From a virus, in IMG/VR virus record IMGVR_UViG_3300009285_002240, positions 1 through 29,243 of that record: a DNA stretch of 29,243 bases; one strand, given 5' to 3'. This document shows, in pieces, positions 1 through 29,243 of this stretch. The notes under the pieces are model-generated. The model did not search any database and was not told where the DNA came from. It worked only from the letters and a program-made list of their open reading frames with translations. Every line of letters starts with the position of its first letter. The first letter of the stretch is position 1. Position numbers and translations under genes: made by a program.

Positions 1-39
1 TAATCTCTTCTCTTTTTGCTTGGCAGTTTCTTTTGTCAT
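1..39 (-). CDS. 5' end of a leftward gene running off the left edge
   Basis: Only the first 13 codons are present: MTKETAKQKEKRL, lysine-rich and open to the edge. A GTG at 54-52 is in frame, and a TGA lies three codons further upstream. An AAGGA lies almost against the ATG, too close for a normal ribosome site. A TATAAT (51-46) ends six bases before the ATG, the same geometry as other apparently leaderless genes here, although no matching -35 was found for it. The strong leftward promoter at 161-133 also reads into this gene. Position opposite the rightward module would suit a regulator, but no domain is visible, so the function is unknown. Confidence 0.5.
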   Translation of the reverse strand, partial: MTKETAKQKEKRL

Positions 40-82
40 ATCCTTATTATACACCCGTTGTCAAGTGGTAGACTATTTATAT

Positions 83-102
83 CATTATTTGTTTTTCCTC
101 CT
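83..102 (-). promoter_or_regulatory. Strong ribosome site followed by a two-codon minigene (ATG ATA TAA)
   Basis: On the minus strand a perfect AGGAGG (102-97) is followed 11 bases later by ATG ATA TAA (start 85-83, stop extending to 77). It lies in the predicted 5' region of the leftward transcript, about 25 bases from the expected start point and upstream of the gene starting at 39. It could be a reinitiation leader or a true minigene. Phage lambda bar minigenes carry the same Met-Ile-stop codons, but a match this short can arise by chance. Confidence 0.35.
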
Positions 103-132
103 GTTTATTTAATCTAATGTAGCACTAACATT

Positions 133-161
133 ATTATAGGCTAGCACTAACATTTATTCAA
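133..161 (-). promoter_or_regulatory. Leftward sigma70-type promoter
   Basis: On the minus strand, TTGAAT (161-156) is separated by exactly 17 bases from a perfect TATAAT (138-133). Expected transcription start is near 126. The spacer contains one AGCACTAACA-type site and the start region another, so transcription to the left is probably repressed by whatever binds the repeats. Confidence 0.75.
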
Positions 162-202
162 TAGGTAATTATAAAGATTTCATAAAGAATTGTTAGTGCT
201 TA

Positions 203-231
203 TTGATATTGTCTGTTTTTTCGTGTAAAAT
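203..231 (+). promoter_or_regulatory. Rightward promoter of the first rightward gene, leaderless geometry
   Basis: TTGATA (203-208), a 17-base spacer and TAAAAT (226-231). The GTG of the downstream gene is at 238, only six bases after the -10, so the mRNA would start at or next to the start codon. Inverted copies of the operator-like repeat flank it at 191-200 and 231-240. Confidence 0.65.
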
Positions 232-237
232 GTTAGT

Positions 238-597
238 GTGTTCAAACACAGGGCGAGCTATAACGAGTACCAGCGCGACTTAATGCGTAAAAGGCGCGGC
301 ACACCTCAGGGCAGGGGCAAGGGGCGGCCAAAGGATATTAAATCCCTTCCCAACAGTAGCAACAATGATAGCGTACGCCCTGATCACCTGCCGGCATCTG
401 ATGAAACTGATTGCCAACCCAACCCCCTCCCAGATACCATATCTCTATATGGTTCTAATTACTCTAAAGAAGAGATAAAGAGAGCGCTGGATATTCAATC
501 CAAACCCTTTATCCCGGTAGCTGTCAAGAATCGCGTATCACCTCTTATCAAAGCTGCCCCCCCTACTCAAGAGGACATCGATGCTCCCAGGCTTTAG
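238..597 (+). CDS. Small basic protein of unknown function, probably leaderless
   Basis: A 119-residue product. The N-terminal 30 residues are strongly basic with a YNEYQRDLMRKRRG stretch followed by GKGRPK, then a Pro/Ser/Asn-rich middle and a helical patch (KEEIKRALDI). The basic N-terminus suggests nucleic-acid binding, but no known domain is recognised. The GTG start is chosen because an in-frame stop lies just upstream (226-228) and the promoter -10 ends six bases before it. There is no Shine-Dalgarno sequence. An internal ATG at 283 is an alternative start. It is the first gene of the rightward unit and its start lies within an operator-like repeat, so it is probably controlled by the repeat-binding protein. 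Confidence 0.5.
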   Translation: MFKHRASYNEYQRDLMRKRRGTPQGRGKGRPKDIKSLPNSSNNDSVRPDHLPASDETDCQPNPLPDTISLYGSNYSKEEIKRALDIQSKPFIPVAVKNRVSPLIKAAPPTQEDIDAPRL

Positions 598-618
598 GGG
601 GTGGGGATGAGGGGTTAT

Positions 619-1018
619 TGTTAGTCCTGATTACGAGAACATCACGAAATACTTATGTTAAGTAAGTTTAACGAATCTCTTTAGCTTCCCTCACTCATAA
701 GCAAAAACATTATCCTCTCACAGGTAAATCCCGCTCGCCCCAGGCTGAAAAGCACATAACGTATATTGTGCGCCCCAAATAGGAAATCTCACTCGTGCAG
801 GTGCGAAGGGATTACGAATTGACATAAGGCTGTTAGTAGTTTAACCCATTCCCAACAAATAGAGAAAAATGAAGTCGAGGCTAGGGAAGTACCAACGGAG
901 TAGGAATGAATTAGGCAGGAGGGCGCTAACAGCACTAACAGTTTGATTTAGCCGGGGAATAACAATTAAATTAGCTACAAAGTACTAACATTAAGATAGT
1001 AAAAAGTTAGTACTAACA
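619..1018. repeat. Second cluster of AGCACTAACA-type repeats in a mostly gene-free stretch
   Basis: Copies: TGTTAGTCCT 619-628, TGTTAGTAGT 831-840, a degenerate GGCGCTAACA 922-931 abutting a perfect AGCACTAACA 931-940, AGTACTAACA 981-990, and a perfect 12-base palindrome GTTAGTACTAAC at 1006-1017. The palindrome shows that the motif is a half-site of a symmetric binding site. It ends three bases before a TTGACA (1021-1026), the same placement as the copy before the -35 at 203. The rest of 598-1030 has no ORF that could be supported. The stretch could be an extended operator, a partition site or an iteron-type replication origin. Confidence 0.65.
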
Positions 1019-1030
1019 ATTTGACAGGCA

Positions 1031-1050
1031 GTGAAAGAGTGTGAAAGAGT
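1031..1050 (+). repeat. Perfect 10-base tandem duplication
   Basis: GTGAAAGAGT occurs twice back to back (1031-1040 and 1041-1050) directly after the TTGACA at 1021-1026. It lies in the leader of the gene starting at 1079. Its role is unknown; it may simply be a slippage duplication. Confidence 0.6.
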
Positions 1051-1078
1051 AGGTCATGGGGTAAAAAAGGGAGGCGTT

Positions 1079-1426
1079 ATGACATACAGACCTGAAGGAT
1101 GGGAAGAAAGGTATAAAAAAGAGAATCTACATAATTACAGACTGGAACAGGAATGTATTAAGGAAACCTTTGAAAGCGGTGTCGATGCCATATTAGGGGA
1201 GTTGAAGAAGCAACCAACGTCAAATAGGGGTTATTGTCATCAAGGTAAGTATGATAATAGTTTGGAATTAGCTTTTGGCACATGGGTATTCATACCGGAT
1301 GATGACATAAATTCCGGTTACACGCTTAATTGTCAGAAGTGCGGCTGTCCTTATTTCTCTACAGAGGCGTTTCCAGGGATACAAATTTGTCCGAAATGCT
1401 GCAATCCTGAGACACATTTTTCATAG
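1079..1426 (+). CDS. Zinc-ribbon protein of unknown function
   Basis: A 115-residue protein. The N-terminal half is charged and helical. The C-terminal third has two CxxC knuckles (C85/C88 and C104/C107), which should bind one zinc ion as a zinc ribbon. The ATG at 1079 is preferred over an in-frame GTG at 1031 because GGGAGG lies at the right distance upstream (1069-1074). A TTGACA at 1021-1026 may be the -35 of its promoter, but no convincing -10 was found. Small zinc-ribbon proteins are common near phage terminase genes. A nucleic-acid or protein-contact role is possible but not shown. Confidence 0.7.
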   Translation: MTYRPEGWEERYKKENLHNYRLEQECIKETFESGVDAILGELKKQPTSNRGYCHQGKYDNSLELAFGTWVFIPDDDINSGYTLNCQKCGCPYFSTEAFPGIQICPKCCNPETHFS

Positions 1427-1451
1427 ACATAATCAGCCAGATAAAAGTATG

Positions 1452-1460
1452 TGATAAAAT
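1452..1460 (+). promoter_or_regulatory. Extended -10 promoter, leaderless geometry
   Basis: TGATAAAAT gives an extended -10 (TGn-TAAAAT, hexamer 1455-1460). The ATG of the next gene is at 1467, six bases after the hexamer, and has no ribosome site. No -35 was recognised at the expected distance. Confidence 0.5.
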
Positions 1461-1466
1461 ATAGTT

Positions 1467-1688
1467 ATGGACATAAGAGATTTACCGCCTGATATAGCCG
1501 AGAACCAGAAGTCTAACCGTCGATTCATAAGGGAGTACGTAAAAGACAGGACTATCTCCCGTGCCCTTTCAAAGTTACTGAATGATAAATTACATTATTT
1601 TGACTTAGGTTATAAGTGCGAACTAACACCGGAGCAATTAGACGAGGCGATAAAGAAGGAGGTAGAAGATGGAAAAGAAAATGGGTAA
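1467..1688 (+). CDS. Small hypothetical phage protein
   Basis: A 73-residue, charged, mostly helical protein (MDIRDLPPDIAENQ...) with no recognised domain. The start is the first ATG after the extended -10 at 1455-1460 and would give a leaderless message. Its last 20 bases overlap the start of the methionine-rich gene at 1669, so the two are probably translationally coupled. A DNA- or terminase-related role is conceivable from its place before the terminase genes, but this is only context. Confidence 0.6.
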   Translation: MDIRDLPPDIAENQKSNRRFIREYVKDRTISRALSKLLNDKLHYFDLGYKCELTPEQLDEAIKKEVEDGKENG

Positions 1689-1791
1689 GGACATGATGAT
1701 GAAGCAGGGAAAGCACATGATGGATGAGGGTAAGATGATGATGGAGAAGGGCAAGAAGAAAATGGAGAAAGCCAGGTCCATGAAAAAATAG
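1669..1791 (+). CDS. Methionine/lysine-rich 40-residue protein
   Basis: ATG at 1669 follows a perfect AAGGAGG (1656-1662) at six bases, so translation is well supported. The product begins MEKKMGKDMMMKQGKH and has 12 methionines and 13 lysines among 40 residues, with repeated MM/MMM and GK patterns suggesting an amphipathic helix. It overlaps the preceding gene in another frame. Met-rich patches can bind copper or silver, or form hydrophobic contacts like signal-recognition M domains. No family is recognised and the function is unknown. Confidence 0.65.
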   Translation: MEKKMGKDMMMKQGKHMMDEGKMMMEKGKKKMEKARSMKK

Positions 1792-1902
1792 GGAACTAAA
1801 GAATGAAGATTAAACAACCTGTTTATATTGTTTTGACTTGTTCTTCCAATGTAAAACTGTTTAACTGGAAATATTGGATTCGCACATGTGCAAGGAGGGA
1901 AT

Positions 1903-2031
1903 ATGCCGAAGGAAATGGAGCGCAAGTTAAAGACACAGGCTAAAAAGAAATTCCCTAATAATAAAAAGAAACAAGATGCTTACACATACGGGACTATGAG
2001 AAAAACTGGCTGGAAGCCTAAAAAGAAGTAA
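1903..2031 (+). CDS. Small basic conserved-type phage protein (KTGWKPKK C-terminus)
   Basis: A 42-residue protein, MPKEMERKLKTQAKKK... ending TYGTMRKTGWKPKKK. AAGGAGGG (1892-1899) precedes the ATG. The layout MP-x-ERKLK-x(n)-AYxYGTxRKTGWKP resembles tiny proteins seen in many phage genomes, recognised by eye. The high positive charge suggests nucleic-acid contact. It ends one base before the terminase small subunit start and is probably in the same operon. Confidence 0.65.
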   Translation: MPKEMERKLKTQAKKKFPNNKKKQDAYTYGTMRKTGWKPKKK

Positions 2032-2032
2032 C

Positions 2033-2521
2033 ATGCCGGCAGAACAAAAAACAGCGGAGAAAACCGAATTTAAAAAGATAATGTCAGACCCCGTTTACAA
2101 ACGGAGTCTGAACCTTTTTACCCAGCAGGATGTTTGCAGGTATTTGAAAATCACCCCCATAACTTTCAAGAGGTGGGAGGAAAAACTTGACAGGATCGGG
2201 TTGAGCGATGAAGAGGTGGATTTAAAATTCTTTACAGACGATATTAAAAAGCTTGTAGGGAGAAACCCGCAGTACGCTACTCTTTATGCCAGGTTAATGC
2301 AGTATGATAAACCAAAGGAGATAAAAGAGCGTGATTTCTCCCCCGATGAATACGTCAGTCTCGGAATCAGGGTCAGGGAAGAGCTTAGACGCGAGTTCCA
2401 AATCTCTGGATGCTGCCCTGTGTGCCATTTCTCTAAAACACTTTGCGGCAAACCACGTGATGATCCAGAACCAGAACACCAACAGAGTGGAACAGTGGCA
2501 ATCATGGCCGTACCTGCTTGA
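2033..2521 (+). CDS. Putative terminase small subunit
   Basis: A 162-residue protein directly before the large subunit. Residues about 25-60 (SLNLFTQQDVCRYLKITPITFKRW) look like a helix-turn-helix, as in small subunits that bind the packaging site. A charged helix follows (DEYVSLGIRVREELRREF, about residues 105-122). The last 40 residues have a CCPVCHFSKTLC cluster and low-complexity sequence, and are encoded by DNA that also encodes the start of the large subunit in another frame. The overlap is about 190 bases, unusually long. Either the C-terminal tail is genuine or a frameshift/sequence error exists near 2330-2520. The small-subunit call rests on position plus the HTH. Confidence 0.6.
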   Translation: MPAEQKTAEKTEFKKIMSDPVYKRSLNLFTQQDVCRYLKITPITFKRWEEKLDRIGLSDEEVDLKFFTDDIKKLVGRNPQYATLYARLMQYDKPKEIKERDFSPDEYVSLGIRVREELRREFQISGCCPVCHFSKTLCGKPRDDPEPEHQQSGTVAIMAVPA

Positions 2522-3890
2522 CCTGATCGATATAATTTTAAACTATGACGTAATCTATATCTTAAAAGCCTCGCAGTTGGGCATCTCATGGCTCATGGGT
2601 ATCTACAATCTGTGGGTGGCTATTTTTAATGAGACCGCCAAATGTCTTCTATTGTCTCAAGGACAGGCCGAAGCCTACGATTTATTAGCCAAGTGTTCTT
2701 TTATCTTCGACCATTTACCAGGTTATTTGAAAGTCCCTATTCAGAGAGACAACAGGGAGTTGATCAAGTTCCAGAACACCCGTGCGGAAATCAAGGCCCT
2801 CCCTTCTACTGAAAAGGCCGGGCACGGCTATCAGGCTTCAGTTGTAACGAGAGACGAACTAGCCAGACATGAATACGCAAGGGAAAACTTCAGAGCTGTA
2901 TCCCGCGCTATCGATTCAGGCGGTAAACTAATAGAACTCTCCACAGCTAATAAACAAGATAACGATAACTATTTCAGTGAAAAGACACAGGATTTTCTTA
3001 ATCTCGAAGGCACGGTAAAAAAGACCTTACCTTCAGGTGTGGATTTGTTCGCCAACCCTAAAAGACCCGGGACTTGTATGGTTTTTCTTTCATGGAAATT
3101 GAGACCGGTACGATATGAAGGACTTACTCTTGATGAGTGGTGGAACTCCCGTATTCTAACAAAGTACACTCCGTTAGAAATCGATGAACAATACCCCTCA
3201 TGTGTCGAGGATGTTTTTAAACCTTCATTAACAATGTCGTATTTTGATGCATTAGCTTTGGAAGAGATGGGGTTTCAGGTCATGCCTCCGATAAACCAAC
3301 AAGAAATCAGCACGTTCAATTCTGTAGTGAGAGTTTACAAACTTCCGATTAAAGGGAGAAGGTATGTTTTATTCACCGACCCGTCAGATGGTGTTTCGGA
3401 CCCGTTCGTCACCGGGGTCATGGATTTCGTAACCGGAGAGGTAGTCGCAAGCGCCAGTGGTAAAATAAAGGTAGATGCAGTTGCGGAAATACACGATTAT
3501 CTAAGCAGGACGTATGATGCGATTAATTCTTACGAATACACGGGGAGCGCCGGGGGGACTTTTGCCAAGTGCCTGGAGACCTTCCAAACACCTAAGCAAG
3601 CAATGAGAAGAAAGCCTGATGGTAAAATAGAGATAGGGAAGAAGGGACAGTGGGTATCGACTGAATCAAAGAGGATAATGTTCTCGGACTTGGGATTAGG
3701 GGTTACTAAAAGACAAATCGTGTGTCACGACAGGGAGTTTATGCAGCAGGCAAAATTAGTCACGAGAAACGGCACTGACCCCGTAACTGAAAGGAAATTG
3801 AGTTTCGATTGGGTGATGATGATGGCAGGTTTGTGGCAGCTGCAAAAATGGATTCCCAGAGGGACATATTCGGCCTGGACAGTGAGGTGA
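2331..3890 (+). CDS. terL: Terminase large subunit (packaging ATPase and nuclease)
   Basis: A 519-residue motor protein that pumps DNA into the prohead and cuts it. ATPase domain: Walker A-like KASQLGIS at residues 79-86, a deviant form typical of terminases; Walker B VVTRDE with D175/E176; coupling motif LST near 203-205. RNase H-like nuclease: D350 (FTDPSDG), E402 (SYEYTG) and D493 (SFDW). The GTG at 2331 has AAAGGAG ten bases upstream; ATG 2346 is an alternative. The terminase-like sequence (LKHFAANHVMIQN) begins around residue 35, so the real start must lie inside the preceding gene. The product is near the usual size. The portal gene follows after five bases. Confidence 0.93.
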   Translation: MISPPMNTSVSESGSGKSLDASSKSLDAALCAISLKHFAANHVMIQNQNTNRVEQWQSWPYLLDLIDIILNYDVIYILKASQLGISWLMGIYNLWVAIFNETAKCLLLSQGQAEAYDLLAKCSFIFDHLPGYLKVPIQRDNRELIKFQNTRAEIKALPSTEKAGHGYQASVVTRDELARHEYARENFRAVSRAIDSGGKLIELSTANKQDNDNYFSEKTQDFLNLEGTVKKTLPSGVDLFANPKRPGTCMVFLSWKLRPVRYEGLTLDEWWNSRILTKYTPLEIDEQYPSCVEDVFKPSLTMSYFDALALEEMGFQVMPPINQQEISTFNSVVRVYKLPIKGRRYVLFTDPSDGVSDPFVTGVMDFVTGEVVASASGKIKVDAVAEIHDYLSRTYDAINSYEYTGSAGGTFAKCLETFQTPKQAMRRKPDGKIEIGKKGQWVSTESKRIMFSDLGLGVTKRQIVCHDREFMQQAKLVTRNGTDPVTERKLSFDWVMMMAGLWQLQKWIPRGTYSAWTVR

Positions 3891-3895
3891 TATGA

Positions 3896-5590
3896 GTGTT
3901 AGAAGTTAAAGAAATCAGGGAGTTCAGTACGTATCAGGAAAAGACTCGCCATTCCAAAAGACTGCTAGAACAGAAGACCGACATGGAGTTTTGGAATGAC
4001 GTATATACATTACCCCTGGTTAAGAATGACTCGTATGTTTTAAGGACTGGTTTTGTCCCTGAAATGATGAACGGAATCACTCAACAACTAATTGGGGAGA
4101 ATCCTAAACTATATACAAAATCAAGAAAAGACACTGATGCTTCCAAGAAGGCTTCTTTGAGAATAGCCGGTGAAGGGAATAGGTATTTAAAAACTCTCTT
4201 GAGGGAGAGGTTCTCACCCTATAGAGAGACATTTAAAAAACTGAACATTCGAGGGGAGGCATGGATTTACGTCCCTCATAATGAATACTGCGCTCTTAAC
4301 GATAACTGGTACGAAGAAAATCCTGATTTAATTCCAGTCCAGTTTATTTTGTTCGATCCTATGGTGGTGTTTGCCGATCCCAATGAAGAAAAGGATGGTG
4401 AACCAGAGAGGATTTGCGTTTCTTACGAACGTTCAATACGGGATTTAAAAACTAAATATCCCGATTGGAATCCCAAAGCAAGCACCAAAAACGATAACAA
4501 TACCAAAGTCCCATTTTTATACTATATCGATAAAGACCAGATGTACGCGGAGGCCGATGAGATGGTTTTGTTCAGGAAAACCAACATCTACGGTTTAGTT
4601 CCTTTCGTTCATGCTTACGCCGGCTACGGTATAGAAACTTTAGACCGCGACCCGGCCAAACTCGCTTTATCCAGAATAGGCATGATGAGGGACATCGTGA
4701 TTCAGCAATCCACTATCGATAGTGATATTTATTTCAATACTCACCGGTACGCCCATAAGCATAAGACTCTATTTATCCCGGCAGGAGCGGAGAGAAACCC
4801 TGATGCTTTTGCTGAATATACCGAAAACCCCGATGGTATAAGTGTAGTCCAACTACCGGACGGGGCATCTCCAGATTGGTTCAAGGTAGACGAGACTCAA
4901 CAGTTCGACCAGTCTATTTATTCTTACGCCGACAGAGTATTCGCCAGAAGTTCGATGTTGTATCCCATGTCTTTGAGGGGAGCGGCCTCCGGCACTTCAG
5001 GCAGGCAGGAGGATTTACTTTCAAGTTCAGGGCTGGCGATCTACCAGTGTTCGGTCGAGAATAACAATCTGCTGTGGTCAAGGGCTTGTGATAAGGCATT
5101 TAAAATCATCGATAGAATACCGAATCTTAGAACACCCGATCTAAAAGAGGGTGATTCTAATAGTGTATCGGAAATCACTGTCGATTTAAGAAGGGATGAT
5201 CTAGTCGACAGAGATAGAAAGATAGCCAACGGGAGAGTTTCAGTCACTAACGGCCAACGTTCTTTAAGAACGCATTTAATTAAAGACTATGGTTTGACAG
5301 AAGAAGAAGCCGATAATGAAATAGATGAAATACTGGCGGAAAAAATCATGTTCCAGTCTCCCGATATTGCGGCCTTCTTAGGATTCAAAGCAGCTCAAAA
5401 GTCTGGAATGGCGGATGAACTGGAGGCTTATAACGCTCAATTAGAGAAACCTCCTGAAATGGAGATGGGGAGTAAAATAGGTTCTAAAGGCGGCCAGCCC
5501 AGACAGGGAAATATCAAGACTGAAACAGGGGCAGAGATGGTTGATGTTTCAAATACCGCCGGGGGCATGAGGAGTCCAGCCAATGTCTGA
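3896..5590 (+). CDS. Portal protein
   Basis: A 564-residue protein forming the dodecameric ring at the capsid vertex through which DNA passes; terminase docks on it. The call rests on position directly after TerL, size, and typical portal pattern: an early region with RGEAWIYV near residues 119-126, FDPMVVFADP, a helical core with TSGRQEDLLSSSG near residues 375-390, and an acidic C-terminal tail. It starts with GTG after AGGTGA. An overlapping ATG at 3892 reads only five codons and is rejected. The last 8 bases overlap the next gene. Confidence 0.88.
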   Translation: MLEVKEIREFSTYQEKTRHSKRLLEQKTDMEFWNDVYTLPLVKNDSYVLRTGFVPEMMNGITQQLIGENPKLYTKSRKDTDASKKASLRIAGEGNRYLKTLLRERFSPYRETFKKLNIRGEAWIYVPHNEYCALNDNWYEENPDLIPVQFILFDPMVVFADPNEEKDGEPERICVSYERSIRDLKTKYPDWNPKASTKNDNNTKVPFLYYIDKDQMYAEADEMVLFRKTNIYGLVPFVHAYAGYGIETLDRDPAKLALSRIGMMRDIVIQQSTIDSDIYFNTHRYAHKHKTLFIPAGAERNPDAFAEYTENPDGISVVQLPDGASPDWFKVDETQQFDQSIYSYADRVFARSSMLYPMSLRGAASGTSGRQEDLLSSSGLAIYQCSVENNNLLWSRACDKAFKIIDRIPNLRTPDLKEGDSNSVSEITVDLRRDDLVDRDRKIANGRVSVTNGQRSLRTHLIKDYGLTEEEADNEIDEILAEKIMFQSPDIAAFLGFKAAQKSGMADELEAYNAQLEKPPEMEMGSKIGSKGGQPRQGNIKTETGAEMVDVSNTAGGMRSPANV

Positions 5591-5828
5591 AGGCAGATAC
5601 GACAGGATTTTAAATATTATCGAGTCAAGGGCTGGCAGAATTAATCAGAAGATGACAAAAGAGTTCAAAGGCAAACAGCCCTTCGATACCGTAAAGATGT
5701 CCAATGAAGAATTAGTCGCCCAATACATAGGCATCCCCGATGAAGTCAAAGCACAATTAAGACAGCAAATGCCTAACTTCGCACAAGTGGAGAACAGAAT
5801 TTTGAAGAAGATGGAGGGGATGAAATGA
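5583..5828 (+). CDS. Small helical protein, portal-linked
   Basis: An 81-residue charged protein, with predicted helices at residues 1-28 (MSEGRYDRILNIIESRAGRI) and 40-80. It overlaps the portal gene by 8 bases and the next gene by 4, so it is translationally coupled to both. No domain is recognised. Placement suggests a head-assembly accessory, but this is context only. Confidence 0.7.
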   Translation: MSEGRYDRILNIIESRAGRINQKMTKEFKGKQPFDTVKMSNEELVAQYIGIPDEVKAQLRQQMPNFAQVENRILKKMEGMK

Positions 5829-7159
5829 CAATGGACAGAAGAGATATAACCGAATTTATGAACTGGCTTGCGAAAAATTATGGTTCCGGCAGTCCCGTAT
5901 TAAGAGAGTTTTTAAAAGAATACAATCAAGGCAAGATCAGTTTCCCTGTCAAAAGGAATCTTATAAAAGGGATAGGCTGGACGTGGAAATACGACTGGAC
6001 TAAACTCTATGACGCATATAAGAATCCTCAAATTGAAGTTCCCACTCCTGACGAATCCATCGCTCCGAATGTAACAGACGAAGAAAAAACCTACTTAGGT
6101 TATACTCCTGAAGAAATTGCTATTGGTATTCCTGACCTGGAACTTGAACGTGAACGTTTAAATTGGGGGCAGGAACAGGATAAATGGCAGAGACAACTAA
6201 AAGAAAGAGAGTTTGCCCAAGATGCTGCCGATAGAGCTTCCGAAACCCAGCGGATGAAATATGAAGGTCAACTTGCAGGTTATAGCCAGTGGTTGGGAAA
6301 TGCGTTAAATCCAAACAATCTCTGGCAACCGGATAAAGCCGATATAGATGCTCAACTCGAACAGGCTTGGGAGTCTGGAAGGCAGTTGTCTTTGAGGGAT
6401 TTGAAAGTGGACCCTTATAAGAACTGGATAACGATAGGCGATGTCCAGTCGGCAAAGAATCCGTTTACTACACAGAAAGCTACTACTGCGTTTGTTGATA
6501 CGGAACGTGCGGCTGAAATCGATACTGGAATCAAGTATTACGAGAGTAAACTAAAAGAATTAAACGATAGGCTGAAAGACCCTACCGACCCGCTTTATGA
6601 GAGTCCCGACTTTATGAACGCAAGGAAAACACTCAAAGATACAATAAGCGGGTTGAAAGACCAGAAGTATCAAGCTGAAGGCGGTTATGACTGGTCTGGC
6701 GGGGCGATGACGGGAATATTAACTTCTCATCCGGGAAGCACTCCTGCGGGATTAACTAATTCAGCCGCAGCATTTTACCAGAATCCTAACAGTCCTGAAT
6801 TTGCCGCTACCAGTTCAGCGGATAAAATAACTATGGGCAACATCATAGGAAGTTTAACCGGGGCAGCGATGTCCTCGGGGTATAGGCCGTCTGTAGAAGA
6901 TAAAGGCACGTTAACACCTTCATGGTTAAAGACCTTTTCCCCCGGACTTGGCGAGTATATACCTAGAACCGGAGCGGCAGCTGAAGGTATCACTCCTTCA
7001 AGACAGTCGTTTAATAGACTCGCCCCTTCTCAGCGAAGCATGTTGGCTGGTTACTATGAAAGGGCAGGTCAAAACCCGGCAGACATGCTGTGGTCAATGG
7101 ATGTCCAAACTCCTCAGACATTAAGACTCGGCAGAACATGGAAACCGGCGAGGGTGTAA
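5825..7159 (+). CDS. Predicted virion-associated protein of unknown function
   Basis: A 444-residue protein starting ATGACAATG after GAGGGG, overlapping the previous stop by four bases. The N-terminal 60 residues are globular (MNWLAKNYGSGSPVLREFL). Residues about 95-160 form a charged coiled-coil candidate (LELERERLNWGQEQDKWQRQ), another charged helix lies near 230-260, and the last 150 residues are Gly/Ala/Ser/Pro-rich. This rod-plus-disordered architecture suits an internal or ejected virion protein or portal-bound assembly factor. No enzyme motif was seen. It forms a pair with the giant protein that follows. Confidence 0.7.
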   Translation: MTMDRRDITEFMNWLAKNYGSGSPVLREFLKEYNQGKISFPVKRNLIKGIGWTWKYDWTKLYDAYKNPQIEVPTPDESIAPNVTDEEKTYLGYTPEEIAIGIPDLELERERLNWGQEQDKWQRQLKEREFAQDAADRASETQRMKYEGQLAGYSQWLGNALNPNNLWQPDKADIDAQLEQAWESGRQLSLRDLKVDPYKNWITIGDVQSAKNPFTTQKATTAFVDTERAAEIDTGIKYYESKLKELNDRLKDPTDPLYESPDFMNARKTLKDTISGLKDQKYQAEGGYDWSGGAMTGILTSHPGSTPAGLTNSAAAFYQNPNSPEFAATSSADKITMGNIIGSLTGAAMSSGYRPSVEDKGTLTPSWLKTFSPGLGEYIPRTGAAAEGITPSRQSFNRLAPSQRSMLAGYYERAGQNPADMLWSMDVQTPQTLRLGRTWKPARV

Positions 7160-7160
7160 A

Positions 7161-10100
7161 TTGAGTGAGTTCTGGCAGAGTAAGTCTGGTATATTGGAAG
7201 ATGAACTCAATAAAGCTAAGGTTAACTGGCGTCCTCGAACACGTCCTGTCTGGCAGCCTAAAGAAATTTCGCCCGAAGAACCTATCTCAACAATTCCAGA
7301 AATAACTCCTGAAGAAACCAAGTGGTACGAAAAGCCTAAAGAACTCTTTGAGACAGGTGAAGAAAAACTGGCCGAGGGTATTTCCAAAGTCCCTCTTTTA
7401 CCCAAAGTACTAGAACCTGTAGGCAAGGCGTTTAATTGGGTTTATGAAAACCTGGAGAAACCGTTTGCCGCTATTATCACCTCTCCCTTCAGTCCTGACC
7501 TAACGTGGAAACAGGGAGAGTCTTTTATTCAGCATACGAAGAGAGAGTATGACGCATGGGATGCTCCGGCTTATATAAAAGGTGCCGCCGAATTTGCTAT
7601 GCCGCTATGGTGGATTCCCTGGTTTGGTTGGGCGGCTAAGGGAGCAAAGGCTCTTGGAGTGGGTGGCAAACTCGCTTCTAAAATGGCTAAAACCGTTACT
7701 AGGATTTCAGAGAAGGGGTTGCCGAAAGGGGAATTACTGGACAAAGTTCTCTTTAAGTCCAATCGTTTTACAAGGGCATTAGAAAATGTCCCTATTGTGA
7801 ATAAGATAGTCAAATTAGTAGGTGGTGAAGCGGCGTTTGCTCATCCTACTTCCCCCAATCCTTTACAGATTACCCGCAGATCCTTGGTTAAATCGGGATT
7901 CATCAATGATATGAGAAACGGGATTAAAGGGCTTTTAGTTCCTAAGCTTCAGGTTTTGGGGGATTCGGGTAAAATCTTAGGTATGGACTCAAAAGGTGTT
8001 GTCTCAAATATTTTAGATACATCCGGCAAGTCTCAATATCTCTATGACGTGTTAGAAGGGGCTATCAAGAATAAAGACAACTACAAATTTTTGACTAAGG
8101 AATCTGAAAAGTACGTCGATACTTTGAGAGATTCTTTGAATGAAATTTATACATTAGCCCGCAAAGAGGGCGTGAAAGTCCCTAAAGCTACGATAGTTCA
8201 CAGGATCGTCAAAGGTAAAACTAATCTCGATACTTTAAAATATGAAGCTACTGAAACAGGTTCTTACTTTGAGAAGTTGAGGACTCACCCTTTAATGAAA
8301 GAGGGTGTTGAGGCTGGCGTGGATTATGGCTTAAACATCGATGAATCTTTATCTTCCACGATAGACCACTACATCAAGGCGATTTCAAAAAAGAGGTTTG
8401 AAAAGGAAGTTGCCCCGCTCGGCCGTACTCCTAAACAAATGTGGGACTCTACTTCTGAAGGCGTGGAACTGGCACTACTGCATAATGAAAAGAATGCCGG
8501 GCAGATTTTCTTAAAAGAAGAGCGCTTGGCTGAACTGATAAAAGAAAAGACAGATTTTATCAAACACTATCAGGGACAACAGATACTTGGCGAGAACATG
8601 GCTAAGTTTCATATGCATCCTGTATTTAAAAACAAAATATTCCCCAAAGAAGTCGTCAAGACCGCGGAAAAGATTTTAAACGATGAAGGTCAAAAGTGGT
8701 TGCAATCGACAGCCAATCTTTCAGGGACTTCCAGAATGTTAACCGCATCCCTTGACTTGTCAGCCCCATTTATTCAGGGTGCTACCACGTGGGCTTTGAA
8801 CCCTTTAGCCTGGGGAAAAGCTGTTAAGGGGATGTTCGAGTTTACTATAAATCCTAAGAACTACTACAAGTATTTGGATAGTCCTGAAATTGCCGCAATT
8901 CGCCAAGAACGTATTTTAGCCGGAGGTTCATCGACTACATTTGAGTATTTCAATGCTCTCGCTCCTTTACAAAGAGCGGCTGGCAAAATCCCCGGTATCG
9001 GCGGGGGATTGCAGAAAGCCATCGGTGAGACATGGGGGAGAGCAGAGACTGCTTTCACAGGCTTTGGGGAAGTAGCAAGGAATGAACTCTGGAAGGCCAT
9101 GAGAACAGGTAAGAACGCACCTGAAGAACTCATGGACTTAGCCCGGACAATAGACAGAATGACAGGAGTGATGAGTACTGAAGCGTTAGCTATAGGAAGG
9201 ACGCAACAGGATTTTGAAAATGCCTTTGTGTTCTTTGCCCCTCGATACACACGAGCAGGGCTTTCATTTGTAGGTGATGCTTTAAAGAAAGGTATGCCGG
9301 GGGATGTAGCCAGAAAATCTCTAGGTTCTCTCATGGCCTCCGGTCTGACTTTCTATTACGGGGCGGCAAAGGTGTTAGGGCAACAACCTGATTTAAATCC
9401 AAATTCAGGCAGATTCTTGACTCTTAAAGTCGGTGATTCCCATGTGGGTATAGGCGGTATCATGGTGTCTCTGTTAAGGTTAGGTTATGACATCAGCGAG
9501 ACCGCCATAGAAGACCCGCAGAATCTGCTAAAACCAATCAACGCCGGACATTTAAACAGGGTTGACAATCCCTTTATTAAATGGTTGTATTCAAGGACTG
9601 CTCCGGTAACATCTACTTTAGTCGGGGGTATAGTAGAGCAAGCGGATTACTTCGGTGAACCCTTTGAGAGTGTGCAGGATTGGGGAAAATTCGTCTTAGA
9701 TAAAGTAATCCCTATCGCTGTTCAAGGGGCTATGGAACAGCCTGGCGTGGTTTCAGTAGCATCTCAATTCGGAGGTTTAAGACAATTTCCTAAATCAGCA
9801 TGGGAACTCCTGGATGAAGAACGGGACAGGATCGCGATAAGGGATTTCCAGCAACCTTATGATAATCTTAACGATCTTAATAAGATGAAAGTCGATAAGA
9901 CAGACATAATCAGGAAGATTCAGAAAGATGTTGATTCAAGTACCGTTTCCAGAGGGGATGCTTTAAGTGTCTCATTTCTTAATAGAGAAAGGGAAAGAGA
10001 AGGTGCGCGGCAGGTCTACGAAGATACCCTGTGGAATTTACAAAAGGCTGTAGAAGATGGTGTTATTGACGGGGTTAAATTCAGGGAAGAGATGCAGAAC

Positions 10101-10595
10101 GCCGGCTATGGATTGGGAGTGACCTATAAACACATCGATAAACAATATCCGGACGTCACGGAAGTCTTTGAAAAACCTCGTAATTTAAAAGATAAGAACA
10201 TCGGTGACATAGCCTACTCTGAATTCGCAGGCAGATTATATGGAGAAAATGAGTTTGTCGATAAGTATGGCTTATTCCAATTCGATAAGTATAATCAGTT
10301 CATAGTAGGCTTTAGGCAAAAATGGGGAGAGGAAGTCTATCAATACGTGCAGGATATTAAACGTGAGCGGGATTCCAACTTACCTCCGTTGGCCAAACAG
10401 TACAATGAGGCCAAAGAAATACTGAAACCCTATTGGGCGGTTCAGGATGAAGTTCTCAAAATGTTCAATCTTTCCCCGGATAAGCTGGAACTATACCCTA
10501 AAATACAACGAGTCATCACCAAAATGCGCAAACAGATGAGGGCGAGTAATCCGCAGATAGCGCAGGCGTATGATTTGTTCTACTCTCAATCCTGA
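7161..10595 (+). CDS. Giant 1144-residue internal/ejected virion protein candidate
   Basis: The largest gene of the window, starting at TTG two bases after the previous stop, with GGCGAGGG upstream. Hydrophobic or amphipathic stretches that could contact membrane occur near residues 140-170 (FAMPLWWIPWFGWAAKGAKA) and in the middle (SLMASGLTFYYGAAKVLG). A central segment with DLARTIDRMTG and VFFAPRYTRAG recalls LPD38-like regions of phage polyvalent proteins, seen by eye only. The C-terminal 250 residues are charged and helical. Position between portal and scaffold, size and lack of enzyme motifs favour a DNA-ejection protein as in podoviruses. A tape measure is less likely because tail genes lie far downstream. 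Confidence 0.7.
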   Translation: MSEFWQSKSGILEDELNKAKVNWRPRTRPVWQPKEISPEEPISTIPEITPEETKWYEKPKELFETGEEKLAEGISKVPLLPKVLEPVGKAFNWVYENLEKPFAAIITSPFSPDLTWKQGESFIQHTKREYDAWDAPAYIKGAAEFAMPLWWIPWFGWAAKGAKALGVGGKLASKMAKTVTRISEKGLPKGELLDKVLFKSNRFTRALENVPIVNKIVKLVGGEAAFAHPTSPNPLQITRRSLVKSGFINDMRNGIKGLLVPKLQVLGDSGKILGMDSKGVVSNILDTSGKSQYLYDVLEGAIKNKDNYKFLTKESEKYVDTLRDSLNEIYTLARKEGVKVPKATIVHRIVKGKTNLDTLKYEATETGSYFEKLRTHPLMKEGVEAGVDYGLNIDESLSSTIDHYIKAISKKRFEKEVAPLGRTPKQMWDSTSEGVELALLHNEKNAGQIFLKEERLAELIKEKTDFIKHYQGQQILGENMAKFHMHPVFKNKIFPKEVVKTAEKILNDEGQKWLQSTANLSGTSRMLTASLDLSAPFIQGATTWALNPLAWGKAVKGMFEFTINPKNYYKYLDSPEIAAIRQERILAGGSSTTFEYFNALAPLQRAAGKIPGIGGGLQKAIGETWGRAETAFTGFGEVARNELWKAMRTGKNAPEELMDLARTIDRMTGVMSTEALAIGRTQQDFENAFVFFAPRYTRAGLSFVGDALKKGMPGDVARKSLGSLMASGLTFYYGAAKVLGQQPDLNPNSGRFLTLKVGDSHVGIGGIMVSLLRLGYDISETAIEDPQNLLKPINAGHLNRVDNPFIKWLYSRTAPVTSTLVGGIVEQADYFGEPFESVQDWGKFVLDKVIPIAVQGAMEQPGVVSVASQFGGLRQFPKSAWELLDEERDRIAIRDFQQPYDNLNDLNKMKVDKTDIIRKIQKDVDSSTVSRGDALSVSFLNREREREGARQVYEDTLWNLQKAVEDGVIDGVKFREEMQNAGYGLGVTYKHIDKQYPDVTEVFEKPRNLKDKNIGDIAYSEFAGRLYGENEFVDKYGLFQFDKYNQFIVGFRQKWGEEVYQYVQDIKRERDSNLPPLAKQYNEAKEILKPYWAVQDEVLKMFNLSPDKLELYPKIQRVITKMRKQMRASNPQIAQAYDLFYSQS

Positions 10596-10606
10596 AAAAA
10601 ACGATG

Positions 10607-10615
10607 TGCTAAAAT
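10607..10615 (+). promoter_or_regulatory. Extended -10 promoter, leaderless geometry
   Basis: TGCTAAAAT (hexamer 10610-10615) lies just after the giant virion gene. The ATG of the DUF2292-type gene is at 10624, eight bases after the hexamer, with no ribosome site between them. No -35 was seen. The sequence matches those at 1452 and 19749 closely (TGTGnTAAAATA). Confidence 0.5.
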
Positions 10616-10623
10616 ATATATAG

Positions 10624-10761
10624 ATGACCAAAGAACTTTCGGAAAAAGAAATAAGGCTAATCGAACTGTTAAGGAAAGTTCCGTTTGGCAATGTCACCAT
10701 CCTTATGCAGAACGGGCAACCTTACAGGATTGAGAAGATGACCGAAAGCATCATCTTGTAA
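10624..10761 (+). CDS. DUF2292-type small protein
   Basis: A 45-residue protein reading MTKELSEKEIRLIELLRKV, then PFGNVTILMQNGQPYRIEKM, ending TESIIL. The order helix, PFG, V-x-I-x-(V/M)-Q-x-G-x-P-x-R-I-E-x(3)-ESI is the pattern of the DUF2292 family, small beta-strand proteins found in many anaerobes and Firmicutes; the match is by memory of the family. Function is unknown. It has its own extended -10 promoter, apparently no leader, and a terminator 45 bases after its stop, so it seems to be a stand-alone unit between two structural blocks. Confidence 0.75.
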   Translation: MTKELSEKEIRLIELLRKVPFGNVTILMQNGQPYRIEKMTESIIL

Positions 10762-10804
10762 TTTAACAACTGAATAACCTTAGATACTTTCGCTACTGAA
10801 AAAC

Positions 10805-10833
10805 AGGGCGTACTCAAAAGGTACGCCTTTTTT
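10805..10833 (+). terminator. Intrinsic terminator or attenuator before the scaffold gene
   Basis: Stem GGCGTAC (10807-10813), 7-base loop, GTACGCC (10821-10827), then TTTTTT. It closes the DUF2292 unit but also lies inside the late operon, 25 bases before the scaffold start, so it must be read through or another promoter must exist. Block ACTGAAAAACAGG before the stem and TTTTTTATTG after it recur at 19774-19810. Confidence 0.85.
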
Positions 10834-10858
10834 ATTGTCTAAAAATAGGAGGGTTTAA

Positions 10859-11587
10859 ATGACTACGGATAATACCAATGACGTAAAACCGCCAGAGGTA
10901 AATCTTAACGAAGAACTTGAAAGGTTAAAGTCTGAAAGCAAGGCTAAAGAGGCCGAACTTCAGAAGATGAAAAGCACTGAACAGGGATTAAGGGGTTCTT
11001 TGCAGGAGAAGGACCGGCAGTTAAAAGAGCAAACCAGCCTTCGGGACGAAATTACAAGCTTGAGAGATTCGCAAAAAATCTTCGCCGCCATGCTTGCTGA
11101 AAAGGAAGGACTATCTGATGAAGTCGATCCTCAAAAGAAAGCCAACCTTTTAAAGAAGTTTGACGAGATAGAAGAAAACCGGAAGAAACAGGAAGTTCTC
11201 AACAAGCAAAAAGCAGAAACCGAAGAATACAACCGCAAAGCTGACGCTATCTACAAAGAAGCAAAGGAACTTTTTAAAGACGATGAGGATAAAGTTGCCG
11301 ATGTAGAGGCTTATTTACGAGCTGGGCAGGTAGAGTTAGCGCAACGGAAAGTAGAAAGAGCGAGGACATCAGTGGAAAAACCGAAGGAAGTAAATATCGA
11401 AGAACTCACAAAACAAATCAAAATCGATGCCGAGAAGGAAATACTCAAAAAGTACAACCTCCTTAAAGTCGAGGACGGTTTGCCGGGTGGAGCAAACAAG
11501 AGCTTCGCAGAAATCGAAAAGGGATATGTTGAAAACACAGTCTCTAAAGCTGACTACGAAGCTGCCAGGAAAAAACGAAATCTATAG
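10859..11587 (+). CDS. Capsid scaffolding protein
   Basis: A 242-residue, highly charged, almost wholly helical protein with coiled-coil heptads over residues 12-60 and 90-135 and few aromatics. This is the composition of phage scaffolds, which template prohead assembly and are then released. It lies directly before the major capsid gene (12-base gap), the canonical place. A strong AGGAGGG precedes the ATG. The C-terminal KADYEAARKKRNL gives the basic end by which scaffolds often contact coat protein. No protease domain is visible. Confidence 0.85.
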   Translation: MTTDNTNDVKPPEVNLNEELERLKSESKAKEAELQKMKSTEQGLRGSLQEKDRQLKEQTSLRDEITSLRDSQKIFAAMLAEKEGLSDEVDPQKKANLLKKFDEIEENRKKQEVLNKQKAETEEYNRKADAIYKEAKELFKDDEDKVADVEAYLRAGQVELAQRKVERARTSVEKPKEVNIEELTKQIKIDAEKEILKKYNLLKVEDGLPGGANKSFAEIEKGYVENTVSKADYEAARKKRNL

Positions 11588-11598
11588 GAGGTAAATAA

Positions 11599-12456
11599 AT
11601 GGCGTATACAATTGCCACTGATTTGGCTGCGGGTCAAATCGCTATGATAGGCGAAGCTCGTTTCACACTTGAACACGATGTTGTGTTAGACGGGCTTTTT
11701 ACCAAAGCAACTCTCGAAAAGGGGGAGAAGTCAAAGTTCTATCCCAAGTTCGGCTCAGTCACGGCCAGCGATTTGACCGATGGCGTAGACATGACCGACG
11801 CCCAATCATTAACCATCACCGGCACGACTCACATTACAGACGAAGCCGGCTGCAAAGTGATCGTCACGAAGAAACTTGTCCAACAGCTTAAAGAGGACAC
11901 ATTCAGGGCTACCGGGAAAATAATCGGCAACGCCATGAGAAAGAAAATAGAGACAGACGGTCTCGGTCTTTTCAGCGGCCTTGCAAACGGCTTGGGGAGT
12001 TCCGGCACTACTTTCTCTATCGCCTATATGCAGGCTGCCGTCACGCAAATGTACGGCCAATCCGAACCTGCCCCCGATCCTATTTACGCAGTCCTGCATC
12101 CCTATACCTATCACGACATCAAAACCAATCTCGCCATCCCCGGCACTTCCAATATGCCCGAAGGTATTCAGGGTTCAGCTTTACAGGGTAAATGGAGAGG
12201 GAATGAACCATTGTACGGTGTTCCTATCTTTATCGCGGGTAACATCGACAACTCAACCGCCGCCGCTACCTACAGCGCTATCTTCTCCAAGATGGCTTTC
12301 ATCTACCTGGTGGGCTGGGAACCGGAACAGTGGATAGAAGAGGACAAATCCCTGCGAGGATGGGAAATCGGAATCGTGGCCGACTACGCTTGTGTCGAAG
12401 AGGATGACGGTTACGGCCGCTATCTCTTATTCGATGCTACCGCGCCGACCAGCTAA
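11599..12456 (+). CDS. Major capsid protein (HK97-like fold expected)
   Basis: A 285-residue protein after a strong AGGAGG. It begins MAYTIATDLAAGQ and has an early strand-rich segment with a loop (TLEKGEKSKFYPKFG), a helix near residues 88-120 (VTKKLVQQLKEDTFRATGKI) and a C-terminal beta region with GWEIGIVADYACVEEDD. Size, position after the scaffold and this helix/beta layout fit a phage coat protein; hundreds of copies form the shell. The codon use (many GCC/ACC/CTC) is more GC-rich than flanking genes, as expected of a highly expressed product. Confidence 0.85.
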   Translation: MAYTIATDLAAGQIAMIGEARFTLEHDVVLDGLFTKATLEKGEKSKFYPKFGSVTASDLTDGVDMTDAQSLTITGTTHITDEAGCKVIVTKKLVQQLKEDTFRATGKIIGNAMRKKIETDGLGLFSGLANGLGSSGTTFSIAYMQAAVTQMYGQSEPAPDPIYAVLHPYTYHDIKTNLAIPGTSNMPEGIQGSALQGKWRGNEPLYGVPIFIAGNIDNSTAAATYSAIFSKMAFIYLVGWEPEQWIEEDKSLRGWEIGIVADYACVEEDDGYGRYLLFDATAPTS

Positions 12457-12473
12457 ATAAAGGAGAAATCAAA

Positions 12474-12755
12474 ATGGGACTATCAGATACGGACATTACT
12501 AAAAACATCTTTCGCATCGGGGAAAGTCGCCAGAGGTCTATTTACTACCGGCCGGACGGGACTCCGACTAAACCCCTTCCCTCCGACCTGGAAGGGCAAC
12601 TTCACTATCTGGGGAAGGGTTTTACACTTAACAAAAAGGGTAGTACACCTAACAGGTGTCCGTATTGTGAATTTGTTGCACAAAATGCGCTTGGGCTGCG
12701 AACGCATCTAAACAAACACGTAGCCGAATCTAAAATCGAGGAGGAATCTAAATGA
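12474..12755 (+). CDS. Capsid-adjacent protein with a C2H2 zinc finger
   Basis: A 93-residue protein. The N-terminal part carries YYRPDGTPTKPLPSD and YLGKGFTL, a pattern seen by memory in phage proteins near capsid genes. Residues 62-82 form a textbook C2H2 finger: C62-x2-C65-x12-H78-x3-H82, with hydrophobic residues at usual positions (F67, L76). Zinc should be bound; DNA binding is possible but single fingers also mediate protein contacts. GGAG lies upstream of the ATG. The end overlaps the next start by 4 bases. It lies between coat and capsid-associated genes, so it may act during head assembly or late regulation. Confidence 0.75.
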   Translation: MGLSDTDITKNIFRIGESRQRSIYYRPDGTPTKPLPSDLEGQLHYLGKGFTLNKKGSTPNRCPYCEFVAQNALGLRTHLNKHVAESKIEEESK

Positions 12756-13597
12756 GTTTTCCGTACACCGTACCATTAACGGATAAAGAAGTGCGTACAC
12801 CTACCACAACTCAACGCGCCCCTTTGGGGACTCGCGGAGCTACGCCTGACGGCAGAATCTTCAGGTATGCCAAGAACGGGGCTACCGCTCTCACTAAGGG
12901 GCTTCTCTGCCAGGGTAAGGTTCAAACTACCGCATGGAGCAACACCACCGCTTCGTATATCTCTACGGCCTTCCTGACGGAACTCGGCACGACAGATATT
13001 GCGGCCGGTACTACTTACCTTCATCTCACGGCTACCGGCGATACAGACCTGACCGTTACCAAAGACCTCTTTAAAGAGGGATGGATTTGGGTTTCGGGGA
13101 CAGCTACCTCCGCCGGGCAGTTGATGAAAATCAAGACCAACAATGTAGCTTCATCCGGCTCTACCGGTTACTCCGCAACAGGCGGCCAACTTTATGTTGA
13201 GTTTGAAGCTGGTTATGCTTTGAGCGACCCGATAGATACCGCCGCTGAAGTCTCCGTATGCGAGAACGAATACGATGGCGTTGTGGTGAGCGCGACTACT
13301 GCCACTGCTGAACTCGTAGGTGTTCCTGCTGTTAACGTTGCCGCCTCCAGGTACTTCTGGATTCAGACATGGGGGCCCTGCGCCATGAAGTCCGAGGCCG
13401 AAGCTATCACCTCCGGCAAGACTGTCTGGAATTCTACTCAAACTGCCGGCTGCATTCAGGGTGTCACCGGTTCTACCGATATTACCGGCACTGATGCAAT
13501 CGCCGGAGGCATAGTGGGTAGGATTGTGCAGTCCTCGGCTGATGCTGTTCTCCAGGCTTCCTGTAACATTCTTGTCCATCTGACTCTCGCCCCGTAA
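12752..13597 (+). CDS. Capsid-associated (decoration-type) beta protein
   Basis: A 281-residue, Thr/Ala/Gly/Ser-rich, beta-strand-rich protein. Its N-terminal layout (LGTRGATPDGRIFRYAKNGATALTKG split over residues 25-52) resembles a family found next to phage major capsid genes. ATGAG overlaps the preceding stop. Likely a capsid decoration or stabilising protein on the virion surface. If the virion is glycosylated by the downstream cassette, this Ser/Thr-rich protein is a plausible acceptor, but that is speculation. Confidence 0.7.
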   Translation: MSFPYTVPLTDKEVRTPTTTQRAPLGTRGATPDGRIFRYAKNGATALTKGLLCQGKVQTTAWSNTTASYISTAFLTELGTTDIAAGTTYLHLTATGDTDLTVTKDLFKEGWIWVSGTATSAGQLMKIKTNNVASSGSTGYSATGGQLYVEFEAGYALSDPIDTAAEVSVCENEYDGVVVSATTATAELVGVPAVNVAASRYFWIQTWGPCAMKSEAEAITSGKTVWNSTQTAGCIQGVTGSTDITGTDAIAGGIVGRIVQSSADAVLQASCNILVHLTLAP

Positions 13598-13611
13598 GAA
13601 CAAAAGGCTTG

Positions 13612-13637
13612 GGAGGGTGTGCCTTTAAACACCCTCC
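13612..13637 (+). terminator. Stable hairpin between the head genes and the sugar cassette
   Basis: A 9-bp perfect stem GGAGGGTGT / ACACCCTCC with an 8-base loop, 15 bases after the previous stop. It lacks a T-run (AATTAAAG follows), so it may be a weak terminator, an mRNA-stability hairpin or a processing site that lowers expression of the downstream enzymes relative to coat genes. Confidence 0.6.
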
Positions 13638-13659
13638 AATTAAAGAAAGGAATATTTGC

Positions 13660-14127
13660 ATGATTACAATAAGACCTGCTACAGAAGCAGACATACCTCT
13701 TGTGTTTGCGTGGCGCAATAAACCTGAAGTCTATCAGGGTTTTTACTCTCAAAAATCCTCTCTAAACTATTTCGAACATCTCAACTGGTGGTATTCTCGC
13801 CCTCATTCATGGCATATGTTCATTATTATGCTCGATGAAAAACCTATCGGGCTAATCAATATAGGTCAATGTGAACACTGGTCTCCGGAACTAGGTTGGA
13901 TGATAGGCGAGACTGAATATTGGAGCAAGGGTTATTGCCAGGAAGCTCTTAAATTAGTGTTTGAATGGCTTAAAGAGAGAGGTTACAAACACTGTCATAC
14001 AACTATTAAATGGGACAATGAAGCAAGTGGACACTTAGCTTGGAAATTGGGATTTGTCCTACAGGGCGAAGCGAGAGAAGGAGAATCATGGCTAACGAAA
14101 AACCTGACGACAAATTACCTGATCTAA
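13660..14127 (+). CDS. GNAT N-acetyltransferase (PseH-like position in sugar cassette)
   Basis: A 155-residue GNAT enzyme. MITIRPATEADIPLVFAWRN is the usual first strand/helix; the acetyl-CoA site is ELGWMIGETEYWSKGYCQEA (about residues 76-95), followed by the HTTIKWDNEASGHLAWKLGF motif B region. This RimJ/PseH-like type acetylates amino groups on proteins or nucleotide-sugars. With dehydratase and aminotransferase in the same cassette, acetylation of a 4-amino-4,6-dideoxy sugar nucleotide is the best guess. AAAGGAA precedes the ATG; an in-frame GTG at 13609 lies in the hairpin and is rejected. It overlaps the next gene by 40 bases. Confidence 0.85.
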   Translation: MITIRPATEADIPLVFAWRNKPEVYQGFYSQKSSLNYFEHLNWWYSRPHSWHMFIIMLDEKPIGLINIGQCEHWSPELGWMIGETEYWSKGYCQEALKLVFEWLKERGYKHCHTTIKWDNEASGHLAWKLGFVLQGEAREGESWLTKNLTTNYLI

Positions 14128-14957
14128 ATTACAAGGTAAGGGAAATCAAACACTTAAGAGGGCTGGGAAACTTCGACAGCGAAGTTGATTTGATGATCGA
14201 AAGGATGAATAAAATCAAACCTTTCAGAGAAAAAGAGTTAATCATCGAAGCAATGGGAGCTACCAGGGCGGAGTGTCCCTTTGACTGTGAAACATGGGCT
14301 TGTAATATGGGTTACTGGCAAATTTTCCAACTGGATGGACACTTTTCGAAAATCTTTTTGACTCATGCACAAGTGAGAGATGTAAACGGTAAACCTGCTT
14401 TTAATTGGGATGAGTTCAATAAATTGGCAAAAAAGGGTATTACAGTCTATAACACTCACAAAGTCAAAGGTCTCAATTCAAAGATGTACCCGTATAAGCG
14501 GCTGTCTCAAAAGTTCAACACAGACTATTTCTCCAACACAATTTCATACATGGTAGCTTTAGCTTTAGACGAGGGCTATAAAAAGATAAGTCTGTATGGC
14601 TGTGACATGATGACCAGAAGCGAATACGCCTGGGAGAAGGGCGGAATCGAATACTGGTTAGGCAGAGGGGAAGGTAAAGGTAAAAATGACCCTAATTATG
14701 TTGAGATCAAAGTTTGCGATGGTTCTACTCTTTTAAAGACCATCACGGGCAAACCCTACGGAATGAAATACTTCAATCTAAAAGACATTGACCCTACCGG
14801 GGAATTGAGAAAAAAAGTTAAAGCAGCAGTCCCGCCGACTACTTCAACAGGTTTTATGTACGAAGACCCCATCAGACCCCCCGATCCTCAAATGACTCCA
14901 TATGTCTCTATTGTGGCTGAAACATTCGGTAATGCGGGAAGACCGGCAAACAAATGA
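14088..14957 (+). CDS. Maf/DUF115-like protein, possible glycosyltransferase
   Basis: A 289-residue protein; ATG 14088 follows AGAAGGAG and is chosen over an in-frame ATG at 14040. A Rossmann-like core is suggested by ELIIEAMGATR, an ACNMGYW segment, NTISYMVALALDEGYKKISL and YGCDM, followed by SEYAWEKGGIEYWLG. This is a family met in several phages. Its core strand-helix-strand resembles DUF115/Maf and sialyltransferase-like proteins. Maf enzymes put nonulosonic acids on flagellin Ser/Thr, so a transferase role is attractive, but the family is also known without such cassettes and catalytic residues are not established. It overlaps the dehydratase by 4 bases. Confidence 0.6.
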   Translation: MANEKPDDKLPDLNYKVREIKHLRGLGNFDSEVDLMIERMNKIKPFREKELIIEAMGATRAECPFDCETWACNMGYWQIFQLDGHFSKIFLTHAQVRDVNGKPAFNWDEFNKLAKKGITVYNTHKVKGLNSKMYPYKRLSQKFNTDYFSNTISYMVALALDEGYKKISLYGCDMMTRSEYAWEKGGIEYWLGRGEGKGKNDPNYVEIKVCDGSTLLKTITGKPYGMKYFNLKDIDPTGELRKKVKAAVPPTTSTGFMYEDPIRPPDPQMTPYVSIVAETFGNAGRPANK

Positions 14958-15763
14958 ACTATCTAATCACCGGTGGGACTGGCACTCTCGGGACTGCATT
15001 AACCAGGTATCTTTTAAAAAAAGACGCCCAAACAATACGCATTTATTCAAGAAATGAATACTCTCAAGTTGAAATGCAGCGTGAACTAAACGACCCAAGA
15101 TTAAGGTTTCTGATAGGGGATATTAGAGACTTTAACAGGTTAAAAAGAGCCATGTCCGGTGTAGATTACGTGATTCATTGCGCAGCTTTAAAGCACGTTC
15201 CGGTCTGTGAGTACAATCCTATCGAAGCTATCAAAACAAATGTAGACGGAGCGGTGAACGTTATTGATTCCGCTATCGACTGCGGAGTTAAAAAGGTCAT
15301 TAACATTTCATCTGATAAAGCCGTCTACCCGATTAATTTATATGGGGCTACCAAACTATCCGCGGAAAAACTCTTTATCTACTCCAATATCTACGGTAAA
15401 GACCGTACCTTATTTTCATGTATCAGGTTCGGTAATATCTGGGGTTCCAAAGGTTCGGTTATTCCCTTGTGGATGAGGCAAAGGGAAACAGGAACTCTAA
15501 CATTGACCGATAAGGAAATGACCAGATATTGGATAGATATTGACGATGCCTGTAATTATGTGAGATATTTTCTTGACATTATGAAGGGTGGAGAGATATT
15601 CATACCTAAGATGAAAGAAAGAACGATGGAAGAAATCGCTCACGAAATCGCCCCGGAATGTAAATTAAAAATCATCGGTACCAGGTTTGGGGAAAAACTA
15701 GCTGAAAGACTCTGGACTGATGAAGAACAAACAAAAGATATGGGGGCGTATTACGTAATATGA
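14954..15763 (+). CDS. UDP-GlcNAc 4,6-dehydratase-like SDR (PseB/FlaA1/CapD type)
   Basis: A 269-residue extended short-chain dehydrogenase. NAD(P) motif GGTGTLG at residues 7-13; D56 and R58 in GDIRD; CAALKHVP at 76-83. The active site is D121-K122 ... Y130-x3-K134 in SSDKAVYPINLYGATK, the spacing of FlaA1/PseB, inverting dehydratases that make UDP-2-acetamido-2,6-dideoxy-hexos-4-ulose. The general CapD-like fold is secure; substrate is inferred. It is shorter than typical PseB (about 330 residues), lacking part of the C-terminal region. It probably performs the first step of the cassette's sugar pathway and is coupled by 4-base overlaps on both sides. Confidence 0.88.
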   Translation: MNYLITGGTGTLGTALTRYLLKKDAQTIRIYSRNEYSQVEMQRELNDPRLRFLIGDIRDFNRLKRAMSGVDYVIHCAALKHVPVCEYNPIEAIKTNVDGAVNVIDSAIDCGVKKVINISSDKAVYPINLYGATKLSAEKLFIYSNIYGKDRTLFSCIRFGNIWGSKGSVIPLWMRQRETGTLTLTDKEMTRYWIDIDDACNYVRYFLDIMKGGEIFIPKMKERTMEEIAHEIAPECKLKIIGTRFGEKLAERLWTDEEQTKDMGAYYVI

Positions 15764-15963
15764 CAGCCTACGAATATCTTAAATCCTTACCTAGAGAATA
15801 TATACCTAGAAACCCAAGCAATAGTGAACTATGGAGGTGGCTAGCAAATCGCTCAATAGCAATTAATGGAAAAACACCTGTGCCTAAAGAAGAAATTGAA
15901 TTCCCGATAAATAAATTAGTGTTTTTTCATAATGACAAGAAAGTGACATTATGCTATGAATAA
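15760..15963 (+). CDS. Small protein with S4-like RWLxNxxIxING pattern
   Basis: A 67-residue protein with NSELWRWLANRSIAINGKTP (residues 20-39) and INKLVFFHNDKKVTLCY. Small phage proteins with SELRRWL...INGxxPxPxEEI...LVFFPxGKRxTTL are common, and the pattern recalls the S4 RNA-binding fold. Sited inside the sugar cassette by 4-base overlaps, but no link with sugar chemistry is evident. AT content rises here. Confidence 0.65.
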   Translation: MTAYEYLKSLPREYIPRNPSNSELWRWLANRSIAINGKTPVPKEEIEFPINKLVFFHNDKKVTLCYE

Positions 15964-16054
15964 ACTAAAGCATTGGTTATTTATTATCTATGCTTATTTT
16001 GACCCTATCGGTGCTATGTGTCACCTAAAAAATGACATTGATAAACGACTATGA
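15956..16054 (+). CDS. Possible 32-residue peptide
   Basis: ATG at 15956 overlaps the previous stop. The product starts MNKLKHWLFIIYAYFDPIGA and ends LKNDIDKRL, with one short hydrophobic stretch. It overlaps the next start by 4 bases. The ATGA-type coupling on both sides is the only support. Function unknown. Confidence 0.45.
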   Translation: MNKLKHWLFIIYAYFDPIGAMCHLKNDIDKRL

Positions 16055-16227
16055 AAATATTAGGCTTATTTTTATTTGCAGGCTGTTATATGGCAGTAGT
16101 TTGGGGATTGTTTAGTTTTGTAGTTTGGATTTTTGATGATACGTTTACAATATTTCCCTTTATTTTTGCCTGGCTTATAACCACTCCTTTTTGTATGTGT
16201 TTAGGTTATGTGGCAGGTACCAAATGA
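16051..16227 (+). CDS. Small two-helix membrane protein
   Basis: A 58-residue, very hydrophobic protein: helix 1 ILGLFLFAGCYMAVVWGLF (residues 3-21) and helix 2 around FPFIFAWLITTPFCMCLGY. It overlaps the preceding stop and, by ATGA, the cytidylyltransferase start at 16224. A membrane protein inside the sugar cassette could anchor an enzyme or act in sugar transfer, but nothing specific is recognised. Confidence 0.6.
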   Translation: MKILGLFLFAGCYMAVVWGLFSFVVWIFDDTFTIFPFIFAWLITTPFCMCLGYVAGTK

Positions 16228-16766
16228 AAACCGTAGTCGCCATTACTTCAAGATGGAACTCTCTAAGACTCCCCGGCAAGGCTCTTAAAAAGATAAATGG
16301 TAAGCCTTTAATCAGGCATATCGTAGACCGGGCGAGACAGGCTAAGGTTGATGAAGTGGTTGTAGCTACGACTCTTAATTCCCCCTCGATTATAACCTAC
16401 TGCCAAAACCACGATATACCCTATTATGCCTATCAGGATGATGAAAACGTACTGGGGAGGCTTGTAGCGGTTGCAGATGCCTATGGCGCAGAGATCATCA
16501 TCTATTTATGGGGAGACTGCCCGTTTATCAATCCTGAAAAGATAGACGCCGGCTTAAAGTACTTCTCAATCTCACAGGATTATTTTTTCGATATGTCCCA
16601 ACCGATGGCGATAATGAAAACTGAATTACTAATGGAACTAAATAGAATTCACCTTTCAAGACACAAAATGGAATACATCCACGAGTACATGTTGAAGAAC
16701 TGCGTGAGACCAGTTTGCGAAATAAATACGATGGAGGATTTAAAAAAAGCCAATGCAATATTGTAA
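16224..16766 (+). CDS. SpsF/NeuA-type cytidylyltransferase
   Basis: A 180-residue nucleotidyltransferase. Motif SRWNSLRLPGKALKKINGKP (residues 9-28) is the CTP-binding loop of the SpsF/KdsB/NeuA/PseF group; YLWGDCPFINPEKID carries the Mg-binding Asp. These enzymes load an acidic sugar (nonulosonic or Kdo-like) onto CMP. At 180 residues it is shorter than usual (about 230-250), so the C-terminal dimerisation part is reduced. The exact substrate is unknown, and no NeuB-type synthase is visible to supply it. ATG 16224 overlaps the previous stop by 4 bases and the end overlaps the next gene by 14. Confidence 0.85.
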   Translation: MKTVVAITSRWNSLRLPGKALKKINGKPLIRHIVDRARQAKVDEVVVATTLNSPSIITYCQNHDIPYYAYQDDENVLGRLVAVADAYGAEIIIYLWGDCPFINPEKIDAGLKYFSISQDYFFDMSQPMAIMKTELLMELNRIHLSRHKMEYIHEYMLKNCVRPVCEINTMEDLKKANAIL

Positions 16767-17865
16767 AAGATGTGTTCAGTCCGATACTCGGCCGGGGATT
16801 GTCTTTAAAGATGGTGTCTGCGGAGCCTGTCTATATGAGGACGAAAAGATAAAGATCGACTGGAAGTCCAGAGAGAAACAACTCCAAAGAATAGCCGATG
16901 CCGCCCACTACCAGAATAAAGATTATGACTGCGTATTGGGGGTTTCAGGCGGTAAGGACTCCACCTATACGGCTCTCTATGCAAGGAACAAGCTGAATCT
17001 CAAGTGCCTCCTGGTCAATAACGAGCCTGAAGGTATTACGGAAATAGGGAAGCACAACATTGAGAATCTAATTAACCTGGGATTCGATGTAATCAAGGTC
17101 CGCCCCAATCCTCAAATCCTTAAGAGTATGATCAAGCGGGACTTCTACAAATATTTGAACCCGGTCAAGATTACAGAATACGCCTTGTGGTCGAGCGCTT
17201 ACATCATTGCGGATAAATTCAACATACCGTTAATCATTCAAGGTGAGAATCCCGCCTTGACTCTGGGTGTATCAAACGGTCTGCCTTCGGATGATAACGC
17301 CCTTAACGCCGATAAACAGAACACATTGAAAGACGGCTGGTTTCAATACTGCGATACCGTAAGTGAAAGGGATTTATTCCTTTACCATTACGACACACCT
17401 TCCTTAAGGACAAAGACAAAAGCTGTCTGGTTTCAATACTACGATAAGGATTGGAGCCCCAATCATAATGCTGAAGTGGCCATAAACCATGGACTCTATA
17501 CCAGAGACAATATAGTTGGTGGTTTCAACCCCGAAGACATAGGCACTTACGTACCTTACGCTCAACTGGATTCTGATTTAGTCCAGGTAAACCAGATGTT
17601 CAAATACCTTAAATTCGGATTCGGACAGTGTACCGATTACTGTTGTTATGACATACGGGAAGGTAAACTTAAAAGAGAGGCTGCCTGGGACTTATTAGAG
17701 AAGTATGACGGCAAGTGCGCCGGGAGATATATTCAAAAGTTCTGCGATTATATCGGGATTACTGTTGATGAAATGTGGCGGGTAGTCGATACATTCGTCA
17801 ATCCAAATCTTTTCAAAAAGGAAGGTGGTAAATGGATCAAACGCTTCTCGTATCCGGTGAACTAA
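16753..17865 (+). CDS. N-acetyl sugar amidotransferase (PseA/WbpG/LfnD type)
   Basis: A 370-residue enzyme. Four N-terminal cysteines (C4, C7, C23, C26) form a zinc site; the PP-loop ATP pyrophosphatase motif SGGKDS is at residues 65-70. Family members convert an acetamido group to acetamidino on pseudaminic/legionaminic acids or on ManNAcA-type sugars, using ATP and ammonia. Some need HisH/HisF-like partners to deliver ammonia; none is visible here. A second Cys group (CTDYCC) lies near residue 295. This is the most diagnostic gene for a nonulosonic or acetamidino-sugar pathway. The full length is in the usual range. Confidence 0.92.
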   Translation: MQYCKRCVQSDTRPGIVFKDGVCGACLYEDEKIKIDWKSREKQLQRIADAAHYQNKDYDCVLGVSGGKDSTYTALYARNKLNLKCLLVNNEPEGITEIGKHNIENLINLGFDVIKVRPNPQILKSMIKRDFYKYLNPVKITEYALWSSAYIIADKFNIPLIIQGENPALTLGVSNGLPSDDNALNADKQNTLKDGWFQYCDTVSERDLFLYHYDTPSLRTKTKAVWFQYYDKDWSPNHNAEVAINHGLYTRDNIVGGFNPEDIGTYVPYAQLDSDLVQVNQMFKYLKFGFGQCTDYCCYDIREGKLKREAAWDLLEKYDGKCAGRYIQKFCDYIGITVDEMWRVVDTFVNPNLFKKEGGKWIKRFSYPVN

Positions 17866-17879
17866 GTTGGGAGGAGTTT

Positions 17880-18212
17880 ATGCAATACAAAAGGGCGCTC
17901 ATAGTAACCGAAGTAAAAGACAATTCAGGCCACGAGCATGACTTCATAGGTACGGTAGGTGGTGAGGTTATCGGCAGGGCGGAACTCTTAATCGATAAGG
18001 AAAAGAATGAAGCTGAATTCAGGATTCATTTACTACCGGAGTGGCAAAGCAAGGGATACGGATACGAACTCACCAAGTTTACAGTAGAAAAGGGACTTAC
18101 CTACCTAAATAGAATCTGGTTAGGTTTTGAAGAAGAAAATTATAGAGCGCAAAAGCTCTATGAGAGCGTAGGTTTCAAATACACCGTTCACAGGATGGAA
18201 ATACATGCTTAG
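17880..18212 (+). CDS. GNAT acetyltransferase
   Basis: A 110-residue compact GNAT. The acetyl-CoA loop QSKGYGYELTKF matches Q/R-x-x-G-x-G, followed by the NYRAQKLYESVGF motif B. ATG 17880 is chosen because GGGAGGAG precedes it and it lies after the previous stop; an in-frame ATG at 17832 would overlap the amidotransferase. It overlaps the next GNAT by 8 bases. Substrate is unknown; a different amino-sugar position from the other two GNATs is possible. Confidence 0.82.
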   Translation: MQYKRALIVTEVKDNSGHEHDFIGTVGGEVIGRAELLIDKEKNEAEFRIHLLPEWQSKGYGYELTKFTVEKGLTYLNRIWLGFEEENYRAQKLYESVGFKYTVHRMEIHA

Positions 18213-18660
18213 GTTAAGAGAGGGCACTGATAACGATGCCTTATTAGTGATGACATGGCGTTCCAATCCAATCATCTATGCCGGTTTCTTAAAACAAACA
18301 TCACCTTTAACATGGGAAAATCATCTCACCTACTGGAAGAAACTCAAAAATTGGAAGCATTGGATTATCCTTTATGGTGAAGGAGAATATGAAAGACCAG
18401 TAGGGCAAATCAATATTCAGATGACTAACACTGACTGTCCTGAAATCGGATATTTCATAGGCGAGATTCCATTATGGGGAAGGGGAATTGCTACAGCATC
18501 TCTTAAATTAGTCCTGAACGAAATAAAGAAATTAGGATTCAATTATGTCTGCGCCGATATTAAAGAGGACAATCTTTCTTCAATAAAGGTTGTTGAGAAA
18601 TTAGGATTCAAATCTCATAACGGCAGGGACGGATTGAAAGGCTTTATTAAATCACTATGA
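18205..18660 (+). CDS. GNAT acetyltransferase (RimJ/PseH-like)
   Basis: A 151-residue GNAT. LRLREGTDNDALLVMTWRSN is the first strand/helix, EIGYFIGEIPLWGRGIATAS holds the RGIAT acetyl-CoA loop, and DIKEDNLSSIKVVEKLGF is motif B. It resembles the product at 13660 (both have the TWR/AWRN-P and IGE-W-G pattern), suggesting paralogues. It could acetylate the 4-amino sugar made by the aminotransferase that follows, which it overlaps by 4 bases. Confidence 0.87.
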   Translation: MLRLREGTDNDALLVMTWRSNPIIYAGFLKQTSPLTWENHLTYWKKLKNWKHWIILYGEGEYERPVGQINIQMTNTDCPEIGYFIGEIPLWGRGIATASLKLVLNEIKKLGFNYVCADIKEDNLSSIKVVEKLGFKSHNGRDGLKGFIKSL

Positions 18661-19712
18661 TAAACGATATTATCAACATCATAGAGTCCGGCAAGTTATC
18701 CGGCTTTCGCGGAACTCCCGAAGGTCATAATGGTGGTTATTGGGTTCAAGCTTTGGAGGAAGCGTTTAAGGAATACTTCAAAGTCAAACACGCCATATCA
18801 ATGAATTCTGCAACCGCCTGTCTACATAGTGCGGTGGTGGCAGCAAGTTATAATGCAGGAAAGTTCTTAACTTATGTCACTCCTTATTCTTTTAGTTCAA
18901 GTGTTTCTTGTGTTTTGATGGCACAATGTACGCCTAAATTTGGGGATATAGATGAGGATACCTTTAATTTATTACCGATAGACAGATTTTTTATTATTTC
19001 TATTCCCGTTCATTTAATGGGGCATCCTTGTGACCTTGATGAATTCATGGCTAATTTTATTATCGAAGACGCGTCCCAAGCCATCGGAGCAGAGTACAAG
19101 AGTAGGAAAGTTGGGACTATCGGGGACTGCGGTATCTTTTCCTTTAACCAATCCAAGCAAATTAGTTGTGGTGAAGGCGGGATGCTGATTACTAATAATG
19201 ATTACATAGCCAGGGTGTGCCGAGCCATGAGAAATCACGGAGAAGTTTCTGACCCTGATCTTAAAATTGTAGGCTATAATTACCGTCTGGGAGAAATAGA
19301 AGCCCGTATAGTTCTGGAGCAATTCAAGCACCTCGATGAAAACCTGGCCTACAGGAACGAATTGGCTCAATACATGACCTCGAGGATAATTGAGATAGAC
19401 GGGTTAATCCCTCCAAAGGTCATGCCCTACTGCACAAAACACGCCTGGTACACTTACGCAGTCAGGTATTTGAGAAAAGACATGCACAGGAATGAATTCC
19501 AAAGGGAAATGATGAACCGTGGTATTTACTTCGGGGCTGGTTATGTAACCCCCATTTATCATCAGCCGATTTACAATATCAGAGAACCTATTTGTCCTGT
19601 AGCTGAAAGAATGTACAAGGATGAGTTAATGGTATTCGACTGGTTGAAAACAGGCAAAACTAAAAAAGACGTGGACAAAGCGATAGATACGGCCAAAGCT
19701 ATTTTAAAGTGA
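18657..19712 (+). CDS. DegT/DnrJ/EryC1-family PLP aminotransferase (sugar nucleotide)
   Basis: A 351-residue aminotransferase. D138 in IIEDASQAIGAEY binds the PLP ring nitrogen, and K167 in FSFNQSKQISCGEGG forms the PLP Schiff base. RLGEIEARIVLEQ near residue 210 is the usual family helix. This family aminates keto-sugar nucleotides, PseC being the example after PseB. With the dehydratase at 14954 and GNATs it gives an acetamido-dideoxy sugar route. Last gene of the cassette; a promoter-terminator unit follows. Length is slightly under the usual 370-400. Confidence 0.92.
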   Translation: MINDIINIIESGKLSGFRGTPEGHNGGYWVQALEEAFKEYFKVKHAISMNSATACLHSAVVAASYNAGKFLTYVTPYSFSSSVSCVLMAQCTPKFGDIDEDTFNLLPIDRFFIISIPVHLMGHPCDLDEFMANFIIEDASQAIGAEYKSRKVGTIGDCGIFSFNQSKQISCGEGGMLITNNDYIARVCRAMRNHGEVSDPDLKIVGYNYRLGEIEARIVLEQFKHLDENLAYRNELAQYMTSRIIEIDGLIPPKVMPYCTKHAWYTYAVRYLRKDMHRNEFQREMMNRGIYFGAGYVTPIYHQPIYNIREPICPVAERMYKDELMVFDWLKTGKTKKDVDKAIDTAKAILK

Positions 19713-19748
19713 TACACGATTGGAAATTGGGTGTGCGTAAATTCATTG

Positions 19749-19757
19749 TGGTAAAAT
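19749..19757 (+). promoter_or_regulatory. Extended -10 promoter just before a terminator
   Basis: TGGTAAAAT (hexamer 19752-19757) matches the TGTGnTAAAATA sequences at 1452 and 10607. Transcription would begin near 19764 and meet the terminator at 19780-19806, giving an RNA of about 43 bases unless read through into the tail genes. Confidence 0.45.
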
Positions 19758-19779
19758 AAAGGTAGGGGCTTACTGATAA

Positions 19780-19806
19780 ACAGGTGCTAACCACACCTGT
19801 TTTTTT
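19780..19806 (+). terminator. Intrinsic terminator between sugar cassette and tail genes
   Basis: Stem ACAGGTG (19780-19786), 7-base loop, CACCTGT (19794-19800), then a run of T to 19806. It ends the cassette transcript and also stops the promoter 25 bases upstream. The flanks (ACTGATAAACAGG before, TTTTTTATTG after) match those of the terminator at 10805. Confidence 0.87.
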
Positions 19807-19820
19807 ATTGGAGAAATAAT

Positions 19821-20207
19821 ATGCCGCTTTATGAGTACGATTGCGAGTGCGGGAGATTTGAGAGCTTCAGGAGTGATAGATGTCCCGTATGCGGACACTC
19901 AGGGAAAAAACTCTTATCCGTTCCAGCATTAATAAAAGTATATTACGGCGAAAGTCTGCCTCTGGGGAATAAATCAAGAGGTAGATTCATACCACCCGAA
20001 GGAAACAGGGCCGGGATTTTAGTCCCTTCTTTCGGAGCGTTAGAAAAAGAAGAGGTTGATTATCTCGCCGAGGCTTCTTTGGAGAAGGAAAAAACAAGAG
20101 TAAGAAAGAGCGAACAAAAAGAGGCTTTGGAGAATGTAACTAAAATACTTTTGAATACACCACATGGGCAGAGGGGTAAAAAATTAAAAGAGATAGGAGG
20201 TAATTAA
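19821..20207 (+). CDS. FmdB-like zinc-ribbon protein
   Basis: A 128-residue protein opening MPLYEYDCECG with C8, C10, C21 and C24, the zinc-ribbon pattern of FmdB-type regulatory proteins (usual MPxYEYxC). A low-complexity middle and a charged coiled-coil end (LAEASLEKEKTRVRKSEQKE) follow. TTGGAG precedes the ATG. It is the first gene after the terminator. Such proteins recur in phage structural clusters. Role unknown; possibly late-gene regulation or assembly. Confidence 0.75.
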   Translation: MPLYEYDCECGRFESFRSDRCPVCGHSGKKLLSVPALIKVYYGESLPLGNKSRGRFIPPEGNRAGILVPSFGALEKEEVDYLAEASLEKEKTRVRKSEQKEALENVTKILLNTPHGQRGKKLKEIGGN

Positions 20208-20208
20208 G

Positions 20209-20520
20209 ATGGGTGTAAATTGTCTGGAATATTCAACTCTAACAGTATCAAGTTCTTCACAAGTCCTATCAACAACCTGCTCACCAGCCATGCCCCCCGG
20301 TACACATGGGGCGATGATTGTCTGTGAAGATGAGCAATGGAGGTACAGGTTGGATGGGACAGCCCCGACAGCTACAGAAGGCAGATTAGTAGAAGCTGGC
20401 GAGGAAATAAAATTTGATTCATGGACAGCTCCGGGGAATAACTGGAAGTCTGTTCTAAAAGCTATGCGGGTTATAAGGGTGGTAAATGATGGGGCTTTAA
20501 AAGTCCACTGGTTTGACTAA
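20209..20520 (+). CDS. Small beta-sandwich virion protein candidate
   Basis: A 103-residue beta-rich protein with WRYRLDGTAPTATEGRLVEA and AMRVIRVVNDGALKVHWFD at the end. Short proteins with YxLDGTxPTxTxGxxLxxG and a final I-x-V-x-Y/W-F strand are common near phage tail or head genes. A strong AGGAGGT lies before the ATG. A structural accessory role is inferred. Confidence 0.65.
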   Translation: MGVNCLEYSTLTVSSSSQVLSTTCSPAMPPGTHGAMIVCEDEQWRYRLDGTAPTATEGRLVEAGEEIKFDSWTAPGNNWKSVLKAMRVIRVVNDGALKVHWFD

Positions 20521-20533
20521 GTAGGAGGTTATT

Positions 20534-21028
20534 ATGAGAAACGAAGCAGTAGTACATATCGAGCATCCTTTCGGTAAGGGGACATTAAGGAGCGGTGGTT
20601 CTCAATACTGTGCTGAAGTTGCTGACTCTACGGGTTCTACCGCCACTTGGGTAGAGGTAGAAGCCACAACCATAGAACCTCCGGCGAGGGGTAAGTTAGT
20701 AGAACTGGAGATCGCTGTTACCTGGTCTCAAAAGAATTCGTCCACAGGTTCTTTTGTTAACGGGAGAATCGTAGCACGGAATAAAGACGGCACATACATA
20801 TCAATTATAGATACCGGCACATCACCCGCTACAAGTGCTGATTATGTTCAGGATGCCGCAGGTTCAACAGTCTACGTAGAACATAACTACTCCGGATATG
20901 TCGCCACCACTTCTCTTTTAGACAGTGTACCTTTTGACGTAGCAGTTCAGGTTCAGAGAGAAGGCACCACCGGAATAGCGACAAGCAAGGTGAAATCTAG
21001 TTCTTATGTAAAAGCAACTTACAGATAG
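20534..21028 (+). CDS. Beta-rich virion protein candidate
   Basis: A 164-residue, Thr/Ser/Val-rich protein with alternating strand pattern (WVEVEATTIEPPARGKLVEL) and a basic C-terminus. AGGAGG precedes the ATG. The content suggests a jelly-roll or Ig-like structural protein. No motif is diagnostic. Confidence 0.65.
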   Translation: MRNEAVVHIEHPFGKGTLRSGGSQYCAEVADSTGSTATWVEVEATTIEPPARGKLVELEIAVTWSQKNSSTGSFVNGRIVARNKDGTYISIIDTGTSPATSADYVQDAAGSTVYVEHNYSGYVATTSLLDSVPFDVAVQVQREGTTGIATSKVKSSSYVKATYR

Positions 21029-21037
21029 GAATTTTTA

Positions 21038-21700
21038 ATGGACAATAAAACCCTATCGGTAATCTATAATCCTAGTTTAATTCTTTACCTTCCTTTGTGG
21101 AAAAGAGATGGCAATACGTTCCCTTCTGATGATTCCTTTGGACATTCTTGTTCAGTCACAGGAGCTACATGGGGAACTTTGGGGAGAACGTTTGACGGTA
21201 ACGACTACATTGATTGCGGAGGTGATGCGCAATTCACCTTTGCCGGAGATATGAGCGTTGATGCCTGGATAAAAACATCGACTACAGGTGCTTACCAGAA
21301 GCTAATCGGCAAAATGGCGTCTGGGCAATTCGAGTGGGGATTCCGAATCGATGACAACAATACAGCCAGGTTTGCCATCTATCAGAGCGATAGCACAGTC
21401 TATTCATCTGCCAACAGTTCCAATACCGTAACTGATAACAACTGGCATCATATAGCGGGAGTTTTTGATGATAATGTCAGCACTAAAATATACGTGGACG
21501 GCATCGAAAGGGGGTCGAGTACGTCTTTTGCAGGGACTAGAGGCGGTGATTTAGGCGCGGATGTAAATATAGGCAGACGAGCAGGATTAGCCGATTTATA
21601 TTTCACAGGAACAATCGGGGAAATCCGTCTTTACAATCGTAACCTGACAGTCTTAGAGATACAAAACCTTTATCGATTGACGAAATGGAGGTATCAATGA
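21038..21700 (+). CDS. LamG-type (concanavalin A-like) lectin virion protein
   Basis: A 220-residue single-domain protein. Residues about 50-212 fit Laminin_G_3: DYIDCGGDAQFTFAGDMSVDA, WIKTS, NWHHIAGVFDD, KIYVDGIERG, NIGRRAG, GTIGEIRLYNRNLTVLEIQN. Such domains bind glycans, so on a phage it may bind the host surface. It precedes the neck protein, overlapping it by 4 bases (ATGA). Confidence 0.87.
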   Translation: MDNKTLSVIYNPSLILYLPLWKRDGNTFPSDDSFGHSCSVTGATWGTLGRTFDGNDYIDCGGDAQFTFAGDMSVDAWIKTSTTGAYQKLIGKMASGQFEWGFRIDDNNTARFAIYQSDSTVYSSANSSNTVTDNNWHHIAGVFDDNVSTKIYVDGIERGSSTSFAGTRGGDLGADVNIGRRAGLADLYFTGTIGEIRLYNRNLTVLEIQNLYRLTKWRYQ

Positions 21701-23031
21701 GCCTGAATACAGATACCTACTTAGAGATAAAAAAATTCCTTGATGAAGCTCTTGGAGATAGTATTGAGGTCGATACTACAACGAATATCGGGGCGAATAA
21801 CACCATAGTTTCCACTCAATTAAAGGCTTATGACAAAGGAGAGACCGGCTATTTCGATGATTGGTGGGTGGATATAACCGAAGGGAATAACATCGCGGTT
21901 AAAAGACTTACTGGTTCAACTGCTTACGTCACGGCTACCGGAACATTGGTTGTTTACGGAGCGGCTTTAGCTGCCGAGACAGGGGCGGTCACTTTCAGGA
22001 TGCACCGGTTCGATCCCAACATAAAAGAGAACGCACTTAAAAGAGCCATCGAAGAAGTCTATCCCTCAATTCATAAAAAGGTAGACGATTTAACTATAGT
22101 CACCGGCAACATTTTACCGGATGGTCACTTCGAAAACTGGTCGAGTGCTACCGCATTAAATTTCTATACGACTACAAATATAACTTTAGCCAGGACTTCA
22201 ACAGCCGGCTTAACAAGAGGCGGCTACTATTCAGCCAAAGCTACAGCTGGGGCGGATAACGGGTATTTCTCCGTTCATTCAAACAACTACCCCAGACTTT
22301 TACAGCTGCAAGACCAGACGGTAGACTTTTACGTTCAAGCCTATCCAGAAGTGGCTAACGATGCTTCTATAGTCATCTATACGAAACAGGCTGACGGAAC
22401 CGCGCAAACACTAACCTCAACTACTACCTGTCCGGCAGGAGAGTTCACAAAGTTAAAACTAGAAACTCAAACTTTAAATGATGACTTGGTTGAGGTTGAG
22501 TTAAGATTTAAAGTAGCCACCAACACCAAATACGTTTATTTTGATGATGCCTATTTAAGCGGGATGAGGCTTTCGGAATACCTCTTGCCCCCTGATTTCA
22601 TTAACGGGAATCTAAGACAGGTGTTCGTGCAGACATATGGAATTTCAGACGAGATATTTTATGACCTGCATCCATTCCAGACAAGTTACCCGGGCGAACA
22701 AATCCCTTTTGAAATCATCGATAACGGCACGAATAAGTATTTGAAACTCCTGAATGACTGTTTAAGCGAACGAAGATTGAGACTGAAAGGCGATAAACCT
22801 CTTGAAAGTTTAAGCGCCTATACCGATACATTAACGATAGATTCCGAACGGATGCCTCTCTTAATCGCCAAAGCCAGGGAGATATTCTGGAAAAGGGAAT
22901 CTGCCGCCATTTCAGGTGAAGACAGAGCCAGATTAAAAGGTGAAGCGATGGAAGCTGAAAACGACTATAGAAAACTGTTGACTAAAATGCGGATGCCAAG
23001 AGATGTCGAGTATATCAGGAGAGCTTTGTAA
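21697..23031 (+). CDS. Neck/adaptor-like protein with an inserted carbohydrate-binding-type domain
   Basis: A 444-residue protein. The N-terminal 120 residues (helix, beta hairpin, then ENALKRAIEEVYPSIHKKV) and the C-terminal 150 (LPPDF, LRLKGDKPLESLSAYTDT, then a helix with EIFWKRESAA) look like one head-tail connector body. Between them, residues about 125-285 form a CBM_4_9-like beta-sandwich (NILPDGHFENWSSATALNFY to KYVYFDDAYLSG). ATG 21697 follows GGAGGT; an ATG at 21685 is less likely. It would join the portal to the tail. Confidence 0.65.
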   Translation: MSLNTDTYLEIKKFLDEALGDSIEVDTTTNIGANNTIVSTQLKAYDKGETGYFDDWWVDITEGNNIAVKRLTGSTAYVTATGTLVVYGAALAAETGAVTFRMHRFDPNIKENALKRAIEEVYPSIHKKVDDLTIVTGNILPDGHFENWSSATALNFYTTTNITLARTSTAGLTRGGYYSAKATAGADNGYFSVHSNNYPRLLQLQDQTVDFYVQAYPEVANDASIVIYTKQADGTAQTLTSTTTCPAGEFTKLKLETQTLNDDLVEVELRFKVATNTKYVYFDDAYLSGMRLSEYLLPPDFINGNLRQVFVQTYGISDEIFYDLHPFQTSYPGEQIPFEIIDNGTNKYLKLLNDCLSERRLRLKGDKPLESLSAYTDTLTIDSERMPLLIAKAREIFWKRESAAISGEDRARLKGEAMEAENDYRKLLTKMRMPRDVEYIRRAL

Positions 23032-25368
23032 ATGGCGACCTATTATCACGATTCCCGGCATGACATCTCGATAACCGATCCCTCGACCGGAGACGTGCTG
23101 GGATTTGCTGTTTCAAGAAAAGGTTCAGAACTGGCTTATTATGAACTAGACTCTGAGAACCTTGTGGATTTATTCAGTACTTCTCCAACTCAAATTTCAA
23201 CCAATCCTGTGGAAGAATTAGTCATGGGTCAAAGCGATTGGAGCGCAGGATTCGGATTAGAGTATCAGGACTTAAACGATCCTAAACGATATTTCACATC
23301 TTTGGGAATGGACTTAAGCTACACCGGAAGGGCTTGCTTAGCGTGGGGATCAACAGCTATAAGTTCAACTCCTACCATGCCGGCAGCCCCGACAATTACT
23401 AATGCTAATATGGAGACAGCGGCATCCGGTTGGACTGGTGGAGTCAGGGATAATACTCAAGCGCACGGTGGGACATATTCATGGGTAGGATCAGGTTCTT
23501 TTACTGTTACTCAAAACTTAACCGGCTTTGTCCCTGGGGCAACTTATACTTTTAAATGCTGGGCATATTGTCAGACTGGAACAGACACAGCTAGAATCAG
23601 TTTAAACGATGGCATATCTACCACCAATGGGACAACGAGTTCTACAGTCGGTTGGGTTCAATTAACTGTAACCAAAACATTAGATGCAGATGCAACAATA
23701 CTCCAGTTACAACTTGAAGGAACAGGCGGTGGAAATAGTAAATGGTTCGATGATGCGACAATCACCATAGATACCGCTGGAGCGGCCGGCACTTCCCCCT
23801 CGTATTGCCAGACGGATTTTAACAGTAATCTACATATCGCGCTAGGAACGCAATTATGCAAGTTAAACGCAGGTGGAACGGCTTTTACCGTAGTAGCCAT
23901 TCTACCCGCTGCAATTACTTGTCTGACTCCGTTTCAGGTTTCAGGGACGGACTATTTATTTATCTTCCTGGGAACTGCCACAGATTATCACTACATGACT
24001 ACAAGTGAATTGCTGACTCAAAGTACGGCGGCTGTGAATGATTTCCAATATGCTGCATGGATTAATACTACCGTAGATACTATATATGCAAATGGTTCAA
24101 ACAACACCATAAGGTCTACTACCAATCCTTTGAATGGTGGGGTAGCTTGGAGCGCAGTAACCTATGTTGGAGAAGCAAGTAACTTAATAAACAACTTACT
24201 GGATTATAACGGGGCTTTATTAACAGACAAATCCGACATGCCCTATTATTTAGATTCAACTGGCGCGGTAAAGAAAGACTTAGCCCCTGAATGCAAGTCT
24301 AGTAAATCTACAAGTTCGGGTAAAAATTCTGTTTTTTGGAAAGGTGAGTATTTCAGACCTACTGGTACTCAAGGTATTTTAAGGTCGGGAACTTCTAATG
24401 ACTGGATTCAGCCTCAAACATTCACAGTCAATAATCCTCTGGTAGCTACAGGGGCGTCATTATCTGGAGATGATAAATGGCTTTATCTAGTTTCAGCTTC
24501 AAGTGATGGGGCGCAGGTTGTTTTCTATAAAGGTGATGAACTTGTAATAGATGGAGAAACAAGATGGGTATGGCATCCCATAAATAATATCGCCGTAGCT
24601 TCTATGGCAGGTGTAGGTACGACTTATATTTCTACCGTCTATCAGAAAAGATTGTGGGTGTTTTCTACATCATCGGCTGATTCGATTTATTATCTGCCCT
24701 TGCCGACTAAATACGGTGACTCTTTCAACGATACTAACCGATCCTTCGCCACCGGAGGTTATTTTGAAACTGTATATCTACATGGTGGCTTCCCTTCAGA
24801 GAATAAAGCTTTAATCAAATTAACCTGCACAATGGGGCATTCTTATGATGCCGATATTTATTTCAACGTTAACTATAAAAAGTTAGGAGATTCTTCGTGG
24901 TCTACCACAACTGTAAAATTTGACGGGTCTGCGACTTCTATGATAGAGACGCAATACTTCGAGGTGGCCACAACTTCTCGTGTCTCCCCCATGATTAAAT
25001 TGAAATTCACAGGCGTAACAGATACGACAAATACCAGTCCTATCCTTTTGGATTATAAAGTGACCACCTTATTAATGCCTCCTAAAAGGGACGTCATTCT
25101 CTGCAAGATACTGATAGACGAAAGTATTTTAAACAAAGAAGGTATAAAAAATAACCAGTACAGTTTGCAAAAGACCTGCCTGGAAAATATGAGAGACGCA
25201 ACCTGGTTAACTACTATGGTGGATTTATCTGGCACAACAAGATACGTCAAGTGCTTGAATTTACCTAAAAGTCCTGATTACGCATGGAAGCGAGTCGTTA
25301 GAAAAGAGCCGGGCAGGATGATCGAATGGGAATATACTTTACTTTTACTCTCTCAACCGTTGGCTTAG
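23032..25368 (+). CDS. Large tail/neck protein with carbohydrate-binding-type domain
   Basis: A 778-residue protein starting directly after the previous stop. Residues about 118-246 are a CBM_4_9-like domain (TITNANMETAASGWTGG to SKWFDDATITI). Around it are repeated beta strands, with WSAVTYVGEASNLINNLLDY and TYISTVYQKRLWVFSTSS suggestive of a beta-propeller. The C-terminal part (YYKVTTLLMPPKR-like strand, then a helical end) is unrelated. Size and place fit a podovirus nozzle or siphovirus minor tail protein. Confidence 0.65.
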   Translation: MATYYHDSRHDISITDPSTGDVLGFAVSRKGSELAYYELDSENLVDLFSTSPTQISTNPVEELVMGQSDWSAGFGLEYQDLNDPKRYFTSLGMDLSYTGRACLAWGSTAISSTPTMPAAPTITNANMETAASGWTGGVRDNTQAHGGTYSWVGSGSFTVTQNLTGFVPGATYTFKCWAYCQTGTDTARISLNDGISTTNGTTSSTVGWVQLTVTKTLDADATILQLQLEGTGGGNSKWFDDATITIDTAGAAGTSPSYCQTDFNSNLHIALGTQLCKLNAGGTAFTVVAILPAAITCLTPFQVSGTDYLFIFLGTATDYHYMTTSELLTQSTAAVNDFQYAAWINTTVDTIYANGSNNTIRSTTNPLNGGVAWSAVTYVGEASNLINNLLDYNGALLTDKSDMPYYLDSTGAVKKDLAPECKSSKSTSSGKNSVFWKGEYFRPTGTQGILRSGTSNDWIQPQTFTVNNPLVATGASLSGDDKWLYLVSASSDGAQVVFYKGDELVIDGETRWVWHPINNIAVASMAGVGTTYISTVYQKRLWVFSTSSADSIYYLPLPTKYGDSFNDTNRSFATGGYFETVYLHGGFPSENKALIKLTCTMGHSYDADIYFNVNYKKLGDSSWSTTTVKFDGSATSMIETQYFEVATTSRVSPMIKLKFTGVTDTTNTSPILLDYKVTTLLMPPKRDVILCKILIDESILNKEGIKNNQYSLQKTCLENMRDATWLTTMVDLSGTTRYVKCLNLPKSPDYAWKRVVRKEPGRMIEWEYTLLLLSQPLA

Positions 25369-25377
25369 GAGGTTAAT

Positions 25378-25833
25378 ATGGCAGTATCGATTAATTTTTC
25401 TTACAGGTGGTTGTATTACATGGGTACAGGTGAATTGGCAAATTTATACAATAAAGGCGCGGGGAATGAAGTATTAAAATGTGCGCTTTTAACAAGTTCC
25501 TATACTCCAAGTAATTCTGAACTTTTAGCCTATAGCACATCTGAAACCAGCACTGAAATTGCCGCGAACGGCTATACCACTGGTGGGAATGTCGTCCAGA
25601 GTACAATTATAGATAATCCCGCCTTAACAGGTTCTATGCTTTGGTTGGGCGATGTCCAATGGAGTTCATCATCTATAACCGCTAGGTATGCTTTTGTTTA
25701 CAACCACACTTTATCAGCTAAATATGCTGTTTGCTTAATTGATTTTGGAGAAAACAAAACCAGTGTTGACGGCACTTTTAAAATAGATTTTGACAACATT
25801 AACGGGGTCCTGAATATGGTGTTTTACAGTTAA
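25378..25833 (+). CDS. Small tail-associated beta protein
   Basis: A 151-residue protein; AGGAGG is before the ATG. The layout LKCALLTSSYTPS, ELLAYSTSETSTEIA, YTTGGNVVQ, LGDVQWSSSSITARYAFVYN, CLIDFGENKTSVDGTF matches a widespread phage family near tail-fibre genes. A structural or fibre role is likely. No catalytic motif. Confidence 0.75.
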   Translation: MAVSINFSYRWLYYMGTGELANLYNKGAGNEVLKCALLTSSYTPSNSELLAYSTSETSTEIAANGYTTGGNVVQSTIIDNPALTGSMLWLGDVQWSSSSITARYAFVYNHTLSAKYAVCLIDFGENKTSVDGTFKIDFDNINGVLNMVFYS

Positions 25834-25838
25834 TAACT

Positions 25839-26846
25839 ATGGACATTAACATCCTAGTTTCTACTCTGAACACCCCGATTACTGTTATACCTCCGGTGGT
25901 TTCTGGTGGTTACAGTATGACATTGATTGTCCCATTTGTTCAGTGTAATATTACCAAATATCCTCCTGTCGTGCAGCTTAGGGGGGTATTTGAAGCAACT
26001 ATTATATCGGAGCAAGACGATTGTGTCGTAAATTGGAGAACAGATACAAGTTTATGGCTATATTCGCATGTCCAAACTGCTCCAAGATTGGGATTTTACA
26101 CTCCAACAATCAATAAATACGGAGTAGGATTAAGATTTCAGAATATAGATATACCCCCCCAATACACTATCACTGCGGCTTATTTAATAGTTACCTCTAC
26201 TAGTAATGTAAATCCGGGAACTGTGAATTCTGTCATAATAGGGCAAGCATCGAATAATCCTCCTGCTTTTTCAAATATAGATGACTATAAAACAAGAAGG
26301 GGCACAGTCGTTGGCGGGGCAAACGATAATAATATTACATTCAATTCCGTTCCTTGGAATAATATCCAGGGCTTCTTAACAAATGTTACTTATCAGTCCC
26401 CCGATATAAAAACTATCATCCAAGAAATAGTAAGTAGGGGTGGATGGGCAGCAGGAAACAGTCTGGTTCTATTTTGGGGTGACCATGCGGGGAATAGTTC
26501 TATGTACAGGACAACCGCTGCCTGGGGGCATAGTTATAGTGCCCCCTTATTACATATAGAATTTAGCCCTACCAGCGCGGCTGTAGTCGTGCCTGTAAAA
26601 GAAATCGTTATAAATAGATACCCACCTGCTTTTTTCTTTATCCCTTCTGTAATAATAGCTGTTCCTACTAAAAATATTTCTATAACTACCTTCCCACCTG
26701 TGGTTTTTTTAATAAAATACAAGCAGTTTGATATAGCGATTATATGCGAAAATAATTTTTTTGTCTCCTCCTCGATGAACAAAATGTACAGTATTTTTAT
26801 AAAGATAAAACAAATTTTTAGGGAGTCAATTAACAAATGGAGCTAA
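25839..26846 (+). CDS. Fibre-like protein with duplicated terminal repeat blocks
   Basis: A 335-residue protein. Short repeats centred on PP occur at residues 18-19, 42-43, 262-263 and 286-287, each pair 24 residues apart (ITVIPPVV, ITKYPPVV, INRYPPAF, ITTFPPVV). The N-terminal pair plus VFEATIISEQ resembles the C-terminal pair plus QFDIAIICEN, i.e. a duplicated block. Between lies a beta domain (about 65-250) with PDIKTIIQEIVSRGGW and SLVLFWGDH, as in DNRLRE-like tail domains. Probably an adhesive fibre. No clear ribosome site. Confidence 0.7.
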   Translation: MDINILVSTLNTPITVIPPVVSGGYSMTLIVPFVQCNITKYPPVVQLRGVFEATIISEQDDCVVNWRTDTSLWLYSHVQTAPRLGFYTPTINKYGVGLRFQNIDIPPQYTITAAYLIVTSTSNVNPGTVNSVIIGQASNNPPAFSNIDDYKTRRGTVVGGANDNNITFNSVPWNNIQGFLTNVTYQSPDIKTIIQEIVSRGGWAAGNSLVLFWGDHAGNSSMYRTTAAWGHSYSAPLLHIEFSPTSAAVVVPVKEIVINRYPPAFFFIPSVIIAVPTKNISITTFPPVVFLIKYKQFDIAIICENNFFVSSSMNKMYSIFIKIKQIFRESINKWS

Positions 26847-27103
26847 TTAAGGGTGAGACGATAACTTACGATTTTTTTTTATTAGAAAACCAAAACTGTA
26901 TCAACGTTGAGACTACCTTAACAGTTACCTTGATTTTTGAGGGCGTAACCATAGCGACTGATCAAATAGCATATTCAAACGGAGTAGCCCATTTCTTTTA
27001 TGATTCCAGTAACCTAACCCCCGGAGATTACAAATTAAAAATCTCTGCGACCTTGAACGGGATAAGCAGAATAGGACAGCAATTATTCAAAATAATAAAT
27101 TAA
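26837..27103 (+). CDS. Small Ig-like beta protein
   Basis: An 88-residue protein overlapping the previous stop by 10 bases. The strands FFLLENQNCINVETTLTVTL, VAHFFYDSSNLTPGDYKLKI, SRIGQQLFKII give an Ig-like or fibre-end domain. GDYKLKI is typical of phage baseplate-upper-type beta domains. Function unknown. Confidence 0.65.
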   Translation: MELIKGETITYDFFLLENQNCINVETTLTVTLIFEGVTIATDQIAYSNGVAHFFYDSSNLTPGDYKLKISATLNGISRIGQQLFKIIN

Positions 27104-27118
27104 TGAAATGAGGCCGAT

Positions 27119-27454
27119 ATGACACCCGATGAATTTCAAGCTATCACTATGCTGGTAAGTGATGTAAAGCAAACCGTTATCAATTTGAGAGATTCCAATG
27201 ATGAGGGTCACAAGGAAATCACAAAGCATCTTCTCTCTATAAATGGTAAAGCGAGAGAGTCTCATAACGCTATCTTCGGGGTATCTGCCGACGATCCTTG
27301 CTTACTTAGAAGGATGAGTAAAGCAGAGAAGTCAATACGCTGGTTAACGGATAAATGGTGGTGGCTGCTTATCATAGGAACTGGCCTTTTAGGACTTGGA
27401 GGTTTCGCCGGGCAGGTAGTTGAAGGATTTTGGAAAAGGGGTTTACCATTATGA
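27119..27454 (+). CDS. Membrane-anchored coiled-coil protein (lysis module candidate)
   Basis: A 111-residue protein. Residues 1-75 are helical and charged; one TM helix WWWLLIIGTGLLGLGGFAGQV lies near 83-103. GAGG lies before the ATG. A single-span protein with a long soluble N-terminus resembles phage spanin/holin-adjacent genes (hemolysin XhlA type). It overlaps the next membrane gene by ATGA. Confidence 0.7.
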   Translation: MTPDEFQAITMLVSDVKQTVINLRDSNDEGHKEITKHLLSINGKARESHNAIFGVSADDPCLLRRMSKAEKSIRWLTDKWWWLLIIGTGLLGLGGFAGQVVEGFWKRGLPL

Positions 27455-27594
27455 ACACAGGGAAAAGGGCTGTCTGGATTGCGGAACTGATAATCGGCGT
27501 GGTGGCAATCATCCTGGCGTTCAAGGGAAATGTTACCGAAGCGGTGGCCGTCACGGGTTTTATCGCGGCCACGATGGACAAGCTGCGTGAGTAA
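27451..27594 (+). CDS. Short single-span membrane protein (holin-like candidate)
   Basis: A 47-residue protein MNTGKRAVWIAELIIGVVAI... with one TM helix (residues about 10-26) and a second hydrophobic patch VAVTGFIAATM. It is coupled by ATGA to the previous gene and overlaps the next start. Size and context fit a small holin or antiholin. Not diagnostic. Confidence 0.65.
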   Translation: MNTGKRAVWIAELIIGVVAIILAFKGNVTEAVAVTGFIAATMDKLRE

Positions 27595-27874
27595 TGAACA
27601 GTGGCGCAAGGGCAAATGGACACGGCTTGACTGGACACGGTTCTTCCTTCACCTGCCAGTTGGGGCAATTCAAATTGTGGCGTTCCTCGCTGGGAACGGT
27701 ATCGGTTTTGCCTTCCTAATTATGTTCATCGTCTATGAATTAAATGAGGACATTGTCCACCTGAAGGATTGCGCTTTCAAGGACATCATCGGTTGGTTAT
27801 TCGGTTTTGTGGCTGGATTGATTGCGCTGATTGCGTTAAGGCTTCTGGGAGTGAGCCTGGACGCACCAGGATGA
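27587..27874 (+). CDS. Two-span phage membrane protein
   Basis: A 95-residue protein from GTG 27587 (overlapping the previous stop). FFLHLPVGAIQIVAFLAGNG and IIGWLFGFVAGLIALIALRL are TM helices joined by YELNEDIVHLKDCAFKDI. The HLPVG ... YELNED ... KDxxGWL pattern occurs in other phages. Last gene of the rightward unit; no endolysin follows in the window. Confidence 0.75.
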   Translation: MSNEQWRKGKWTRLDWTRFFLHLPVGAIQIVAFLAGNGIGFAFLIMFIVYELNEDIVHLKDCAFKDIIGWLFGFVAGLIALIALRLLGVSLDAPG

Positions 27875-27910
27875 GATTCTGACAGCGATAGGGACTGTTT
27901 GCGATAACTA

Positions 27911-28141
27911 TTACTTGGGTAAGCCTGTTTTCATCCCGCCTTTTATAATACTGGCAAAATGCAGAGTTACTTTCGGAGATAATTGGATGACTTTTTTCAT
28001 TACTTCATTTTCAATAAACTGTTCAGGACATTCTTTAAAATAGGGACAGGGGGTTTTTTCTAAATTCCCGGCACAAGTATAGTCCTTATCCAAAATCATT
28101 TTTACAATCGGGCAGGACTTGTACTTGTAAGTTGTTGTCAT
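27911..28141 (-). CDS. Small cysteine-containing protein, leaderless
   Basis: A 76-residue protein with C10, C23, C32 and C38 in YKSCPIV, YTCAG, PCPYFKECPE; the set could bind one metal. The -10 TAGATT (28155-28150) ends eight bases before its ATG, so the message should be leaderless. It is the last of the leftward genes and ends 37 bases from the rightward module, converging with it. Function unknown. Confidence 0.65.
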   Translation of the reverse strand: MTTTYKYKSCPIVKMILDKDYTCAGNLEKTPCPYFKECPEQFIENEVMKKVIQLSPKVTLHFASIIKGGMKTGLPK

Positions 28142-28149
28142 CTACTTTT

Positions 28150-28179
28150 AATCTAATTCAGATATTCAATTTCTGTCAA
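28150..28179 (-). promoter_or_regulatory. Leftward sigma70-type promoter, leaderless geometry
   Basis: On the minus strand, perfect TTGACA (28179-28174), an 18-base spacer and TAGATT (28155-28150), then eight bases to the ATG at 28141. It overlaps the end of the upstream gene. Confidence 0.65.
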
Positions 28180-28450
28180 CATAAAATAAAACTTCCGTGT
28201 TCCTTAACCTGCTTGTATATTCAGTGCTGCCCTGAACACAGTATTGAGCGTTGGAGTTGATAAGTTTCATGTTCACTGTTTTTCTAAATAGTTTTGGAAT
28301 ATCTACATCCTGGGGCATGATGTTTAGAAATTCTTTTCTGGCGCCACAATACTTACAGACACCCAATGAAATCATTCCGTCAGGTGGTTCGCAAATCCAG
28401 TAGTGATGACATTTCTCATCATCCCAGCAGGGCTTGTAGGTTTGAATCAC
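28166..28450 (-). CDS. Small zinc-binding phage protein
   Basis: A 94-residue protein. C14-H15-H16-Y-W-I-C20, PPDGMISLGVC32KYC35G then KEF: Cys/His metal site of a family common in phages (C-x-HHW-I-x-PxG-x-S-x-G-C-x-x-C-G-x-x-x-EF). GTG start preceded by GGAGGG overlapping the preceding stop. Probably DNA- or protein-contact role; unknown. Confidence 0.7.
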   Translation of the reverse strand: MIQTYKPCWDDEKCHHYWICEPPDGMISLGVCKYCGARKEFLNIMPQDVDIPKLFRKTVNMKLINSNAQYCVQGSTEYTSRLRNTEVLFYVDRN

Positions 28451-28453
28451 GCC

Positions 28454-28693
28454 TTAACCCTCCATCGTCAGTCTCATATCCTGCATCCCCTTCTCGCGGT
28501 AAAGGTGTGTTGCCAGTGAGCATTGGGCGGCCAGTTTTGCGGCCTGGTGAGCGCCAACAAGGTTCTGCATGGCGTCATCCCATACCGATAGGGCTTGGAA
28601 AAATAAGGGGGAGAGGCCATTGATTGTCATTAGCCGAGGTTTGATTGGTTGCCCCCCATCAAACCATTCAGATACAAATGTTTCGGTCGTCAT
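28454..28693 (-). CDS. Small hypothetical protein
   Basis: A 79-residue, helical, soluble protein beginning MTTETFVSEWFDGGQPIKPR. GGAG lies six bases before the ATG at 28693; ATG 28696 and TTG 28705 are in-frame alternatives. It follows the next leftward gene with overlapping stop/start and precedes the zinc-binding gene by three bases. No domain is recognised. The DNA is more GC-rich than the tail genes. Confidence 0.6.
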   Translation of the reverse strand: MTTETFVSEWFDGGQPIKPRLMTINGLSPLFFQALSVWDDAMQNLVGAHQAAKLAAQCSLATHLYREKGMQDMRLTMEG

Positions 28694-28971
28694 CATCTTC
28701 TCCAATCTGCATGGGGGTGCAGGGCTTCATTCTCAGCCCGGGTAATGTTGACGGTCAGGTCGGGCAGGCCGTGACGGTAAGCATATCGCAGGTCTTTGAC
28801 CAGCCGGTCGTAATGCAGATCTTTACTGGTTAACGCCTCCCAGATAGTACCGGGGACATAGTTGACCGTGCCATCCGTCTGTGTAATCGTGACAGTCCCG
28901 CCGTGGACGTCATCGGCCAGCCCTCGGACACGGGGCTTTTTGTTGAGCAAAAACTCCTGAATGGCGCTCAT
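28693..28971 (-). CDS. Small hypothetical protein, coupled to nuclease gene
   Basis: A 92-residue protein starting at ATG 28971, overlapping the nuclease stop by ATGA. N-terminal helix MSAIQEFLLNKKPRVRGLAD, a beta patch GGTVTITQTDGTVNYVPGTI, then charged helices. No domain recognised. Probably in an early or DNA-metabolism operon. Confidence 0.6.
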   Translation of the reverse strand: MSAIQEFLLNKKPRVRGLADDVHGGTVTITQTDGTVNYVPGTIWEALTSKDLHYDRLVKDLRYAYRHGLPDLTVNITRAENEALHPHADWRR

Positions 28972-29243
28972 ATCTCTTCAATCTCCTTCCCGTATTTCGC
29001 CCGAAACAGCTTTTTCTTAAGCCGGTACTCTTTAGTGGCGAAGCCTTTAAAGTCCACCACGTGAACCTCCAGCTTATCATCCAGATAGACAGCGTCGGCG
29101 GTATAGATTATCCCGCCTGCGAGAGGGAAGCGCACCTGAAGACGGAGCGCAAATATCTGTTTCTGCTCTTCCAGTAATATCAGTGTCGCCACACCCGCCG
29201 CTTCTTTCCCCGACTGGAACTTCATGCCATTGCTTTCCGTCCT
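28968..29243 (-). CDS. DUF1064-type PD-(D/E)xK nuclease, cut by the right edge
   Basis: C-terminal 91 residues of a gene that remains open to the edge (the codons before Met at 29225 read RTESNG in frame). FQSGKEAA gives the helix-1 Glu; YTADAVYL the metal Asp; VVDFKG the D-x-K pair, then TKEYRLKKKLFRAKYG. This is the DUF1064 phage family, predicted Holliday-junction or branched-DNA nuclease. The only apparent DNA-metabolism gene here; it marks the start of the leftward module. Confidence 0.85.
   Translation of the reverse strand, partial: RTESNGMKFQSGKEAAGVATLILLEEQKQIFALRLQVRFPLAGGIIYTADAVYLDDKLEVHVVDFKGFATKEYRLKKKLFRAKYGKEIEEI

Follow-up and report, generated by a model that had tools for sequence, protein, structure and literature searches.

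A sugar cassette beside the capsid genes of an uncultured tailed-phage family that may decorate its own particles with sialic-acid-like sugars

The stretch of DNA analyzed here, referred to as the window, comprises all 29,243 nucleotides of the IMG/VR record IMGVR_UViG_3300009285_002240, which is a 29-kb fragment of a phage genome. Between its capsid gene and later virion genes, it carries a sugar cassette (positions 13660–19712) in which all genes lie on the + strand. The cassette and its immediate surroundings contain the following features:

11599–12456, + strand: major capsid protein (PF25209, E 2.8e-7)
12752–13597, + strand: putative head decoration protein of 281 aa, candidate sugar acceptor, adjoining the capsid gene also in relatives
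13611–13637, + strand: GC-rich hairpin without T-tract between decoration gene and cassette (from the sequence)
13660–14127, + strand: GNAT acetyltransferase, PseH-like (PF13302, E 4.6e-23; PseH model TIGR03585, 34.4 bits)
14088–14957, + strand: Cst/Maf-superfamily transferase of ~290 aa, candidate CMP-nonulosonate transferase (profile and structure model)
14954–15763, + strand: short UDP-GlcNAc 4,6-dehydratase-type protein of 269 aa, PseB/FlaA1-like (PF02719, E 1.8e-88; TIGR03589, 344 bits)
15760–15963, + strand: small ORF with no assigned function, at the place of NeuB in relatives (phrog_28515, E 2.3e-5)
16051–16227, + strand: small hydrophobic ORF in the same NeuB interval (no family match)
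16224–16766, + strand: short SpsF/KdsB-type CTP:sugar cytidylyltransferase of 180 aa (PF02348, E 5.6e-21)
16753–17865, + strand: N-acetyl sugar amidotransferase PseA/WbuX (TIGR03573, 300.7 bits over positions 1–344)
17832–18212, + strand: GNAT acetyltransferase, true start possibly at 17880 (PF00583, E 6.9e-11)
18205–18660, + strand: GNAT acetyltransferase of the same subfamily as the GNAT at 13660–14127 (PF13302, E 3.1e-18)
18657–19712, + strand: DegT/PseC-type PLP aminotransferase (PF01041, E 2.7e-66; PseC model, 175.6 bits)
19778–19802, + strand: terminator-like hairpin at the cassette end, with a 9-bp stem followed by a T-run (consensus match only)

Pfam and NCBIfam matches thus confirmed the sugar genes named in the original prediction. 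The tight overlap that it had described holds for most neighboring genes, which overlap by a few to ~40 nt, with the exception of 15963–16224 around the small hydrophobic ORF. A virion structural gene follows downstream of the cassette at 21038 (phrog_8510). The GC content of the cassette is not distinct from that of the rest of the record, and an independent contig, L008, has an equivalent cassette at the equivalent site, which together rule out the assembly chimera with host DNA that had been considered as a pitfall. A promoter scan of the window performed no better than on shuffled sequences. The protein encoded at 12752–13597 had no match in Pfam or the PDB, and its gene position suggests that it is a head decoration protein. 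Most decoration genes have a 3' hairpin, the sequence of which differs from that at 13611–13637.

The amidotransferase PseA/WbuX is the sole member of the cassette that exceeds its curated cut-off (300.7 versus 203.2 bits). The other equivalog models scored below theirs, with 344 bits for PseB (TIGR03589; cut-off 408), 175.6 bits for PseC (cut-off 423), 34.4 and 26.6 bits for two of the three GNATs with PseH (TIGR03585; cut-off 93.1), and 27 bits for the CTP transferase with PseF (cut-off 206). The names PseH, PseB, PseC, and PseF are to be taken as family-level calls. The best NCBIfam models for the dehydratase and the aminotransferase are nevertheless PseB and PseC. Invariant across the relatives are D121, K122, Y130, and K134 of the dehydratase, D138 and K167 (in SFNQSK) of the aminotransferase, and the N-terminal R.nS.R.PGKAL motif and the WGD.PF motif of the CTP transferase.

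The gene at 14088–14957 had been overlooked by the original prediction, as had the NeuB genes of the relatives. When a profile of the transferase family (A5) was compared with the PDB, the top nine sequences were all sialyltransferases (E 0.0014 to 0.22). A structure model built from 35 sequences reached a pLDDT of 85.8 and replaced a first model with a pLDDT of 63.5 and weak Foldseek matches. This model matched Maf (5mu5) with Z 12.0 over 156 residues, aligning to the central range only, Cst-I with Z 11.0 over 159 residues, and CstII with Z 10.6, and unrelated structures scored at most 5.4. On the basis of profile and model, the protein is assigned to the Cst/Maf/MptE superfamily, with the predicted fold of CMP-sialic acid and flagellin-nonulosonate transferases. 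The fold is common to MptE pterin kinases, thiamine pyrophosphokinase, and SteA at similar Z, and the fold alone therefore leaves the donor unfixed. The gathering cut-off of PF06002 (GT42, CST-I) was not reached by the transferase family, the best member of which had E 0.063, and the window protein gave no match to this model. No counterpart of the catalytic His of CstII was identified in the PDB profile alignment, which ends before that region. Maf-like flanking domains are absent, and the 290 aa of the phage protein, compared with the 632 residues of 5mu5, correspond to the central Cst-like domain alone. Among 50,697 phage records, neither the transferase nor PseA had a match, and NeuB had only two. 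As candidate clues to the host, matches in Chloroflexota MAGs were rejected because they are remotely related to the transferase, lie in different gene blocks, and leave the host unnamed, and so was a TM7 phage match, which covers 16% only.

Capsid homologues were detected with a profile HMM built here in 24 contigs, including the window. The nearest relative is L008, with a capsid protein 74% identical and a colinear cassette at the same site. The cassette proteins share 50–70% identity with those of L008 (66% for the CTP transferase and 64% for the Cst/Maf-like transferase), which is in the range of the capsid (74%) and decoration (55%) proteins. The window has an extra GNAT where L008 has an oxidoreductase. 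Relatives carry full PseF-type CMP transferases and NeuB inside the equivalent cassette, and L002 combines NeuB/PseI-type, PseF-type, PseA, PseB, PseC, and PseH-type genes in a single one. In the capsid family, 14 contigs extend for 4.5 kb or more downstream; seven of these have both the transferase and nonulosonate genes and seven have neither (Fisher p 0.0006, uncorrected for kinship). Four contigs (L009, L011, L013, and L014) have an empty cassette site, and L005/L006 have a copy of the transferase gene beside fibre-like genes. The site between capsid and tail genes is thus fixed, and sugar cassettes arrive, leave, and exchange parts there. Outside the cassette, no sugar genes were noticed in those portions of L008 and L005 that were read. 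A cyanophage-like record contains a similar gene set within a long surface-sugar-type cluster.

In agreement with the original prediction, the NeuB/PseI and PseG steps are missing from the 29-kb record. The suggested search for NeuB in the rest of the genome thus yielded nothing within this fragment, but relatives carry the gene at the same site (8 of the 11 tested). In L008, it is flanked by the dehydratase and the CTP transferase and occupies precisely the interval of the small ORFs in the window, and the DNA similarity between the two contigs is interrupted at 15606–16242, which is the NeuB interval. A NeuB remnant in 15760–16227 was ruled out, as this segment has no similarity to NeuB. The best reading of the sequences is that NeuB was lost from the window cassette and replaced by the small ORFs, which leaves the host or the part of the genome outside this fragment as the source of the synthase step. 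The short NeuB has no SAF domain. UDP-sugar hydrolases of the PseG/SpsG kind and hydrolysing epimerases of the NeuC/LegG kind (TIGR03590, PF04101, PF02350) were found neither in the window nor in close relatives, and PF02350 occurs only in the contigs L118 and L128. A host pathway could possibly supply both the NeuB and the hydrolase step.

We propose, at even odds, that the cassette is a phage-borne decoration set for a nonulosonic acid of the pseudaminic or legionaminic type, with NeuB lost in this member and the sugar being transferred to a virion protein. The dehydratase, the aminotransferase, and the GNATs would generate a UDP-diamino-trideoxy-hexose, and in the relatives, NeuB would condense the freed sugar with PEP. 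The SpsF/NeuA-type enzyme would form the CMP-sugar, and PseA would convert an N-acetyl into an acetamidino group. The Cst/Maf-like protein would then move the sugar from its presumed CMP-nonulosonate donor onto what is probably a virion protein; in view of gene position, the product of the decoration gene immediately upstream of the cassette is the most likely target. These activities and their order are predicted from homology. For the family as a whole, we tentatively suggest, at somewhat less than even odds, that these uncultured tailed phages synthesize a sialic-acid-like sugar themselves, which carries an acetamidino group in some of them, and that the small Cst/Maf-like enzyme coats the head decoration protein, each copy modifying the protein of the neighboring gene. 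The nonulosonate-type character already assumed in the original prediction gains from the NeuB and full PseF-type genes in the relatives' cassettes and from the Cst/Maf fold, but the scores below the cut-offs of PseB, PseC, PseH, and PseF and the short NeuB without SAF domain weigh against it, as do the missing NeuB and hydrolase genes and a transferase fold shared with MptE, thiamine pyrophosphokinase, and SteA in which the CstII His has no identified counterpart. The virion acceptor is deduced from gene position, as is the decoration role itself.

Of the three options originally considered, glycosylated virions appear to fit best because of the position in the late operon, the small, soluble-looking transferase beside the decoration gene, and a cassette in which no flippase, polymerase, or membrane glycosyltransferase was recognized. 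The same features speak against a transfer of the sugar to LPS, capsule, or another glycan of the host surface during infection or lysogeny, which would change receptors and exclude other phages, with the Cst-like protein acting as a glycan sialyltransferase. This is a rather unlikely but conceivable explanation, as the glycan sialyltransferases Cst-I and CstII match about as well as Maf, as prophage genes altering host nonulosonates are known (PMC12053666; PMC6586298), and as the cyanophage-like record places a similar set in a surface-sugar-type cluster. The transferase copy beside fibre-like genes in L005/L006, however, fits it less well, and no integrase was noticed in those stretches of the relatives that were read.

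The replacement of NeuB, the extra GNAT, and the lack of a UDP hydrolase in any close-family member would also suit a nucleotide sugar other than a nonulosonate, for example an acetamidino UDP-diaminohexose, with the CTP transferase and the Cst/Maf-like protein having shifted their substrates. We consider this improbable, as both enzymes have kept their motifs and their identity to the NeuB-bearing L008, with no sign of a substrate change. Finally, the small ORFs in the NeuB interval could mark a cassette that is decaying and non-functional after NeuB loss. This appears very improbable, as the remaining frames are all open, the catalytic residues are conserved, and the identity to L008 is in the range of the virion genes.

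Phages of this family may thus decorate their own particles with sialic-acid-like sugars. Should this prove correct, phages would be almost self-sufficient in supplying virions with nonulosonic acids, with possible consequences for adsorption, immune recognition, and spread. The short protein of 14088–14957 is a candidate transferase for the sialylation of proteins, and the cassette offers a clear test of sialic-acid-like sugars on phage head proteins.

Among known systems, the Campylobacter/Helicobacter pseudaminic acid pathway has PseB-, PseC-, PseH-, and PseA-type steps in common with the cassette, and its Maf protein is the best fold match. Maf, which transfers the sugar to protein in the cytoplasm, serves as the model for the phage enzyme. 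However, Maf has more than 600 residues, compared with ~290 aa of the phage protein, and PseG and PseI are not in the window. The GT42 sialyltransferases Cst-I, CstII, and the Pasteurella enzyme (9c08) resemble the phage protein in fold (Z 10.3–11.0) and weakly in profile (E 0.0014–0.22), but the phage transferase family stays below the PF06002 cut-off, and the catalytic His of CstII could not be placed in the phage protein. The legionaminic pathway of Bacillus subtilis (SpsM, SpsC, SpsD, SpsG, SpsE, SpsF; PMC7439481) shares the dehydratase, the aminotransferase, the acetyltransferase, and the SpsF-type CTP transferase, with SpsE/NeuB present in the phage relatives, and its product decorates the spore crust, the surface of a protein-coated particle (PMC7439481). 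In contrast, the phage set is encoded beside capsid genes, includes PseA, has no SpsG-type hydrolase, and has a short NeuB that was lost in the window. In the literature searched, with most subscription papers outside its scope, there was no phage nonulosonate cassette in a virion operon; phage genes acting on nonulosonates and capsid glycosylation were found. The mycobacteriophages Che8 and Rita encode glycosyltransferases and have glycans on capsid proteins (PMC11256854, citing Freeman 2023), and the accessible part of that source mentions no nonulosonate pathway for them, whereas the phage studied here encodes the sugar pathway, too. Nonulosonic acids are also the target of phage genes in Acinetobacter, namely epaA/epaB of a prophage (PMC12053666) and NulO O-acetyltransferases encoded by phages (PMC6586298). 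These genes modify a capsule sugar made by the host, whereas the virion operon of the window itself contains most of a synthesis pathway.

The window record comprises 29,243 bases with linear ends and is probably a fragment of a larger genome; its nearest relative among the contigs compared, L008, has a size of 44.4 kb. The proposed nonulosonic acid cassette (13660-19712) lies within a run of plus-strand genes with the following start positions:

2331, + strand: terminase-like gene, start of the gene run
11599, + strand: capsid gene, between the terminase-like gene and the cassette
12752, + strand: conserved neighbour of the capsid gene, preceding the cassette (decoration gene, named for a role suggested by its position)
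from 21038, + strand: virion genes beyond the cassette

All genes that the original prediction had named were recovered in the cassette by family or profile matches. PseA/WbuX was the only member that exceeded a curated functional cut-off; the other enzymes can be assigned to their families, where the PseB, PseC, and PseH models score best, and the CTP transferase is short and closer to the KdsB/SpsF types than to PseF. Neighbouring genes overlap in most cases, a terminator-like hairpin follows directly 3' of the aminotransferase gene, and the base composition of the cassette does not depart from that of the rest of the window. A further GC-rich hairpin lacking a T-tract is located at 13611-13637, 3' of the decoration gene. 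It is found at the same place in most relatives, whether or not a cassette is present, and its stem is kept while the sequence varies.

The two gaps in the pathway that had been predicted along with these genes were also found. The synthase NeuB is missing from the record, although 8 of the 11 relatives tested have it, and no enzyme for UDP removal was detected in the window or in any of its close relatives. Both the NeuB step and UDP removal may be provided by the host. In several relatives, NeuB is a short protein of about 193-227 residues (for example, L002 12223-12900 and L008 14248-14895) that retains the core motifs and has no SAF domain.

In L008, whose capsid protein is 74% identical to that of the window, the cassette lies at the same site. 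Its order is GNAT, transferase, dehydratase, NeuB, CTP transferase, PseA, GNAT, Gfo/Idh-type oxidoreductase, and DegT. DNA similarity between the two cassettes is piecewise and is absent over 15606-16242, which corresponds to the NeuB interval, as well as in the 3' portion, where the last GNAT gene and most of the DegT gene lie. The cassette enzymes share 50-70% protein identity, compared with 74% for the capsid proteins and 55% for the decoration proteins. Synonymous changes between the two contigs are saturated, and therefore no dN/dS values could be obtained for most gene pairs of the window and L008. In alignments across the relatives, the key residues of the cassette enzymes are invariant.

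L002 carries genes for long and short NeuB proteins, a PseF-type and a CysH-like protein, PseA, PseB, PseC, and a PseH-type protein; in L005, L006, L022, and L027, a dehydratase and a CTP transferase are accompanied by a short NeuB; a long NeuB occurs with NeuA in L016, L020, and L116; and the relatives L009, L011, L013, and L014 are without a cassette. A GlmS-like enzyme (SIS plus glutamine amidotransferase) inside the cassettes of L005 (3872-5401) and L006 (2-589) perhaps feeds amino sugars. Radical SAM proteins occur at or near the cassette site in L020 (8090-10957), L024, and L116 (9470-10516).

The gene at 14088-14957 gave no match in protein family searches. We gathered relatives of its product by profile search and aligned them, and the final profile of 35 sequences, when compared with the PDB, returned sialyltransferases as all of its top nine sequences (E 0.0014 to 0.22). 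A structure model built from this alignment (pLDDT 85.8) was compared using VIA-align and gave Z values of 12.0 with Maf, 11.5 with MptE/HPPK, 11.0 with Cst-I, 10.6 with both CstII and thiamine pyrophosphokinase, 10.3 with a Pasteurella sialyltransferase, and about 7.3 with human sialyltransferases. As these values are above those for unrelated proteins (at most 5.4), the modelled fold firmly assigns the protein to the Cst/Maf/MptE superfamily. Since its sequence comparisons favour sialyltransferases and nonulosonate genes lie alongside, we infer a CMP-nonulosonate as the donor of this candidate transferase.

Downstream sequence of at least 4.5 kb was available for 14 contigs of the capsid family; the transferase occurs together with nonulosonate genes in seven of them, and the other seven lack both (Fisher p 0.0006, uncorrected for kinship and search bias, with L116 recruited via the transferase itself). 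As side aspects, a LicD-like domain is fused to a transferase-like protein in L004 (9995-11059), and a distant relative of the transferase is present in the Chloroflexota MAG contigs L103, L104, L105, and L106, where the adjoining gene resembles one near the transferase copy of L016.

Modelled on the sps scheme (PMC7439481) and on the general Pse pathway, the route would lead from the dehydratase via aminotransferase, GNAT, UDP removal, and NeuB to the CTP transferase; PseA would add an acetamidino group, and the sugar would finally be transferred. We propose the decoration protein as acceptor, since the transferase gene is among the first genes 3' of the decoration gene in the family and since extra transferase copies in L005 and L006 adjoin fibre-like genes.

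Maf enzymes glycosylate flagellins, and one Maf accepts several CMP-sugars according to PMC11339370, which would fit a host-supplied donor. In the cyanophage-like genome of Marine virus AG-345-L05, an unannotated trio of SpsF, PseC, and NeuB types (about 6113-9810) sits within a cluster of sugar-type genes. Microcystis phage Mae-JY09, a phage with a related capsid, has an annotated RfaG-type glycosyltransferase gene (7362-8546) immediately 3' of its capsid gene. The literature searched contained no report of a phage nonulosonate cassette in a virion operon; earlier work documents phage genes that act on nonulosonates as well as the glycosylation of phage capsids, and a virus-encoded pseudaminic synthase gene is listed in one review.
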